From Candidatus Poribacteria bacterium (GTDB lineage: Bacteria; Poribacteria; WGA-4E; B28-G17): DNA of 64,000 bases. Shown one piece after another: positions 1 to 64,000 of the stretch. The translations under genes and the position numbers were made by a program. Below the pieces are notes generated by a model that saw only the letters and a list, made by a program, of their open reading frames with translations, ran no database searches and was not told the DNA's origin. The stretch lies in contig JAGGXZ010000190.1 of assembly GCA_021162805.1 (NCBI GenBank), positions 1-64,000 on the forward strand. Direction: 5' to 3'. The first letter of the stretch is position 1, and the number at the start of each line of letters is the position of its first letter.

Positions 1-3000
1 CCATCGGTGCCATAGGCGGTTTCAGGTAATCAGGCGTTGGGGCTCGATCGGGTAGATCCGCAGGTGCGGGGATGGTCAGGGTCACATCTGCTTGATTTGT
101 CTTAAGCCAATACCCTTCCCATGGCTCTAGGGTATCGTCGCTTGAAACGGTCTGATACTCATCTGATACCTCTATGCCGGCCTGTTTCTTCGTACCCTTC
201 TCTTCCTCCGTGACGATCTTCCATCTGTATAGTGTTCCCTCCACAATCCCATCGCTAACTGCGTTATCAAACGGCTCCCCATTTATCTTCAGGTCGGATA
301 CCTTGACGGGCTTGATGAAGGGGTTACCTATGGGGTGCCATCCGGGGGATTGGAGCGTGAGCGTCACGTCGCCCTGATTCATCGCCCCTCCGACGTCGAC
401 CTCCACGTCCTCAGCCAGCCTAGTGAAATATCCATGGCCTGTCTGTAGGGCAACCTCTCCGATGTCATAGGGGTAGACCTTATATCCTCCGCTTTGAGTG
501 TCGTATTGGAACATCTGGAACGGATCGATGTCATCACCGAGGTTGACGAAGGGTTCAGCCCGTTGGGGTGTTATGGGGACGGAGAAGAACTTCCAACCAG
601 AAGTTCCTTTTTCCCATTCCGTTGCCACATACTCCGCTTTCTGCACGTCCAGTCGGAAGTATCTGGAGCTTTCGCCCTGATTCGTGTATTGATATGCCAC
701 CACGTAGCCGATCTCGCCAGTGACGGAGTCTGTAGGCGCCTGGGTTGGATCGAGGGTGATGACGTTTGATACGTTCCCCTGTTGGTCGAACTCCACCAAT
801 CGTAGAATCTGATATTGACGTGTCGTCTTGGTGAGCCTAACGGACGGCTGGTATTCGAGCGTGACGGTGGCCCCCTGTTTGGCGTTATCGATGACGAAGA
901 ACCAGTGGTGTGCCAATCTGCCGTCTGCGGGGCGGATATCACGGTCAAACCCGTTCTTCTTGTCCCCATCAATGAGGAAGGACAAACTTATTGGGGATTG
1001 GGAGGTCGAGGTCAGAGCGGGAACGGCTCTGACGTCCTTTTCATCCTTACCGTCGGTAGCTCCGTATTCAACTCCGGCTATGTTGTTGGAATCGGTTGTG
1101 ACCCCATCGGTGACCCTCCAGTTGAGAGACCATGTTGGCTCGAATGGCGCGTCGGTTGTTCGGAAGGTCCATATGAAGGTGTTGTCCAGGGGATTTCCCG
1201 CAAGGTCATGGACGTCCGTCTTTATCTCGACGCGGTAGAAACCATTGGGCTTGAAAGGCGTGATGGGCACGAACACGGCTTTTCGGAGCGCTGGGCTGTA
1301 GGAGACGTATCCAGATACCATCTTACCTCCATCCAGGAGATCCGTGACATAGAAGGTTCTATCTGAAAAGTCGGTCGCCCTCATGTCATCGGTGAAGGTG
1401 ACGCTGAGCTCTCCGTGGTAGATCCTCTCGCTATCCCTTGCCTGATAGTCGGGGACGGTGCACAGAACTGACGGCTTGGCGTCATCCACCATGAAGGTGA
1501 CGAACGGCGGGTCAAGGTCTTTGTTGGAGGCCTTGTCCTCGGCGACAGCTCTCAGGGCGTATTCGCCAACGCCGAGGTTCCGTATCTGATCCTCCGGCCA
1601 CCTGAATGTGAACTCCCTTCTGGGGGGTCTTCTGTCGAGCCTGTCGAACACTGTGACGTTGGAGTTATCCTTTTCTTCCTCCCACTCCATGCCTGAAAGG
1701 TCACACCATTCCTCCCATACGCCGTCGGGCCGCTTGGATCGGATCTGGAGCTGTATCTTAGCGATATCCATGTCTTCGGAGACGACCTCGATTTTGAACG
1801 GATTATCTGATGGGAAGAATTCGGGGCTGATTCGTTCGCCATCATATGGGGCGACCACGACAGCCCTGGGCGCCCTAAGATCGGCGAACTTCGGGTAGAG
1901 TGTGACCGATCGGTTGATGTGTTGATCTCCCTCCTCCTCAGCGATAATCCTAACCGTGTACTGCTTCTCACCTGAGTTATCTTTGTCGGCTTCGGGCGGA
2001 TAGACGGAGACGTTAACGTAAGCGATGGAACCTTGCTTGGTGAGTTTCACCCTGTAGGGGGCCATATCTCCGTTGAACCTGACCGTGGGGTTATCCTCCT
2101 CGCCGTCGTTGAGCCGTTCGTACATGATGAAGTTGATATAGCCATTGTTTTCTAAAGATCGCTGCCCCGTGTATGTAAGCTTAACCTTATAGTGGGCGCC
2201 TTCATGATAGTCGAAGGTATCCGCGGTGTTTTGAACGAGTTCCATGGTGAAGTCCACGGCTTTGTTGGTGCCCGCCTCCCATGGATCGGATGTGTAGCTT
2301 CCGGGGTCTTGGAAGAAGATGGGCGTTCCCCATCTGGGATCGGCGCCGACCCTAACGGCGAGGTTATCTCCTACGTCGTCGTCCTGGAGAACGAACCCAA
2401 CTTTCTGTTCCGTGCCCTTTCCACCTTCCCAGTTTCTGCCAAGCGTGTGAGTGGTAGTTAGACCGGCGGATGAGGTAAGAGCGAACTCTATGAAAGCCCC
2501 TGAGCCGAAAAAGTTGGCGCCAGCGCTGACGATGGATGAGTTGCTTATCGAAGTGGAGGAGCCAACGCTCGTGTCAATCGAGTAATAGGAGAAATCTCCG
2601 GCTTGAATCTTACGGGAATATTCAAAAGCGGGACCGGCGCTGAAAATGAGCATATCCATATCCTTCAGGTTATGATCTTTGGCGAAATCGTCGAACGTTT
2701 TCCTTTTGCTCTCATCCGGATCGTGCAGATATGGGACGTAGTCCCTGTTCCAGATGTAGGCGAGGTTATTCTCAAGCAGAGTATTCCATGTGTTATAGGC
2801 GTTCTGGAGTTTCTTCTTCTCCTCCTGCCTATCGGGGTCATCTCCGATATCATTTATCGTCCTTTGCAGATCATCTATGATGTTCTCGATATCCCGGATG
2901 GTATAGATATACTGGTTGCTAACATCGAGTATGTCATATGTTTTAACCTCCTCTGTCGAGAGTTCCCATTTTCGTTCGTTCTTGTTCCATCGGATGCCCA

Positions 3001-6000
3001 TGAAGTATTTGGTCTGCAGTCCTAAGGTCCATCCTTCACCGAAGTAGATATCGCCTTTACCGGGGCCAACCAGGTCTGGTAGGGTGTCATCGGAAGGCGT
3101 CCTTAGCTGACGGTTCGGCGTGATCTCATACTGGACGAAATGCCCGAAACCTGGTATCGTATCTCCTCTCTTGAATCCCCAGGCTGTCACACCTATTTTA
3201 GCCAGCAGCAGGAGGTAGGATAAAGGTCCACTGAAGACCAATGTTGATCCTGTTACACCGGCGTAAGCGGCGCCTATGATAAACTTGTGTTGCACGGAGT
3301 CGGGCTCCTCATAGCTTAAAAGCCCCTTATCCTTCAGATCCTTAAATTCGGATTCGGAATCCGGCGATTTCTCAAACTTGAAACCCTCTATGGATCGCTC
3401 GTCGCTCCATGGTAACGGATAAACCGGTATCTCCTTATCCTTGATCTTTATACGCATATCCGTGATTATGCCTTTGACGGTCATCGTATCGTCCAGGAAA
3501 GAATAGCTGTGGTCCCCTGGAGGATCGTGCAGGACGGTATAGTTGACCACCGGAACGGAGACGATCTTTGCTGCTCCACCTTTTGAGACCACCCCCAACA
3601 CGGTCACCTCTTTGGTCACCGTATCGCTGTCTTCATATCCCTCGGCTTCAGCCCAGAAGGTAACCGTCTTCGGCGCCGCAAGAGGCGGGTCGTCGTCCGT
3701 CTGTTTGGGCAATCCTGCTATAATTGTGTATTCCGTTTTGCCCTGATCCCCCTCAGGCTTATAATCGGTCACGACCTCTATCCTCTGTTCCTCCGCCTCA
3801 TCAGGGGTCATCATGCTGACGTTATCAGTCACATGTAGGACGAAATTCTTCACGGGATGTCCATTTGCAGTGGCTTCGATGGTATAGGTATGTGAGCGGG
3901 GTTTGGGCGGATAATAGTACATGTATCCTTCAGGGTTATCGTTTTCGGTCAGGCCGAAGAGCTCCAGGAACTTCTGGCTTTCGACATCGAATAGCTTAGG
4001 ATCTGGATAGACCGCCAGTTCTATCCTAACCGGTATGATCATGGTGACCTTGCCATCTTCCCCCGTCAGATCCACCTCTTTTCTCTCCGGCTTAGCTCCC
4101 TTGATATATACGGTATACTTGCCCGGGTTAAGCGTGAGTTTAAGCGTCCCTAACTCATCACCCTCCTGAACGACAGGCTCGTCGTTCACCGCCCCGTTAG
4201 TTCCCTCGACTGTGACCTTGATCGGATCGCCGGCGTTGGAGAAGTTATCCGGGTATTTGGCTATCGGGTTCCCGCCGGAGTCCTGGACGATCACCGTCAG
4301 CTCCCTGGTCGTATAATCGACGAAGTCGATATCGGTTCGAGCCCTATCGATGGTGATGAGGCCCGTGTCCGGATCATAGCCGTCCGGCGGTGTGTGGGTC
4401 GTATCGTCCGAATTGGTTCCCGCCAGGCGGATATCATGCCCCTCCTTCTCGGCGAGGAAGAGATATTTCCCGGCGAACAGCGGAAGGCTGTAATTCGTGT
4501 TAGCGGGGGAGGAAAGCGATTTCGTGCTGGGCAACGATCTTATAAGGCTGGTGGAACCGACGGGCTGGGCGGTCACCTTGACCCCGCTGACCAGGACATC
4601 AGCCTCGTTCTTCTTGATGCTATAGACGATCCGTCCGCCGACGGAGAAGACGCTGAGGTCAACGAAGTCAACTGCGAGTTGATTCGGCAGATCAAGCGTG
4701 AGCTCGACAACCTGGACGGCCTTCTTGAACTCGTGAGCTTTGTCCCCCTCGCCCTTACTGGCCCGGATCCGGTAGCTCCCGAGCGGCAGGTGGGTGAACT
4801 CATAATATCCCTTATCGTCCGTCTCCGTCCATATGCAGCCAGAGCCGACATGCATCCGATCATCGGAGTTCGCCGCCCGAATGAGCGCGTTTTCATCGAC
4901 ATGGCTTGAGGTGAGCGTCAATCGCACCCCTTTCACAGGGGTGCGCAGGTCGGCGGCTCGGACATACCCTGCGATCTTACCTGAGATCGCCTTAACACGC
5001 GTTACAGCCATCGTGCTCCATTTTCCGTACTCGGAGCGCACCTTCAACCCCACCTCATAATTCCCGGGCTCGGGGAACTCATACGTTGGGTTCCAGATGC
5101 CATGTACAACCACCGGATGTCCTTCAGAGGCCCAGGCATCAGCGGTATTGAGTAGAGATCCGTTATGTCCTTGCCCAGTTTCGTCATTAACGGTGTCTCC
5201 CTCACCCTCATCGAACTTCCAATAGAGCACGAGTCCGCTCTCGTTACCGATAAGTTCACCGTCCATATCGCTTCGGATCTCGTCGCCCGTTCGGACGACG
5301 TTCCAGATCATCACCTCATCTATGAAACCTACAAACGCCTCTCCGAAGCTACCCTGCGGCTGACCTACGATTAGGGTACCACCCTGGGTTAACGTCTCAT
5401 CCCGAGCGACCGTGACCGAGTAGTCCTTAACCTCGGCGCCATCCTCATAGAGTTTGAACTGTCCATCTGAGCTTTGCCACGTTATGGCTATGTGATGCCA
5501 TCTGCCATCGTTGACAGGCACCTTCGTTGAACTGTCGCTGGGCGTTACCTGTTCACCGGCGATGCGGAATTTGAGGTCACCATAGTCGTAGATCAGGAGA
5601 TCGTCCGCGCTTCCATAGGAGATAGGGGTTCCCTTTTTAGCTTTATCCGACGATCGCATCCAGAATTCCACCGTGATGGCATTTGTGGGGAAGTCGCTGA
5701 AGCTATTCAATTCGACGTGATCATTTCCGCCGTTCAATTTCAGCGAACAGCCACCGTTGTCCGGGAAAAACCACGTCCAGTCCTTGATGTGTCCTATATC
5801 GTCCGCCTCAACGAAATCGGGATCGTTCCCCTCGAACTGGATCGGCGAATAGTTTCCACCCTGGATGCCCCCCCTATATGGTCCTCCGGGCATCGCCGTG
5901 GGCACACCGGATTCGATCTTCACATCCACGAACCCGGTTTTCTCAAGGATCAACCCTTCCGGAGTGGTCACCGTGACGGTGAAAGCCGCCTTATGGGTTC

Positions 6001-8104
6001 CCTCCTCGGTCCACGTGTATTCCGCCTCGCCGTTGCCCGTCGTGTCTATGGGTTCTCCCGGCGTCCACATCATATTTCTAACCCTATGTTCGTTGTTCAG
6101 GTTTTCCGTTCGTGCGCCGAAGCCGAACAGGTTGTGGGTTGAATCGTTCATGCGGCTTTGATAGGCGTCTCCGACGTCATATTCCAGCTTCAGCTTATGA
6201 TCCATATAGACCTGGAACTTCCCCTGCTTGAACACGATCCTGAACGGCCGCCACTGGGCGTTATCGAGCGGTTTCGTCAGATCCACAGTCTTCAAGCGGC
6301 TGCCGTTATCGAGGAGCTGGATCTGTTCATCCCGCTCGTCGAAAGCAATAGTATACTGACCTTTCGCGTCGTTTTCCGATGTCGGCGTACCGGTGGCCCA
6401 GAGATAAACGTAGAAGGCGTCAGCATGACTACCTCCGCCTGACCAAAACTCGCCCGTCACGCTGAAGTCATCGCTCATAGGCATGTTAACGTATTCGACC
6501 TGACCGTTTTGGGCCTCCGTCAATCTGATATAATCTCCTTCATCCACGGCATCGCCCTTGAGCTGCGGGATGGGGATATCGCCGTTGACGCGCCATCGAT
6601 ACTCCACAGAGGCGCCTGGATAGCTGGTGGTGTTGGTGAGATTACCCTTAAGTCTAATCGGTTTATTCGTCCTTCCCGAATATTGTCCGTTTATTCCTCC
6701 CGGGTCCAGTTGGGGGATGGGGTAAACGGCCACTGTAAAGGTCTTCTCCTCGCTCTCGATGCCGTAGTTGGTGACCGCTTTACACTTGAGCTGATAGCTT
6801 TGAGCTGAGTTCCACGTGTAGGAGACCACCTCATCCCTTCCCTGTTCCAGCTCGGTGTTGTCGAAACTCCAGATGAATTTATCGATCTCATCGACGCTAT
6901 TCTTCGCCTCGCCGTTCGCCATCAGGCGGACCGGCTGTCCCGCAACTCCGATGTATTTGCCGTTATACCAGAAGACATCCCCTGAATCGATGACGTCCTG
7001 AGGGGGTGCGTCGGAGACCGTCGGGCGTTGCCAGACGCGAACGGGGATCTCCAGCATTTCCGATATTATCGTCTCCTTCATCTTAGTGGAGCTTGAATTT
7101 TTCTTGTAGAGCACGTAGCAGTAGATTACATAGTCGCTGGCAGATTTATTGAAAGTGTAACTCATATTGGGCTCAGTTGTTTCGCACGTGAGATCCGAGA
7201 AAGATGGTTTAGGATTAGTCGCCAGCGGTATATTTTCGGGATCGGTCCAATAATACTCACGGTAGGGGTACCCCGAACCGCTTAGATCATCGGCCTCTAT
7301 GGTGAAAGATCTACTCTCATCTCCCAGCGGGACGTTCACCTTTTGGTTCGGTCCCATCTCGGGTGAGACGAGCCGGAGTTGCGGTGGGTGCTGCTGGCTC
7401 AGGTGGAGATAGACCCGAACGTAGTCGATATCTATCTCCGCGTCGTCATCATCAGGTGCTGATCCGTATCCATCAGGGGCGTAAATCCTCACATGGATCT
7501 CATATGGGCTGTTGCCGTCCGGGGAGCCGATGCGATATTGACTCTGATCGGTGTAGACGTCATATAATGTTGTGCTCTTATAGTGATAATCGTTGTTGGC
7601 GATGTTGTTCAGGAACTCCCCCTTCTCATCGTACTCCGCATTTCGGAAATCCCTGACGTAAAACTTCGGCGGACGGTCCTCATTGCCGTACTTCGAATCC
7701 CCGTAATCTGTTCCGTCATATTTTATTTCGATCGAAATCCACTTGATAAGCCTATGGTCATATAGCTCCTGCGGCACTTTAAAGAAATAAGCGACCTTCG
7801 CATCGGAGAGGCGGATGGCGTGGCCTAGATCCTTACACTGCCAATCGCCGCCGTTCTCCTTGTAGTAATTGTACTCCTGCCCTTTGGCCTCCATCACATA
7901 TTTGTTTCCATCATACTGGCCCTTGTCTATGACTATGCCACCATTCTCATCATAGTAGCCATTAGTTGTATCTGTGTGATTCTCATCTCGATAGTGAGTT
8001 TCCCACGCAAGCGCTTGATTAAATCCGAGCGTCCCTATCGCTGAGACGATAAGGATTAAGACCAGAAATAAATGCCTGTAGGCCTCGGTCCTATTCACCT
8101 TCAT
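1..8104 (-). CDS. Giant secreted LamG / Ig-like surface protein, C-terminus beyond window
   Basis: An uninterrupted reading frame of 2701 codons runs from an ATG at 8104 to the left edge, with no in-frame stop seen; the C-terminus is missing. The start has a good GGAGG site at 8114-8118. The first 33 residues are a signal peptide (basic N-end, hydrophobic core, cleavage after ALA). Recognisable parts are a LamG/concanavalin-like domain near residues 785-985, a carboxypeptidase-regulatory-like beta module near 1038-1120, a second such module near 1310-1345, a hydrophobic stretch near 1605-1648 followed by a charged helical stretch, and a Big_5-type Ig-like domain near 2208-2315. The far end holds beta modules of the type found before C-terminal sorting regions. 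I infer a cell-surface or released adhesin or glycan-binding protein. It is probably controlled by the sigma54 regulator encoded just upstream. No catalytic site was recognised. Confidence 0.85.
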   Translation of the reverse strand, partial: MKVNRTEAYRHLFLVLILIVSAIGTLGFNQALAWETHYRDENHTDTTNGYYDENGGIVIDKGQYDGNKYVMEAKGQEYNYYKENGGDWQCKDLGHAIRLSDAKVAYFFKVPQELYDHRLIKWISIEIKYDGTDYGDSKYGNEDRPPKFYVRDFRNAEYDEKGEFLNNIANNDYHYKSTTLYDVYTDQSQYRIGSPDGNSPYEIHVRIYAPDGYGSAPDDDDAEIDIDYVRVYLHLSQQHPPQLRLVSPEMGPNQKVNVPLGDESRSFTIEADDLSGSGYPYREYYWTDPENIPLATNPKPSFSDLTCETTEPNMSYTFNKSASDYVIYCYVLYKKNSSSTKMKETIISEMLEIPVRVWQRPTVSDAPPQDVIDSGDVFWYNGKYIGVAGQPVRLMANGEAKNSVDEIDKFIWSFDNTELEQGRDEVVSYTWNSAQSYQLKCKAVTNYGIESEEKTFTVAVYPIPQLDPGGINGQYSGRTNKPIRLKGNLTNTTSYPGASVEYRWRVNGDIPIPQLKGDAVDEGDYIRLTEAQNGQVEYVNMPMSDDFSVTGEFWSGGGSHADAFYVYLWATGTPTSENDAKGQYTIAFDERDEQIQLLDNGSRLKTVDLTKPLDNAQWRPFRIVFKQGKFQVYMDHKLKLEYDVGDAYQSRMNDSTHNLFGFGARTENLNNEHRVRNMMWTPGEPIDTTGNGEAEYTWTEEGTHKAAFTVTVTTPEGLILEKTGFVDVKIESGVPTAMPGGPYRGGIQGGNYSPIQFEGNDPDFVEADDIGHIKDWTWFFPDNGGCSLKLNGGNDHVELNSFSDFPTNAITVEFWMRSSDKAKKGTPISYGSADDLLIYDYGDLKFRIAGEQVTPSDSSTKVPVNDGRWHHIAITWQSSDGQFKLYEDGAEVKDYSVTVARDETLTQGGTLIVGQPQGSFGEAFVGFIDEVMIWNVVRTGDEIRSDMDGELIGNESGLVLYWKFDEGEGDTVNDETGQGHNGSLLNTADAWASEGHPVVVHGIWNPTYEFPEPGNYEVGLKVRSEYGKWSTMAVTRVKAISGKIAGYVRAADLRTPVKGVRLTLTSSHVDENALIRAANSDDRMHVGSGCIWTETDDKGYYEFTHLPLGSYRIRASKGEGDKAHEFKKAVQVVELTLDLPNQLAVDFVDLSVFSVGGRIVYSIKKNEADVLVSGVKVTAQPVGSTSLIRSLPSTKSLSSPANTNYSLPLFAGKYLFLAEKEGHDIRLAGTNSDDTTHTPPDGYDPDTGLITIDRARTDIDFVDYTTRELTVIVQDSGGNPIAKYPDNFSNAGDPIKVTVEGTNGAVNDEPVVQEGDELGTLKLTLNPGKYTVYIKGAKPERKEVDLTGEDGKVTMIIPVRIELAVYPDPKLFDVESQKFLELFGLTENDNPEGYMYYYPPKPRSHTYTIEATANGHPVKNFVLHVTDNVSMMTPDEAEEQRIEVVTDYKPEGDQGKTEYTIIAGLPKQTDDDPPLAAPKTVTFWAEAEGYEDSDTVTKEVTVLGVVSKGGAAKIVSVPVVNYTVLHDPPGDHSYSFLDDTMTVKGIITDMRIKIKDKEIPVYPLPWSDERSIEGFKFEKSPDSESEFKDLKDKGLLSYEEPDSVQHKFIIGAAYAGVTGSTLVFSGPLSYLLLLAKIGVTAWGFKRGDTIPGFGHFVQYEITPNRQLRTPSDDTLPDLVGPGKGDIYFGEGWTLGLQTKYFMGIRWNKNERKWELSTEEVKTYDILDVSNQYIYTIRDIENIIDDLQRTINDIGDDPDRQEEKKKLQNAYNTWNTLLENNLAYIWNRDYVPYLHDPDESKRKTFDDFAKDHNLKDMDMLIFSAGPAFEYSRKIQAGDFSYYSIDTSVGSSTSISNSSIVSAGANFFGSGAFIEFALTSSAGLTTTHTLGRNWEGGKGTEQKVGFVLQDDDVGDNLAVRVGADPRWGTPIFFQDPGSYTSDPWEAGTNKAVDFTMELVQNTADTFDYHEGAHYKVKLTYTGQRSLENNGYINFIMYERLNDGEEDNPTVRFNGDMAPYRVKLTKQGSIAYVNVSVYPPEADKDNSGEKQYTVRIIAEEEGDQHINRSVTLYPKFADLRAPRAVVVAPYDGERISPEFFPSDNPFKIEVVSEDMDIAKIQLQIRSKRPDGVWEEWCDLSGMEWEEEKDNSNVTVFDRLDRRPPRREFTFRWPEDQIRNLGVGEYALRAVAEDKASNKDLDPPFVTFMVDDAKPSVLCTVPDYQARDSERIYHGELSVTFTDDMRATDFSDRTFYVTDLLDGGKMVSGYVSYSPALRKAVFVPITPFKPNGFYRVEIKTDVHDLAGNPLDNTFIWTFRTTDAPFEPTWSLNWRVTDGVTTDSNNIAGVEYGATDGKDEKDVRAVPALTSTSQSPISLSFLIDGDKKNGFDRDIRPADGRLAHHWFFVIDNAKQGATVTLEYQPSVRLTKTTRQYQILRLVEFDQQGNVSNVITLDPTQAPTDSVTGEIGYVVAYQYTNQGESSRYFRLDVQKAEYVATEWEKGTSGWKFFSVPITPQRAEPFVNLGDDIDPFQMFQYDTQSGGYKVYPYDIGEVALQTGHGYFTRLAEDVEVDVGGAMNQGDVTLTLQSPGWHPIGNPFIKPVKVSDLKINGEPFDNAVSDGIVEGTLYRWKIVTEEEKGTKKQAGIEVSDEYQTVSSDDTLEPWEGYWLKTNQADVTLTIPAPADLPDRAPTPDYLKPPMAPM

Positions 8105-8132
8105 AGCGCTGTTCCTCCATTTTGAAGCTAAG

Positions 8133-8167
8133 GGGATGGTTCATATACCTAGGTTATGAGCCATCCC
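8133..8167 (-). other. Leader hairpin before the giant gene
   Basis: The arms 8133-8145 and 8155-8167 form a 13-bp stem with one imperfect pair and a 9-base loop. The hairpin sits about 15 bases upstream of the ribosome site of the giant gene and inside its predicted 5' leader. No T-run follows on either strand, so a simple terminator is unlikely. It could stabilise the mRNA, gate translation or be a protein-binding dyad. An AAGCTAAG direct repeat flanks it (8125-8132 and 8168-8175). Confidence 0.5.
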
Positions 8168-8194
8168 AAGCTAAGTCGCTTATGCTTAGGGTAA

Positions 8195-8209
8195 GCAAGG
8201 TGCATGCCT
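8195..8209 (-). promoter_or_regulatory. Sigma54 (-24/-12) promoter of the giant gene
   Basis: Read on the minus strand, the sequence AGGCATGCACCTTGCT has GG at 8208-8207 and GC at 8196-8195 separated by exactly ten bases. It fits the sigma54 consensus TGGCAYRNNNNTTGCW at all but the first base. Transcription would begin near 8184, about 80 bases before the ATG at 8104. The adjacent gene encodes a GAFTGA-bearing sigma54 activator, which makes this reading much stronger than the motif alone. Confidence 0.72.
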
Positions 8210-8259
8210 AAGGGGAATTCAGGATATACGCCGATTCCGGAAAGGCGGGGCGCTATTAA

Positions 8260-8314
8260 CATGTTATTAAAACACGAATAGCATGTTAATAAGGTGTTAA
8301 TAGGCATGTTAAGG
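8260..8314 (-). repeat. Helically phased CATGTTAATA repeats, probable activator-binding array
   Basis: Units begin at 8260 (CATGTTATTA), 8282 (CATGTTAATA), 8293 (GGTGTTAATA) and 8305 (CATGTTAAGG). A degenerate unit sits at 8271. The steps are 11-12 bp, one helical turn, and 8257-8266 is a perfect TAACATGTTA palindrome. The array lies about 50-105 bp upstream of the sigma54 promoter and overlaps the stop codon of the regulator gene. This is where an enhancer-binding protein would be expected to sit. Binding by the adjacent regulator is inferred. Confidence 0.6.
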
Positions 8315-9943
8315 GAGCCTATATCGCGCCCAACGCCGTTCCCCCTCGCGTTTGAGCAGGCCGTACTCATACAGCTTGTTCAAAAGGTAGGAGGCGCGGC
8401 GCAGATCTACCGAAAGCAGGTGCTGGCACTCCGAGTTGCTGATGCTCCCATGTTTCTCCACATATTCCAATATCCTCTCCTCGTCACTCACCCCATCACC
8501 CGAAGAGCGTTTTTGAGCCCGTTTGACGACGAGCTCTCTGAGATATTCGAGATCAGATAGAGCTCCGTCGATTTGACCGGCCGAGATAATGGCGGGGGAT
8601 GAGGAAATTCCACCGTATGTGATGAAGTACAGATGTTCCGGTCGAATGACCCCATCGCCGCTCTTAATCAGCGCATGCTCGATGATGTTCTTCAGCTCGC
8701 GAACGTTCCCAGGGAAGCTGTATCTCTCCAGCAAAGAGAGGGCTTCAGGGGTGATGGCCGGTTCCTTTATCCCCATCTCCGAGGCGAACATATGCAGGAA
8801 ATGCTCGGTGAGAAGCGGTATGTCCTCTCTATGCTCCCTCAGAGGAGGTATGGTAACGGTGAACCGGGCAAGGCGGAAGTAAAGATCCTCCCGGAAACTG
8901 CCCTCGGCGATCTTAGCCTTGAGGTTCTGGTTCGTCGCGGCCAGTATTCTCACGTCAACCTGTCTCTCACGCGTGCTCCCGACGGGGAGGATCAAGCCCG
9001 TTTCAATGGCACGCAGCAGCTTAGGCTGCAGATCCAGCGGCATATCGCCGATCTCGTCCAGGAAGAGCGTCCCCCCATCTGCCAGCTCAAAATATCCCTT
9101 ACGGCTGGAGGTGGCTCCGGTGAACGCACCTCTCACATGCCCGAAAAAGGCCGACTCGGCCAGGTCCCTGGGAACGGTCGAGCAGTTGACGGCGATGAAG
9201 GGACCTTTCGAACGCTTGCCGCCGAAATGTATCGCCCGTGCGATCAGCTCCTTGCCGGTTCCGCTTTCCCCCATGATCAACACGCTCGTCCTCTCCACGC
9301 TCTGGAGCTTACGGACGTCATCCAATATTCCGGCGATGGTTTTACTTTTGCCGATGAAGCTCTCGATCCCCCAACGTTCGGCCTCCCGCTGAGAGATGAG
9401 CGTGAGATGTTCGTCCACCCTCTGAAAGGCCTCCTCCGCCCGATCGCGGGCCACCTCCGCCTCTCTGCGCCTGGCGATCTCCTGTTGAAGCCGTCGATTG
9501 GCCTGCTCCAACTCAGCGGCCCGTTTCTCCAACTCGCGGTTCCTCTCCTCCAGTTTATCCCTCAGTAGCTTGATCTCGATATGGGTTTTGACCCTGAGCA
9601 GCACCTCCTCGGTCTCATATGGCTTGGTGATATAGTCCACTCCGCCCACTCGGAACCCTTCGAGGATGCCTTCCTTGTCATCCCGCATCGTCACGAAGAT
9701 CACGGGGATATGACGTGTGGTCTCGTCCTCCTTCAGCCTGCGGCACACCTCAAAGCCGTCCATCCCCGGCATCAGGACGTCCAGGAGGATCAGATCCGGC
9801 AGGACGCCCTTTGCCGTTCTCAACGCCGCCTTGCCGCTGGAGGCGCCGAGGATGCTATAGCCCTCTGGCTCCAGAACATCACGCAACACCTTCAGGTTCG
9901 CCGGAACGTCATCTACGATAAGGATCAAAGGCTGTCTATTCAT
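8309..9943 (-). CDS. NtrC-family sigma54 response regulator with winged-helix C-terminus
   Basis: A 544-residue transcription activator. The N-terminal receiver domain has its phospho-acceptor Asp in LLDVLMP near residue 55 and a conserved KP near 110. A long coiled coil (about 125-190) follows. The AAA+ domain (about 195-430) shows Walker A GESGTGKE, the sigma54-contact motif GAFTGA, Walker B LFLDEIGD and the R-finger region. The C-terminus (about 460-544) is not the usual Fis helix. It reads like a winged helix (SNSECQHLL, then RRASYLLNKLYEYGLL, then a basic wing). The ATG at 9943 is chosen because AGAGG lies nine bases upstream; a TTG at 9952 is possible. The gene overlaps the kinase gene by eight bases, so the two are translationally coupled and form a cognate pair. 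The likely target is the sigma54 promoter immediately downstream. Confidence 0.93.
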   Translation of the reverse strand: MNRQPLILIVDDVPANLKVLRDVLEPEGYSILGASSGKAALRTAKGVLPDLILLDVLMPGMDGFEVCRRLKEDETTRHIPVIFVTMRDDKEGILEGFRVGGVDYITKPYETEEVLLRVKTHIEIKLLRDKLEERNRELEKRAAELEQANRRLQQEIARRREAEVARDRAEEAFQRVDEHLTLISQREAERWGIESFIGKSKTIAGILDDVRKLQSVERTSVLIMGESGTGKELIARAIHFGGKRSKGPFIAVNCSTVPRDLAESAFFGHVRGAFTGATSSRKGYFELADGGTLFLDEIGDMPLDLQPKLLRAIETGLILPVGSTRERQVDVRILAATNQNLKAKIAEGSFREDLYFRLARFTVTIPPLREHREDIPLLTEHFLHMFASEMGIKEPAITPEALSLLERYSFPGNVRELKNIIEHALIKSGDGVIRPEHLYFITYGGISSSPAIISAGQIDGALSDLEYLRELVVKRAQKRSSGDGVSDEERILEYVEKHGSISNSECQHLLSVDLRRASYLLNKLYEYGLLKREGERRWARYRLP

Positions 9944-12900
9944 GGCGGACAACCTCTAAAATGCTTAGGATTCCCTCCATATCGAAGTTTCGGCTTAGCT
10001 CACGCAGTTGCTCCGCCAACCGAGCACCTTCCTCCCCTATCTGTTCAACCTCCTGGAGCAACCTTTCCAGCTCCGTCACGTGTCCATACTCTGCCGCCTC
10101 CCTCAGGCGCGAGATAAGGCCCTCCGGGAGGGTTATCCTCGAAGGATCCACGGGAGTAAGAGCTGCTATTTCGTCCCTCACCTCATATTTAACATGCAAG
10201 AGGTGTGCCAAACACTCATAGACCCGTTCGGCGCGAACGGGCTTGGCTATGAAATCGTCGAACCCAGCCTCGAGATATCTGCGCTGCTCGTGGATCAAGG
10301 CGGAGGCCGAGACGGCGACGATCTTGGGGGGAGGTGAATCGGGGAACTCCAGGATGCGTCGAGCAGCTTCGATTCCATCCATGACCGGCATGCGTATATC
10401 CATGAACACGATATCGGGTCTATGGACGCGAGCGGCCTCCACCGTCTCTCTCCCATCCTCGGCCGTTATCACCGAAACCCCGATATCCGAAAGAAGCTGC
10501 GACAGTACCTCCCTGTTCTCCCTGTTATCGTCCGCGACCAAAGCTTTAACCTCATAACCATCCGCCAGATGCATCACCCGTTCGGAATCAGTCAGATGCT
10601 TCGAGCGTTCTTCCCCGATGAGCCTAAGCGGCAGGGAGAAGAAGAATCGAGACCCCCGCCCTACCGTGGATTCCACCCTGATTTCCCCTCCCATCAGGCG
10701 GACATACTCCCTTACGATCGCAAGCCCTAAGCCGGTGCCTCCCTTTTTAGCGCCGTTCACGCCTTGTGAGAAGGGCTCGAAGATCCCCTGTCTCTCCTCA
10801 GGAGGTATGCCGATGCCGGTATCGATAACCTCAAAGCGGAAGAGGCCTTCCCCCTCCTCGCATACCCTCAGAACGACCTCACCCGATTCCGTGAACTTCA
10901 CAGCGTTGGAGAGCAGGTTCATCAGTATCTGGCGGAGTTTGCCCTCATCACCGTAAACCAGTGGATGTGTGTGAGCGACATCCCATTCCACCCGCCAAGC
11001 CAGTCCCTTCTGTTCACAGCGAAGCTGGAACATCACGGATAACCCATCGATCAGCCGGAAGAGGTCGAACTCCGCCTCCTGCAACTCCAACCGCCCCGCC
11101 TCGATCTTAGAGATATCGAGCACATCGTTGATCAGGGCTAACAGGTGGTTTCCGCTCTCCTCGATGGTTTCAATCGCTGCTCGCTGATAGGGGGAGAGAC
11201 TGGAGTCACGCTTGAGGATCTGAGTATATCCCAGGATCGCATTCAGCGGTGTCCGGATCTCATGGCTGATGTTGGCCAGGAAGATGCTCTTGGCCTGGTT
11301 GGCTCTCTCCGCGGCCCTTCTGGCTGCCTCCGCCTCCTCCTTTGCCTTTTGAAGTTGAGCGTTCTTCCGACGCTCCTGCTCGAGCAACCGGGTCCGTAAT
11401 CTACGCGACACCCCCCGCTGGGCGTAATAACGGAGGCCCAGAATTGAGGCGATAGCTATCAACGCCAGAAAACCCCCCGCCGAGGGGATAACGATCCAAC
11501 CGTTGAAATACCACGGCGGGACAACCTTCAGGGGGATACGGGCCGGTTCGGAGTAGTTCAGATCCCGGTCTATCGCCTGAACCTCGAAGAGATAAGAGCC
11601 CGGCTTCTGAGGCCTCCAATCGAAATAGGGGGATGAGGTGATAAATTCCCTTTTCTTTCCAGCCCCTTTGATCTGAACGAGATACCGACGTTTTCCCGGA
11701 TAGGTGTTGAAGTCAAGGGACTGATACTCAATCGTCACCCGGCTCCCCGCCGTGATCTCCGGAATCAAGCTCGGATCGGTGTATCTCCGATCTGACTGCA
11801 CCGAAACGATATGAACCGTAGGGGGTGAGAAACTGGGATGATAACGGCTAAGCCCTTCGTTTGTGCCGAACCATAGATTTCCCTCCCTGTCCTCATAGAT
11901 GGAATAGACCGTGTTGTTCGCGAGCCCATCACGGGTGTTCAGCGACATCCACGCCGTGCCGTCATAGACGGCAACTCCGGCGGAATCCGTCCCCAGCCAG
12001 AGCCTCCCCCTGGAATCGGTGTACATCACCCAAACCTGGTTGTCCGGCAACCCTTCCTCCTTCGTGAGGCTGAGGAAGCGCTGTCCGTCATAGCGGGAGA
12101 TCCCCTCGCTCGTAGCGAACCAGAGCATTCCATCGATCCCACGATGAATCGCCTCAACCTTATCGCTCAGCAACCCATCCTTCACCCTGAAATTCAGAAT
12201 ACGGTCCCCGTCGTACCGATACACCCCTCGCTTCTCAGTTCCGAACCATAGTATCCCATCCGGGTCGATGTAGATGGATCTGACATGGCAGTACAACGAA
12301 TCGGCGCCGAAATCCAGTCTCTCGAAAGTAAGCTGTTTCGGATCCAGACGAGAGATGCCCCGCGTTCTTGCTCCCACCCATAGCGTCCCATCGGGTGCAC
12401 CATCGATCACGGTAACCCGATTATACTGTAGCCCATTTCCCTCGTTGAGGATCTTAAAACGGCGTCCGTCATATCGGCATATCCCTCCGCCATTGGTACC
12501 GAACCATAACGTTCCATCCGAATCTCGATATATGCTCTGGATCGAGTCGCTCGGCAGACCGTTCCGGGAGATGAAATTGACAAACCTCTTTCCGTCATAG
12601 CGGGATGCTCCGCCGCTCGTGCCGAACCACAGGTTGCCATCCTTATCCTCGACGATCGAGAGGATCCTATTATGAGGCAACCCATCCTGAGTGGTGAAGT
12701 TAACAAATGAATTAGGGTCATATCTGGAGACTCCACCACGGTAGGTTCCAAACCATAAGTTCCCATATCTATCACAGTAAATAGCCCTCACCTGGGAATA
12801 GGTCAAGCCATCTTGAGCGGTGAAACTGATGAAACCTTCGCCATCGTAACGCGATACGCCGGCATCAGTCCCGATCCACAGGGCTCCATCTTTACCCCTG

Positions 12901-14825
12901 GCGATCGCATATACGTGGTTATCCGACAATCCGTCTCGAACTGTGAAATTGACGAACGTTTTACCATCGTAGCGTGAAAGCCCTGTCCTTGTCCCGATCC
13001 ACAGAACATCGTCTGTATCTCGATAGATGACATATATGTTTTCGCTTACAAGCCCGTCCTCAGAGGTGAAAGCCCTGAACCGGCCCTTATTATAACGGAC
13101 GAGGCCTTTGGAAGTCCCAAACCAGAGCGCCCCATCGGAGGTTTGGGTGATCGCCCTGACGTTATCATTCGGAAGACCATCCTTTTCGGTGAAGCTGATC
13201 CAACTTTTTCCGTCATATCGGGAAACCCCCTTATCCGTACCGATCCACAGATTTCCATCAGAATCGCGGTATACTGCCTGAACTACATCAGATATAAGTC
13301 CGTTATCCCTGGTGAAATTGAGGAACTTCTCCCCGTCGTAGTGCGAAAGACCGCCATATCGGGTGCCGAACCATAAACTGCCGTCCTTATCAGCATAGAT
13401 AGTTGTCACCCGGTTGGCGACCAATCCGTCCCTTTTCGTGAAATTGACAAAGCTTTCTCCATCGAAGCGCGAGAGGCCCTCGGCAGTCCCAAACCACAGA
13501 TTACCCATTTTATCGCTCTGAATAGCGTAGACTTTATCATTCGCCAATCCGTCGAGGTATGTATAGTTGTGCCATGTACCCTTCTTAAATGGGGCGAACC
13601 GGAAGTCAATACCTGAAAGCGTTCTACCTCCCTCGACCCTCAGAGTATGCGGATAATATAGATACCCTCTGCCCGTGTAGCATCTCACGCGATATTTCCC
13701 TGGCCTTAGATTAACGAATTGATACTGACCGTTCTCATCGCTTAATGTGGTGGATGCGACACGAGATGCCCGTACCGCTTGTACCACTATGCCCCCATGA
13801 GGGGTATCATCATATGTCAGGAGCACCCCTGAGATGCTAACTGCCGGCATCACGCTGAGATTGAGAACCCGACGCTCACCAGGCAGAACCCGAATCCCAA
13901 GCCTCCAACTCCCTTTCTGCTCCCATGTGGCAGAAAGATCGTAAGGTTTGGAGTTGGGATAAAAAACCAGGTGATAATTCCCCATGTTATCGGTAATGGC
14001 GCTCGCCACATCCCTCCCATCCTGCTCAAGTTGAACCGTAGCTTTGCTGAGATGAGAGCCCATCTTATCTGTGACTTTACCCGAAAGCACTGCCGGACGG
14101 GGTAGATCACCCGGCGCTGGGAGTTCTGCTTCGACACAGTGAGCTCCTCCCTTCAGCGCGCCATCATACCCATTCGGCGATAGATCACGGGCATCCCCAG
14201 AGTCGAAGTTCCATAACCCCACCAATCCCTTCTCATCTCCCCTCAGCTTTCGGAACATATCCGACCGTATCTGCTCCCCACTGCGGGCCACGCCCCAAAC
14301 CCTCACCTCGTCGATCTGCCCTTTGAAATACTCATTAGCCGACCACAGCGGCCTACCGATATAGTTGTGCTCGTCATTTCCGATGGAGGAGAAGCTGCCG
14401 CTATATTCGTGCTCTCCGACCATGACCCCGTTGAGGTATAGCTTCATCCCTCCCCTGCCCGAGACGGCTGCGATATGACACCATTGCCCTGTTTTCAGGA
14501 TACTGGGCACTTTGATGAGGTTCAACTTCAGGTTGTCGTAGATGAAGTACTGCAGGTCTGAGCCGAACATGTTGTTATTTATCGCCATTGCCCGCCATTT
14601 CTCCCCGTTGCCGAAACCGAGGGGTTGGGAGAAATACCCGAACCTCTCCCATTTGACCCACGCCTCCACGGTGGCTTGGGAGAGATCGTTGAAGATGTCG
14701 GAGGGCAGTTGGACGTAATCATCCTTGCCGTCCAATTGAAGCACGAGGTTTCGCGTTTCAGCGGGGGATAAGTCCTGAAGGGCAAGACAAAGTGTAACTG
14801 ATAAAAGCACATAAAACCCACGCAT
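9936..14825 (-). CDS. Hybrid sensor histidine kinase with LamG, 14-repeat propeller and receiver
   Basis: A 1629-residue membrane sensor. In order: a signal peptide (1-22); a LamG domain (about 26-235); two carboxypeptidase-regulatory-like beta modules (about 245-410); fourteen LWFGT-type two-component propeller repeats (about 415-1018), enough for two seven-bladed propellers; a Y_Y_Y domain (about 1035-1102); one membrane span (about 1110-1131); a coiled coil; HisKA with [12 protein letters not shown] (His near 1188); HATPase with NLLSNAVKF and GTGLGLAI; and a receiver with Asp near 1476 in [12 protein letters not shown]-terminal helical tail of about 65 residues could be an Hpt-like docking element, but no phospho-His was identified. 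This resembles Bacteroidetes hybrid glycan sensors, except that the DNA-binding output is a separate sigma54 activator. An extracellular glycan or peptide ligand is likely. Confidence 0.93.
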
Positions 14826-14845
14826 GATACTGCCTATTTCCTTCT

Positions 14846-14867
14846 ATTATTCCAAACGTCATTTGGA
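14846..14867 (-). promoter_or_regulatory. Candidate -10 and operator dyad for the kinase-regulator pair
   Basis: A perfect dyad, TCCAAA (14851-14856) and TTTGGA (14862-14867) with five bases between, abuts an AATAAT that could serve as the minus-strand -10 (14851-14846). A clear -35 was not found. The position fits a repressor or activator site for the sensor-regulator operon. Confidence 0.3.
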
Positions 14868-15095
14868 CTCTAGCGCCTTACCGTGGAAATCCTCACAATA
14901 AATTTTATCAGCTCTCGCGGATGAAATCAAATGTCCATGTCAGGATATAGGGGTTTTCAACGCTTTTCGCCAGCGCTGTAGTGGCAAGCCCCCATGCCTG
15001 CCAGATTCAGGGGCACGCACAGGGGAATGTCCTTACCACACCTGGTTATGCCAAATCATTGAAAAGCCCTGGTCAGGATACTCAGATTGCCCATG

Positions 15096-15124
15096 TTGAC
15101 ATTAATCCCGGCTCATGTTAGCAT
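15096..15124 (+). promoter_or_regulatory. Sigma70-type promoter of the cstA operon
   Basis: TTGACA at 15096-15101 is followed by a 17-base spacer and TAGCAT at 15119-15124. The predicted start lies about 25 bases before the ATG at 15156, which argues against the upstream ATG at 15087. Confidence 0.55.
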
Positions 15125-15155
15125 ATGTGAGGAACAACGGCCTTACGGTGAAGAT

Positions 15156-15488
15156 ATGAAGTTCTGGGTTAAAAAGAAGGGAAAAGAGGAGATCTTCGTC
15201 GGTTTCGCCGATGAGATCGGCATACTTGACCTTCAGGGCGTTGAGGAGTACACTCAGAATGAGAACGTCAAAAAGGTGTACCTGATAGCGAGGAAACCCC
15301 TAGGCGAAAGGGTACTTGAATACCTGAAGACCCGCTCTGCCCTTAAGGGGAAAATCGAATTCAAGCGGGCCGATAGGCTCAGGGACGAGGTCAGAAAGAT
15401 CAAAAGGATGAACTCCCAGCATTATAAGGTCAAGGTCTACGATCTGAGGGAGTTCGGTAAAAGGGCGATGAGCCTGGACCCATGTTAA
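15156..15488 (+). CDS. Small conserved-looking protein upstream of the CstA transporter
   Basis: A basic, soluble-looking 110-residue protein of no family I recognise. It alternates beta-like and charged helical stretches, has no signal peptide or membrane span, and ends in a lone Cys. I start it at the ATG at 15156, after GGTGAAGAT and downstream of the promoter at 15096-15124; an in-frame ATG at 15087 lies upstream of that promoter. It ends 12 bases before the CstA gene and is surely cotranscribed with it. A cytoplasmic accessory or regulatory partner of the transporter is only a guess from position. Confidence 0.65.
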   Translation: MKFWVKKKGKEEIFVGFADEIGILDLQGVEEYTQNENVKKVYLIARKPLGERVLEYLKTRSALKGKIEFKRADRLRDEVRKIKRMNSQHYKVKVYDLREFGKRAMSLDPC

Positions 15489-15500
15489 GGAGGTTGAGAT

Positions 15501-17213
15501 ATGGCCTTTGGGATATTCGTTCTCTCGCTTGTCTGGTTCTTCGCCATGTACAAATTCTACGGCGGATTTCTCTCCCGAAAGATTTTCAAGCTGGACGATT
15601 CCAAGGTCACGCCGGCCCATGAGCTTAGGGACGACGTGGATTACGTGCCGACGAACAAATGGGTGGTTTGGGGACATCATTTTACCTCCATAGCGGGCTT
15701 AGGTCCGATAGTTGGTCCGGCCATAGGGATAATCTGGGGATGGGTGCCGGCTGTGCTGTGGGTGACGTTGGGGACGGTCTTCCTGGGTGGGGTGCATGAT
15801 TTCTCCGCCCTTGTCATATCGCTCAGGAATAAGGGGATGTCCATAGGTGAGATCACCACCCAGATCATCGGCAGAAGGGCCAAGTATCTCTTCATGAGCA
15901 TAATCTTTCTGGAACTGTGGGTGGTCATAGCGATCTTCGCCATGATAATGGGGATTTTGTTCAAGATGTATCCCAGTTCCGTTTTCCCCGTGTGGATGGA
16001 GATACCGATAGCGGTGATCCTCTCGTATATGGTTTTCAGGAGAGGCAAGAGCCTGGAGTTATGGTCATGGATAGCGCTCCTGGCGATGTACGCCACGGTC
16101 GCCATAGGTGTTTTCATACCGGTGGAGATCCCCGGGGGGCAGGCGGTCGTGATCTGGCTTGTGATCTTGATGATCTACGCCTACATCGCTTCCACGCTGC
16201 CCGTTGAGACCCTACTTCAGCCGAGGGATTATATCAATTCACATGAGCTTCTGGTCGCTATGTTTTTGATCTTTCTGGGAGCGGTGGTAACTTTCATCCG
16301 CGATCCCGCCCATCTCGGTTTCGCCGCGCCGGCCATCAACCCATCGCCCAGCGGAGCACCTCCGATCTGGCCTTTCCTGTTTGTAACGATAGCCTGCGGT
16401 GCCATCTCCGGGTTCCACTCCCTCGTCGCCTCTGGAACCTCATCGAAACAGATCGATAGGGAATCTGACTCGAAGTTGATCGGGTATGGAGGGATGATCG
16501 CTGAAGGGATATTGGCCTCGTTGGTTATTTTGGCCGCTGCCGCCGGTTTCGGAGCTATAGGGAAAGGGCTTAGCGCCGGATCGGCTGCCTGGGCCGCTCA
16601 CTATAAGGATTGGGCCGCGGCGAGCGGGCTGGGGGCCAAGATAGGGGCGTTCGTGACCGGATCCGCGAACATGCTCGGATATGTCTTCGGCCACAGCAGA
16701 TACGTGCGTGAACTGATGATGACCATCATGGGCGTCTTTATTGTCAGCTTCGCCGGAACAACCCTTGACACGGCCACCAGAGCCCAGAGATACATCATAC
16801 AGGAGTTCGGACGAAGCATCAGATGGGGATGGCTGACCGGCAAACACATCGCCACTTTGATCGCCGTCATCTCGGCCTTCGCCCTCGCGATGGTCAAGCC
16901 CGGAGGACAGGGGGCACTTATCCTGTGGCCCCTTTTCGGAGCGATAAACCAGCTCCTGGCGGGATTGGCGCTCACGGTGACTACCCTCTATCTGGCTTTC
17001 AGAAAAGCCAAACCGTGGGTGACCGGAATACCGATGAGTTTCATGATCTTCATGACCGGCTGGGCGATGATCAAGAACATCCAGAAGTTCTATCAGACGC
17101 ATAACTGGCTGCTCTTCTGCGTCGGCTGGGTGGTTTTCGCTCTGATGATCTGGCTGGTGGTGGAGGCGATCATCGCCCTCACCAGAGGCAAATATGAGGT
17201 GGATTATAGCTGA
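15501..17213 (+). CDS. cstA: CstA/BtsT-family carbon-starvation transporter
   Basis: A 570-residue polytopic inner-membrane protein with many hydrophobic segments from residue 2 to the C-terminus. The family signature region is clear: VWGHHFTSIAGLGPIVGPAI near 54-73, followed by the segment GGVHDFSALVIS. Family members take up peptides or pyruvate when carbon is short. The protein is shorter than E. coli CstA (about 700 residues) and close to the shorter bacterial and archaeal members. AAGGAGG lies seven bases before the ATG. It sits 12 bases after the small gene at 15156. The substrate cannot be told from sequence. Confidence 0.93.
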   Translation: MAFGIFVLSLVWFFAMYKFYGGFLSRKIFKLDDSKVTPAHELRDDVDYVPTNKWVVWGHHFTSIAGLGPIVGPAIGIIWGWVPAVLWVTLGTVFLGGVHDFSALVISLRNKGMSIGEITTQIIGRRAKYLFMSIIFLELWVVIAIFAMIMGILFKMYPSSVFPVWMEIPIAVILSYMVFRRGKSLELWSWIALLAMYATVAIGVFIPVEIPGGQAVVIWLVILMIYAYIASTLPVETLLQPRDYINSHELLVAMFLIFLGAVVTFIRDPAHLGFAAPAINPSPSGAPPIWPFLFVTIACGAISGFHSLVASGTSSKQIDRESDSKLIGYGGMIAEGILASLVILAAAAGFGAIGKGLSAGSAAWAAHYKDWAAASGLGAKIGAFVTGSANMLGYVFGHSRYVRELMMTIMGVFIVSFAGTTLDTATRAQRYIIQEFGRSIRWGWLTGKHIATLIAVISAFALAMVKPGGQGALILWPLFGAINQLLAGLALTVTTLYLAFRKAKPWVTGIPMSFMIFMTGWAMIKNIQKFYQTHNWLLFCVGWVVFALMIWLVVEAIIALTRGKYEVDYS

Positions 17214-17223
17214 GTAAATATGG

Positions 17224-17229
17224 TATAAT
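17224..17229 (+). promoter_or_regulatory. TATAAT -10 before the LacD-like aldolase
   Basis: A perfect TATAAT lies 44 bases before the aldolase ATG, just past the end of the CstA gene. No good -35 stands 16-18 bases upstream, so the promoter may be weak or activator-dependent, or the aldolase may rely on readthrough from cstA. Confidence 0.35.
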
Positions 17230-17273
17230 CTCGAATGTGATGAAGAGACTAAAATCCAAGAAGGAGAGGTAAG

Positions 17274-18383
17274 ATGTCACAGACTCTCATCTCGGCAGGA
17301 AAGAAGAGGAAGATAAAGCTTCTTGCAGATTCAGATGGCAAGTTCAGGATGATGGCCATTGATCAGCGAGGTTCAATGGTCAGGATGCTTTCCAAGGTCT
17401 TAGGGGTGGATCCGAGCGAGATAAAGTACGAGGATCTGGCTAAAACCAAAATGATGATCACCAAGGTCCTTTCGCCGTATTCCAGCGCGACCTTAACCGA
17501 TCCGGTTTACGGCTATCCCTATTCGGTGGATTATATCCCTAGGGACGTCGGATTGCTCCTGGCGTTTGAGGAAACAGGATATGAAAAGGCCGGCGCCAAC
17601 GGGCTTGAACGCAGATCCAGACAGATAGAGGGATGGTCGGTTGAAAAGGCGGTTCGTGCCGGCGCCAACGCCATCAAGCTGCTCATCTATTATCGTCCCG
17701 AAGCGTCAGACGAGACCCTCGAGCACCAACAGAATTTCATCAAGTTCGTCGGGCAGGAGTGCGAGAAGTACGATATCCCCTTCCTCCTCGAACTGGTCGG
17801 CTATCCGCTTCTGGAGGATGAGGTGGCAGCAAGTCCCGATCCGGCTAAACCCACAAATGATACCCCCGTTTACGCCAAACGCAAACCGGAGATCGTCAGA
17901 CGCACCGCCGAGGAGTTCTCAAAGCCCGAATATAAGGTCGATATACTCAAGCTGGAATTCCCCGCCGATCTGAAGTATACGGAGGAATACTGCAAGGGAA
18001 CTTTCGACGGCAAGGACAGAGAGCCCGTCTATAACCTCGATGCCGTTAAGGATTTCTGTAAGGCTGTGGACGAGGCTTCACAGGTACCATGGGTGATCCT
18101 GAGCGCAGGCGTTGACATAGAGGAGTTCGTTGAGAACGTGAAATTCGCCACCGAAGCGGGGGCATCCGGATTGCTCTGTGGAAGGGCGATCTGGAAGGAA
18201 GCCGTCAACTTCTACCCCGATTTGGAGGCCATGGAGAAATGGCTTATGACCAGCGGGGTGAACAATTTCAAGAAGATCTACGAGGTATATACCGCCGCCA
18301 AACCCTGGTTCGAACACAGAAAATTCAAGAGCTATGCCGACGCCGGGTTCGGCGGCTCCGATGAGTGGTACAAAAATTACTAA
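17274..18383 (+). CDS. LacD-like class I aldolase
   Basis: A 369-residue cytoplasmic TIM-barrel aldolase of the tagatose-1,6-bisphosphate aldolase (LacD) family. The family N-terminus MAIDQRGSM is near residue 27, and the Schiff-base lysine lies in DILKLEFP near residue 226. LLELVGYPL and the C-terminal GLLCGRAIW (phosphate-site loop) also match. LacD-type enzymes cleave ketose bisphosphates; relatives act on sulfofructose phosphate or other keto sugars, so the substrate is open. The ATG follows AAGGAG by seven bases. No kinase or isomerase of a tagatose pathway is adjacent. Confidence 0.85.
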   Translation: MSQTLISAGKKRKIKLLADSDGKFRMMAIDQRGSMVRMLSKVLGVDPSEIKYEDLAKTKMMITKVLSPYSSATLTDPVYGYPYSVDYIPRDVGLLLAFEETGYEKAGANGLERRSRQIEGWSVEKAVRAGANAIKLLIYYRPEASDETLEHQQNFIKFVGQECEKYDIPFLLELVGYPLLEDEVAASPDPAKPTNDTPVYAKRKPEIVRRTAEEFSKPEYKVDILKLEFPADLKYTEEYCKGTFDGKDREPVYNLDAVKDFCKAVDEASQVPWVILSAGVDIEEFVENVKFATEAGASGLLCGRAIWKEAVNFYPDLEAMEKWLMTSGVNNFKKIYEVYTAAKPWFEHRKFKSYADAGFGGSDEWYKNY

Positions 18384-18395
18384 AGGTGATCTGAT

Positions 18396-18433
18396 AAGGG
18401 GGAAGGGGGTGTATGTGAGCCTTCTTCCCCCTT
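18396..18433 (+). terminator. Hairpin after the aldolase gene
   Basis: AAGGGGGAAG (18396-18405) and CTTCCCCCTT (18424-18433) form a perfect 10-bp stem with an 18-base loop, 13 bases after the aldolase stop. No T-run follows, so it may act as an mRNA end-stabiliser or a weak terminator. Confidence 0.45.
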
Positions 18434-18557
18434 CTCGCATCCAGCGGTATTCCCCACCTTAAATAAACGCTCATATTATCGCCGAGTGTAGCAAAGATCT
18501 GAGAGGTCAAAAGTGCTTATTTCTCAGGGCGAAAAGGAAGGAGGAACCAGAAGCGGA

Positions 18558-18590
18558 AAACGTTACAACGTTAAACGTTGAACGTGCAAC
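18558..18590. repeat. AACGTT-type short repeat cluster (copy 1)
   Basis: AACGTT recurs three times (18559, 18567, 18575), with further ACGTTGAACGT and ACGTGCAACG variants, in an otherwise empty intergenic region. GAGGAAC near 18541 and GTTCCTC near 18608 flank it as an inverted pair. A related cluster lies at 27347-27386. It may be a dispersed short repeat family or a multi-site operator. Confidence 0.4.
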
Positions 18591-18669
18591 GGATTTCCTT
18601 TCTCCTCGTTCCTCCTCATGGGTAACCGCTACACTCAAAGGGAATTTGAGTGTAAATAGATGGGAGAAA

Positions 18670-19530
18670 ATGAGCCTTAATCCAATCGGACCGATCATCG
18701 TGGGAGCGGTCATAGGGTTGCTTTCAGGCTTCTTCGGCGTCGGCGGCGGATTTCTGTTGACACCCACCCTGAACATCATCTTGAACATCCCTTATAATAT
18801 AGCCGTGGGAAGCGGGCTGTGTCAGATGATCGGCACCTCCATCTCCGGCCTCAGAAGGCATCATCGACTGGGCAACATCAGCTATAAGCTCGGTTTGATC
18901 ATGTTAGGGGGCAACGTCGCCGGCGTCCTCGCGGGGACTCATCTCCTTAACGGGCTTAAATCCATGGCTCAGATCAGGATCGGTTCCGTTACTATAAACG
19001 CTTTGGACCTGATCCTAAATCTCATCTTCGCCCTCCTGCTCCTGGGAATCGGGGTGATGATGGGGCTGGAGGCGAGGAGGTGGACGGGAAGGGAAAGTGA
19101 ACCTGGAACGAGGTTTAAAGGCCTCTCGCCCAAGATATCCGTGGCGGAACAGGTCGAAGTCTCCATACCCATGATATTGATGGCCGGATTCATCATCGGT
19201 CTGATGACGGGCCTTCTCGGGATAGGAGGAGGAGTGGTGATCATGCCCATATTCGTCTATCTTCTGGGTGTGCCGACCAAAATGGCCGTGGGAACGAGCC
19301 TTTTCCTGGTTCTATGCTCAGCGTTTGTGGGCACGATAGGTCATGCCCTAAGCGGAAACGTGAGTCTTCAACTGGTGATCTATACGATGATAGGCTCTAC
19401 AGCGGGAGCTCAGGTCGGTGCGGCTCTCACATCGAGGGTTAAAGCTCGAAGGATAAGAGGATATTTCTCCGTCGTGACCCTCGCCGCCGCAGGGATGGTG
19501 ATATTCAAGCTTATCAGGACCCTCCGTTGA
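18670..19530 (+). CDS. TSUP-family (TauE/SafE-like) membrane exporter
   Basis: A 286-residue inner-membrane protein with two related halves. Each half contains a glycine-rich family motif: GLLSGFFGVGGGFLLTP near the N-terminus and GLMTGLLGIGGGVVIMP near residue 180. TSUP proteins move sulfite, organosulfonates or small carboxylates out of or into the cell. The ATG at 18670 is preceded by GGGAG; an in-frame TTG at 18646 would add eight residues. The gene stands alone between two hairpins. Its position after a LacD-like aldolase recalls sulfosugar gene groups, but no other gene of such a pathway is present. Confidence 0.88.
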   Translation: MSLNPIGPIIVGAVIGLLSGFFGVGGGFLLTPTLNIILNIPYNIAVGSGLCQMIGTSISGLRRHHRLGNISYKLGLIMLGGNVAGVLAGTHLLNGLKSMAQIRIGSVTINALDLILNLIFALLLLGIGVMMGLEARRWTGRESEPGTRFKGLSPKISVAEQVEVSIPMILMAGFIIGLMTGLLGIGGGVVIMPIFVYLLGVPTKMAVGTSLFLVLCSAFVGTIGHALSGNVSLQLVIYTMIGSTAGAQVGAALTSRVKARRIRGYFSVVTLAAAGMVIFKLIRTLR

Positions 19531-19551
19531 TCTAATCGCAGAAGGAGCCAT

Positions 19552-19586
19552 ACCCTGGAGATGATGGGTATCTCCGCCTCCAGGGT
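19552..19586 (+). terminator. Hairpin after the TSUP gene
   Basis: ACCCTGGAG (19552-19560) pairs perfectly with CTCCAGGGT (19578-19586) around a 17-base loop, 21 bases after the exporter stop. No T-run follows. Likely an end-of-transcript structure. Confidence 0.45.
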
Positions 19587-19669
19587 TGACTTATCCTGAG
19601 CTAGGAAATATCATTTTAAGCGAGAGATGCCATGGAGCAATCTATAGTCGCGCTCGGGGACAAGATGCC

Positions 19670-19698
19670 TTTCAAATAGGGCTGAAGGTTGGTATAAT
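19670..19698 (+). promoter_or_regulatory. Promoter of the GHMP kinase operon
   Basis: TATAAT at 19693-19698 stands 17 bases after a weak -35, TTTCAA, at 19670-19675. It lies 34 bases before the kinase ATG, which is itself preceded by GGAGG at 19718-19722. Confidence 0.5.
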
Positions 19699-19732
19699 AA
19701 GGCTAGATCGACCGCTTGGAGGTTCTTAGACC

Positions 19733-20764
19733 ATGATAATCCGTGAGAAGGCGTTTGCCAGGATAGGATTTATAGGGAATCCTTCGGATGGATTTTACGG
19801 CAAGACCATATCGAGCACGATCACCAACTTCTACGCCCAGGTGACGCTTTGGGAAAGCCCGAAACTTCAGATAATACCTCATAAGATTTACGATCCGACC
19901 GAGTTCTCCAGCCTCAAAGAGCTATATGAGGTGGCGATTCGAGATGGATACTACGGTGGATTGAGGTTGCTCTTCGCTGCCGGGAAGAAGTTCAAGGAGT
20001 TCTGTGATAGACATGAGATCGAGCTTGATGATAGGAACTTCACCATAGAGTATGAGACCAACATACCCAGACAGGTCGGATTGGGCGGTTCAAGCGCCAT
20101 CATCACGGCCGCCGTCAAGGCTATGATGAAGTTCTACGGTATCTCATATGCCGCCATCCCGAAACCTATACTCCCGAACCTGATCCTCAGCGTTGAGACG
20201 GAGGAGCTCGGCATAAGCGCCGGTCTGCAGGATAGGGTTGTGCAGGTCTACGGCGGAACGGTATATATGGATTTCTCTGAGGAGTTCATGGAAAAAAGGG
20301 GATATGGACGATATGAGCCGATAGATTCCGGTCTGATGCCTCCTCTTCTGCTCGCTTACTCGGATGAACCCTCTGAATCGGGCAAGATCCACAGTAACGT
20401 GAAGTACCGATTCCAAAGCGGGGATTCAGAGGTGATCGAAGCGATGAGGAGTTTCGCTCAATTTACGGACGAGATGCGGGATGCCCTGATAAGACGAAAT
20501 TACGACAAGGTCGGCGAGCTTATGAACGCCAACTTCGATCTGCGCCGTCAGATATATGGCGATGAGGCGATCGGGCGGAGAAATCTGGAGATGATCCAGA
20601 TCGCTCGGAATCTAGGCCTGCCGTCCAAATTTCCCGGCTCAGGCGGGGCGGTTATAGTTATGTATCGGAGCGAGGAGGATGCTTGTAGGCTCATAGAGGC
20701 CTATGAGGAGGCCGGTTACAGATGCGTCAAGGTGGAGATCGAAAGGACGCCTTCAAACTCCTAG
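19733..20764 (+). CDS. GHMP-family sugar kinase, glucuronokinase-like
   Basis: A 343-residue cytoplasmic kinase of the GHMP family. The N-terminal segment ARIGFIGNPSDGFYGKTIS is family motif 1. The ATP loop is VGLGGSSAII near residues 115-124, and FPGSGGAVI near the C-terminus is motif 3. Spacing and the DGFYGKT segment are closest to plant-type glucuronokinases and their bacterial relatives, which phosphorylate sugars or uronic acids at C1; the substrate is inferred. The gene has its own promoter and starts a chain with the BatC- and BatD/E-like genes. Its last 43 bases overlap the next gene. Confidence 0.82.
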   Translation: MIIREKAFARIGFIGNPSDGFYGKTISSTITNFYAQVTLWESPKLQIIPHKIYDPTEFSSLKELYEVAIRDGYYGGLRLLFAAGKKFKEFCDRHEIELDDRNFTIEYETNIPRQVGLGGSSAIITAAVKAMMKFYGISYAAIPKPILPNLILSVETEELGISAGLQDRVVQVYGGTVYMDFSEEFMEKRGYGRYEPIDSGLMPPLLLAYSDEPSESGKIHSNVKYRFQSGDSEVIEAMRSFAQFTDEMRDALIRRNYDKVGELMNANFDLRRQIYGDEAIGRRNLEMIQIARNLGLPSKFPGSGGAVIVMYRSEEDACRLIEAYEEAGYRCVKVEIERTPSNS

Positions 20765-21246
20765 CTGGCTCAGCTATCCTGATGGCGGGGCTGATCGCCG
20801 TTCTCATAGGCGCTCTCCGGAGGGATACTCCTCGCTCGAACCTCCAGGCTGGGAACGATCTATACGATGAGGGAAGATTCGAAGCGGCTATGGATCGATA
20901 TCAGAGGGCGCTTGAATCAAAGGACCCTGAGACGCTGGAGATGGCGTACTATAACCTCGGAAACTGCTATCTGAAATCGGGTAGGCCCTCTGAGGCCATA
21001 AGCTGCTATGAGAATGCCCTGCTTATCAATCCGTCAGATATGGACGCCAAATTCAATCTCGAAATCGCCCTTCGGCTCTCCGACATATCCGCCGGATCGG
21101 GAAGGAGAGAGCGCGAGGGGCGTGAGGCAGAGAAGGTTAAACCAGGAGGGATAAGCCCGGGTACATCCCACGGCGAAACCCTCGCATGGGATGAAATGAT
21201 GAGATCAGACTGGACGGAAGAAAACGCCGCTGGGCCTGACTGGTGA
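20722..21246 (+). CDS. BatC-like membrane-anchored TPR protein
   Basis: A 174-residue protein with an N-terminal membrane span (about 12-30) and two to three TPR units (about 38-120; AYYNLGNCYLKSGRPSEAISCYENAL is cut here by a canonical A-Y-N-P pattern), ending in a charged, probably disordered tail. It resembles BatC of the Bat aerotolerance clusters, which supports von Willebrand-type partners in the periplasm. The ATG at 20722 lies inside the kinase gene, so translation is likely coupled. The next gene, a BatD-BatE fusion, begins six bases after its stop. BatA and BatB themselves are not in the window. Confidence 0.75.
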   Translation: MRQGGDRKDAFKLLAGSAILMAGLIAVLIGALRRDTPRSNLQAGNDLYDEGRFEAAMDRYQRALESKDPETLEMAYYNLGNCYLKSGRPSEAISCYENALLINPSDMDAKFNLEIALRLSDISAGSGRREREGREAEKVKPGGISPGTSHGETLAWDEMMRSDWTEENAAGPDW

Positions 21247-21252
21247 GATGTT

Positions 21253-23217
21253 ATGATCCTGACCCTATATGTCCTCCTTCTCTTCGCTCAACCCGATCTG
21301 ATCGTAAGATCCCATCTCGACCGATCCGAATGCTCGGTCGGGGAGAGGGTGATCTATACGATTGAGGTCATATACAGGATATATCCGGCTTCAGGTGGGA
21401 TCGTCCTCGATGAACCGGATTTCGCCTCAGCCGGTCTGAAGTCCTATGCGGTCTCGGAGGAACCTGAGGTGAGATATGAGAACCGGTTCGGCGGGGAGTA
21501 CAGGGTTGACTCCTTCAGGTATATCCTCTTCCCGCAAAAGCCGGGGCCGATCCATATACCGCCAGCGGCTGCCTCCCTGGAAGATGAGAAGATCATCGGA
21601 AATGAGGTTTCCCTTGAGGTTCATCCCCTTCCTCCGGGATTCTCCGGCCCAGTGGGGAGATGGAGGATCGAGACGCGCCTGAGCTCATATAGAACCTTCT
21701 TGGGAACTCAGATCGGATGTGAGATCCAACTGGTCGGCGATGGCGATCCGGATCTGATCCCCAGGCCGAGGATAAGCTGGCCTTCAGGGCTAGAGGTCAA
21801 GATGATCGGCGAGAATCGCCGGATCCTAATCGGCACCCCGAAACTCGAAAGCGAGGCCATATTCAGATATTCGCTCATACCTCGAGGCGCCGGCGAGTTG
21901 AGAATTCCACCGGCAGAGATATCCGTCTTCGATCCTCATGACGGTCGGATCCATACGCTTCGATCCAAGGCGCTCCGGCTCACCGGTCTCGATATACCCG
22001 GTTTAGGATTTCCAAAGCTCAAAAGGCCGAAGCGGCTTAGGGAGGATGATAAGCCGTTTTACTCCGAAACCTGGTTCATCTCCCTTCAGATCCTACCTCT
22101 TCTCCCGTTGATCCTCATCCTGGTCGGAAAACACGAGCCAATGAAGAACTGGCTGGCGATGAGACGGTTTACCGATGAGCTTGGCGGAATCGGGGATGAT
22201 CCTGATGGTATCATCAGGGCCGTCCGCGGATACATCGAGGAGATCCTCGGCTCCCCAATATCTCCCTTCAGGGCGAGGATGATATCGGCACTTAAGGAAA
22301 TGGGATTTGACGGTGAATCCGTCTCCGATCTCAACGAACTGCTCGCCCGGTGTGAGATGTCCAGGTTTTCGCCCGGAGGCAGGATCGATCCGGGGGTGAA
22401 AAGGGAAGTTGTCCGGGTGATAAGGGAGATCACATTCCAGAGGATAAAACGATGGTTGAGGAGGTTGATCTCTGTGGCGGCGATCTTCGTCCTGCCTTCG
22501 GCGCTCGCCTCGATCGATCCACACCCGATCCTCAAAGAGGCGACGGAGCTCTATGAGTCAGGGGACTACGACGAGGCGCTCGATAGATACTTGCTCCTTG
22601 CCGAAAGGTATAGGGATGGCAAGCTGTATTACGACATCGGTTTGACATATCTGAGGATGGGTGATCCGGCGGGGGCGATTCTATGGCTGGAAAGGGCCCA
22701 TGAGACGATGCCGCGCGATGATGATCTTATCAAAGCGTTGATGTATGCCAGGGCGCTCAGGAGGGATAGGTTCGATTTCGCCGATGATCTTTCAGGCCCA
22801 TTTTATCTTCTGAAAAGGATACGCGGCGTTGAGATTATCGGTCTTTCCCTCACCCTATATTGGTTATCGCTCCTTTTCCTGAACCTGTATTTATGGGGGG
22901 GATGGGTTATCGGGAGGAATTTGGCACGGATCTTCGGCCTCCTTCTGGCGATCTCACTCCTGGCTTTTGGCCTCAGGGTTACGATGAACCATGAAGAGGG
23001 GGTTATCGTCGCTGATAGCGCTGAGGTGAAAGAGATGCCGGTTGAATCCGCTTCCGCTTTTATCCAACTTCATGCCGGATCGAAGGTCAGAATCGAATCT
23101 CGAAGGCAGGGCTGGTTCAAAGTAACCATCCCCTCAGGTGAGAGAGGATGGGTTAAAAGGGAGAAGCTAATTCTTCTTGATCAGGAGGGCTTATGGAATG
23201 ATATGGAGCGAATATGA
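21253..23217 (+). CDS. BatD-BatE fusion protein
   Basis: A 654-residue envelope protein. Residues 1-15 are a signal peptide; 18-245 are BatD-type beta domains (oxygen-tolerance family); a span lies at about 274-292; and a cytoplasmic stretch of about 100 residues follows. Then a second signal-like hydrophobic segment (about 403-419, ending SALAS), TPR repeats (425-500), two spans (about 527-548 and 558-576) and an SH3-like domain (585-645) reproduce a complete BatE. The retained internal signal segment is what an in-frame join of two adjacent genes would leave. Bat proteins are linked to aerotolerance and envelope stress. The partners BatA, BatB and MoxR are absent nearby, though a DUF4175-like gene, often part of such clusters, lies 4 kb away. 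Confidence 0.8.
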   Translation: MILTLYVLLLFAQPDLIVRSHLDRSECSVGERVIYTIEVIYRIYPASGGIVLDEPDFASAGLKSYAVSEEPEVRYENRFGGEYRVDSFRYILFPQKPGPIHIPPAAASLEDEKIIGNEVSLEVHPLPPGFSGPVGRWRIETRLSSYRTFLGTQIGCEIQLVGDGDPDLIPRPRISWPSGLEVKMIGENRRILIGTPKLESEAIFRYSLIPRGAGELRIPPAEISVFDPHDGRIHTLRSKALRLTGLDIPGLGFPKLKRPKRLREDDKPFYSETWFISLQILPLLPLILILVGKHEPMKNWLAMRRFTDELGGIGDDPDGIIRAVRGYIEEILGSPISPFRARMISALKEMGFDGESVSDLNELLARCEMSRFSPGGRIDPGVKREVVRVIREITFQRIKRWLRRLISVAAIFVLPSALASIDPHPILKEATELYESGDYDEALDRYLLLAERYRDGKLYYDIGLTYLRMGDPAGAILWLERAHETMPRDDDLIKALMYARALRRDRFDFADDLSGPFYLLKRIRGVEIIGLSLTLYWLSLLFLNLYLWGGWVIGRNLARIFGLLLAISLLAFGLRVTMNHEEGVIVADSAEVKEMPVESASAFIQLHAGSKVRIESRRQGWFKVTIPSGERGWVKREKLILLDQEGLWNDMERI

Positions 23218-24454
23218 AACCCTCCCCAGGGAGGAGATAGAACAGCTCCAACTTGAGAGGCTTCAAGCCGTTTTGAACAGAGTTTACAGGAACGTCGGGT
23301 TTTACAGGAGGCTTTTCGATGAGGCGGGGATCTCCCCCGAGGAGATAACATCGCTTGATGATCTGGGACGGATACCTTTCACGGATAGGGAGACCCTCCG
23401 CGTCAATCAGCCCTATGGGATGTTCGCCCTGCCGCTGAGGGAGGTGGTGAGGCTTCAAACTACATCGGGCACCACAGGTGAGCCGATAGTGGTTGGATAT
23501 TCGAGCAACGATGTTGAACATTGGACGGAGCTCATGGCGAGATCGCTTTACGCCGCCGGCGTCTCGAAGGAAGATGTGGTTCAAATAGCATTCGACTATG
23601 GGCTTTTTACAGGCGCTTTGGGATTTCACTATGGTGCTGAGAGGATAGGGGCGACCGTCATCCCATGTTCCCGACTCTCGCCCGAAAAGCAGGTGGAGAT
23701 CATGCGAAACTACAAGACCACCGCCCTTGCCTGCACGCCCTCTTTCGCTCTGCAGATAGCCGAGACTGTGGAGAGATCCGGCGTCGCTCCGGCGGAGCTC
23801 TCTCTGAGGGTGGGCATCTTCGGAGCCGAGCCATGGCCCGAATCGGTACGGGAGAAGATCGAGGACACACTTCATATAACGGCGATAGATTGCTATGGCC
23901 TGAGCGAGGTGATAGGGCCGGGGGTGTCCGTGGAATGCGAGCGGAAAAACGGCCTTCATATCTTCGAGGATCACTTCATAGCCGAGGTGATCGATCCATC
24001 CACGGGGGAGAGACTGCCTGACGGGCAGATGGGAGAACTGGTGCTGACCACCATAACGAAGGAGGCGTTCCCGCTTATAAGATATCGCACCGGAGACCTC
24101 ACGTCCCTGGATCGATCTCCATGTCCTTGTGGCAGGATGACGGTGAGGATGAGCAGAGTTATGGAGAGAACTGATAATATGGTCGTCGTAAGAGGCGTTA
24201 ATATCTTCCCTTCACAGATCGAAAGAATCCTGGCTGAAATCCAGGGCGAAAAACCGCGGTTTGAGATGGTGCTCCTCAAAAGCGAGGGAGTCCCGGAGGG
24301 GATCGAGGTACATATCGAGATGTCATCGGGGATGTTTGTGGATGAGGTCAGAAAGCTGATGGAGTTGGAGGAGAGAATGAGGGAGGTTCTCGAGGGGGAG
24401 CTCGGCATCCCGGTGCAGGTGAAGCTGGTCGAGCCCAGATCAATCCATGCTTGA
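23198..24454 (+). CDS. Phenylacetate-CoA-ligase (PaaK) family acyl-CoA ligase
   Basis: A 418-residue adenylating enzyme that would activate an aryl or other carboxylic acid with ATP and CoA. The phosphate-binding motif TTSGTTGEP is near residue 95, an adenine-loop YGLSEVIGPG near 230, and the hinge and C-terminal lid (YRTGDL, then RGVNIFPSQIE) are complete. The ATG at 23198 is chosen over the in-frame TTG at 23177 because AGGAGG stands nine bases upstream. It overlaps the BatD-BatE gene by 20 bases. No phenylacetate degradation genes are adjacent, so the acid is unknown. Confidence 0.88.
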   Translation: MIWSEYETLPREEIEQLQLERLQAVLNRVYRNVGFYRRLFDEAGISPEEITSLDDLGRIPFTDRETLRVNQPYGMFALPLREVVRLQTTSGTTGEPIVVGYSSNDVEHWTELMARSLYAAGVSKEDVVQIAFDYGLFTGALGFHYGAERIGATVIPCSRLSPEKQVEIMRNYKTTALACTPSFALQIAETVERSGVAPAELSLRVGIFGAEPWPESVREKIEDTLHITAIDCYGLSEVIGPGVSVECERKNGLHIFEDHFIAEVIDPSTGERLPDGQMGELVLTTITKEAFPLIRYRTGDLTSLDRSPCPCGRMTVRMSRVMERTDNMVVVRGVNIFPSQIERILAEIQGEKPRFEMVLLKSEGVPEGIEVHIEMSSGMFVDEVRKLMELEERMREVLEGELGIPVQVKLVEPRSIHA

Positions 24455-24467
24455 AGGTCAAGGTATG

Positions 24468-24520
24468 ATCTGTGAAAATGTCTTCACAGATTATGCAAAT
24501 GCTTGCACGGATCGTGCAAG
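24468..24520. other. Two tandem perfect hairpins
   Basis: ATCTGTGAA (24468-24476) pairs with TTCACAGAT (24483-24491), and CTTGCACG (24502-24509) pairs with CGTGCAAG (24513-24520). Both stems are perfect and ten bases separate the two. They follow the ligase stop by 13 bases. Neither is followed by a T-run, so they could be a transcript end or paired operator sites for the next gene. Confidence 0.45.
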
Positions 24521-24661
24521 ATGGTGTTTATCGAATTAAACTTCAGGTCTGTGAACGTCCGTATCCGCTGGGTTCCTGGCGGATGTTGGAATCTGGCATG
24601 ATTGTTGCTCACAATTTACATCGTTAAACCGCCAATTCTCTTGGGCCTAGGGAGCATCGCC

Positions 24662-24997
24662 ATGGCTGCAGAGATCAAGAACCTTCTGTTCGAGAGGATG
24701 TTATCCTTCAATGTGAAGGTCCCGTTCGATGTTCTGCTCGTGGACCTTTGGTATTTGGACGATAGGATGGACGATTGGCCAAGGAGGGATAGGCAGTACG
24801 CTTTAGCCGGTGGGCTGCTCAGGAGGAACTTCATGGATAACGCTGTCGCAGCCGTGGAGTTCGCTGACCTCTGGATAAGGGCGAGGGAGCTTTGCGGGAT
24901 AGAGCTGATAGAGGATGTGCTGACCTTATGTCAGCAGCTTTATGATTACGCCCGAAGTGAAAATAAGCCCCTCCCTGGCGAAAGCGCCTTCGGATAA
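24662..24997 (+). CDS. Small hypothetical protein upstream of a PilZ gene
   Basis: A 111-residue, acidic, mostly helical protein with a tryptophan-rich centre (DLWYLDDRMDDWPRR). No signal peptide and no family I recognise. The ATG at 24662 has GGGAG eight bases upstream; an in-frame start at 24602 lacks one. It abuts the PilZ gene (one base between if that gene starts at 24999). The pair was probably transcribed together, which hints at a c-di-GMP-linked partner, but this rests on position only. Confidence 0.65.
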   Translation: MAAEIKNLLFERMLSFNVKVPFDVLLVDLWYLDDRMDDWPRRDRQYALAGGLLRRNFMDNAVAAVEFADLWIRARELCGIELIEDVLTLCQQLYDYARSENKPLPGESAFG

Positions 24998-24998
24998 G

Positions 24999-25583
24999 AT
25001 GGAGATTATAGACGAGAAACGAAGGTTCATAAGAGTCAAGACCTCCATCCCAATCTACTACCGCGCTGTATCCGAGGCCGAGCTTGAAAGTATGCGCGAG
25101 CTCATCCGGCTTCACCCCTCTTCGGAGAGGGCACGGATGAGCCCCCGCGCCCTATCCTCTTCCACCTCCTTCCGCTCGCGCGAGCTCGACCTTGCCATAC
25201 TCCAGATACTTCAGGAAATCAACCGTAAGCTCGACGCTATCATGGATCACCTTGGAATTGAACTGAGAAGCTCACGGACCTTCAACAGAGGCAGGACGAT
25301 TGACCTCAGCGGCTCGGGAGTCAGGTTTACCGGAGGGGTGAGGGCGGAGAAGGATGAGCTCCTTGAGCTGACCCTGGAAATACCGTCCTTAGGCGATATA
25401 TCGCTCCTGGCCAGGGTGATCTCGGTGAGGAGGGAAACCTCACTCTCAGAGAAAATGGAGATAGCCTGCGATTTCGTGGAGATAAACGAGAGGGACAGGG
25501 AGATCATCGTCGAATATTGTAATTCGCTTCGCAGGGGAAAACCCTCTTTGCTTCCCAGGACACCTCTACCCAGGAAGATATAA
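24999..25583 (+). CDS. PilZ-domain c-di-GMP binding protein
   Basis: A 194-residue cytoplasmic protein. RRFIR near residue 7 gives the RxxxR and DLSGSGVRF near 107 gives the D/NxSxxG of the PilZ c-di-GMP pocket. The two halves of the PilZ barrel are separated by about 70 residues with a predicted helix (LAILQILQEINRKLDAIMDH), a layout seen in PilZ proteins with an inserted helical element. The start is uncertain: ATG 24999 begins just before the PilZ motif, while ATG 24942 overlaps the previous gene. It probably tunes motility, surface attachment or secretion in response to c-di-GMP; the effector is unknown. Confidence 0.82.
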   Translation: MEIIDEKRRFIRVKTSIPIYYRAVSEAELESMRELIRLHPSSERARMSPRALSSSTSFRSRELDLAILQILQEINRKLDAIMDHLGIELRSSRTFNRGRTIDLSGSGVRFTGGVRAEKDELLELTLEIPSLGDISLLARVISVRRETSLSEKMEIACDFVEINERDREIIVEYCNSLRRGKPSLLPRTPLPRKI

Positions 25584-25623
25584 CGCTTATGTTTCCCCTG
25601 AGCGAAATCTCGAAGGTGTCGTC

Positions 25624-27312
25624 ATGATTGAAGAGCTTTTGAGATATATCCACCGGAACGTTTCAGGAGAGCGGGCGTGGGGATATATGTCGGAGATATA
25701 CTCACGCGACAGGTGGTCGAGCTTCGACGGATATCGGAAGAGCGCTGAATATTGCGCCGATATGCTCTGGCTCTTCGGAATGGAGGAGAGTGAGAGGATC
25801 ACATTTCCGGCCGATGGCGAGACTAAATTCGGCGATTGGATCATGCCGCTCTCATGGGAGCCGCTGGCCGCACGCTTGGAAATCGATGTCTCCACAGATG
25901 AACGCTTTACCTTCACACTTAAGGAGAACCCCAATCGGCTCGTCATGTGGAGCGCCCCCACAAGGCCGGAGGGCGTTGAGGGGAGGTTGATCCTGCTTGA
26001 GAGAGGCACTCCGGATGAAATCGAGAGGAGGGATATAAAGGGTTGTATTCTCTTCACGCCGTCGAATCCCGTCTCCATCAAGTCGATCGCTGCCCGTAAA
26101 GGTGCCCTCGGCATCATAAGCGATTGGATCAGATCAAAGGAACTCCCCGACGCAATACAGTGGATTAACACATGGAGCGATTCGCCCGGCGGATGGGTGA
26201 TGCATAAGGGGGATAGCAGGATCTGGGGGATTATGCTATCGCCGAAGGAGGGGAATCGGCTTCGCCGGCTCGCACGCCGATATGAGCTTAAAGCCAAAGC
26301 GATCGTGTCGAGCGAGCTATATGAAGGTGAACTGGCATATGCTACCGGTAGAATCGTGGGGAGGGAGCAGCCTGATGAGGAGATACTCCTGACGGCCCAT
26401 ATAAACGAACAGGGGGCCAACGATAACGCTTCCGGGGCAGCCGCTCTCATCGAGGCCGCTCGAGCGTTGGGCGAGATGATCCGATCGGGAAAACTGATAC
26501 CTCCCGCTAGATCCATACGATTCCTGATGATGCCCGAATCATATGGTATGATGGCTTTTACGACGAGAAATATCGAAAGGCTTCGCCGATCCCCGGCGGC
26601 TATAAATGTCGATGGTGGGGCAGGGGATTACGATTCGGACGATTCAAATCTGACAATATACCTCAATCCCCTCTGCTGTCGTTCTCCGATCGACGGCGCC
26701 GTAGTCCGGATCGCTCAGATCTTCTATGAGAGGATCGCCCACAGGCCGGATAAACTGAGGTTTCACAGGTATACCCTCGCTGGGGATAACTTCCTCTGTG
26801 AACCCCTTATCGGAGTTCCCAACCTGTGGTTCGAGATGGGTGATGGAGGGGATTACTGGCATAACAGCGAGGATACCCCCGATAAAGTTGATCCCCGATC
26901 GCTTAAGGATCTGGCCTCTTTGACTGCAGGAGTTGCCTATATCCTCGCATCATTCGATCGACGCCAGATCGAGAAGCTTTATAACGAAGGTCTCGCGGTT
27001 TTGCCCGACGATCTCAGTTCCTCCCTCACGATGAAAATCCCTCAGGGCAAACCCGGATCGGGACCGAGGCGATATCTCGTCGGTCCCCTGACGTTGGATG
27101 GAATCCCACCGGATAGATGGAGGGTTGTGAGGAGCAGTCCACGATGGTGGGGACCATATCTGGCGGCCTGGTGGTGGGCCGACGGAAATCATCCGTTGAG
27201 TCTGATAAGGGAGATGCTGAAGCTGGAATTCGACCGCGTTCCCGATGATCTCGCCGAGTTCTTCAGTTTCCTCCAAGAGATGTCATTTGTTGTCATTGAT
27301 AGCCATTTGTAG
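25624..27312 (+). CDS. M28-type metallopeptidase-like protein with PA-like insert
   Basis: A 562-residue protein of the aminopeptidase/DUF4910-like branch. A PA-type segment (GCILFTPSNP, about residue 140) precedes the catalytic fold. Zinc-ligand candidates are His in LTAHINEQG, Asp in ANDNASG, Glu in MMPESYG, Asp in INVDGG and His in YWHNSED. It would trim peptides or related amides. No signal peptide is visible, so it is likely cytoplasmic. The last ten codons fall in a CATTTGT-like short repeat (27281-27320), so the natural C-terminus may have been altered by the repeat. Confidence 0.8.
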   Translation: MIEELLRYIHRNVSGERAWGYMSEIYSRDRWSSFDGYRKSAEYCADMLWLFGMEESERITFPADGETKFGDWIMPLSWEPLAARLEIDVSTDERFTFTLKENPNRLVMWSAPTRPEGVEGRLILLERGTPDEIERRDIKGCILFTPSNPVSIKSIAARKGALGIISDWIRSKELPDAIQWINTWSDSPGGWVMHKGDSRIWGIMLSPKEGNRLRRLARRYELKAKAIVSSELYEGELAYATGRIVGREQPDEEILLTAHINEQGANDNASGAAALIEAARALGEMIRSGKLIPPARSIRFLMMPESYGMMAFTTRNIERLRRSPAAINVDGGAGDYDSDDSNLTIYLNPLCCRSPIDGAVVRIAQIFYERIAHRPDKLRFHRYTLAGDNFLCEPLIGVPNLWFEMGDGGDYWHNSEDTPDKVDPRSLKDLASLTAGVAYILASFDRRQIEKLYNEGLAVLPDDLSSSLTMKIPQGKPGSGPRRYLVGPLTLDGIPPDRWRVVRSSPRWWGPYLAAWWWADGNHPLSLIREMLKLEFDRVPDDLAEFFSFLQEMSFVVIDSHL

Positions 27313-27320
27313 TCATTATA
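27281..27320. repeat. Degenerate TGTCATT/CATTTGT short tandem repeat
   Basis: TGTCATT recurs at 27281 and 27291, and CATTTGT at 27284 and 27304. It resembles the heptameric short repeats seen in cyanobacteria and other genomes. It spans the last codons and the stop (27310-27312) of the M28-type gene. Confidence 0.45.
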
Positions 27321-27346
27321 GGAGCTATCAGCATTCAGCCTGGAGG

Positions 27347-27386
27347 CGTTAGAACGTTGAATGTTGGAGCGTTAAACGTCCTAACG
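27347..27386. repeat. AACGTT-type repeat folded as a hairpin (copy 2)
   Basis: CGTTAG-A-ACGTT (27347-27358) pairs with AACGT-C-CTAACG (27375-27386), giving eleven pairs and one mismatch around a 16-base loop. Its wording (ACGTTGAA, GTTAAACGT, ACGTGC) matches the cluster at 18558-18590. It lies between two convergent genes and may serve both as a terminator. Confidence 0.45.
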
Positions 27387-27401
27387 TGCGGTATATTGAT
27401 T

Positions 27402-30400
27402 CTATCTCACGCTCTCCGAAAGCAGTTCATAGTATCTTCTGACCAAGTCGCGATATCCCTCAGGTATGGGAGCATCGAAGGCGGACTGAAGCCCTTTTTG
27501 AAGTTCTTTTCTGACCTTGAGCAGATCGGGGTTTATCCCTTTCGCCTTTGAAGGGGTAAAGATCCGTTTGGCGGTTGTCGCCTCCCGCTTCCTGCTCTTT
27601 TCGTCCTGTTTCTGAAGGGATTTTTCGCTTTCAAGCATTCTGGTGAGGATCTCCTTCTGTTTTCGAAGGGTCTCCTGATTCAGACGTTTCCTTCTCAGGT
27701 TCCCCTCTACATCTCTCATCTCCTTTGCTACATCTTTAAGGCTTCCGAGAACCTGGGAGAGTTTATCCATTCTGTCGGCCAGCCTTTCAAGTGCCTCACG
27801 GATCATCTGCTGTTCGAGGGCCATCTGTTTAAGCAGTCTCTCAAGCGTTGGGGTCATTCCCCTTTGCCTGATCCGGTTATATAAATTTTGTGCCATTTCG
27901 TTCAATCTCGCCTGCTCCTGTGCCAACTGTTGAAGCTGCTCGAACATCCTTTCCAGGCCAGCGGCTGTCATCTGCTGATTGATCTTATCCAGGGTCTGAA
28001 GGAGCTTCAGGATCGTCGAGGAGAGCTCGTTCTGCGCTTCTCTGCTGATCGGTAGGGCGAGGTTTGGTCTTCCGTCCTCGATCGCCCGAATCGATCTTCT
28101 CATACCATCCTGCGCCGATTCCATCTGCCAGATGATCTGAGCGTCCAAGCCCATCTGTTTCCTTCCTATCTCGGACAACCTTTCCGCTATCGCTCCAACC
28201 CCTTCGGATATGACCTGCTGTTCGGGCGTCAGCGTTCTGAACTCCTCCTGTATTTCGTCGGATATGAACCCCGACCTGATCAGCCTTTCCATCCTCTTCG
28301 TGAGAGATGAGTGTCTCTCAAGCAATACCAGTCCCTCCTCGACAGCCGAATCTATTGCGTTGACCAGTTCGGATGCATCTTGTCCTCGCATCGTCTCCAG
28401 CAGGTTCTCAAGGGCGGATCTTATCTCGGAAAGCTCCTTCATCGCCCTACCAGCCGGAACTAGAGCCCCTTGAGGTTTGGAAGAGCGCAGATACCGCGCC
28501 GCGGAGCTCAGATCATCTTTAAGGCTTTCAGACGAAACACCTTCACCTATCTTCTGCATGTATGGGATGAGCTCCTGATATGCGTTCCTTTTTTTCGTCT
28601 CCTCCACGGATCTATCCAATTGCTTCCGAAGCGATCCGAGCTTCTGTGAGAGGTTTTCCTCCTGAGTTGCCAGTTCCCTTGTCCGCTCGACCCTGTCCCG
28701 GTTGAGCATCTCCTCCAGGGCGGATATGATCTTGCGCTGTGTCTCGTCTATTTCCTTAGCGATCCTGGCAGCTTTTTCGATCTGCTGCTGGACGGCCAGG
28801 CGTTTGAGCTGTTCGATCATCTGTTCTATCCGCTTGAGGAATTCCTCCTGGTTCAATCTCGCGGATTGGAGGTTTTTAAGAAGATCGGTTTGGCTGAGTT
28901 TTTCAAGCGCCTGGGATAATTTACGCATCGCCTCTTTCAATTCGTCCGAGGCGACCTGCTCAAACAGCTTTTGCATTTCCTGTATCTTCTGAACCATCTC
29001 GATCGAGAAGAGATCGTTTTTCTCTATCTCCCCTGTGAGCTGTCTGAGGGTATCGGCCATCTTTCGGCGTTGGGCATCGAGCTCCCTCTGTGTCTGGATC
29101 ACCTGTTCCAACTCTTTACGTTCGGCCCATGAAAGCGGCTCGCCCCTTTTAAGCTTCTCGATGATCTTGTCCACGACGTCCTGGATCTCAGCCCCTCTAC
29201 GCGCCATCTCCCTCAACGTCTCCTCCCCTTTCCGCTGTTTCTCCTCAAATCCCGCCAGCAGGTCCTCCACTGAGGGCATCCGGGCGATGTAGACCTCAGT
29301 CCTTCCGATCCCCGGCCCTGTAAGATCATTCGCATCCCTGGCCTCGACGAAGTAATGAACCTCATCCTCGGGCAGGAGGTTCAGATTTGAAAGATCCCAG
29401 GTGTAATCGAAGTTTATCGCCGTAATAGGTTTATCGAACCTTCTCAACTCAATCCGTTTCTCCTCTTCACCTCCTTTTATCCTATAAACGAGGCTCAGGG
29501 ATGCGATCCCAAAATCGTCCTCAGCGGCGACCTGGATCGGCAAAAGCATCGATTCATCCAGGATCACCTCCCTTTCGGGTGAGATGAATTGGAGCTTAGG
29601 CGGTTCATCCCCGACGGGAGTCACCATGTAACGGACAGGGTTGGAATTGGAGATCCCCTCCGTATCGAGCAGCTCGAAGTGATATCTGTCCTCTTTCTCC
29701 AGCCTGAACTGGCCCGATAATGAGGTGCCATCGGTGATCTTCAGCTCGACTTTCCTTCCACTTTTGAACTGTATGCTCGCCCTCTGAAGCGGTTTGGTGC
29801 TTTCGGCCGTGAGTTTTGCGATGCTCCCGATGAGCGTCTTTATGTCGCCGGAGTTCGGTTCCAGCATCTGAGGCGAAAGTCCGGTATAGGCGGGATATAC
29901 GATCTCATATCTGAATCGGCTCAGCATCGGCTCCCGTATGACGGAGATCCTATATCTGGGCGATTCGGAGCCGGAAACCGAAACGTAATATTCGATGGAA
30001 CGGGCGAGGTTCTCGAGTTTCATCCCGTAGATCTCCGCCTCCTCCTTCGTCATGATCGCCTGATGCCATCCCCCGCCTTCCAGCCGATAGAAAAGCATGA
30101 CGGGGTGATCCCTGATGTTATCCACGACCCTGGCCATCACCTTAATCGATTGCCCTGATCTGACCTGATAATTCCCGGGGGAGACCTCCACGATCTTAGG
30201 CGATAGGATCCTGATCGGCGATTCAGCCCTCCCCTGAAACAGCTCAAAGATCAAACCGAGCGAATCGGACGAGAGGAGAAGGGAGAGGGAAAACAGAACC
30301 GCTCCGATCAGAAGGATAGGGGTGGATCGTCTGATCGATCTCAGCTCATCGAGGTAGATCCTTCGGAGATCGATCCCCCTCATAAATTCCGCAGCCTGTC

Positions 30401-30782
30401 GGATCGTCTCATCGAGGAACTCCCGCAGATATCCAAGCCTTTCAACTTCGGGACTATCTCCGAGCTGAAGGGCAGTTATAACGGCAGCGTTCGAGTTCGG
30501 GTAGATCCTCTCGATCCTGCGGGCCATATTTAACGGGGACGTGTCGGCCAATACCTTTCTGATGATCCACCTCCAGAACAGCAACAGCGTCGCGGCAACG
30601 CCGATCAGGAAAAGCGTGAACCTCGCGATCCCCGGCATCGGCAGACGAACCAACAGAAATACCGATCCGAATATGATAAGGGAAAGGCCCAGCCATAACA
30701 TGGATCCGCCGAGTAAGATAAGCAGTTTCCACCTTATGCTTAACCCTTTCAGCTCGCGTTTTATCTCTTCTGATCTCTCCAT
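27402..30782 (-). CDS. DUF4175-like membrane protein with long coiled coil
   Basis: A 1126-residue protein. Two N-terminal membrane spans (about 18-42 and 52-70) and a third near 152-172 precede a large beta-rich extracytoplasmic part (about 190-490). A very long charged coiled coil follows (about 495-1060), rich in QQ and RE. The order matches the DUF4175 family, whose genes commonly accompany Bat/MoxR aerotolerance clusters. The BatC and BatD-BatE genes here are 4 kb away, facing it. A structural or scaffolding envelope role is inferred. The gene has its own promoter at 30837-30866 and converges on the M28-type gene. Confidence 0.8.
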   Translation of the reverse strand: MERSEEIKRELKGLSIRWKLLILLGGSMLWLGLSLIIFGSVFLLVRLPMPGIARFTLFLIGVAATLLLFWRWIIRKVLADTSPLNMARRIERIYPNSNAAVITALQLGDSPEVERLGYLREFLDETIRQAAEFMRGIDLRRIYLDELRSIRRSTPILLIGAVLFSLSLLLSSDSLGLIFELFQGRAESPIRILSPKIVEVSPGNYQVRSGQSIKVMARVVDNIRDHPVMLFYRLEGGGWHQAIMTKEEAEIYGMKLENLARSIEYYVSVSGSESPRYRISVIREPMLSRFRYEIVYPAYTGLSPQMLEPNSGDIKTLIGSIAKLTAESTKPLQRASIQFKSGRKVELKITDGTSLSGQFRLEKEDRYHFELLDTEGISNSNPVRYMVTPVGDEPPKLQFISPEREVILDESMLLPIQVAAEDDFGIASLSLVYRIKGGEEEKRIELRRFDKPITAINFDYTWDLSNLNLLPEDEVHYFVEARDANDLTGPGIGRTEVYIARMPSVEDLLAGFEEKQRKGEETLREMARRGAEIQDVVDKIIEKLKRGEPLSWAERKELEQVIQTQRELDAQRRKMADTLRQLTGEIEKNDLFSIEMVQKIQEMQKLFEQVASDELKEAMRKLSQALEKLSQTDLLKNLQSARLNQEEFLKRIEQMIEQLKRLAVQQQIEKAARIAKEIDETQRKIISALEEMLNRDRVERTRELATQEENLSQKLGSLRKQLDRSVEETKKRNAYQELIPYMQKIGEGVSSESLKDDLSSAARYLRSSKPQGALVPAGRAMKELSEIRSALENLLETMRGQDASELVNAIDSAVEEGLVLLERHSSLTKRMERLIRSGFISDEIQEEFRTLTPEQQVISEGVGAIAERLSEIGRKQMGLDAQIIWQMESAQDGMRRSIRAIEDGRPNLALPISREAQNELSSTILKLLQTLDKINQQMTAAGLERMFEQLQQLAQEQARLNEMAQNLYNRIRQRGMTPTLERLLKQMALEQQMIREALERLADRMDKLSQVLGSLKDVAKEMRDVEGNLRRKRLNQETLRKQKEILTRMLESEKSLQKQDEKSRKREATTAKRIFTPSKAKGINPDLLKVRKELQKGLQSAFDAPIPEGYRDLVRRYYELLSESVR

Positions 30783-30836
30783 CCCACCTGCACCTTTTCA
30801 TGGAGGTTCATCATTCAGCTATTTCGCTACAAGGGA

Positions 30837-30866
30837 ACTATACAAGCTACGGGGCTAAGTTGTCAA
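30837..30866 (-). promoter_or_regulatory. Sigma70-type promoter of the DUF4175-like gene
   Basis: On the minus strand, TTGACA (30866-30861) is followed by an 18-base spacer and TATAGT (30842-30837), about 55 bases before the ATG at 30782. Confidence 0.62.
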
Positions 30867-30899
30867 GGATATTCCGGCGATGGTGGGTTTACTCGGACT

Positions 30900-31178
30900 T
30901 TATACCATCAGGTCGACCTTATGTTCCTTATCCTCCTCATCCTCCCGTTTCCTTCGATGACGGCCGCCTCCGGCTTCTCTCTCCTTGACCTTCTTGCCTT
31001 GTGTCTGAGGGGTGGACTTCACCTTAGGTTTGGACTCCTCGATCGCCCGCTGAAGCTGTTGGATGAATCGATTCTCCTGATTGGAGAGCGAGATATCCTG
31101 AAGTCGATTCACCCTATGGGTGCTCAACAGATTGCCCATGATATTTTGATGAGCGGCATCAAGCCGACCGGCTCTCAC
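30900..31178 (-). CDS. Small basic protein of unknown function
   Basis: A 92-residue protein starting with GTG at 31178, eight bases after AAGGGG. The first half is helical (NRFIQQLQRAIEE), and the C-terminus is a highly charged lysine/arginine/glutamate tail with a GGGRHRRKR stretch. It has no membrane span. I know no family for it. It lies upstream of, but is separated by a promoter from, the DUF4175-like gene. The composition is protein-like, and the start signal is good, so I treat it as real with reserve. Confidence 0.5.
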   Translation of the reverse strand: MRAGRLDAAHQNIMGNLLSTHRVNRLQDISLSNQENRFIQQLQRAIEESKPKVKSTPQTQGKKVKEREAGGGRHRRKREDEEDKEHKVDLMV

Positions 31179-31223
31179 ATAACTCACCCCTTTTTAGGCT
31201 TCTTATCAATTTGCTCTTATTCC

Positions 31224-31350
31224 CCTTGGGCGCTGGGCTTTAGATTTCTCCATCTTACATATCGGATATCTGATGGGAGAACTTTAGAAGCACAAGACCT
31301 CACATCCTATCATGTTGTATCCCCGTAGGGGTGTTGGGCGCTGCGCTTAC
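31224..31350. repeat. Two imperfect copies of TTGGGCGCTGSGCTT
   Basis: TTGGGCGCTGGGCTTTA near 31224-31241 and TTGGGCGCTGCGCTTAC near 31333-31350 are direct copies about 110 bases apart. The second abuts a CCCCGTAGGGG palindrome. Possibly part of a dispersed intergenic repeat. Confidence 0.3.
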
Positions 31351-31514
31351 AACAGCGGAAATCGCTCCTTGACAAACGTGATCCAAATCTCGAGAGACGG
31401 GCTAAGGAGGACGAGCTGCTCTGCAAAGCTGTAAACTCTGGCAGGTTCTCCGCATATCTTAAAAGACGGGAGGAGAGATCGAAGGAAATATTAGACAGAA
31501 TGGAACAGCCTTAG
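31326..31514 (+). pseudogene. Start-less fragment of an unknown gene
   Basis: Between a stop at about 31326 and TAG at 31512-31514 runs a frame of about 60 codons with no ATG, GTG or TTG near its beginning. Its translation is convincingly protein-like (for example NLERRAKEDELL, then GRFSAYLKRREER and ILDRMEQP at the end). It may be the tail of a gene whose beginning was lost, perhaps through the repeat at 31333. I cannot name the family. Confidence 0.3.
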
Positions 31515-31527
31515 AGGTGAGAAAATC

Positions 31528-32088
31528 TTACGTATCCGGCTTCATAAACCGCTTAACAGCCGTTTTGAACTCCTCGAGCTTCTCCTTCTCCATTTTGGAT
31601 GCCATTTTCCAGACGATCCTTCCATTCTGGATGAGGTAGATCATCGGCCTATTCTTGGGGATCTTATAGAGCTTGAAGATCCTACCATCCCAATCCAGCG
31701 GCATGGGTAGGATCGTCTTGTTACGCCTGAGCCATCTCTTAACGAAGGATCGGGTTATGAAGAAGGGTTTACTGCTGACATCGCCCACCTGTAGGGCGAT
31801 CAATTTCCCCCGCTCTTTGAGCTGATCCCCGAACTCCCTTTTAACTGACATAGCCCATTTATCCGCCTCCTTACGGGTTTTTCTGTTGCCGAATATCAGG
31901 ATGATCAGAGTGGCCTTCATCTTGGAGAGCCGATACTCCTTGTCATAGACATCCTTGAGCGAGAAATCGGGCGCCTTCTGGCCGATTTTGAGCCCGACTT
32001 CCTTCTCCGCAGCCCAGACAATCGGGAGAAAGGAGATTAGAATGACCGCGATGACGTTAGAGATTCCCCTGAAGGTAAAACCTAACAA
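31528..32088 (-). CDS. Exported redoxin-fold protein without cysteines
   Basis: A 186-residue protein with an N-terminal signal-like segment (VIAVILISFLPIVWA, about 12-26) and then a thioredoxin/AhpC-type fold (GQKAPDFSLKDV, then LIILIFGNRKTRKEADKW). Where redoxins have their active CxxC, this one reads GNRKTRKE, and there is no cysteine anywhere in the chain. It cannot do thiol chemistry and more likely binds a partner. The TTG start at 32088 is supported by AAGGGGGAG eight bases upstream. It overlaps the preceding propeller-barrel gene by 32 bases, suggesting joint function in the envelope. Confidence 0.78.
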   Translation of the reverse strand: MLGFTFRGISNVIAVILISFLPIVWAAEKEVGLKIGQKAPDFSLKDVYDKEYRLSKMKATLIILIFGNRKTRKEADKWAMSVKREFGDQLKERGKLIALQVGDVSSKPFFITRSFVKRWLRRNKTILPMPLDWDGRIFKLYKIPKNRPMIYLIQNGRIVWKMASKMEKEKLEEFKTAVKRFMKPDT

Positions 32089-33832
32089 CTGTATATCTCC
32101 CCCTTAAAGCGAAGGTGTTGGTTAACAAACCGTATTCGTCTATGTAGTCTCCCTCATAGTCGTAATACCAGGCGGGGGTGCTGAGAACCGAAAGGGCGAA
32201 ATTCCAGTTTTTGCTCAAGCCATATCGCAGTCCTCCCCCCCAATCGGTATACCACATGTTCCAATCCAGGTATCTCCTATTACTGGGGGCTAATGCATCA
32301 TTGACGAAGTTGTATATCCCCCGGCCGATGAAGGCGTAGAAGGAGGCGGTACGGTAATCGTAGGGCTCCGGGCTGAGCTTGATATCCAGGTTGATTTGCC
32401 CCATGACCCCGCCGATCTCCTCAAGCGTTTTATCATCTTGGTTCATCCTAGTCCTTATGTCCATCTGCGAATAGTGATCCTCATACCGATAGAATATATA
32501 GTACCCGAATCCCGAAAGCTCAGCCCTTGTCCTCTCATCCAGGTCATGTCTCAGGTTAAGCCCTCCCGTAAACCTCGTCGCCTTCGCCTGTTCGATATAA
32601 TCTCGCTTTGCGTCCAGATCGTCGGGGTTATCGATTTCCACCTTTCCCCTTATCAGATCGAGGCCGAGCGATACCTCCCTTTCCGAACGCCTCAGCAGCT
32701 CTGAAAGGGGGTGAGCGGGGATCGCCCTGAAAACGCGGAGGGTCTCGGGGTTTTGGAGATATATCTCTCCGTTTGGCCCGACACATAGAGGCTGCAGCCC
32801 TCCTTTCATCAGATCTCCTTCATCCAGTCTGATGGTCGTCTGTCCCAGAAATTCTCCATCTCGCGAGAACCTCTGAATCCTCCTGAAGATCACTTTCTCC
32901 ACCCTGTTCGTCGATTTGATCAGCTCCTCAGGCATATCGGGATCGATCTTAACCGGTTCACCCGTGCGACGCTTCAAGATAGTCGGGGCGAATCGCTTAA
33001 GGGCAGCTTTGTCCAGGACGGCGATCGATCCGTTCTTCAGCGTGGAAACCCAGAACGGGCTTATGAACTTCCCCCTCCCGTAACCGTATCCCCCGATCGA
33101 CAGTTCGATCTTCCCGTCAGGGGACAGCTTGAAGATTTTGTGGATGCTATCGTCCGGAACCCATATGTTCTTGCCATCGAAGCTGATATCGACGGGCGAA
33201 TCCAGCCCATCCATGCCGAAACGGCCCAACAGCTTGCCGTTCCCATCGAAGAGGTATATCTCCCTTCCATCCAACACGTAGATCCGATCGCCCAGAGGGG
33301 ATACATCCATGTGCAGCTCGCGTTTAGGATCCCCATGTGGGATGAGGAGGCCGCTTTCGCCGTCGGGCAGGACGGCCAAGGCGGCGGAGGCCAGTCGATA
33401 TTTCGGCATTCCGATCCCGCTCAGATCTACATCCCTGATAAATTTGCCTTCCGGAGAAAAGATATGAACGCAGACCAGATAATCATAAACCTCTTTCCCT
33501 TTCCTGGGCTTTATCTTCCAATCCAGGAGATATATCCTGCCCGACGAATCAATGGAGATATCCGATATGGATCTGAATCTAAATTTTGGGCTCTTTATGG
33601 GTTGCTCTATCTTGAGTAGAAGCTTGCCGTCAGGCGAGAACTTCTGCACCCTGTTGAGCTCCTGATCCGAGACGTAGATATCTCCTTTTGAGTCGATTTC
33701 CCAGAAGGTTTCACGGCTGAACATGCCATCGCCCTCACCCTTTCCCCCGAATTGCGAGAGAACATCCACTCCTCCCAAGGCGAAGGCAAGAGACGGAAGG
33801 AGGATCAGGAGGACTACAGCTGTTTTTCTCAC
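32057..33832 (-). CDS. NHL-type beta-propeller fused to an outer-membrane-like barrel
   Basis: A 591-residue exported protein: signal peptide (1-19), then NHL-like repeats (DIYVSDQELNRVQKFSPDGK and similar, about 25-375) forming a propeller, then about 170 residues of alternating aromatic beta strands ending in an aromatic-rich C-terminus (VRFYLQGNL), as in outer-membrane barrels. The barrel would hold the propeller at the outer membrane. The GTG start at 33832 overlaps the nusB stop (GTGA) and has GGAGAGGAG upstream. Fusions of this kind are uncommon; the function is unknown, and the Cys-free redoxin downstream is its closest partner. Confidence 0.75.
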   Translation of the reverse strand: MRKTAVVLLILLPSLAFALGGVDVLSQFGGKGEGDGMFSRETFWEIDSKGDIYVSDQELNRVQKFSPDGKLLLKIEQPIKSPKFRFRSISDISIDSSGRIYLLDWKIKPRKGKEVYDYLVCVHIFSPEGKFIRDVDLSGIGMPKYRLASAALAVLPDGESGLLIPHGDPKRELHMDVSPLGDRIYVLDGREIYLFDGNGKLLGRFGMDGLDSPVDISFDGKNIWVPDDSIHKIFKLSPDGKIELSIGGYGYGRGKFISPFWVSTLKNGSIAVLDKAALKRFAPTILKRRTGEPVKIDPDMPEELIKSTNRVEKVIFRRIQRFSRDGEFLGQTTIRLDEGDLMKGGLQPLCVGPNGEIYLQNPETLRVFRAIPAHPLSELLRRSEREVSLGLDLIRGKVEIDNPDDLDAKRDYIEQAKATRFTGGLNLRHDLDERTRAELSGFGYYIFYRYEDHYSQMDIRTRMNQDDKTLEEIGGVMGQINLDIKLSPEPYDYRTASFYAFIGRGIYNFVNDALAPSNRRYLDWNMWYTDWGGGLRYGLSKNWNFALSVLSTPAWYYDYEGDYIDEYGLLTNTFALRGRYTVVRFYLQGNL

Positions 33833-34251
33833 GGCTCCTCTCCTTTCACCACATCATCTTTGATCCTGTCGAGCAGGGCATTTATGAACTTGGAGGAATC
33901 CTCCGTGGAGAACTCCTTTGCAATTTCGATCGCCTCATTTATGGTCACTGCAGGGGGAATATCATCAAGGAAGAGGATCTCGAAGGCGGCGAACCGGAGT
34001 ATGCATCTGTCCAGCGTGGCCATGCGATGTATCTCCCAGTGCTCGCAGTGTTTCTCTATAACCCCATCTATCTCTTGAAGATGCTCCATCGTTCCCCTGA
34101 CCAGTAGCTCGGCGAACCGCTTGATCTCCGGATCGACATCCACCCTCTTCCGGAACTGGGAGATGATCTCCTCTATAGGCTCGTCAGGTCTGAGCTCAGA
34201 CTGATAAAGCATGTTAAGGGCATATTTTCTAGCGAGTCGTCTTCTGGTCAC
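33829..34251 (-). CDS. nusB: Transcription antitermination factor NusB
   Basis: A 140-residue, all-helical RNA-binding protein that joins NusE (S10) in rRNA antitermination. The family N-terminus RRRLARKYALNMLYQ and the C-terminal INEAIEIAKEFSTEDSSKFINALLD are clear. The GTG at 34251 is chosen because it starts the conserved part and lies four bases after the ribH stop; upstream in-frame codons would lie inside ribH. The ribH-nusB order is a widespread bacterial pairing. Confidence 0.93.
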   Translation of the reverse strand: MTRRRLARKYALNMLYQSELRPDEPIEEIISQFRKRVDVDPEIKRFAELLVRGTMEHLQEIDGVIEKHCEHWEIHRMATLDRCILRFAAFEILFLDDIPPAVTINEAIEIAKEFSTEDSSKFINALLDRIKDDVVKGEEP

Positions 34252-34255
34252 CTTT

Positions 34256-34723
34256 TCAGCCCATCTCCTTATAGAGATTGGCCATCTCGATCGCTGCGAC
34301 AGCGGCATCGGCACCTCTATTGCCCATCTTAGTACCGGCACGCTCTATGGCTTGTTCGATCGTATCGGCGGTGATGATGCCGTAGATCGTCGGCACTTCG
34401 GTCTGCATGGCGACCTGGGCGATTCCCTTAGCCGCTTCACTGCTAACGTATTCGAAATGCGGAGTGGCGCCCCGAATTATCGCCCCAAGGCATATCACGG
34501 CATCGTATCTCCCCGATAGAGCCAGCTTTCTAGCCATGGGGGGAATCTCGAACGATCCGGGCACCCAGAAGATCTCTATATCCTCCTCATTCGCCCCGTG
34601 TCGACGTAAGGCGTCCAGGGCTCCGTCAAGCAGTCGTGAGGTTATGAAGACGTTGAACCGGCTGGCGACGATGCCGAATTTAAGACCCGTCGCTACCAGG
34701 TTCCCCTCGTGTACCTTCGCCAT
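34256..34723 (-). CDS. ribH: 6,7-dimethyl-8-ribityllumazine synthase
   Basis: A 155-residue cytoplasmic enzyme that condenses the DHBP-derived C4 unit (made by RibB) with the ribitylamino-uracil to form lumazine, the step before riboflavin synthase. [31 protein letters not shown] and the C-terminal [14 protein letters not shown] are family hallmarks. AGGAGGAGAAAG precedes the ATG. It overlaps the ribBA gene by 44 bases, so the two are coupled. Confidence 0.97.
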
Positions 34724-35960
34724 CTTTCTCCTCCTCAGGTATGAGGTTAAACAGGAGATGACCGAGCTTTGTGCGTTTTGTCTCCAGATATCTCCTGTTG
34801 AACTTATTGGGTTTAACCTCTATCGGGACCCGTTCGACGATCTCGAGGCCGTATCCGGAGAGGCCCGCCCTCTTGCGTGGGTTGTTGGTCATAAGCCTGA
34901 TCTTCTTAACGCCGAGATCGACCAGTATCTGAGCTCCGATGCCGTAGTCGCGCGGATCGGGCGGGAATCCCAATTTCACGTTGGCCTCGACCGTATCCAA
35001 TCCCTGTTCCTGAAGCTCATAGGCTTTGATCTTATTGGCCAGCCCGATTCCCCTCCCTTCCTGTCGCATATAGACCAGCACGCCTCTGCCCTCCTTCTCG
35101 ATCATCCTGAGAGCCTGGCGCAGTTGTTCGCCGCAGTCACACCGCAGCGATCCGAACAGATCCCCCGTCATGCATTCGGAGTGCACCCTGACCAGAACGG
35201 GCTCGTCACTTGATACGTCTCCCTTGACGAGGGCGAGGTGCTCCTTGCCGTCCAGCAGGCTCTGATAGACCAGAAGCTTGAAGTTTCCGTAGATCGACGG
35301 CAGGTTGGCCGATGCGATCCTCCTGACGAGCTTTTCAGTTCTCCTTCGATACTCTATCAGATCGGCGATCGTTATGATCTTAAGGCCATGTTCTCGAGCG
35401 AACCGCATCAGATCCGGCAGCCTCGCCATGGTTCCATCATCCTTCATTATCTCGCATATAACCCCTGCCGGGAAGAGTCCCGCTAATCTGGCTAGATCGA
35501 CCGCCGCCTCGGTATGCCCCGCCCTCCTGAGAACCCCGCCCTCGACCGCCTGAAGCGGGAAGACGTGACCAGGTCGAACGAAATCGCTGGGTACCGCGTT
35601 CGGATCGGTGAACTTCCTGATCGTCACGGCCCTATCATAGGCGGATATCCCCGTGGTTATGCCCTCACTGGCATCTATGGAAACCATGTAGGCGGTGTTG
35701 AGATGGGCGTTGCTTCTGCTGGTCATCGGCGGGATATCGAGCTGCTCGAGCCTCTCCCGCGTCGCCGGAAGACAGATCAAGCCCCTGCCGTATTTGGCCA
35801 TGAAGTTTATGCTCTCAGGCGTCACCTTCTCAGCCGCCATCAGGAGATCACCCTCATTCTCCCGATCCTCATCGTCGACCACTATCACCATCTTACCCCG
35901 ACGGATATCCTCTATCACCTCTTCGATCGTGTTGAATTTGAATTCATCTCCCTTCTTCAT
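34680..35960 (-). CDS. ribBA: Bifunctional DHBP synthase / GTP cyclohydrolase II
   Basis: A 426-residue fusion that feeds riboflavin synthesis from both sides. The N-terminal half (1-205) is RibB, making 3,4-dihydroxy-2-butanone 4-phosphate from ribulose 5-phosphate ([18 protein letters not shown], then [14 protein letters not shown]). The C-terminal half is RibA, opening GTP ([20 protein letters not shown] zinc site, then [11 protein letters not shown]). Both active sites look complete. It lies between ribE and ribH in the same operon. RibD is not in the window. Confidence 0.97.
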
Positions 35961-35974
35961 CCGGACATCACCCC

Positions 35975-36625
35975 TCAGATAAAACCGTGTTCCCTAAGGA
36001 ATTCAATCGTGACCCCTCTTTTATCCTGATCCTCCTTCAGGGTCAGCAGCTTCTCGACGTATTTTCCTATGATATCATATTCCACATTGACCCTGCCACC
36101 CGGCCCTTTTAGCCCCAAGGTCGTCACCTTTAAGGTATGTGGTATCAAAGCCACCTCGAAGGAGGTGTTATCCCTTATGGCAGCGATGGTGAGGCTCACG
36201 CCGTCTATACACACCGAACCCTTTTCCACGATATATCTCATCCCACCGGGCGAGACCTGAACCGCCATTACTACCGATTCGCCCTCCCTCGCTATCGATC
36301 GGATAACGCCGACCTCATCGACGTGTCCCAGAACCAGATGCCCACCCAACCTGTCGCTCAACCTCATCGGCCGCTCCAGATTAACCATGTCTCCGGGGGA
36401 TAGATCGCCGAGGTTAGATCGGCGCAGGGTTTCAGGAGAGAGATCCACCGCAAATCCATCTTCATCGATCTGAGTGACCGTCAGGCATGCGCCGTTGACG
36501 GCGATGCTGTCGCCTACTTTCGTTTCCTCCAACACCTTTTCGGCGGATATCCTCATCCTCTTCCCCTCACCCTGTGTCGATATCCTCTCGATTTTACCCA
36601 TCTCCTCGACAAGGCCCGTGAACAT
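35975..36625 (-). CDS. ribE: Riboflavin synthase alpha subunit
   Basis: A 216-residue enzyme with the duplicated lumazine-binding barrels of the family: [12 protein letters not shown] at the start of the first, GACLTV, then GHVDEVG in the second half and GVSLTIAA near residue 145. It dismutates two lumazines into riboflavin. It precedes ribBA by 14 bases and follows an MBL-hydrolase gene by 13 bases. No FMN riboswitch was seen anywhere upstream, so flavin feedback at this operon is not evident. Confidence 0.96.
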
Positions 36626-36638
36626 CGCCCTCTCTCCG

Positions 36639-37457
36639 TTAAAGCTCTACCTCCAGCCCGTCATATGCCGGTTGGATCCCGTATGGACCGAGCGCCTCCT
36701 CGAGCTGGTGGTGGAGCAGCCCGCCGTTATGCGAGAAATGGGTGGCGAAACAGAGGGAATCGGCCCTCAGCACACCCATCTTTTCAAGTTCCACCTTCAG
36801 CTCCACGACAGCGCTTATCCCCATATGTCCCCTTCTGCCCTCACGTGCCCCGTTGGTGCAATCGAATATGGCCATGTCCAATCTAAACTGGCTCAGGGCC
36901 TCCCATGTATCGGGCGGATACCATCCTGTATCAAACCCGACCAGCACGGTTTTACCCTCGGGCAGATATTCGAACAGGTAGAACATCGCCACCTGATCGT
37001 AGGCGTGATCGGCTCTCATGGGCGTAACCTTCATATCTCCCGCCGTAAAGCTTCTGAGCGGCTCGCATCTTCTGAACCTCAGCCTGTATCCTGGATTTTC
37101 GACCATAGAGGCGATAGCGTCGCCCACCTTATCGTTGCCGTATATGGTCGTAACCCTGCCCTCGGCCATATGTGCGAAAGGAGGACGTCTCATGTTCAGC
37201 TCTTCAAAGTAAAAGTGGTCCTGGTGTGAATGGGTTATGAATATATGTTCGATCTCGGCCAGGTTAAGGCCATATTTCAGCACATGCAGATATGTATCGG
37301 GCGGCAGGTCGACCTTATAGATATCGTTAAGCAGAAGTGAGGATCTCGTTCTGATGTTTTTGCCGCCTGCCTCCCTCGCCCTGCGGCAGTTCTCGCACTC
37401 ACAGAAAACCCCGGGCCAGCCCTCAGCGGCGGCCGTGCCCAGGAATTTCACCTTCAT
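36639..37457 (-). CDS. Metallo-beta-lactamase-fold hydrolase
   Basis: A 272-residue enzyme with a KVKFLGTAAAEG start, an ECENCRRAR cysteine pair and the metal motif ITHSHQDHFYF (HxHxDH), followed by ADHAYDQ, GFDTGW and a late FATHFSHNGG. Layout and length match PhnP-like phosphodiesterases and related family members that act on cyclic nucleotide or phosphoester substrates. The ATG at 37457 is chosen over a GTG at 37472 because GGAGGGG stands just before it. It sits inside the riboflavin/thioredoxin-reductase operon. A second PhnP-like protein is encoded at 62929-63696. Confidence 0.85.
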   Translation of the reverse strand: MKVKFLGTAAAEGWPGVFCECENCRRAREAGGKNIRTRSSLLLNDIYKVDLPPDTYLHVLKYGLNLAEIEHIFITHSHQDHFYFEELNMRRPPFAHMAEGRVTTIYGNDKVGDAIASMVENPGYRLRFRRCEPLRSFTAGDMKVTPMRADHAYDQVAMFYLFEYLPEGKTVLVGFDTGWYPPDTWEALSQFRLDMAIFDCTNGAREGRRGHMGISAVVELKVELEKMGVLRADSLCFATHFSHNGGLLHHQLEEALGPYGIQPAYDGLEVEL

Positions 37458-37479
37458 CTTTTCCCCTCCCACCCATCGC

Positions 37480-38433
37480 CTATGGTCCTCCCGGATAGGA
37501 CCTCCCTTCGAGGGCAGCGATGAACTTCTCGGCCTCTATCGCCGCCACCGCTCCCGTTCCGGCGGCTACGACCGCCTGTCTGTGCAGCGGGTCTTGGACA
37601 TCCCCGGCCGCGAACACCCCTTCTACATTCGTGCGCTGGCGGTCGTCAGTCAGTATGAAACCGCGTTCGTCCATATCGAGTTGACCCTCAAACATCTTCG
37701 TGTTAGGTTCATGTCCGATGTAGATGAACACACCTTCCACATCGAGTGAAGACCGCTCATCGGTCTTGACGTTCCTGATCTTCACGCCTTTGACCCCGTT
37801 CTCATCCCCTACTATCTCCTCGACGACGGAGTCCCACACGAATCTGATCTTCTCATTGGCGAAGGCCATATCCTGCAGGAGCTGGCTGGCGCGGAGCCGA
37901 TCCCGCCTGTGGATGATGATCACCTCGTCGGCGAATTTCGTGAGGTAGATCCCCTCCTCGACGGCGCTATCGCCTCCCCCGACGACGGCCACCTTTTTAT
38001 CCCTGTAGAAGAATCCGTCGCATACGGCGCAGTATGAAACTCCCCTTCCGGTATACTCCGCCTCGCCGGGCACCCCCAGTTTTCTGGGCGAAGCCCCGGT
38101 GGCAATTATGACCGATTTGGAGGTAAACTCTCCCCCATAGGTTTTCAGTCTGAAGGGATGGGACGATAGATCCACCTCCGTGATCTCATCAAACTCGAAC
38201 TGAGCTTTAAACTTCTCAGCCTGCTTTTGCAGGAGCTGGACGAACTCCGCCCCCGGCACTCCCTCGGGGAAGCCGGGGAAATTCTCCAAGTTTTCAGTGA
38301 GGGCGATCTGCCCGCCTATCTCCCTTCCGGTTATGACCACGGTTTTAAGCTCGGCCCTGCCGCAATATATGGCCGCCGTCAATCCAGCCGGTCCTGAGCC
38401 CAGGATGGCAACATCCCAATCGGCCTCGATCAT
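37480..38433 (-). CDS. trxB: Thioredoxin reductase
   Basis: A 317-residue FAD/NADPH flavoprotein. The FAD loop GSGPAGLTAAIY is near residues 12-23, the redox-active pair is C135-A-V-C138, the NADPH motif is VVGGGDSAVEEG and FAAGDVQDP closes the FAD site. All catalytic parts are present. The ATG at 38433 has GGAGG upstream and overlaps the stop of a 35-residue glutaredoxin-like gene (ATGA). No thioredoxin gene is adjacent, so that mini-protein or a distant thioredoxin would be the substrate. Confidence 0.96.
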   Translation of the reverse strand: MIEADWDVAILGSGPAGLTAAIYCGRAELKTVVITGREIGGQIALTENLENFPGFPEGVPGAEFVQLLQKQAEKFKAQFEFDEITEVDLSSHPFRLKTYGGEFTSKSVIIATGASPRKLGVPGEAEYTGRGVSYCAVCDGFFYRDKKVAVVGGGDSAVEEGIYLTKFADEVIIIHRRDRLRASQLLQDMAFANEKIRFVWDSVVEEIVGDENGVKGVKIRNVKTDERSSLDVEGVFIYIGHEPNTKMFEGQLDMDERGFILTDDRQRTNVEGVFAAGDVQDPLHRQAVVAAGTGAVAAIEAEKFIAALEGRSYPGGP

Positions 38434-38537
38434 CTTACCTCTACCTCCTCGTATTCGATCCCGTGTTTGTCCGGCATCCTCTTGCCCCTCACGCAGAAGG
38501 GGCATCCCGCCTTCGAATATATCCTCACCTTCGCCAT
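38430..38537 (-). CDS. 35-residue glutaredoxin-like micro-protein (or truncated glutaredoxin)
   Basis: The frame from ATG 38537 to TGA 38432-38430 encodes 35 residues that match the first beta-alpha-beta part of a glutaredoxin: AKVRIYSKAGCPFCVRGKR (CPFC active pair), then GIEYEEVEV. A normal glutaredoxin has about 80 residues, so this is a half-domain. The stop overlaps the trxB start (ATGA), and the start overlaps the fumarase gene end by 13 bases, so it has kept perfect operon geometry. It is either a functional CxxC micro-protein served by TrxB, or the in-frame remnant of a glutaredoxin whose rest was deleted. Too short to be found by common gene callers. Confidence 0.6.
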   Translation of the reverse strand: MAKVRIYSKAGCPFCVRGKRMPDKHGIEYEEVEVR

Positions 38538-39076
38538 CTCTTTTTTCCCTCTTCATAAAGATCGCCTCCGTATATGTCGTTGACGACGAAAAGGGGCATA
38601 TCCCGTACAACTAGCTTTCTAATGGCCTCGGTTCCGAGATCGTGGTATGCTATGATCTGGCAGGAGATTATGTGTTTCGATATCAGGGCAGCAGCCCCTC
38701 CCACAGCCGTCATGTACACCGCTTTGAAACGTCGCATCGCTCTTTTAATCTCCTCGCTCCTCTCGCCTTTTCCGATCATCCCCTTAAGCCCGAGCTCCAG
38801 CAGTGGGATCGTATATGGGTCCATGCGTGAGCTAGTGGTCGGCCCGGCAGGGCCGATGATCGATCCGGGCTTAGCGGGTGCCGGGCCGACGTAATATATT
38901 ACGCCTCCGCGCGGATCAAAAGGGAGGGATCTACCGGCTCGGATGGTTTCCACCATCCGTTTGTGAGCTGCGTCGCGGGCGGTGTAGATCACCCCGCTCA
39001 ATCTGACCCTATCCCCTGATCGCAGCTTGGCGATATCCTTATCGCTGAGAGGCGTCGATAGATCGTGATATCGCAT
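38525..39076 (-). CDS. Class I fumarase/tartrate dehydratase beta subunit
   Basis: A 183-residue protein of the Fe-S hydro-lyase beta family (C-terminal fumarase domain). DRVRLSGVIYTARDAAHKR, GPAPAKPG and GPTTSSRMDPYT are the substrate-binding signatures. The enzyme adds water to fumarate and needs the Fe-S alpha subunit, which is normally adjacent but is absent from this window. It could pair with an alpha encoded elsewhere. It lies five bases after the Gfo/Idh gene. Confidence 0.9.
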   Translation of the reverse strand: MRYHDLSTPLSDKDIAKLRSGDRVRLSGVIYTARDAAHKRMVETIRAGRSLPFDPRGGVIYYVGPAPAKPGSIIGPAGPTTSSRMDPYTIPLLELGLKGMIGKGERSEEIKRAMRRFKAVYMTAVGGAAALISKHIISCQIIAYHDLGTEAIRKLVVRDMPLFVVNDIYGGDLYEEGKKRWRR

Positions 39077-39081
39077 CCTAC

Positions 39082-40140
39082 TCAGATGAAGATCTCCTTG
39101 CCCGTGCGGCCGGATTCATATATCGCGTTGACGATCTGGACGGCATGTTTGGCGCTCTCGATCGTGATATACGGTTCCCGATCCTCCAGTATAGCCTGGA
39201 CCATGTCCTCGATCTGTCCGACGTGCCCTGTCGATCCGACGGCCATGGGATCGGAGGAGGTTGTGACGCCGCGCTTCTCCTTTGGGCCATAGAGGCTCAA
39301 CATGTATTCCTCTTCCTTCTGCATATCCTCCCCCTGGATCTTCCATATCTTCAGCGTGTCGTCCTCCTTGACTATGCTCCCTTTAGGCCCGTGGATGTAC
39401 ATGTAGGTCGAAAGGCCGGGATATGCGGCTGTGGTCGTGGTAAGGGTCCCCAGCGCTCCGTTTTCGAACTTCAGCACCGCCACGGTCTTATCCTCCGCCT
39501 CTATATCGTGGCCGAAGACACCGAAGGAGCCGTAGACGGATTTGACTCGACCGCCGAACCATTGGATGAGGTCTACGGTATGAATGCCCTGATTCATGAG
39601 CGATCCGCCGCCGTCCACGCTCCAAGTGCCCTTCCAGCTTCCGTGAGGCCCCTGATAGTAGCTGGGCGCTCTCCACCACAGTACCAGTCCATGTATCCCC
39701 GTGAGCTTACCCAGTCTGCCTTCATCGATGGCCTTCTTGATCCGTTTGTTAAGCGGGGTGAACCTGGACTGAAATATGCCGGACATCTTCACCCCAGCCT
39801 TATGCCCTTCCTCTATGAGTTTGTCGATCTTCTCAACGGAGATATCGACCGGCTTTTCCACGATCACGTGTTTTCCCGCCCTTACGGCCTTTATGGCCAT
39901 ATCGGCATGCATGCCGCTGGGCGTACAGATGTTGACCACTTCCACCTCGGGATCATTCAGCATCTCATCGTAGTCCTTATATCCCTTGACGTTGAACTCC
40001 TGTGCTGTTGAATTCAACCTGTTCTCGTCAACATCGCATACGGCGATAAGCCTTGCCCCTTTAGCCTGTACGATCGCCTTGGCGTGGTGTTTACCCATGC
40101 CCAGGCCGACCACGCCGAATCCAATCTCCCTATCTGCCAT
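39082..40140 (-). CDS. Gfo/Idh/MocA-family NAD(P)-dependent dehydrogenase
   Basis: A 352-residue cytoplasmic oxidoreductase. The Rossmann start GFGVVGLGMGKHHAKA, the EKPVDIS catalytic lysine motif near residue 97 and the GGSLMNQGIHTVDL histidine region near 178-191 identify the family, which oxidises or reduces sugars, inositols and similar polyols. The ATG at 40140 follows AGAGGAT; the in-frame start at 40167 does not fit as well. It is the first gene of the long minus-strand operon, with a promoter at 40203-40174. The substrate is unknown. Confidence 0.92.
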   Translation of the reverse strand: MADREIGFGVVGLGMGKHHAKAIVQAKGARLIAVCDVDENRLNSTAQEFNVKGYKDYDEMLNDPEVEVVNICTPSGMHADMAIKAVRAGKHVIVEKPVDISVEKIDKLIEEGHKAGVKMSGIFQSRFTPLNKRIKKAIDEGRLGKLTGIHGLVLWWRAPSYYQGPHGSWKGTWSVDGGGSLMNQGIHTVDLIQWFGGRVKSVYGSFGVFGHDIEAEDKTVAVLKFENGALGTLTTTTAAYPGLSTYMYIHGPKGSIVKEDDTLKIWKIQGEDMQKEEEYMLSLYGPKEKRGVTTSSDPMAVGSTGHVGQIEDMVQAILEDREPYITIESAKHAVQIVNAIYESGRTGKEIFI

Positions 40141-40173
40141 TTTATCCTCTCCATGCTCGATTTTCACAGGTAT

Positions 40174-40203
40174 AATGTAACATAATCGGTCGAATTAAGT
40201 CAA
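40174..40203 (-). promoter_or_regulatory. Promoter of the long rib/trxB operon
   Basis: Minus-strand TTGACT (40203-40198) is followed by an 18-base spacer and TACATT (40179-40174), 34 bases before the dehydrogenase ATG. Confidence 0.45.
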
Positions 40204-40326
40204 ATACATCCTTTCCAGGGTGTTCTCGATTCACGATGGTTTAAAACATACCAGGGCCCAAGAAGCTGCGGGCGTATAGGCTAACCTCCTCTCATTTTGA
40301 TCGTGGAGATCGGCTGCATCGCTTTA

Positions 40327-40355
40327 TTGACAAATCCCTATCTACAGGCTATAAT
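40327..40355 (+). promoter_or_regulatory. Perfect-consensus sigma70 promoter
   Basis: TTGACA (40327-40332), a 17-base spacer and TATAAT (40350-40355) match the textbook consensus in all twelve positions. Transcription would begin near 40362, which rules out the in-frame start at 40297 and leaves a short leader before the TTG at 40390. Confidence 0.8.
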
Positions 40356-40389
40356 CTACGTGATGCAGAGTGATGATGGAGGTTCGACT

Positions 40390-41307
40390 TTGATCCGGAA
40401 AGGCGGGGTTTGCCTCGTTCTCCTCATCTTGGCGGCGTTCGCCAGGGGGGATGTGGATGAAAGTTCAGGGACGATGGCGATGACCTTCCTCAAAATCGGG
40501 ATCGGTGCTGAGGCGATAAGCATGGGCGAGTCGGTCACGGCATTGACGGGCGATCTTTACGCAGCCTACTGGAATCCGGCCGGTCTGAGCTACGTGCAGC
40601 AGAGCCAGATCGGGTTTATGCACGGCGAGTGGTTTGAGGGTATAAAGCACGAGTTCGCGGGATTCGCACATCCGATCGGCCAGGTTGGGGGATTCGCCGT
40701 GACGGTTAATTATCTCTCATATGGACAGATCGATCGTCGAGACACTCAGGGCAACCTCATGGGCACTTTCAGGCCATATGATCTGGCGTTGAGCCTGTCG
40801 GCGGGGATCAGGATCTCCGACACCCTGTTTATGGGCGTAACCGGCAAATCGGTTAACGAGGAGATAGACCAAAGCTCCGCACATGCTTTTGGGATCGATA
40901 TGGGCGTGATATACGATTTGCCGGGAAGCCCGATGTCGCTCGGAGTGACGGCGCATAACCTGGGTTCCAAGGTGAGGTTCTCACAGGAGGAGTTCTCCAT
41001 GCCGGTTATCCTCAGCGGAGGGATCGCCTACAGGCTGGCGGGAGGGAACATGGCCTTTTCGGCAGATCTGAGGAAACCGCTGGACGATTCGCCTTCTATA
41101 GGATTCGGCATCGGAATCAAGACGCTGAGGCTCCTATCGTTGAGGGCCGGATATAGATATGAGGTCGGAGGAAACGACCTCGGCGCCCTCTCGGGCCTGA
41201 GGATAGGACTGGGATTCGGCATCGAGAACTATCAGATCGATTACGCCTTTGCCAGCTACGGAGAGCTCGGCCCCACCCACAGATTCTCGCTTCTGGCGAA
41301 GTTTTAA
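40390..41307 (+). CDS. PorV/PorQ-like outer-membrane barrel protein
   Basis: A 305-residue exported protein. The TTG at 40390 is chosen because GGAGG lies seven bases upstream and a normal signal peptide (basic start, CLVLLILAAFARG) follows directly; an ATG at 40363 is the alternative. The mature part opens with FLKIGIGAEAISMGESVTAL and YWNPAGL, the marker of the PorV/UPF0164 family, and continues as beta strands to an aromatic C-terminus (FSLLAKF). Family members act in outer-membrane export of surface proteins in FCB bacteria; that role here is inferred. It heads a transcript with ruvB. Confidence 0.82.
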   Translation: MIRKGGVCLVLLILAAFARGDVDESSGTMAMTFLKIGIGAEAISMGESVTALTGDLYAAYWNPAGLSYVQQSQIGFMHGEWFEGIKHEFAGFAHPIGQVGGFAVTVNYLSYGQIDRRDTQGNLMGTFRPYDLALSLSAGIRISDTLFMGVTGKSVNEEIDQSSAHAFGIDMGVIYDLPGSPMSLGVTAHNLGSKVRFSQEEFSMPVILSGGIAYRLAGGNMAFSADLRKPLDDSPSIGFGIGIKTLRLLSLRAGYRYEVGGNDLGALSGLRIGLGFGIENYQIDYAFASYGELGPTHRFSLLAKF

Positions 41308-41312
41308 CGGTG

Positions 41313-42305
41313 ATGAATATGGAGGAGGAATTCGAAGGATACTCCTTGCGCCCCAGAAACCTGGACGAGTTCGTCGGTCAGGAGGGTGTCAAGGATAAAC
41401 TGCGTATCGCCATACAGGCCGCTAAAAGGATGAGGCGGCCTCTGGAACATGTTCTCCTCGTCGGTCCTCAGGGGCTGGGTAAGACCACCCTTGCCGAGAT
41501 CATAGCCCACGAGATGGGCGTCAGCTTCAAGCCCACAATAGGCCCGGCCCTGGAAAGGCTGGATCTATCGGCCATTCTGACCAACCTGCAGGATGGTGAT
41601 GTGCTCTTCGTTGACGAGATACATAGGATGAAACCCGTCGTCCAGGAGACCCTCTATCCGGCGATGGAGGATTACGTTCTGGACATCACAATAGGACAGG
41701 GGCCGAGCGCAAATGTCGTCAGAATTCCTCTTCCGAAGTTCACGCTCGTCGGCGCGACCACGAGGGAAGGGTTGCTGACGGCTCCTTTCAGAAACAGGTT
41801 CGGAATACACCTCAGGCTCGACTATTACCGGCCCGAGGAGCTTAAAACGATCATACTGATGAACGCCGAAAAAGGCGGGATAAGGATAGAGGAGGATGCG
41901 GCCTATGAGATCGCATGTCGATCGCGCGGGACGCCGAGGATCGCCAAGAGACATCTGAGGAGGGTATGGGACTACGCGTTGGTTAAAGGGGATGGTGTCA
42001 TCACGCTTCAGACCGTCAGAGAAGCTCTGGAGATGTATGGGATAGACGAACTGGGGCTGGAGGATATGGATCGCAGGATACTGCGGGTCATGATCGAGAA
42101 GTTCAACGGCGGCCCGGTCGGGCTGAACACCATAGCCACCGCCGTCAGTGAGGACGCCAGAACTGTCGAGGACGTATATGAGCCGTATCTCATCAAGCTC
42201 GGATTCATAACCCTCACCCCCAGGGGCAGGGTCGTGAACAGAGCCGCTTACGAACATCTGGGAATTCCCTGCGGAGACGAAAAACAGGAGATGCTGTGGA
42301 GGTGA
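41313..42305 (+). CDS. ruvB: Holliday junction helicase RuvB
   Basis: A 330-residue AAA+ motor that drives branch migration with RuvA at recombination junctions. LRPRNLDEFVGQ, Walker A GPQGLGKTT (most family members have GPPGLGKTT), Walker B LFVDEIHRM, and the sensor region VGATTREGLLTAPFRNRFG are present. The C-terminal winged helix (KLGFITLTPRGRV) is complete. Several in-frame starts are close together (41310, 41313, 41319). It begins five bases after the barrel gene. The ruvB-DUF2905-queA order that follows is a common bacterial arrangement. Confidence 0.97.
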   Translation: MNMEEEFEGYSLRPRNLDEFVGQEGVKDKLRIAIQAAKRMRRPLEHVLLVGPQGLGKTTLAEIIAHEMGVSFKPTIGPALERLDLSAILTNLQDGDVLFVDEIHRMKPVVQETLYPAMEDYVLDITIGQGPSANVVRIPLPKFTLVGATTREGLLTAPFRNRFGIHLRLDYYRPEELKTIILMNAEKGGIRIEEDAAYEIACRSRGTPRIAKRHLRRVWDYALVKGDGVITLQTVREALEMYGIDELGLEDMDRRILRVMIEKFNGGPVGLNTIATAVSEDARTVEDVYEPYLIKLGFITLTPRGRVVNRAAYEHLGIPCGDEKQEMLWR

Positions 42306-42308
42306 GCG

Positions 42309-42536
42309 GTGTTGACCGGGTTTACGCCCATAGCCAAGATGATCATTCTAATGGGCGTTATACTGGTGTTTTTGGGGTTGTTCCTCCTGTTTGTGGATAA
42401 GACCCCCTTCCTAGGCAAACTTCCAGGGGATATATACATAAGACGTAAACACTTCACCTTCTACTTCCCCATCGTCACCTGCATAATCCTGAGCATCCTT
42501 CTCTCGCTGATCCTCAGGGTGATTCTGAGGAGATGA
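42309..42536 (+). CDS. DUF2905-family small membrane protein
   Basis: A 75-residue protein with two membrane spans (about 8-28 and 48-70) around the conserved GKLPGDIYIRRKHFTFYFPI stretch. It is a small inner-membrane protein of unknown role that habitually lies between ruvB and queA. The GTG at 42309 follows GGAGG by six bases. It overlaps the start region of queA. Confidence 0.92.
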   Translation: MLTGFTPIAKMIILMGVILVFLGLFLLFVDKTPFLGKLPGDIYIRRKHFTFYFPIVTCIILSILLSLILRVILRR

Positions 42537-42538
42537 AG

Positions 42539-43570
42539 ATGAGGGTTGATCTTTTTGATTACGATCTCCCTAAGGAGCTCATAGCGCAGTATCCATCGCC
42601 TCAGCGCGACCGATCGAGGCTGATGGTTTTAAACCGATCCGATGGAAGTATACGGCATACCCTTTTCTACAGGATAGGTGAGCATCTGCGTCCCGGAGAT
42701 CTCCTGGTGATAAACGACACAAAGGTCATACCGGCAAGGCTTTTCGGGAGGAAGGCGAGAACGGGCGGACGAGTGGAGATGTTGCTTTTAAGGGAGGTGA
42801 AGCCCAGGATATGGGAGGTGCTTATCAAGCCCGTCAAGAAGCTCTACCCCGGCGTGATCATCGAGTTCGGGGACGGGGAGCTGGAGGCGAAGTTCTTGGG
42901 CCGCTCGCCAAGCGGGGTTTTTACGGTCAGCCTGAGATATGAGGGGGAGCTGAGGGAGATCCTGGATCGGATCGGCAAACCGCCCCTACCTCCCTATATC
43001 AAACGAGAACCTGATGATAGGGACAGGGAGAGATATCAGTGCGTCTATGCCGAGAAAAACGGTTCCGTCGCTGCACCCACAGCCGGACTGCATTTCACGG
43101 AGAGGCTCCTGGATGAGCTCCAAAGGATGGGAGTCGAAATTGCGAGGATAACGCTGCATGTGGGACTGGGAACCTTTCAGCCGGTGAAGGTGAAGGTGGT
43201 CGAAAGGCACAAGATGCATTCGGAGTTCTTCCACGTTCCAGAAGAGGCCGCCCAGGCGATAACCGATGCCAGATCCAGAGGTGGCAGGATTATCGCCGTG
43301 GGAACCACCTCTGTCAGAACGCTTGAGACCGTGGCGGATGAAAGGGGCAACGTTGCCCCCGCGGGCGGATACACCGATCTGTTCATATATCCGGGATACA
43401 GGTTCAAGGTGGTGGACGGGATGGTGACCAACTTCCACCTTCCCCGTTCGACCCTCCTGATGTTGGTATGTGCCTTCGCGGGCAGGGAGTTCGTGATGAA
43501 AGCCTATAAGGAAGCAGTTGAGAGGAGATACAGATTCTACAGCTATGGCGATGCGATGTTGATACTCTGA
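42539..43570 (+). CDS. queA: tRNA ribosyltransferase-isomerase QueA
   Basis: A 343-residue enzyme that transfers the ribosyl part of S-adenosylmethionine onto preQ1 in tRNA to make epoxyqueuosine. FDYDLPKELIAQYP at the N-terminus, VINDTKVIPARL, APTAGLHFTE and GTTSVRTLE are diagnostic. The second ATG (42539) has GAGGAG six bases upstream; the first (42533) overlaps the DUF2905 stop with no room for a ribosome site. Last gene of the ruvB group. Confidence 0.97.
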   Translation: MRVDLFDYDLPKELIAQYPSPQRDRSRLMVLNRSDGSIRHTLFYRIGEHLRPGDLLVINDTKVIPARLFGRKARTGGRVEMLLLREVKPRIWEVLIKPVKKLYPGVIIEFGDGELEAKFLGRSPSGVFTVSLRYEGELREILDRIGKPPLPPYIKREPDDRDRERYQCVYAEKNGSVAAPTAGLHFTERLLDELQRMGVEIARITLHVGLGTFQPVKVKVVERHKMHSEFFHVPEEAAQAITDARSRGGRIIAVGTTSVRTLETVADERGNVAPAGGYTDLFIYPGYRFKVVDGMVTNFHLPRSTLLMLVCAFAGREFVMKAYKEAVERRYRFYSYGDAMLIL

Positions 43571-43574
43571 AAAG

Positions 43575-43604
43575 TTGACAAATCCGGAGGTTTTAAACGA
43601 TAAT
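43575..43604 (+). promoter_or_regulatory. Sigma70-type promoter of trpBA
   Basis: TTGACA (43575-43580), an 18-base spacer and GATAAT (43599-43604) lie just after queA and 39 bases before trpB. No leader peptide or attenuator fits in the remaining space. Confidence 0.6.
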
Positions 43605-43642
43605 TTCCCCGCTTAGTCCATCGTAAGGGAGATGCCGAGGAG

Positions 43643-44845
43643 ATGAAAACATCGACGAAGTTACCGGACGACAGAGGATATTTCGGCTCATATGGCGGGA
43701 GGTTTGTTCCCGAAACGCTGATGGGAGCCTTGGAGGAGCTGGAGAAAGCCTACCTGGAACTTAAGGAGAAAGCCGATTTCCAGGAGGAACTGAGCTACTA
43801 TCTTCGTGAATATGCTGGGAGACCATCTCCGCTTTACTTGGCGGAGAATCTCACCCGCCGCCTCGGCGGGGCGAAAATATACCTCAAACGCGAGGATCTC
43901 AACCATACGGGCGCCCATAAGATAAACAACACGATCGGTCAGGCGATCTTAGCCCGTAGAATGGGTAAGAGAAGGATCATCGCGGAGACGGGAGCGGGCC
44001 AACACGGCGTTGCCACGGCTACCGCCGCAGCGCTTTTCGGGATGGAATGTGAGATATACATGGGTGAGGAGGACATGCACCGCCAGTCGCTTAACGTGTT
44101 CAGGATGAGGCTCCTGGGTGCGGAAGTTAAGCCGGTGCTTTCGGGCTCCAGGACGCTCAAGGACGCCATTAACGAGGCGCTGCGCGACTGGGTTACCAAC
44201 GTTCGAACGACGTATTATCTCTTAGGATCGGTCGTCGGACCCCATCCTTATCCGATGATCGTCCGAGATTTTCAGTCCGTCATCGGCAGTGAGGCCAGGG
44301 AGCAGATACTTCGGAAGGAGGGAAGGCTTCCCGATTACCTCATAGCCTGTGTGGGTGGGGGGAGCAACTCCATAGGGCTCTTTCACCCCTTCTATGAGGA
44401 TAAAGAGGTGAAGTTCATCGGGGTCGAAGCGGCGGGGAAGGGGATCGAGACCGGAAAACATGCCGCTTCGATCTGCGCCGGATCGGTAGGCGTGTTTCAC
44501 GGGGCAAAAAGCTTCCAGCTTCAGGATGAAGAGGGTCAGATCCATCCCACCCATTCCGTCTCGGCCGGGCTGGATTACCCTGGCGTCGGACCGGAACACG
44601 CCTTTTATCGGGAGACGGGAAGGGCAGAATATGTGGCCGTTAGAGATGAGGAGGCGCTTGAGGCGTTTAAACTGCTATCTGAGACGGAGGGGATCATCCC
44701 TGCGCTCGAATCCGCCCACGCGATAGCATATGCCGCCAAACTCGCGCCGAAGCTCGATCCCGATCGGATAATCATCATATGCCTCTCCGGAAGGGGGGAT
44801 AAAGACGTCGAAACGGTCTCGAGGATCATGGGAGGTAGCCTATGA
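43643..44845 (+). CDS. trpB: Tryptophan synthase beta subunit
   Basis: A 400-residue PLP enzyme that joins indole and serine. [16 protein letters not shown], the PLP lysine in [10 protein letters not shown] (near residue 93), [11 protein letters not shown] and [10 protein letters not shown] are all present; length matches TrpB1. It shares an ATGA overlap with trpA. The rest of the trp pathway is not in the window. Confidence 0.98.
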
Positions 44846-45654
44846 GCGGAGGGATCAAACAGGTTGAAGATCTCTTCAGGAAGCTGCGTCTTGAAGGGAA
44901 AACGGCTTTCATCCCTTACATCTGCGCGGGGGACCCTTCGCTTGATGTGACCCGACAGCTCGTCTTTGTCCTGGAGAGGGCGGGGAGCGACATACTGGAG
45001 CTGGGCGTTCCCTTCTCAGATCCGATAGCCGACGGACCGACCATACAGCGGGCCACGGGACGGGCCTTGAAGGCCGGAACGAACTTGAGGAAGATCCTCT
45101 CGCTGGTCGAAGGGATCAGAGGTGAAAGCGGGATACCGATATTTCTCATGACCTATTACAATCTGCCCTTCAGGTATGGCCTGGAGAGGTTTTGCCGTGA
45201 CGCCGCATCGGTGGGGGTTGACGGATTGATAATCCCCGACCTGCCCCCCGAAGAGGCGATCGAGTATCTGGAACTGGCGAACAAGTATGAGCTGGCAACT
45301 GTATTTCTGGCCGCACCCACAAGCTCGCCTGACAGGCTCAGGCTGATAGCGTCGGCCTCAAGCGGTTTCATCTACTGTGTATCGATCACGGGTGTAACAG
45401 GGGCAAGGGAGAGACTCTCAGATGAGATAGGGCCGATGGTGGAGAGGCTTCGGAGACTGACCGATAAACCCATCGGGGTCGGGTTCGGCATATCCAACCC
45501 TGAACACGTCAAAGAGGTGGGAAAAGTGGCCGATGCGGCGATAGTTGGAAGCGCTATAATACGGACGATGGAGGAAGCCATCAAATCAGGTCGAGACCCC
45601 ATATGGGCCGTCGAGAGATTTGCCTCGTCTCTGGCCGAAGCGGCACATCAGTAG
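44842..45654 (+). CDS. trpA: Tryptophan synthase alpha subunit
   Basis: A 270-residue TIM-barrel lyase that releases indole and hands it to TrpB. The catalytic Glu is in [10 protein letters not shown] and the Asp in [24 protein letters not shown] and [11 protein letters not shown] form the substrate loop and phosphate site. GGAGGTAGCCT precedes the ATG, which overlaps the trpB stop. A hairpin follows. Confidence 0.98.
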
Positions 45655-45658
45655 AAAC

Positions 45659-45682
45659 GAGGCATTTCCTTATGAATGCCTC
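45659..45682. terminator. Bidirectional hairpin between trpA and the barrel gene
   Basis: GAGGCATT (45659-45666) and AATGCCTC (45675-45682) pair perfectly around an 8-base loop, between two convergent genes. No T-run on either strand. Confidence 0.5.
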
Positions 45683-45692
45683 GCCCCTACCG

Positions 45693-46982
45693 CTAGAAAG
45701 CGAGCTTGACGGATAGGACGCGCCAATCTGCCTCCAAATCGCCATATCTCGCCGCGTCAATGTAGAGCCCGCCGAGTTTGAGCGTCAGCCCGCTCGTCAG
45801 ATATCCCTGATTGTTCCCCCACCTCGCGCCGATCGAGAGCGAGCTTCCGGGGAACAGGATCACCTCAGCGCCCAGATGGACGTGATCGCTGAGAGCGTCG
45901 TTTTTGAAATCTCCGAGGGCGTCATCGCCGTTCGGGTTATCATAGCTTGCGCTGAGGGTTAAATCCAACAGCCTGCTCTTCATCTTCAAAAGCTTCATCG
46001 GTTGAATCGACGCGGAGATGACGGTGTTCCGAGGTATATTCCTATCGCCGTCCGGATATCTGATATTGCCCGCTAGGTTTCTGATCGCCATCGCAACGCT
46101 TAATCCATCCATCAGTTCGGATGCCAGTCCGAAGTCCATCGTATACCCGGGGGCGCTCTTGAATGATTCACGGATCAGCTTGACTCGATCCTCCTCCTCG
46201 TAGTTGAAGAACCTCTTCTGGAAATCGTCCTCAGTTCCCGGTATCCCATCCGGCCCATCGGGATTAAGCATATCCTCCACCGTCATGGGATCTCCCATAT
46301 CGGTGAAGACATGGCGGTTGATCTTTCGAAAGCTCATCCCAGCGTACAGCTTTGTCGGCCCGAGGGGCAGGCCGACCGCCCAGGCGAACTGGTAGTTAAG
46401 CTGTGCCGAGAGGTCATAGATGATGTAGTTGTCCAGCATGTCCTTGATCGGATCGCTCCATCTGATGCCCCTTCTCTCTATATACATCGAGAACCTGCCC
46501 TGGGTATATATGGCTCCGGCCAGAGATAAGGTCATTCTACCTATCCGAGTGGGCACCACAAGCGCCAGTCCGGGGGTTTCGCCCAACATTCCAAGCCTCT
46601 CGGTCAACATCTCCTCCAATCTGTCAACGACGTATCTCCTCTGTGATTCTAACGATTTATCCTTAAGGGGATCATCGCTGGCTACTATATCGCGGATGTT
46701 ATCGATCAGATCGTTGGTCTCCTTCAGCTCAGAGGCGAGATCGTATGATATCCGAGCTCTGAAGAGGAGGAATTCAAACTTCGTTTTCTCAGCCCTTGCA
46801 AGCCCTGCCGGGTTGTAATGGAGGGCCGATGTATCGGAAGTTATCGCTTCAAAGGCGTTCCCCATCCCCATCGCCCTAGCATCTCTGTACATCATCAGCG
46901 GAGCATCCTGGCCGAATGATGGGCCAGCAAGGAGGATCGAGAGTAGAAGAGATAGAACTATCAGGACCGTTCCGGTTTTCAT
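45693..46982 (-). CDS. Outer-membrane beta-barrel protein (PorV/TraF-like)
   Basis: A 429-residue exported protein with a signal peptide (1-24, cleaving after SFG). YRDARAMGMGNAFEAIT followed by ALHYNPAGLA is the mark of PorV/TraF/UPF0164-type barrels, and the chain is beta-rich to its last residues (VLSVKLAF). A helical insert lies near residues 80-120. It shares an operon with the lipoprotein gene upstream (three bases apart) and the LysM/M23 peptidase. Its function is not evident beyond an outer-membrane location. Confidence 0.78.
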   Translation of the reverse strand: MKTGTVLIVLSLLLSILLAGPSFGQDAPLMMYRDARAMGMGNAFEAITSDTSALHYNPAGLARAEKTKFEFLLFRARISYDLASELKETNDLIDNIRDIVASDDPLKDKSLESQRRYVVDRLEEMLTERLGMLGETPGLALVVPTRIGRMTLSLAGAIYTQGRFSMYIERRGIRWSDPIKDMLDNYIIYDLSAQLNYQFAWAVGLPLGPTKLYAGMSFRKINRHVFTDMGDPMTVEDMLNPDGPDGIPGTEDDFQKRFFNYEEEDRVKLIRESFKSAPGYTMDFGLASELMDGLSVAMAIRNLAGNIRYPDGDRNIPRNTVISASIQPMKLLKMKSRLLDLTLSASYDNPNGDDALGDFKNDALSDHVHLGAEVILFPGSSLSIGARWGNNQGYLTSGLTLKLGGLYIDAARYGDLEADWRVLSVKLAF

Positions 46983-46985
46983 AGC

Positions 46986-47888
46986 TCACCCCCTCTTCAG
47001 ATCCTCAGGTAAGGTTTCCTTGTTGACGGTGAATCCCCACTTTCTGGCATCCTCCAGCAGCTTATAGGAGAACTGCTCTTCGACGGTCCTCTTGAACTCG
47101 ACGAAGGCATCCTGCAGGGCGGGGGCGATTTTGACGGCGTATCCCAGCGCTTTCTCCAGATGATAGAGGGCATCTCGGCGGAAGATCGTCCGATCCACAT
47201 CTGGTTTTTGAGCGACTATACCTTCTGATGGGTTGGCTTCGATGTAGACCTCCACGCCTGTCAGAAGCACCAGAGCGTCCAAAATCGCCTGTCTCTGATC
47301 CTCGTTGAATTCCTTCAGGTAATCGTAAGGCGTGGCGGTGGGATCGGCATCGAGCTGCTTAAACCTCGCCTCAGCCTGAGGCGAAAGTTCGAACTGGTAG
47401 ATCTCCATGTTCTCGGTCTCCACCTCCTTAGGAAAGCTTATCGTATACATGTTATCTCTGACGATCATCAGCCTTCTAACAGCCTCCAGGACGTAGAGGT
47501 ATGCTATATGCAGATGGAGCATGGCCAGATCGCTTCGTGAGACTTCTCCGCTAACAGATGGTGCCATTCCCGCCGGCGTGGTCACATCGCCGAGCTCGTC
47601 AAGGGCTTCATAGAGGGATGAGACCGACTGTTCGACGGTGCTCTTTTCGAGCTGCGCTATCAATATCGGCTCGGGTAGAATCTCCTTCAGATCCGCCACT
47701 GAGCCCAGCTCATCGAAGGATATCGATATTCCGGCCGACTCCATCATCTGCTCCGCCCTCATAACGGCCTCATCGGCCTTTGGAGTTGAACCGGGGGCGG
47801 TTATCTCCTCCCTTTCCCTAGTAGCACAGCCGAAGAGAGATAGTGAGAGGGTGAAAACGACTAAGGAGATGAACCATCTTCGAGACAT
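46986..47888 (-). CDS. Predicted lipoprotein, helical
   Basis: A 300-residue protein with a lipoprotein signal (hydrophobic core, then LFGC with the lipid Cys at residue 21). The mature chain is mostly helical and acidic, with no recognised domain. GGAGG precedes the ATG. It lies between a peptidase and a barrel gene in one operon, so it is probably their periplasmic partner, anchored at the inner or outer membrane. Family unknown to me. Confidence 0.75.
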   Translation of the reverse strand: MSRRWFISLVVFTLSLSLFGCATREREEITAPGSTPKADEAVMRAEQMMESAGISISFDELGSVADLKEILPEPILIAQLEKSTVEQSVSSLYEALDELGDVTTPAGMAPSVSGEVSRSDLAMLHLHIAYLYVLEAVRRLMIVRDNMYTISFPKEVETENMEIYQFELSPQAEARFKQLDADPTATPYDYLKEFNEDQRQAILDALVLLTGVEVYIEANPSEGIVAQKPDVDRTIFRRDALYHLEKALGYAVKIAPALQDAFVEFKRTVEEQFSYKLLEDARKWGFTVNKETLPEDLKRG

Positions 47889-47932
47889 AGAAAACCTCCG
47901 ATTCCCTTTTATTTTTAGGGGGTAGGAATTCC

Positions 47933-48928
47933 TTATCGATGACGAGAGAGAAACTTCATCGGATTGACCGGTTTCCCGTTACGACGTATTTCGAAGTGCA
48001 AGTGGGTTCCGGTCGTCACGCCCGACCTGCCCACTCTCGCTATAGGTTGGCCCTGCCTGACCCACTGGCCCTTCCGGACCAAAATGGATGAACAATGTGC
48101 ATATCGGGTTTCATATCCATCCCGATGATCTATGACCACGACCTTCCCATATCCTCCGAGCCATCCGGCATATTTCACCCTGCCCGACCTCGCCGCATAA
48201 ACCGTGCTTCCGTATCTAGCAGCGATATCGATGCCCGCGTGAAACATCCTCCTGCGATAGACAGGGTGAATCCTGTAGCCGAATCCGGAGGAGATCCTGC
48301 CATAAGCCGGTTTTATGAAGGTCGGGAGAATGTTACTGGAGGCGGCTATCTCCCGTTGCTTACTATAGGTGAGGTTAGCGCCCGGTATGAAAAGCTCAGC
48401 ACCGGCATGTATCTGGTTCGGATCGGTGATACCGTTGGCACCTACGATCCTCGCAATGCTCACGTCATACATGAGCGATATGTCCTCGAGTGTCTCCCCC
48501 GGCTTCACCTTATGTAACACGCCCCTCTGATTCGGAATGCGGATCCTCTGCCCCGGCTTGAGATAGTTGGCATCTCTCAACCTATTGACGCTCAAAATGG
48601 TATAGAAGTCCAGACCAAATCTCTTGGCTATCTTCCAGATGTTATCACCGTTTTTAACCTTATACTCCTGGAATTTAACCGGGGGATATTTGCGAGCCTC
48701 CCTCTTCTCCTCATCGGTTATGACGTTGAACTCATCCCCGCCGAATATCTCCTCGCCTTTGACCGAGGGAATCTCCTCAAAAAGGACAGAGTCCGCCTGT
48801 CTCAAAGCAAGGGGGGGAGTTTCTGATGATTGAACCGGAGAGCGGTGATTCATAACCGTAAGGATAAAGGCGATGAAGAGAGGTAATATAACGAACATCC
48901 ATAGCCTGAAATTGCGACCTTCACCCAC
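47933..48928 (-). CDS. LysM / M23 peptidoglycan endopeptidase
   Basis: A 331-residue envelope protein with an N-terminal membrane anchor (about 8-25) and two LysM repeats (about 88-132, YKVKNGDNIWKIAKRFG; and about 138-182, HKVKPGETLEDISLMYD). An M23 domain follows with its zinc ligands in HAGIDIA and GTHLHFEI plus the GYETRYAHCS strand. The active site looks intact, so it should cut peptidoglycan cross-bridges during growth or division. The GTG start at 48928 has GGAGGAG six bases upstream, and a good promoter lies at 48996-48968. Confidence 0.93.
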   Translation of the reverse strand: MGEGRNFRLWMFVILPLFIAFILTVMNHRSPVQSSETPPLALRQADSVLFEEIPSVKGEEIFGGDEFNVITDEEKREARKYPPVKFQEYKVKNGDNIWKIAKRFGLDFYTILSVNRLRDANYLKPGQRIRIPNQRGVLHKVKPGETLEDISLMYDVSIARIVGANGITDPNQIHAGAELFIPGANLTYSKQREIAASSNILPTFIKPAYGRISSGFGYRIHPVYRRRMFHAGIDIAARYGSTVYAARSGRVKYAGWLGGYGKVVVIDHRDGYETRYAHCSSILVRKGQWVRQGQPIARVGRSGVTTGTHLHFEIRRNGKPVNPMKFLSRHR

Positions 48929-48967
48929 GAATCTCCTCCTGAAATGCCGACATGTGAAGGTGACTAA

Positions 48968-48996
48968 ATATTAACAGATTTTTAATGAAAGGTCAA
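48968..48996 (-). promoter_or_regulatory. Promoter of the M23 peptidase operon
   Basis: Minus-strand TTGACC (48996-48991), a 17-base spacer and TAATAT (48973-48968), about 40 bases before the GTG start. Confidence 0.55.
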
Positions 48997-49007
48997 TATA
49001 AATTTTC

Positions 49008-49030
49008 CGGCGGGGCGTAAAACCCCGCCG
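49008..49030 (-). terminator. GC-rich hairpin after the GH38 gene
   Basis: CGGCGGGG (49008-49015) pairs with CCCCGCCG (49023-49030) around a 7-base loop, ten bases past the mannosidase stop. On the minus strand it is followed by an AT-rich stretch rather than a clear T-run. Confidence 0.55.
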
Positions 49031-49039
49031 ATACCTCCC

Positions 49040-51877
49040 TTACCCGATCCTAATCGTGGTTATGCCAAAAGATGGAACCTGAATCTTCAAAAGATCTCCC
49101 TCCATCTTCAACGTCTCCTTCCGGATCGGCCTCTCCAGCAGATCGACCTCGACGACCTCGGAGTCGGGCTTGACGAGCGAGGGATCTATCCTGATCTCGG
49201 CCTCAGTGGCTCTGCCTTCAGTCTCGTACAGCCTGATCACAAGCCCATCCCCGTCCTCAGCCTTCTTAAGTCCCGATATGAAGATGTTGGAGGGATGGAC
49301 GGCGATAAATCCTTTCTCCTTCGGCAGATCGCCCTCGTGCACATCGGTCGCCACGATCTCAATGGAGCGGTTGAAATCATATCCGGCTCTGATAGCATAG
49401 GACGGAGTCCAATCCTCTCCGTGCGGCAGGAGAGCGAGTTTTATCTCATGCCGTCCAAGCTCCGGCAGGGGATCGGGATCGTAGCTGCTGCGTATGAGCG
49501 TCAGTGCGAGTTCATTTTCGGTCGCGCTATGGCCGTATTTGTAATCGTTCAGGAGCGTCACACCCACATTGCCTTTGCCGTCCAGCCTCTCGCCCGTCAG
49601 ATCGGCCCACCTCAGCGCCGGTACCTCCTCGCCGTTGGTGGGCCTTTCGATATGGCCGCAGGGAATCTCGAACCTGGCTCTGCCGCTGCGCACCGCTATG
49701 GGGAAGACGATCCTCAACATCGGCACGCCGTAATCGGGTCTGCCTATCTCCAGCCAGTCGATGGCAAGCCTGAGCTCCACCCAGGGGATCCCCGCCTTGA
49801 GCGAGATCTCGGTTGTAAACCGCGACTCATTGTGCTTCCGATGAGCTCGGATGAGGCCCAGATATGGCCCCTTATGAACGACCTCCAACGTGGCGCCATC
49901 GATGAGATCGACCTGTTTGACTATTTGACCTATCTCCCATGCAGTCATGCCGTGTGGCTCTTCAAGCAGCCATCGAAGCAGGCCAAGTTTGCCGCCGTCG
50001 GGGACTAGATCGTATCCCGTTCTCTTATCCACCAGCGAGGAGATCGCCCCCGAGCTCGGGTCCACTTCGACCCTCAGGAACTCGTTTTCGATCACGTTCG
50101 GTTCCTCAACCTTAACAGCTTGCTCGGCTTTAAGGGATGACTCGGAAAGGCCGACGGCATAAACCCTATATCCGACCGGCGGCAGTTTCCTGACCGGGAA
50201 GAGAACGCTCGTGAACCGGTGTCCCCAGTATCCGCCCTGCTCGACCACCTGGCCGGGTATCTCCTCGCCTGAAGGTGAGATGACCTTAACGCGATCGGCG
50301 GGGAGATCTTTATCCCAGACTTTAACCGTCACCAGCTCATCCCTCTCCCACGGATTGGGGTTGAAGACGATGAAAGGATCGATCGGTATCGCGCCGGTCC
50401 CGATGCTCGAGACTTTTCCGAGGGCACTCTCGTTTCCCGCTCCCGCCCCGATGTTATCGCCGAGATCTCCGGCCGATCCATTCATCCCCGTTGTATCCAC
50501 CCGTGATGCCAGTGAACGTAGGGCTCTGGTCTTGATCATACCGGCTCTTGCAAGTATCTCCTGGAAAAGACCCTGTGAGTATTCATATGTGGCATGGACT
50601 CCGGAGCCCGGAAGTATGTCGTGGAACTGATTGAACATGGCGTTTCGCCAGGCCACGGCGAGATCCTCCACGGGATAGGGCATCCCTAAGAGCCGGGAGC
50701 CGATGACGGCAGCCACCTCAGCCTCGAAGAGGCGGTTTTCGCTATATCTGTTGGCCCGTTTGATGTTGCTCTGCGAGGTATAACACCCTCTGAAGACGAA
50801 GTTCAATTCATCGTCCACGACCGTTAGATCTTCAGGAAGCTTAGGCTCTATAACCGAGAAATACTCCTCCGTAGTGCTGAGCTTGATTTTCGGGAAGATC
50901 GGCCAGGAGTTTATCTCAATGACGTTCATCAGATCCCGTCTCGTCGGCCCGCCTCCGTGGTCTCCGACGCCGTAGACGAAGAGGTAGTCTTTCAAACCCG
51001 TCTCTTTTTCGAACTTGAACAGGGCAGAGATTATGTCCCCTCCAGTCGGTCCGCCCATAGGGGTTTTATCGGCCGGGTTCATGTGGCCGATATACCAGAG
51101 CTCTGAATCATCGTAGGCGAGCACCCTAGATCCGTCCGGGCCCCGCCACCAGAACAGCTTATGACCCTTCCCGCCGCGGCAGAAGTAATACCTCTTCACT
51201 CCGGCCCTTGCCAGAAAGGAGGGCATCGTGTGAGGATGGCCGAAGAGATCCGGCTCCCAGTCGATCTTAATGGCGTCAACCGGCACTCCGAACTCCTGAC
51301 TTATGAACCTTTTAGTGTAAAGCAGATGTCTGCAGATCATCTCGCCAGAGCTGAGGTTTTCATCTCCCTCCACCCAGGTGCTGGCTGTGATCTCCCATCT
51401 TCCCTCTTTAAAACGCTCCTTAACCCTCTCATAGAGCTCGGGCAGATACTCCTTCAACGCCATGTAGGTGGAAGCCTGGCTTTGAGAGAATCGAAATTCG
51501 GGGAATTCATCCATGAGCCTGTCCACCGTGGAGAAAGTGTCGTTTATGACGCTGACCGTCTCCGGCCAAGGCCACATCCAGTTCATGTCTATATGAGCGT
51601 GCCCGACGCAGTAGATCGTGTATTCTTTCGCCACCTTCCCGATCGGTTTGAGTATTTTTTCGGCCTCTTCGACGGCGGACTTTAGGTCCGATTCCCCTTC
51701 CTTAAGCTTCGACTCCACATGTTGAACGGCCTTCTCTATAAGCCGCTGCCACTCCTCCTTTTTTTCGGGCCTGGCCTCACATAACCCCAAGGAGAATCGG
51801 ATCTCGTGATAGAACCTGTCGATGTATCTCCTCTCCCCTTTGACCGAAGATCTTATCGATTCAAGCCGTTCCTCCAT
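49040..51877 (-). CDS. GH38 alpha-mannosidase
   Basis: A 945-residue glycosidase. The GH38 catalytic barrel shows CVGHAHIDMNWMWPWPET (zinc-binding HxHxD) near residues 90-107 and KIDWEPDLFGHPHTMPSFL with the nucleophile Asp further on; FVYGVGDHGGGPTRRD follows. A middle three-helix domain and large C-terminal beta domains complete the family layout. It removes alpha-linked mannose from glycans. No signal peptide is visible from the chosen ATG, so it acts in the cytoplasm. The start at 51877 has AGGAGAG upstream and a promoter 36 bases further; in-frame codons up to 52015 lie before that promoter. Confidence 0.94.
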   Translation of the reverse strand: MEERLESIRSSVKGERRYIDRFYHEIRFSLGLCEARPEKKEEWQRLIEKAVQHVESKLKEGESDLKSAVEEAEKILKPIGKVAKEYTIYCVGHAHIDMNWMWPWPETVSVINDTFSTVDRLMDEFPEFRFSQSQASTYMALKEYLPELYERVKERFKEGRWEITASTWVEGDENLSSGEMICRHLLYTKRFISQEFGVPVDAIKIDWEPDLFGHPHTMPSFLARAGVKRYYFCRGGKGHKLFWWRGPDGSRVLAYDDSELWYIGHMNPADKTPMGGPTGGDIISALFKFEKETGLKDYLFVYGVGDHGGGPTRRDLMNVIEINSWPIFPKIKLSTTEEYFSVIEPKLPEDLTVVDDELNFVFRGCYTSQSNIKRANRYSENRLFEAEVAAVIGSRLLGMPYPVEDLAVAWRNAMFNQFHDILPGSGVHATYEYSQGLFQEILARAGMIKTRALRSLASRVDTTGMNGSAGDLGDNIGAGAGNESALGKVSSIGTGAIPIDPFIVFNPNPWERDELVTVKVWDKDLPADRVKVISPSGEEIPGQVVEQGGYWGHRFTSVLFPVRKLPPVGYRVYAVGLSESSLKAEQAVKVEEPNVIENEFLRVEVDPSSGAISSLVDKRTGYDLVPDGGKLGLLRWLLEEPHGMTAWEIGQIVKQVDLIDGATLEVVHKGPYLGLIRAHRKHNESRFTTEISLKAGIPWVELRLAIDWLEIGRPDYGVPMLRIVFPIAVRSGRARFEIPCGHIERPTNGEEVPALRWADLTGERLDGKGNVGVTLLNDYKYGHSATENELALTLIRSSYDPDPLPELGRHEIKLALLPHGEDWTPSYAIRAGYDFNRSIEIVATDVHEGDLPKEKGFIAVHPSNIFISGLKKAEDGDGLVIRLYETEGRATEAEIRIDPSLVKPDSEVVEVDLLERPIRKETLKMEGDLLKIQVPSFGITTIRIG

Positions 51878-51919
51878 TCTTCTCTCCTGACGATGATGGA
51901 TTTCTGAAGATCGATCTTG

Positions 51920-51948
51920 ATTATAACCTATACGGCGGAAGGGGTCAA
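51920..51948 (-). promoter_or_regulatory. Near-consensus promoter of the GH38 gene
   Basis: Minus-strand TTGACC (51948-51943), a 17-base spacer and a perfect TATAAT (51925-51920). It fixes the mannosidase start at 51877. Confidence 0.72.
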
Positions 51949-52033
51949 ATCTATTTGCTCGTATTGTGCCGATCATATCACCGTCAGGCGTGGGGATCTC
52001 GAGGCTGCTACCCACCGTAACTGGTATTACTTA

Positions 52034-52062
52034 TTGACTTTTCCCCCAGGTTCTGATAGGAT
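52034..52062 (+). promoter_or_regulatory. Promoter of the DUF3604 gene
   Basis: TTGACT (52034-52039), a 17-base spacer with a C-tract, and TAGGAT (52057-52062), 38 bases before the ATG. It shares its TAGGAT -10 with the promoter at 53600-53628. Confidence 0.5.
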
Positions 52063-52099
52063 TAGATGAGGAATTCCGCTTTTTCGAGGGGAGAAAGCG

Positions 52100-53542
52100 A
52101 TGTTAAACATATTTGCTGTGGCGCCCTCAACGGTCAAAGTAGGGGAGAGGTTCTCCATTGGGGTTAAGATCTGCACGCATCCTTATTTTGTCGGCGCTTC
52201 CTGCTATATGCACTCCCATCCGGTGAAAAGCCCGTTTAATTCGTCCCCACGCGGAATCATTTACATGGATAACGTTCCACCTGAGTGGCAAGGGACAATC
52301 GAAATCCGCGGAGGGGAGGATTATAACGGGCCTGAACGATTTGTGTTTGATGGTAAGACAAGCCCTTTCCCGGGGGACAGAAGACCAATCGCACGGATAG
52401 AAGGTTTGAGCTTCTCAAGGCCGGGCACTAAATTCATTGAGATCATCGAAACCGGAAGTGGAAATACGTTCGTGAGCAATCCCATCAGAGTCTCGCCCGG
52501 AGAGCCCGAGGAACGGCTTTTTTGGGCGGATCTTCACTGCCAGACGTTTTTTAGCGATGGATTACGCTGCCCTGAGGAACTTTATCGCTTCGCCCGAGAC
52601 GAAGCTTTCCTCGATGTATTTGCCCTTTCCGATCACTCCGAAGCCCTCACCGACAGGCAATGGGACTACTTCACGGCCGTTACAAATGATTTTAACTGCC
52701 CGGGGCGGTTTGTCACCTTGGTGGGGCAGGAGTGGACCAGCGGGAAATGGGGTCACAGGAACGCCTACTTCCCCGGAGATTACGGTCCCATCTGGAGATG
52801 CCTAGATCCTAAGTTCAGCGATTTGGAAGATCTCTACGCCGCGGCGAGGGAATATGGAGCTTTGTTGATTCCCCATCACTCAGCGAATGAAGAGATGGGC
52901 ATTAACTGGGACAACGGACATGATCCGGAGGTAGAACGGCTTGTAGAAATTTATTCCATCTGGGGCAATAGTGAACGCCCCGCCAGAGAGGGAAATCCCA
53001 GACCTATACGTGTCAACGGCGGCGAGAGAGATGGACGACACGTCGTCGATGCTCTCAGGCGAGGTTATCGATTCGGAATTGTAGGCGGGGGAGATATTCA
53101 CGATGGAAGACCTGGCGATGAACTGCATACCCTACAACGGAGACCTGAAAGCTACCGCAGGCTCTGGCGTCAGGGAATAACGGGCATCTGGGCGAGAAAA
53201 CTGACACGAGAAGCGATCTTCGAGGCACTGTGGAACCGCCGTGTCTTCGCCACCACGAATGTGAGGATATTCCTTAAATTCAGCGCCGATGGATCGCCGA
53301 TGGGTTCAGAGGTGAAAGCGAACAATGAGGTTCATTTTCTCCTGGAGATCGCAAGCGAGGTGCCAATCGCGCGTATCGACCTGGTGAAAAACGGCGATGA
53401 TCTCCACACCGAGTATCCGAATGTCAGAGAGTTAGTCCGTGATTTCAGCGATGATCCCGAAGATGGAGATTGGTATTATGTGAGGGTGACTCGCATAGAT
53501 GGTGAGATGGCTTGGTCAAGCCCCATCTGGATCAAGAGATAA
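52100..53542 (+). CDS. DUF3604 / PHP-like metal-dependent hydrolase
   Basis: A 480-residue protein. An N-terminal beta domain (about 1-140) precedes a PHP-type barrel: WADLHCQTFFSDG (HxH-type start near residue 148), ALSDHSEALTDRQWDYF, LIPHHSANEEMGINWDN and GGDIHDGRPGDE offer the metal ligands. This is the DUF3604 family, abundant in bacteria that degrade complex polymers, with unsettled substrates. No signal peptide is seen. GGGGAGAAAGCG precedes the ATG. It lies divergent to the mannosidase and next to another glycan-type gene. Confidence 0.88.
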   Translation: MLNIFAVAPSTVKVGERFSIGVKICTHPYFVGASCYMHSHPVKSPFNSSPRGIIYMDNVPPEWQGTIEIRGGEDYNGPERFVFDGKTSPFPGDRRPIARIEGLSFSRPGTKFIEIIETGSGNTFVSNPIRVSPGEPEERLFWADLHCQTFFSDGLRCPEELYRFARDEAFLDVFALSDHSEALTDRQWDYFTAVTNDFNCPGRFVTLVGQEWTSGKWGHRNAYFPGDYGPIWRCLDPKFSDLEDLYAAAREYGALLIPHHSANEEMGINWDNGHDPEVERLVEIYSIWGNSERPAREGNPRPIRVNGGERDGRHVVDALRRGYRFGIVGGGDIHDGRPGDELHTLQRRPESYRRLWRQGITGIWARKLTREAIFEALWNRRVFATTNVRIFLKFSADGSPMGSEVKANNEVHFLLEIASEVPIARIDLVKNGDDLHTEYPNVRELVRDFSDDPEDGDWYYVRVTRIDGEMAWSSPIWIKR

Positions 53543-53599
53543 CCTGCCGCTCTTCCGGCGTATCGCGAATATATCAACCGCCGCAATTGATTTAAGAAA

Positions 53600-53628
53600 T
53601 TGAAATCCCCCCTTTTTTGCGATAGGAT
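53600..53628 (+). promoter_or_regulatory. Promoter of the serine hydrolase-glycosidase gene
   Basis: TTGAAA (53600-53605), a 17-base spacer containing CCCCCC and TTTTTT, and TAGGAT (53623-53628), 44 bases before the ATG. Confidence 0.45.
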
Positions 53629-53672
53629 TTCCCTCCGAGAAAGCTCAGTAGATTCTCAAACGGAGGACAAGC

Positions 53673-55958
53673 ATGAGGATCGAGGAAATCACCATGATAC
53701 TGTTTCTGCTCGTGGTGGTTCCAAAGATGGCTGTTTCCTCGCTTGATGAAGGGATCTGGCCGCTTCCGGAATGGTCCCGCGCCACACCGTCGGAGATGGG
53801 TCTGGATGAGTCTCTGCTGCGTCGAGCTCGGGATTATGCGCTGAGCGGCGGTGGTTCGGGACTCATTATCCGGCATGGCAGGGTGGTTATGGCTTGGGGC
53901 GATCCGAAGCGGCTCTACGACCTTAAATCCACCACGAAATCCATCGGTGTCACGGCCCTCGGCCTGGCCATCAAGGACGGCAAAATGCGCTTGGACGATA
54001 AGGCTATCAGATATCATCCAAGCTTGGGCGTGCCGCCCGAGAGCAACCGTAAAACCGGCTGGCTCAACGAGATCACCATCCTTCACCTTGCAACACAGAC
54101 GGCGGGTTTCGCCAAGCCCGGGGGATACACCGAGTTGCTTTTCGAGCCGGGGACGATGTGGCATTACAGCGACAGCGGCCCGAATTGGCTGGTGGAGTGC
54201 ATAACCCTTGTTTATCGATGTGACCTGAGGGACCTTCTCTTCGAGCGTGTGTTCACGCCGTTGGGCATCAAGCCGAGCGATCTGAAATGGCGTGAAAACG
54301 CCTACCGTCCACACACCATCAACGGCATCAAACGACGGGAGTTCGGTTCGGGCATCAGCGCTGATGTGGACGCGATGGCTCGTATCGGCTATCTCTATCT
54401 GCGCGAGGGACGGTGGAGCGGGAGACAGATCCTCCCGAAAGAGTTCGTAGATACCGTTCGCAGGCCCGTACCCGATTTGATCGGTCTGCCCGAATACGAT
54501 CCCGAAAAATACGGCAACGCCTCCGATCACTATGGTTTGCTCTGGTGGAACAACGGCGATGGCACATTACCCGGTGTTCCGCGCGATGCCTATTGGTCGT
54601 GGGGATTATACGACAGTTTGATAGTGGTTATCCCTTCCCTCGATATCGTGATTGCCAGGGCGGGGAGATCCTGGCAGCGCGGTTGGGACGGCCATTACGA
54701 TGTCCTCAAACCCTTCCTGCAACCGATTGTCGCTTCCGCTCGAAAGGAGCGATCAAAAGTTAGCATCGTCCCTTCATCGTTCGACTTCATTATCGCCGAT
54801 CCCAGACATCCTCAATGGCTCCGCCACAGGGACGGCCGTCCTTTTTTCATGTGCGGTCCTGGCGATCCGGAGGATTTCCTCTATCGTGGTCGGCTCAATC
54901 CCGATGGCACGCGTAACGGCGATCAGATGGAGCTTATCCATAAGTTGAAGGACACAGGCGCTAACTGCATCTATCTGATGGCCGTCCGCTCACATGGCGG
55001 CGATGGGGATCAAACGCAAAATCCCTTTATAGACCACGATCCGGCGAAGGGGATCAACCACAAGGTGCTCGATCAGTGGGAAACCTGGTTCACCGAAATG
55101 GACAGAAACGGCATCGTCATCTTCTTCATCTTCTATGATGACAGCGCTCGGATCTGGGACACAGGAGATGAGGTGGAGGAAGCTGAGCGTGAGTTCATCC
55201 ATACACTCGTCGATCGTTTCGAGCATCATAGAAACCTGATCTGGTGCGTGGCGGAAGAGTATCAGGAGGCATTCAGCCCGGAGCGAGTGAGACGCCTTGC
55301 CGCCGAGATCCGAGCTGCCGATGAGTATGACCATCCCATAGCCGTTCATAAGCTGCATGGGCTGGATTTCTCGGAGTTCGCCGATGATCCGAACATAGAT
55401 CAGTTCGCCATACAATACAACGTGAAGACGGCTGAAGCCCTACATCATGGGATCGTCACCGCCTGGAGGAATGCTGCCGGGCGGTACAACTTGAATATGG
55501 CGGAGGCGGCGAACTTCGGCACAGGCGCGGAACTGCGACGAAAGCTATGGGCCTGCGCTATGGGAGGCGCATATGTGATGGTCCTGAGGATGGATATCGC
55601 CCATACACCGCCGGACGATCTAAAGGCATGCGGACACCTGGCGCGTTTCTTCGAGTCCACCAACTTTTACGAGATGGCGCCTCACGATGAGCTGGGCTGC
55701 GGGGACACCGAATACGTGCTGGCCAAGCCCGGCGAGAGCTACATCGCTTATACCTCGAGAGGAAAGGTCGGGATCGGATTGAAGGGGATGACAGCCGGTA
55801 CTTACACGTTCCGATGGTTCGATCCCATAACGGGAAAGAGCGTCGTTCAGAGCGACGTCCAGGTTAAAGGGGGCGATCAAACCTGGCCTCGACCCTCAGG
55901 GATCGGATCTGAGGTGGCGGTCTACATCTACTGGGAGGTAAAATCGAAAGGCCAATAA
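53673..55958 (+). CDS. Beta-lactamase-fold serine hydrolase fused to a glycosidase-like barrel
   Basis: A 761-residue exported protein. After a signal peptide (about 1-22), residues 30-365 form a class-C beta-lactamase-type hydrolase with the nucleophile Ser86 in S-T-T-K and Tyr165 in Y-S-D. The usual KTG/HxG strand reads SWGLYDS. From about 375 onward the chain switches to a glycosidase-like TIM barrel of the DUF4038 type (QWLRHRDGRPFFMCGPGDPE, then LIWCVAEEYQEAF and LNMAEAANFG as candidate acid residues) and ends in a beta domain (about 690-755). Such serine hydrolases cleave esters or amides, so the fusion could deacylate and trim one glycan substrate; this is inference. GGAGG precedes the ATG. 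Confidence 0.82.
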   Translation: MRIEEITMILFLLVVVPKMAVSSLDEGIWPLPEWSRATPSEMGLDESLLRRARDYALSGGGSGLIIRHGRVVMAWGDPKRLYDLKSTTKSIGVTALGLAIKDGKMRLDDKAIRYHPSLGVPPESNRKTGWLNEITILHLATQTAGFAKPGGYTELLFEPGTMWHYSDSGPNWLVECITLVYRCDLRDLLFERVFTPLGIKPSDLKWRENAYRPHTINGIKRREFGSGISADVDAMARIGYLYLREGRWSGRQILPKEFVDTVRRPVPDLIGLPEYDPEKYGNASDHYGLLWWNNGDGTLPGVPRDAYWSWGLYDSLIVVIPSLDIVIARAGRSWQRGWDGHYDVLKPFLQPIVASARKERSKVSIVPSSFDFIIADPRHPQWLRHRDGRPFFMCGPGDPEDFLYRGRLNPDGTRNGDQMELIHKLKDTGANCIYLMAVRSHGGDGDQTQNPFIDHDPAKGINHKVLDQWETWFTEMDRNGIVIFFIFYDDSARIWDTGDEVEEAEREFIHTLVDRFEHHRNLIWCVAEEYQEAFSPERVRRLAAEIRAADEYDHPIAVHKLHGLDFSEFADDPNIDQFAIQYNVKTAEALHHGIVTAWRNAAGRYNLNMAEAANFGTGAELRRKLWACAMGGAYVMVLRMDIAHTPPDDLKACGHLARFFESTNFYEMAPHDELGCGDTEYVLAKPGESYIAYTSRGKVGIGLKGMTAGTYTFRWFDPITGKSVVQSDVQVKGGDQTWPRPSGIGSEVAVYIYWEVKSKGQ

Positions 55959-55986
55959 CCGCGAACAGGCCGGCGCCGGACACCGC

Positions 55987-57899
<1,913 letters not shown>

Positions 57900-60698
57900 C
57901 TATCCCTTTATAACTCCTAACGGCCTCATCCGGGCAACTCTCTTCGATATGCCTGCTCCATGTGCGGTGTTGACCACCTCATCGACGTCCTTATACGCGT
58001 CGGGCATCTCCTCAGCCAGCGTCTCCCTACCGGCCGAACGCACATATATGTCCTGCTCCTCCAGTTCCCTCTGGATGTTTCGGCCCCTGGCCGTTCTGAT
58101 AGCCTGTCTTCTGCTCAGGACCCTTCCGGCGCCATGGCAGGTTGTGCCGAATGCCTCCTTCATGGCGAGCTCAGTTCCAACCAACACGTATGAATGGGTG
58201 CCCATATCTCCTGGGATGATGACCGGCTGGCCGATGGATCTGTATCTCTCAGGGATATCAGGATGCCCGGGCGGGAAAGCTCGCGTAGCACCCTTTCGGT
58301 GAACGCATAGAGTAACCTTCTTCCCGTTAAGATCATGTTTTTCGATCTTGGCGATGTTATGGGCGACGTCGTAGACCAAATCCATCCCCAGCTGTGAATC
58401 GCTCATGGCGAAGAATTTCTGGAAGACCTGGCGCGTCCAATGCATCAGACACTGTCTGTTAGCCCAGGCGTAGTTGGCCGCGCAGGCCATTGCGGCGAGA
58501 TACCTCTGCCCTTCAGGGGAGTTTACAGGAGCACAAACGAGCTGTCTGTCGGGAATGGAGATGCCGTATTTTTGCGGAACCCTCGACCAGGCTTTGATCG
58601 TGTCGTCGCAGACCTGATGACCGAAGCCGCGCGAGCCCGTGTGGATCATGACGGTGATCATTCCTTCCTCTAATCCGAGGAGTTCAGCGGCATGCCTATC
58701 GTATATCTTCTCGACGAGCTGAACTTCAAGGAAGTGATTTCCGGAGCCGAGGGTGCCGAGTTGATTTCTGCCGCGCTGATACGCCCTTCGAGATGGGGCC
58801 GACGGATCGGCGAACTCCAGGCAGCCGTTCTCCTCCGTGTAGAGTAGGTCTTCCGGCCTACCATAGCCGTTATCAACGGCCCATCTGGCACCCTTTTTCA
58901 GGACGTTTCTCATCTCAGACTCAGATAGCCTGATACTTCCTGTTGAACCGACCCCAGTGGGTATTCTCTCAAAGAGAGCATTTACCAGATCTCTGATCCT
59001 GTCCCTAACATCATCATATGTGAGATTGGTCCTGAGCAATCTCACGCCACAGTTATGGACGACGACGCCATTGGCTATGAAATTATGAGCTTCGTGATAA
59101 ACTCCCACATCGTAGAATCTGTCGTAGTCCGGTTTAACGTGTTCGACTTTAACGATCCTGTCAGCAACGAAGCCACCCTCATAGCCGAGCTTATCCGCGA
59201 ACTCCTCAAAAGTCGGAAAGCTCTGAGCTATCCTATTAGCTTTTTTAACCGCCTCCTTACGGATTCCCCTAACCCGCTCCTTCCTTTTCAGGTATTCATA
59301 ACCTATAAGCCCTTTAACCTTCTTCTCGATAGCATATTCGTAGTTGATCAAACCCAAGAAGCGCTTTATATTTTCCTCTCCGACGATCGACAGCCTATAC
59401 GTAACTCCGCCTCTGAGCGATTTAACAGGGTATATTATGCTCTCCACCTCGAATTCCCTGAGGAGATCTACGATATCTCCGAGGAAGGCGAGCAGATTTC
59501 CCTCCAGATCAGCATGTTTGGATTGCGTGAGATTTATCGGCAGAGGAGTGTAGCTTTTGAATTCCGGGATGCTTCCGTTCGCCCCGAAAAATCCGGCCAG
59601 GAAGTTCCTCTTGACCCATCTCGGGGCCCTTATAATCCACCTTGGAACGTTATATACCTGTTCCGTCTTTTTTCCAACAGGCATTCCAAGCTTATGCATG
59701 AACAGAGCAAAAGCCCCTGAGGTGATCTTAATCCTTGCTGAGCCGCTTTCGCCTTCATAGGTTCTCCCCCACGCGGTCTCTGTATGAAGGTTTCTCCCTC
59801 TGGTGTAGATCTTAGACGGTTTGATGCCGAGCTTCCTCAGATCCTTTCTAATCTCCTCGAGCTCCTCTCCCTTTCCGTAAAAGCTCAGAATCAGGCGCTT
59901 ACCGCTTTCGAGATGTAAGCTCCCAGCCCCAAAGGCAAAGCCAAGAAGCCTCGCTATCGTTCCGATCCTCGGGTCACTCCCCCTAAGTGGAACAAGTCCT
60001 CTCTCCCTGTAATATCTCAGTATCTGTGTATCGTATCCATTGAAATCCTTCTCCGTCAGGATAAACTCAGGATCCTCCTCATACTCAAGGCCCTCAAACG
60101 GATAGACAAGAAGATAACCGCCTTCTTTAATTTCGCCGAGAGGCTTATATCCCTCGGGCGTAAGAACAGGATGGTCATCGCTTCCCTCAACGATCCTGTT
60201 GTTCTCGGTGGTTATCCTGATAGCGATTTCGTGTGATTCAACTTTCCTTTCCGCAACGAGTGATATCCTTGAGGAATCATTATGCCCTTCCTCGATATCA
60301 TAAACCTTGAGTTCCTGGAGCTTGAACCTCTCAGGAAGATCCTCCACCTTCACCCAGTAGCCATGTTCGGTTAAAACCCTGGAATCAGGAGCGAGACAGT
60401 TGACATCATATCCGACACCGCCCGGGCTGATAATCCCTCCTTCCTCGGGATCGGTCGCCGCGACGCCACCTATTGGAAATCCATATCCCCAGTGTATATC
60501 CGGCATGGCAAGTGAGTATTTGACGATTCCGGGCAAGGTCGCGACGTTGGCGAGCTGAAGGAGGCTGTTATCGTTCTGAATATCTTTATAAAGCCTCTCG
60601 CTTGCGTAAAAGATCCCATCAACTCTCATCCCCGGCACGCTCCCTTTTGGGATGCGCCATTTATAGTTGGAGAGCTTCTCGACCTTGATCTTCGCCAT
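57900..60698 (-). CDS. rtcB: RNA ligase RtcB precursor carrying an intein
   Basis: A 932-residue precursor. Residues 1-100 and 550-932 join into a normal 483-residue RtcB, the Mn/GTP-dependent ligase that seals 2',3'-cyclic phosphate to 5'-OH RNA ends in tRNA splicing or repair. Markers are YGFPIGGVAA, GVGYDVN then CGVRLL, GTLGSGNHFLEV, HTGSRGFGHQ and TCHGAGRVLSRR (guanylate-accepting His region). The intein interrupts it exactly before the metal-binding Cys, so the ligase is inactive until splicing. Insertion at this Cys is also known in archaeal RtcB such as that of Pyrococcus horikoshii. Two tRNA genes and a terminator stand directly upstream, serS directly downstream. Confidence 0.96.
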   Translation of the reverse strand: MAKIKVEKLSNYKWRIPKGSVPGMRVDGIFYASERLYKDIQNDNSLLQLANVATLPGIVKYSLAMPDIHWGYGFPIGGVAATDPEEGGIISPGGVGYDVNCLAPDSRVLTEHGYWVKVEDLPERFKLQELKVYDIEEGHNDSSRISLVAERKVESHEIAIRITTENNRIVEGSDDHPVLTPEGYKPLGEIKEGGYLLVYPFEGLEYEEDPEFILTEKDFNGYDTQILRYYRERGLVPLRGSDPRIGTIARLLGFAFGAGSLHLESGKRLILSFYGKGEELEEIRKDLRKLGIKPSKIYTRGRNLHTETAWGRTYEGESGSARIKITSGAFALFMHKLGMPVGKKTEQVYNVPRWIIRAPRWVKRNFLAGFFGANGSIPEFKSYTPLPINLTQSKHADLEGNLLAFLGDIVDLLREFEVESIIYPVKSLRGGVTYRLSIVGEENIKRFLGLINYEYAIEKKVKGLIGYEYLKRKERVRGIRKEAVKKANRIAQSFPTFEEFADKLGYEGGFVADRIVKVEHVKPDYDRFYDVGVYHEAHNFIANGVVVHNCGVRLLRTNLTYDDVRDRIRDLVNALFERIPTGVGSTGSIRLSESEMRNVLKKGARWAVDNGYGRPEDLLYTEENGCLEFADPSAPSRRAYQRGRNQLGTLGSGNHFLEVQLVEKIYDRHAAELLGLEEGMITVMIHTGSRGFGHQVCDDTIKAWSRVPQKYGISIPDRQLVCAPVNSPEGQRYLAAMACAANYAWANRQCLMHWTRQVFQKFFAMSDSQLGMDLVYDVAHNIAKIEKHDLNGKKVTLCVHRKGATRAFPPGHPDIPERYRSIGQPVIIPGDMGTHSYVLVGTELAMKEAFGTTCHGAGRVLSRRQAIRTARGRNIQRELEEQDIYVRSAGRETLAEEMPDAYKDVDEVVNTAHGAGISKRVARMRPLGVIKG
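59052..60398 (-). mobile_element. 449-residue intein in RtcB with degenerate LAGLIDADG motifs
   Basis: The intein spans residues 101-549 of the precursor. It starts at Cys101 (CLAPDSRVL), has a block-B SDDHPVL His, and ends VVVHN549 before Cys550, so all splicing residues are present. A LAGLIDADG-type homing domain occupies the middle: LLGFAFGAGS near 251-260 and FLAGFFGANGS near 366-376. In both, the acidic residue needed for DNA cutting is lost (Ala and Asn in the Asp position), so the nuclease is probably dead while splicing is kept. Base composition appears somewhat more AT-rich than the flanking RtcB halves. Confidence 0.95.
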
Positions 60699-60725
60699 AT
60701 CGACACGCCCCCTGCTGCGGATATG

Positions 60726-60760
60726 AAAAAACCACAGGCCGCATCGGAAACGACCTGTGG
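60726..60760 (-). terminator. Rho-independent terminator of the tRNA pair
   Basis: On the minus strand CCACAGG (60760-60754) pairs with CCTGTGG (60738-60732), followed directly by six T. It ends the tRNA-Val/tRNA-Asp transcript 14 bases after tRNA-Asp and 28 bases before the rtcB ATG. Confidence 0.85.
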
Positions 60761-60773
60761 CGTAAAAGGAAAC

Positions 60774-60852
60774 TGGCGGGCTCGACGGGATTTGAACCCG
60801 CGATCTTCGGCTCGACAGGCCGACGTGTTAGGCCAGGCTACACCACGAGCCC
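60774..60852 (-). tRNA. tRNA-Asp (GTC)
   Basis: A complete cloverleaf: GGGCTCG acceptor at 60852-60846, anticodon loop CTGTCGA with anticodon GTC on a five-pair TCGGC stem, the T-arm GTTCAAATC, and an encoded CCA at 60776-60774. Confidence 0.96.
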
Positions 60853-60862
60853 ACGATAAATA

Positions 60863-60939
60863 TGGTAGGCGGGACAGGACTTGAACCTATGACCTACGGC
60901 TTGTAAGGCCGTCGCTCTAGCCACCTGAGCTACCCGCCC
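60863..60939 (-). tRNA. tRNA-Val (TAC)
   Basis: A complete cloverleaf: GGGCGGG acceptor at 60939-60933, anticodon loop CTTACAA with anticodon TAC on an ACGGC stem, T-arm GTTCAAGTC, and an encoded CCA at 60865-60863. It is the first of the two-tRNA transcript, ten bases before tRNA-Asp. Confidence 0.96.
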
Positions 60940-60954
60940 ACCTAAGGCATATCT

Positions 60955-60983
60955 AGTATACAGTTAATCTAAAATTTTGTCAA
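60955..60983 (-). promoter_or_regulatory. Strong promoter of the tRNA pair
   Basis: Minus-strand TTGACA (60983-60978), a 17-base spacer and TATACT (60960-60955). Transcription would begin about eight bases before tRNA-Val. Confidence 0.8.
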
Positions 60984-61084
60984 GCCGAAACTTCCTCAAA
61001 GTCCAAGTGTTCACCGCACCTCCGATGGTTTAAAGGGCTGTTCTGCGATGGTAAGAGCCAATGATATATGTGACGTGATCGAGG

Positions 61085-61443
61085 TTAACGCCGAGCGGGT
61101 TGATGCTGACCGCATTTGTGGGCGATGGCATAAACGATGCCCCGTGATCGCAAGAGCAGACGTGGGGATCGCCATGGGAGGTATGGGCAGAGAGGCGGCC
61201 ATTGAGGTGGCCGATGTGGTGATAGCCACGGACGAACCATCGAAGCTGGTGGAGGGCATCGAGGTAGCTCGGAAGACCAGGCGGATCGTGTGGCAGAACG
61301 TGATATTCTCCATCTCGGTCAAGGCGGTCTTTCTGGGACTGGGGTTTATGGGCATGGCGACAATGTGGGAGGCGATCTTCGCCGATGTGGGGGTGGCGAT
61401 CCTAGCTATATTTAACTCATTAAGGGCGATGTTCAGAACGTAG
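61085..61443 (+). pseudogene. Remnant of a heavy-metal P-type ATPase, frameshifted
   Basis: The ATP-hinge motif LTAFVGDGINDAP (61106-61144) is read in one frame and stops at TGA 61145-61147. The continuing family sequence VIARADVGIAMGGMG, then EAAIEVADVVIA and the final two spans, lies in the next frame from GTG 61144 to TAG 61441-61443. A single base is missing in a run of C at 61140-61143. Everything before about 61085 (cytoplasmic domain, ion site, phospho-Asp) is absent. It is the dead tail of a P1B-type metal pump. It overlaps the end of the convergent transglutaminase-like gene by 24 bases. Confidence 0.85.
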
Positions 61444-62067
61444 AGGAGAGGCTATCAATTCCTCTATGTATCGATTCGCCCTCCTCAGCAGCTCATCGTT
61501 GAGAAATCTGGGGGGTATCTCCAGATATCGGTCTATGTTCGGAGATATCCCCAGGTCCTCGACAACGAAGGATCTATCGATCTCGTAGTCGAAGCTTCCA
61601 TCCCAATCAACGTACCTCCAACCTGGGTAATCCCTGTATGCTGCCTCAAACAGCTTCCAATCCACGGTTGAATCCGCCGATATCCATCTCCCATCAAGCC
61701 ACACGGCACAGAAGACGTGTGTGGTGATCGGCCGTGTAAGATCGAAGATCTCCGGTTCAGTTATAGGTCTGAGCACCTCCTTTTTGATCCTGAGCACGTG
61801 ATATCCCGCGGGTATACCTAAATGCCGCAGGAGAGCGATCTGGAGGTTGGCCTTGTTCGCGCACATGCCATATCGTTTCTGAGCCGTTTGTGAGGCCTTG
61901 ACGGCCCAGTAATCGAACCTATAGCATATCTCATCCCGCACCCAGTTGAAGACCGCCACCGCTCTTCCTCGATCATCTTTGATTTCCGTGAACAGCTCAT
62001 CCGCGAGACGCCGAATGCATGGATGGCGATAGTCGCAGAATTTCGTTTCGGAGAGATAGGTTATCAC
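61420..62067 (-). CDS. Transglutaminase-like cysteine protease-fold protein
   Basis: A 215-residue protein of the transglutaminase-like superfamily. Cys in RYGMCANKANLQIALLRH, His in ITTHVFCAVWLDGRW and Asp in ISADSTVDWK give a complete catalytic triad. It likely hydrolyses peptide or amide bonds; substrate unknown. No signal peptide. The GTG at 62067 overlaps the epimerase stop (GTGA) with GGGGAAAAT upstream, while in-frame codons further up lie inside the epimerase gene. Confidence 0.82.
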   Translation of the reverse strand: MITYLSETKFCDYRHPCIRRLADELFTEIKDDRGRAVAVFNWVRDEICYRFDYWAVKASQTAQKRYGMCANKANLQIALLRHLGIPAGYHVLRIKKEVLRPITEPEIFDLTRPITTHVFCAVWLDGRWISADSTVDWKLFEAAYRDYPGWRYVDWDGSFDYEIDRSFVVEDLGISPNIDRYLEIPPRFLNDELLRRANRYIEELIASPLRSEHRP

Positions 62068-62912
62068 ATTTTCCCCGCCATCCCTCTGAGGAAGCTCAGT
62101 CCCTCTTCGGCGAAGACCTCGGCGCTGGGATTGATATCCCTCCATATTGCAGCCGCCTTGGCTATCTCTTCGATCCCCGGCACAAAGGATTCCAGCACGA
62201 TATATCGGTCATATCCTATCTCGGCCAGCGCCTTGAAGATGCCGTCCCAATCCACATGGCCCGTTCCGGGAACACCTCTATCGTTTTCGCTGCAATGTAA
62301 ATGCGCCAGCAGCTCCCCCGCCTGACGAATCGCCCCCGGCGGGTCTTTCTCCTCTATGTTCATGTGGAAGGTGTCAAGCAGTATCCTGGCGTTGGGGTGA
62401 TCTATCTCCCTGACAAGCTTTATCATGTCGGAGGCGGTGTTTATGAAGTAGGTCTCGAACCGATTGAGCGGCTCCAGAGCCAGTATGACCCCTTTAGGAG
62501 CGGCGTATTCGGCTATCTCCCTCAGCCCTTCAACCGCCCGTCTCCACTCCTCCTGAGTTCTCCCCCTGCCGACGAGCTTGCCCACCACGCTATACATCGG
62601 CCCAACCAGCAGATCTCCCCCCAGATCTGAAAGTATATCCACGCACCTCTTCAGATACTCCGCGGCATTTCGTCTCTCATCCGGATCGTCGCTGATCATA
62701 TCCCGTCCCGGAGCCATGATGACGCATCCGAGTATATCGAGTCCGCTTTCCCGAAGCGCCCTGCCGGTGGCCTTGATATCGACGGTGTCGGGGTCGAATA
62801 TAGGTATCTCCACGGCATCGAAGCCCATATCCCCGACCATCGGTATGAGCTCGACCGATTCCGAGTCGAACTTATCCGTCCATAAAAGCAGATCTATGCC
62901 GAATTTGACCAT
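62064..62912 (-). CDS. Sugar epimerase/isomerase, tagatose-3-epimerase-like
   Basis: A 282-residue TIM barrel of the AP-endonuclease-2/sugar-phosphate isomerase family. Metal ligands fit Glu in ALEPLNRFET (near 145), Asp in LLDTFHMNIEE (near 178), His in LAHLHCSEN (near 204) and Glu in IVLESFVPG (near 240), the set found in D-tagatose 3-epimerase relatives. It interconverts keto sugars by moving hydrogen at C3. GGGGAGG precedes the ATG at 62912. It forms an operon with the MBL and transglutaminase-like genes. Confidence 0.87.
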   Translation of the reverse strand: MVKFGIDLLLWTDKFDSESVELIPMVGDMGFDAVEIPIFDPDTVDIKATGRALRESGLDILGCVIMAPGRDMISDDPDERRNAAEYLKRCVDILSDLGGDLLVGPMYSVVGKLVGRGRTQEEWRRAVEGLREIAEYAAPKGVILALEPLNRFETYFINTASDMIKLVREIDHPNARILLDTFHMNIEEKDPPGAIRQAGELLAHLHCSENDRGVPGTGHVDWDGIFKALAEIGYDRYIVLESFVPGIEEIAKAAAIWRDINPSAEVFAEEGLSFLRGMAGKM

Positions 62913-62928
62913 TGTTAACCTCCCCTTT

Positions 62929-63696
62929 TTATATCTCCACCACCATCCCGTCATATGCCAACTCCACGCCCTCGGGGAGCATGGCGTTGGTGGTATGGTG
63001 ATCGACGTCGTGGGTCATATGTACGAAAAGGGTCCTCTCAGGCTTTAACCTTTTGACGACCTCAAGGGCTTGAGAGATGCTGAAATGGGTGGGATGCGGC
63101 CTGAACCTAAGCGCATCCAGGATCAGCAGCTTCAGCCCTTTCATCCTCCCGGCCGTCTCCTTCGGAATGGCGCTACAGTCCGTGGCATACGCCACATCCC
63201 TGAACCTGTATCCGAGAATCTCCATCCTTCCGTGTAGAAGCTTAAGGGGGATTATCCTGAGCCCGAAGAGCTCAAACTCCCCTCTGATCACATGGGTCTC
63301 TATCCTCGGTATCCCACCGCCTATATTCTCGCCCCTGACGGCGTAATCGAAGACCCTCTCGATTCGGCGGATGGTCTCCTCGTTTCCGTAGCACGGTATC
63401 CTCATCCCTTGTATGTCCGAGAACCGCCTGAGATCATCCAAACCGTGGAGGTGATCGGCGTGGTGATGGGTGAAGAGCACGGCGTCCACCCGTCTGACGT
63501 TACACCTTATGGCCTGTATCCTCAGCTCGGGGGTGGTATCGACCAGGATGTTCCTGCCGTTATATGAGACGAGGATCGAGGTTCGAGTTCTCTTGTTTCT
63601 CTCATCGTTGGATCTACATACAGGGCAATCACAGGCGATCATCGGCACGCCGTGGGAGGTTCCCGTTCCCAAGAAGGTTATCTTCAGCTTTCCCAT
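62929..63696 (-). CDS. PhnP-like metallo-beta-lactamase-fold phosphodiesterase
   Basis: A 255-residue hydrolase. FLGTGTSHGVPMIACDCPVC carries a Cys pair as in PhnP (zinc site), FTHHHADHLHGLDDLRR is the HxHxDH metal motif and VAYATDCSAIP plus FVHMTHDVDHHT give the remaining ligands. Family members cleave cyclic ribose phosphates or similar esters. It follows the MoaD-like gene by six bases and precedes the epimerase by 16. Confidence 0.88.
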   Translation of the reverse strand: MGKLKITFLGTGTSHGVPMIACDCPVCRSNDERNKRTRTSILVSYNGRNILVDTTPELRIQAIRCNVRRVDAVLFTHHHADHLHGLDDLRRFSDIQGMRIPCYGNEETIRRIERVFDYAVRGENIGGGIPRIETHVIRGEFELFGLRIIPLKLLHGRMEILGYRFRDVAYATDCSAIPKETAGRMKGLKLLILDALRFRPHPTHFSISQALEVVKRLKPERTLFVHMTHDVDHHTTNAMLPEGVELAYDGMVVEI

Positions 63697-63702
63697 CCGA
63701 CT

Positions 63703-63978
63703 TTATCCTCCGGCGAGCGCGGGAAGTATCGAGATGGAATCACCCGATTTCAGCGCTGTGCTCAGCCCTCCCTTCTCTCTGATATCCCTGCCGTTATGGT
63801 ATATGTTAATATACCCCTTGAGCTCTCCCCTTTCGTCGAGCAATCTATCGCGGAATCCGGGAAATAACTCCTCCAGCCTTTCGATCACCTCCCTGAGAGT
63901 ATGGGCTTCAACCTGAAGGGTACGCCTTCCTTGAGTTAATCTGCGCAAGGAGGTTGGAATGTGCACCTCGACGGGCAT
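63703..63978 (-). CDS. MoaD/ThiS-type sulfur-carrier protein
   Basis: A 91-residue ubiquitin-like protein ending in the diglycine (LPALAGG) that an E1-like enzyme adenylates and thiocarboxylates. Such carriers supply sulfur for molybdopterin, thiamine or other products. The ATG at 63978 follows AGGAGG by seven bases; a codon two residues earlier is in frame. No moaE, thiG or activating enzyme is visible up to the right edge, so its pathway is unknown. Confidence 0.87.
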   Translation of the reverse strand: MPVEVHIPTSLRRLTQGRRTLQVEAHTLREVIERLEELFPGFRDRLLDERGELKGYINIYHNGRDIREKGGLSTALKSGDSISILPALAGG

Positions 63979-64000
63979 TCTCAAACCTCCTTTGCCTTAG

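Follow-up and report, generated by a model that had tools for sequence, protein, structure and literature searches.

A predicted serine hydrolase joined to a GH140-like barrel in one probably exported chain from a Poribacteria genome: a recurrent kind of fusion, of which this copy is probably the product of a module swap

Glycoside hydrolases of the GH140 family, represented by the apiosidase 8t9w and by BT_1012 (3kzs/5msy), combine a barrel with a beta-sandwich of the PF13204 plus PF12904 type, and their characterised members cut apiose, a furanose-type pentose. The SxxK serine hydrolases of PF00144, for their part, carry a third motif of the KTG, HxG or WGG type. Acyl and other substituents of glycans can block glycosidases. 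In PMC4032388, Asp187 and Glu284 are given as the putative catalytic pair of BT_1012, and Glu in place of Asp at the first of these sites is a minority of 17.3% of PF13204; PMC10115798 describes DUF4185/GH183 enzymes from other bacteria as endo-D-arabinofuranases. We found no published account of a fusion between an SxxK hydrolase and a GH140-like barrel in the open-access literature.

We analysed a stretch of 64,000 nucleotides (the window) from a genome of Candidatus Poribacteria (GCA_021162805.1, contig JAGGXZ010000190.1). A sequence-only reading had claimed that an SxxK/YSD hydrolase and a DUF4038-like barrel are fused there in one exported chain, encoded on the plus strand at 53673-55958. 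Both coordinates and strand hold, and PF00144 and PF13204 indeed fall within a single frame, which stays open for 761 codons from the ATG at 53673 with no internal stop; it is close to certain that one ORF encodes a two-domain chain. Its features and those of its neighbours are given below with residue numbers of the 761-aa chain; here and throughout, HA and HB denote two hydrolase subtypes, A the barrel, P a DUF4185 propeller, X a DUF5060-type barrel and N a nitrilase-like domain.

49040..52015, minus strand: GH38 alpha-mannosidase, divergent neighbour outside the system (Pfam)
52100..53542, plus strand: DUF3604 / CehA-McbA-type metallohydrolase, neighbour outside the system (Pfam and NCBIfam)
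53662..53666, plus strand: Shine-Dalgarno-like GGAGG, separated from the ATG by 6 bases (sequence reading)
53673..55958, plus strand: whole ORF of 761 aa, comprising probable signal peptide, SxxK hydrolase, linker, GH140-like barrel and beta-sandwich (ORF reading, Pfam and model)
53673..53741, plus strand: probable signal peptide, residues 1-23, a hydrophobic N-terminus (by eye)
53754..54746, plus strand: PF00144 serine hydrolase of the HA subtype, residues 28-358 (Pfam, alignment, tree and model)
53928..53939, plus strand: Ser86-Thr-Thr-Lys89, the SxxK motif (S86 and K89 invariant in 32/32 aligned hydrolases)
54165..54173, plus strand: Tyr165-Ser-Asp167, the second motif (Y165 and D167 invariant in 32/32 aligned hydrolases)
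54747..54782, plus strand: flexible linker and point of the kinship switch, residues 359-370 (pLDDT below 50 at 359-369; identity pattern)
54783..55667, plus strand: GH140-like TIM barrel (PF13204), residues 371-665 (Pfam, alignment and model)
55254..55259, plus strand: Glu528-Glu529, the latter in the column of the GGD-motif Asp (both invariant in 23/23 barrels)
55503..55505, plus strand: Glu611, proposed second catalytic acid, which would occupy the Glu284 position of BT_1012 (invariant in 23/23 barrels)
55668..55937, plus strand: C-terminal beta-sandwich, PF12904-like, residues 666-755 (sub-threshold PF12904; strands of the model)

Pfam places PF00144 at residues 60-329 (E 1.7e-18, 67.4 bits against a curated cut-off of 27) and PF13204 at residues 382-605 (E 1.5e-9, 38.4 bits against a curated cut-off of 26.5), while PF12904 at residues 679-733 stays below threshold (17.8 bits against 22). 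Both halves lie in known families, and the variation consists in their combination and its shuffling. The N-terminus, judged by eye to be hydrophobic like those of the aligned fusions with an intact 5' end, suggests that the chain is probably exported. A structural model built from 25 related sequences (mean pLDDT 83.7, pTM 0.57), which supersedes one from 13 rows whose hydrolase half was poor (pLDDT 74.8), has two well-predicted bodies with a stretch of pLDDT below 50 between them; the pTM means that the mutual placement of the halves is not fixed. The linker had earlier been set at residues 365-375, which is close to the right place, but the model puts the poorly ordered stretch at 359-369 and the alignments of the barrel already start at about 371-373.

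We favour, with moderate confidence in the statement as a whole, a reading of this chain as an exported deacylase-glycosidase working on one substituted glycan; catalysis, export, the shared substrate and the choice of an ester rather than an amide bond are each what we infer. The front half would be a beta-lactamase-fold serine hydrolase of the esterase branch, in which Ser86, assisted by Lys89 and Tyr165, would attack an acyl bond and the acyl group would then be freed by water. The back half would be a GH140-like glycosidase cutting a sugar linkage with Glu529 and Glu611. Tethered by the short flexible linker, the two might remove an acyl substituent and cut the uncovered sugar in the same place; the sequence-only reading had likewise suggested a possible two-step action on an acylated glycan.

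With regard to the front half, an alignment of 32 hydrolase domains of both subtypes, picked by profile score (above 400 bits), shows S86, K89, Y165, D167 and G311 to be invariant, and by analogy with SxxK hydrolases we take Ser86 to be the nucleophile and Lys89 the general base. Gly311 is the only invariant position in the region of the third motif, where the window chain has W-S-W-G-L as against F/L-G-H in 12 HB rows. In VIA-align comparisons of the predicted model (Foldseek was also run), residues 30-361 superpose on Lsa45 (8dc1), a penicillin-binding protein with esterase activity going by its PDB title, with a Z of 29.1, and on PIB-1 (8rlj), EstG, a family VIII carboxylesterase (4ivi) and a macrolactin acyltransferase (6kjr) with a Z of about 28. 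Lsa45, EstG, the carboxylesterase and PIB-1 hence have the fold in common with the window hydrolase (Z about 28-29), and the SxxK and Tyr motifs are common to it and to the SxxK esterases and PIB-1, with 8rlj also matched by profile at E 2.4e-13; unlike any of these, the window hydrolase sits inside a two-enzyme chain. The nearest solved relatives in profile and fold searches are mixed: besides esterases they include amidases such as 6-aminohexanoate-dimer hydrolase, the beta-lactamase PIB-1 and an acyltransferase. The best NCBIfam matches are weak, 3-succinylated cholic acid synthase scoring 33.1 bits against a cut-off of 800 and methyl acetate hydrolase 27.7 against 550. We rejected a beta-lactamase in the resistance sense, as the NCBIfam scores lie far below their cut-offs, and class C beta-lactamase (NF033085) in particular, with 17.4 bits against 415.

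Given that the macrolactin acyltransferase lies so near in fold (Z 28.1), one could read the front half as a transacylase, or else as a substrate-binding module rather than a hydrolase; we consider this quite improbable, as S86, K89 and Y165 are invariant and esterases score equally high in the fold comparison. Of greater weight, if still unlikely, is the idea of an amidase or peptidase-like front half acting on a glycan with amide-linked groups, such as an N-acyl or aminoacyl sugar or a glycopeptide. Its nearest solved relatives include 6-aminohexanoate-dimer hydrolases, D-aminopeptidase and alkaline D-peptidase; moreover, two archaeal loci, from ANME-2 and Methanophagales (L053 and L054), join a nitrilase-like carbon-nitrogen hydrolase domain to this barrel, as detected by a profile built here in both and by PF00795 (E 2e-14) in L054, and in locus L044 the gene immediately preceding the fusion encodes a CN_hydrolase. 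These fusions and that gene point to amides as much as to esters. However, the nitrilase-type protein may have an unrelated role, and esterases too (Lsa45, EstG, the family VIII carboxylesterase) are among the best fold neighbours.

The back half resembles GH140 apiosidases in fold and in its match to PF13204. Residues 372-756 of the predicted model superpose on 8t9w (VIA-align Z 33.2, rmsd 3.6, 362 residues aligned) and residues 369-758 on BT_1012 (Z about 30), with barrel and beta-sandwich in common, an identity to these structures of 15-17% over about 362 residues and the difference that the window barrel comes after an N-terminal serine hydrolase. Of the 23 barrels aligned, no more than 9 reach E 0.001 against PF13204 when taken alone, and the group is thus distant from the core of that family. 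All 23, the rows having been picked by profile score (above 300 bits), retain E528, E529 and E611. In profile alignments E529 shares a column with the Asp in the GGD motif of BT_1012, Asp187 in our own numbering, and with that of a canonical PF13204 protein from the same genome; both BT_1012 and the window barrel thus have an acid at this position, Asp in the former and Glu in the latter. E611 misses the column of the canonical protein's second Glu by one, and its assignment as the second catalytic acid at the Glu284 position of BT_1012 is therefore probable, not proven.

We then examined how widely the fusion occurs. A single scan of genome contigs yielded 22 loci encoding a relative, and further relatives were drawn from the genomes behind these loci. 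Matches at E 1e-60 are found in at least 10 of 392 genomes of Planctomycetota, at least 17 of 291 of Armatimonadota, 9 of 68 of Hydrogenedentota and at least 4 of 387 of Verrucomicrobiota, the last with no hydrolase-barrel chain among them; the three figures given as minima are lower bounds because two or three candidates were scored per genome. In the window's own phylum 7 of 84 genomes have matches at E 1e-30, both halves being covered only in the window's own genome. A tally of domain architectures, made with our own profiles for the six modules (150-bit threshold, duplicates removed on a 40-residue core), comprises 22 HB-A chains, one each of HB-A-X, HB-X-A and A-HA, and one HA-A chain, that of the window. 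The remaining multi-module chains are 21 HA-P, one HA-HA-P, one HA-P-P, two N-A and one X-A, and 9 A, 24 HA and 3 HB chains lack another of the six modules; counted among the 24 HA rows are fragments, remote homologues and the chain of L036 discussed below, and some of the module-alone chains leave their contig stretch. Seven of the 22 HB-A chains (L040, L049, L088, L107, L111, L121 and L123) run off the sequence stretch, and the hydrolases of L088, L121 and L123 are divergent (180-293 bits). The 22 distinct hydrolase-barrel chains come from Planctomycetota, Armatimonadota and Hydrogenedentota. HB-A chains such as L035 and L037 have the domain order of the window chain, the DUF5060-type barrel is added at differing positions in L043 and L055, and at L086:46-2931 (minus strand; G095, the genome of L046) the barrel precedes a remote SxxK-type hydrolase (176 bits) in one frame of 962 aa. 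The earlier claim of a natural fusion is borne out in that an SxxK hydrolase and a GH140-like barrel are joined recurrently with both putative active sites conserved, and in that relatives encode fused chains rather than being split throughout.

The same data bear on whether an assembly error or chance read-through joined two genes. We collected one intact HA-barrel chain, and it comes from an assembly of 232 contigs; against this, a chain in another MAG, from Armatimonadetes (L036), is 76% identical to that of the window over residues 2-427, across the junction, with one in-frame stop inside, and 22 HB-type fusions occur elsewhere. This explanation is thus largely refuted and we rate it as extremely improbable. 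No relative is closer to the window chain than the L036 gene (L036:5881-7560), whose hydrolase half has an open frame and 83% identity and whose barrel half has a stop at the position of Gln381, misses about 75 residues and gives no match after about residue 531; it looks as if the barrel has decayed or the contig is faulty. An intact hydrolase beside a decayed barrel indicates that the halves are separable. We also considered spread by plasmids and rejected it: of 91 matching plasmid records none covers more than 80% of the chain. In the ten listed, the match lies in the hydrolase half, extends no further than residue 409 and has 23-28% identity.

The repeated pairing of a putative acyl-bond hydrolase with this barrel is our main evidence for a shared substrate, and suggests that the two activities work together. 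The halves might instead be merely co-exported and act on different substrates, the fusion serving co-secretion only. The predicted model, with its low pTM and disordered linker, offers no fixed interface, and 9 barrel chains, like a number of hydrolases, occur without the other five modules, some of them leaving their contig stretch. Nevertheless, the pairing is seen with two hydrolase subtypes and once in reversed order with a remote hydrolase, which is more than co-secretion predicts, and we hold co-secretion alone to be rather unlikely. Repeated fusion and exchanged modules point to a shared substrate for two poorly characterised groups, the PF00144 hydrolases of uncultured Planctomycetota and Armatimonadota and the distant GH140-like barrels.

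The two halves of the window chain differ in their kinship. Its barrel (residues 370-640) is 60.1-77.5% identical to those of 12 HB-A-type fusions, whereas its hydrolase (residues 28-355) is only 30.9-35.9% identical to those of the same 12 (28-33% to the HB rows on the 32-row alignment). Conversely, the hydrolase is 61-70% identical to the 15 HA hydrolases of that alignment, L036 aside, of which 11 are fused to a DUF4185-type propeller, and identity per block changes its pattern from block 331-360 to block 361-390, which places the switch of kinship there. A 49-row tree groups the window hydrolase with L036, the two lying within a clade of 16 rows (100/100) that consists of HA-P and HA chains, and forcing the window hydrolase together with the 16 HB rows worsens the fit by 60.8 log-likelihood units (AU p = 5.6e-5). 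In a quick 47-row tree (rows of at least 400 bits) none of the groupings that contain the window and at most half of the rows is well supported, and the five rows nearest to the window hydrolase all belong to HA. A barrel tree of 23 rows puts the window in an 18-row clade (98/98) of which 11 are HB-A chains, the only supported clade that contains it, with the bootstrap unsettled. The 49-row and 23-row trees were built from hydrolases above 200 bits and 250 aa and from barrels above 300 bits and 200 aa; the remote hydrolase of L086 was put in by hand, with a branch length of 2.77 and an unsure place.

This sequence evidence suggests a module swap in the window chain, in which an HA-type front half has come to stand before a barrel of the common kind. 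The exchange would have occurred at the linker, where an HA-type hydrolase, elsewhere found alone or with a DUF4185 propeller, would replace the usual HB-type. The HA-P chains (L006, L046, L047, L079 and others) share with the window a hydrolase of this kind in the same N-terminal position and differ in the partner, a DUF4185 (PF13810) propeller instead of a GH140-like barrel, and there are more distant chains of this architecture, such as L008 and L029; the HB-A chains, in contrast, share the domain order and differ in hydrolase subtype. An HB chain with barrel and a separate HA hydrolase coexist in at least 7 of 22 genomes (G084, G086, G089, G091, G092, G097 and G104), meaning that both donors can meet in one cell. 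Furthermore, the SerRS of the window genome is 52% and 62% identical to two partial matches in the genome of L036, lower than the 76% of the shared chain, and this one marker gene suggests lateral transfer. As for the propellers, 24 of 25 match PF13810 at E 0.001, with L006 and L056 above and L008 and L046 below its 39.5-bit cut-off; searched against structures, their profile retrieved no GH183 structure, only weak matches of the Asp-box sialidase and sortilin type, and the X profile retrieved 4n0r, a putative glycoside hydrolase.

The sequence-only reading had also drawn on the neighbouring DUF3604 and GH38 genes, the former of which ends 130 bases upstream of the fusion gene. This part does not stand, since homologues of these two and of eight other window genes (E 1e-6) are found beside none of the relatives in loci L001-L097, a search that covered ORFs from 100 aa upwards in flanks of up to 6 kb at 22 loci and of about 1.5 kb at the rest, the window's own overlapping loci being set aside. 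A conserved operon with DUF3604 and GH38 was accordingly rejected, and these genes should not serve to infer the substrate; by eye, neither protein has an obvious signal peptide. A shared glycan-pathway neighbourhood of the relatives was likewise discarded, as the families seen, 25 of 82 being listed, are mostly regulatory or housekeeping. Sulfatase occurs in 2 of 71 mechanically chosen neighbour ORFs from 13 of the 22 loci. The lack of a common glycan pathway among these neighbours counts against the favoured deacylase-glycosidase reading.

Taking the partners together, we offer a broader and speculative proposal, which we think unlikely: the serine hydrolase could be an exchangeable opening module, attached in several phyla to the GH140-like barrel, the DUF4185 propeller and DUF5060-type barrel chains, whose partners are traded by recombination at the linker. 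Furanose-type pentoses are cut by characterised members of two of the partner families, apiose by one and D-arabinofuranose by the other, and glycans of acylated pentofuranoses, such as arabinans bearing ester or succinyl groups, might then be the common class of substrate. If correct, this would amount to an unrecognised class of self-contained deacylate-then-cleave enzymes.

The window genome (4.35 Mb in 232 contigs) has PF00144 at 3 places and PF13204 at 3, with both only at this ORF. It further encodes an HB hydrolase without a barrel (L101:3457-4515) and two DUF4185 proteins without a hydrolase; in L101:328-4515, on contig C66, the barrel-less HB hydrolase follows a DUF6259 gene by 93 bases on the same strand. 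Several relatives have layouts of their own. At L044:2172-8368 a nitrilase-type gene and a hydrolase-barrel fusion are clustered with an X-type barrel ORF that overlaps and with a gene for a DUF6298 protein. In L045:3292-7173 a hydrolase and an X-A chain lie in one frame, parted by a single stop codon after which a fresh hydrophobic start follows. In L051:1708-4542 a single frame encodes two SxxK hydrolase domains, which differ from each other, and then a DUF4185 propeller, and in L047 the first of two SxxK hydrolases is a separate overlapping ORF. Finally, at 57900-60698 on the minus strand of the window, Pfam detects an RtcB gene (PF01139) split by an intein with a splicing domain and a LAGLIDADG_3 endonuclease.
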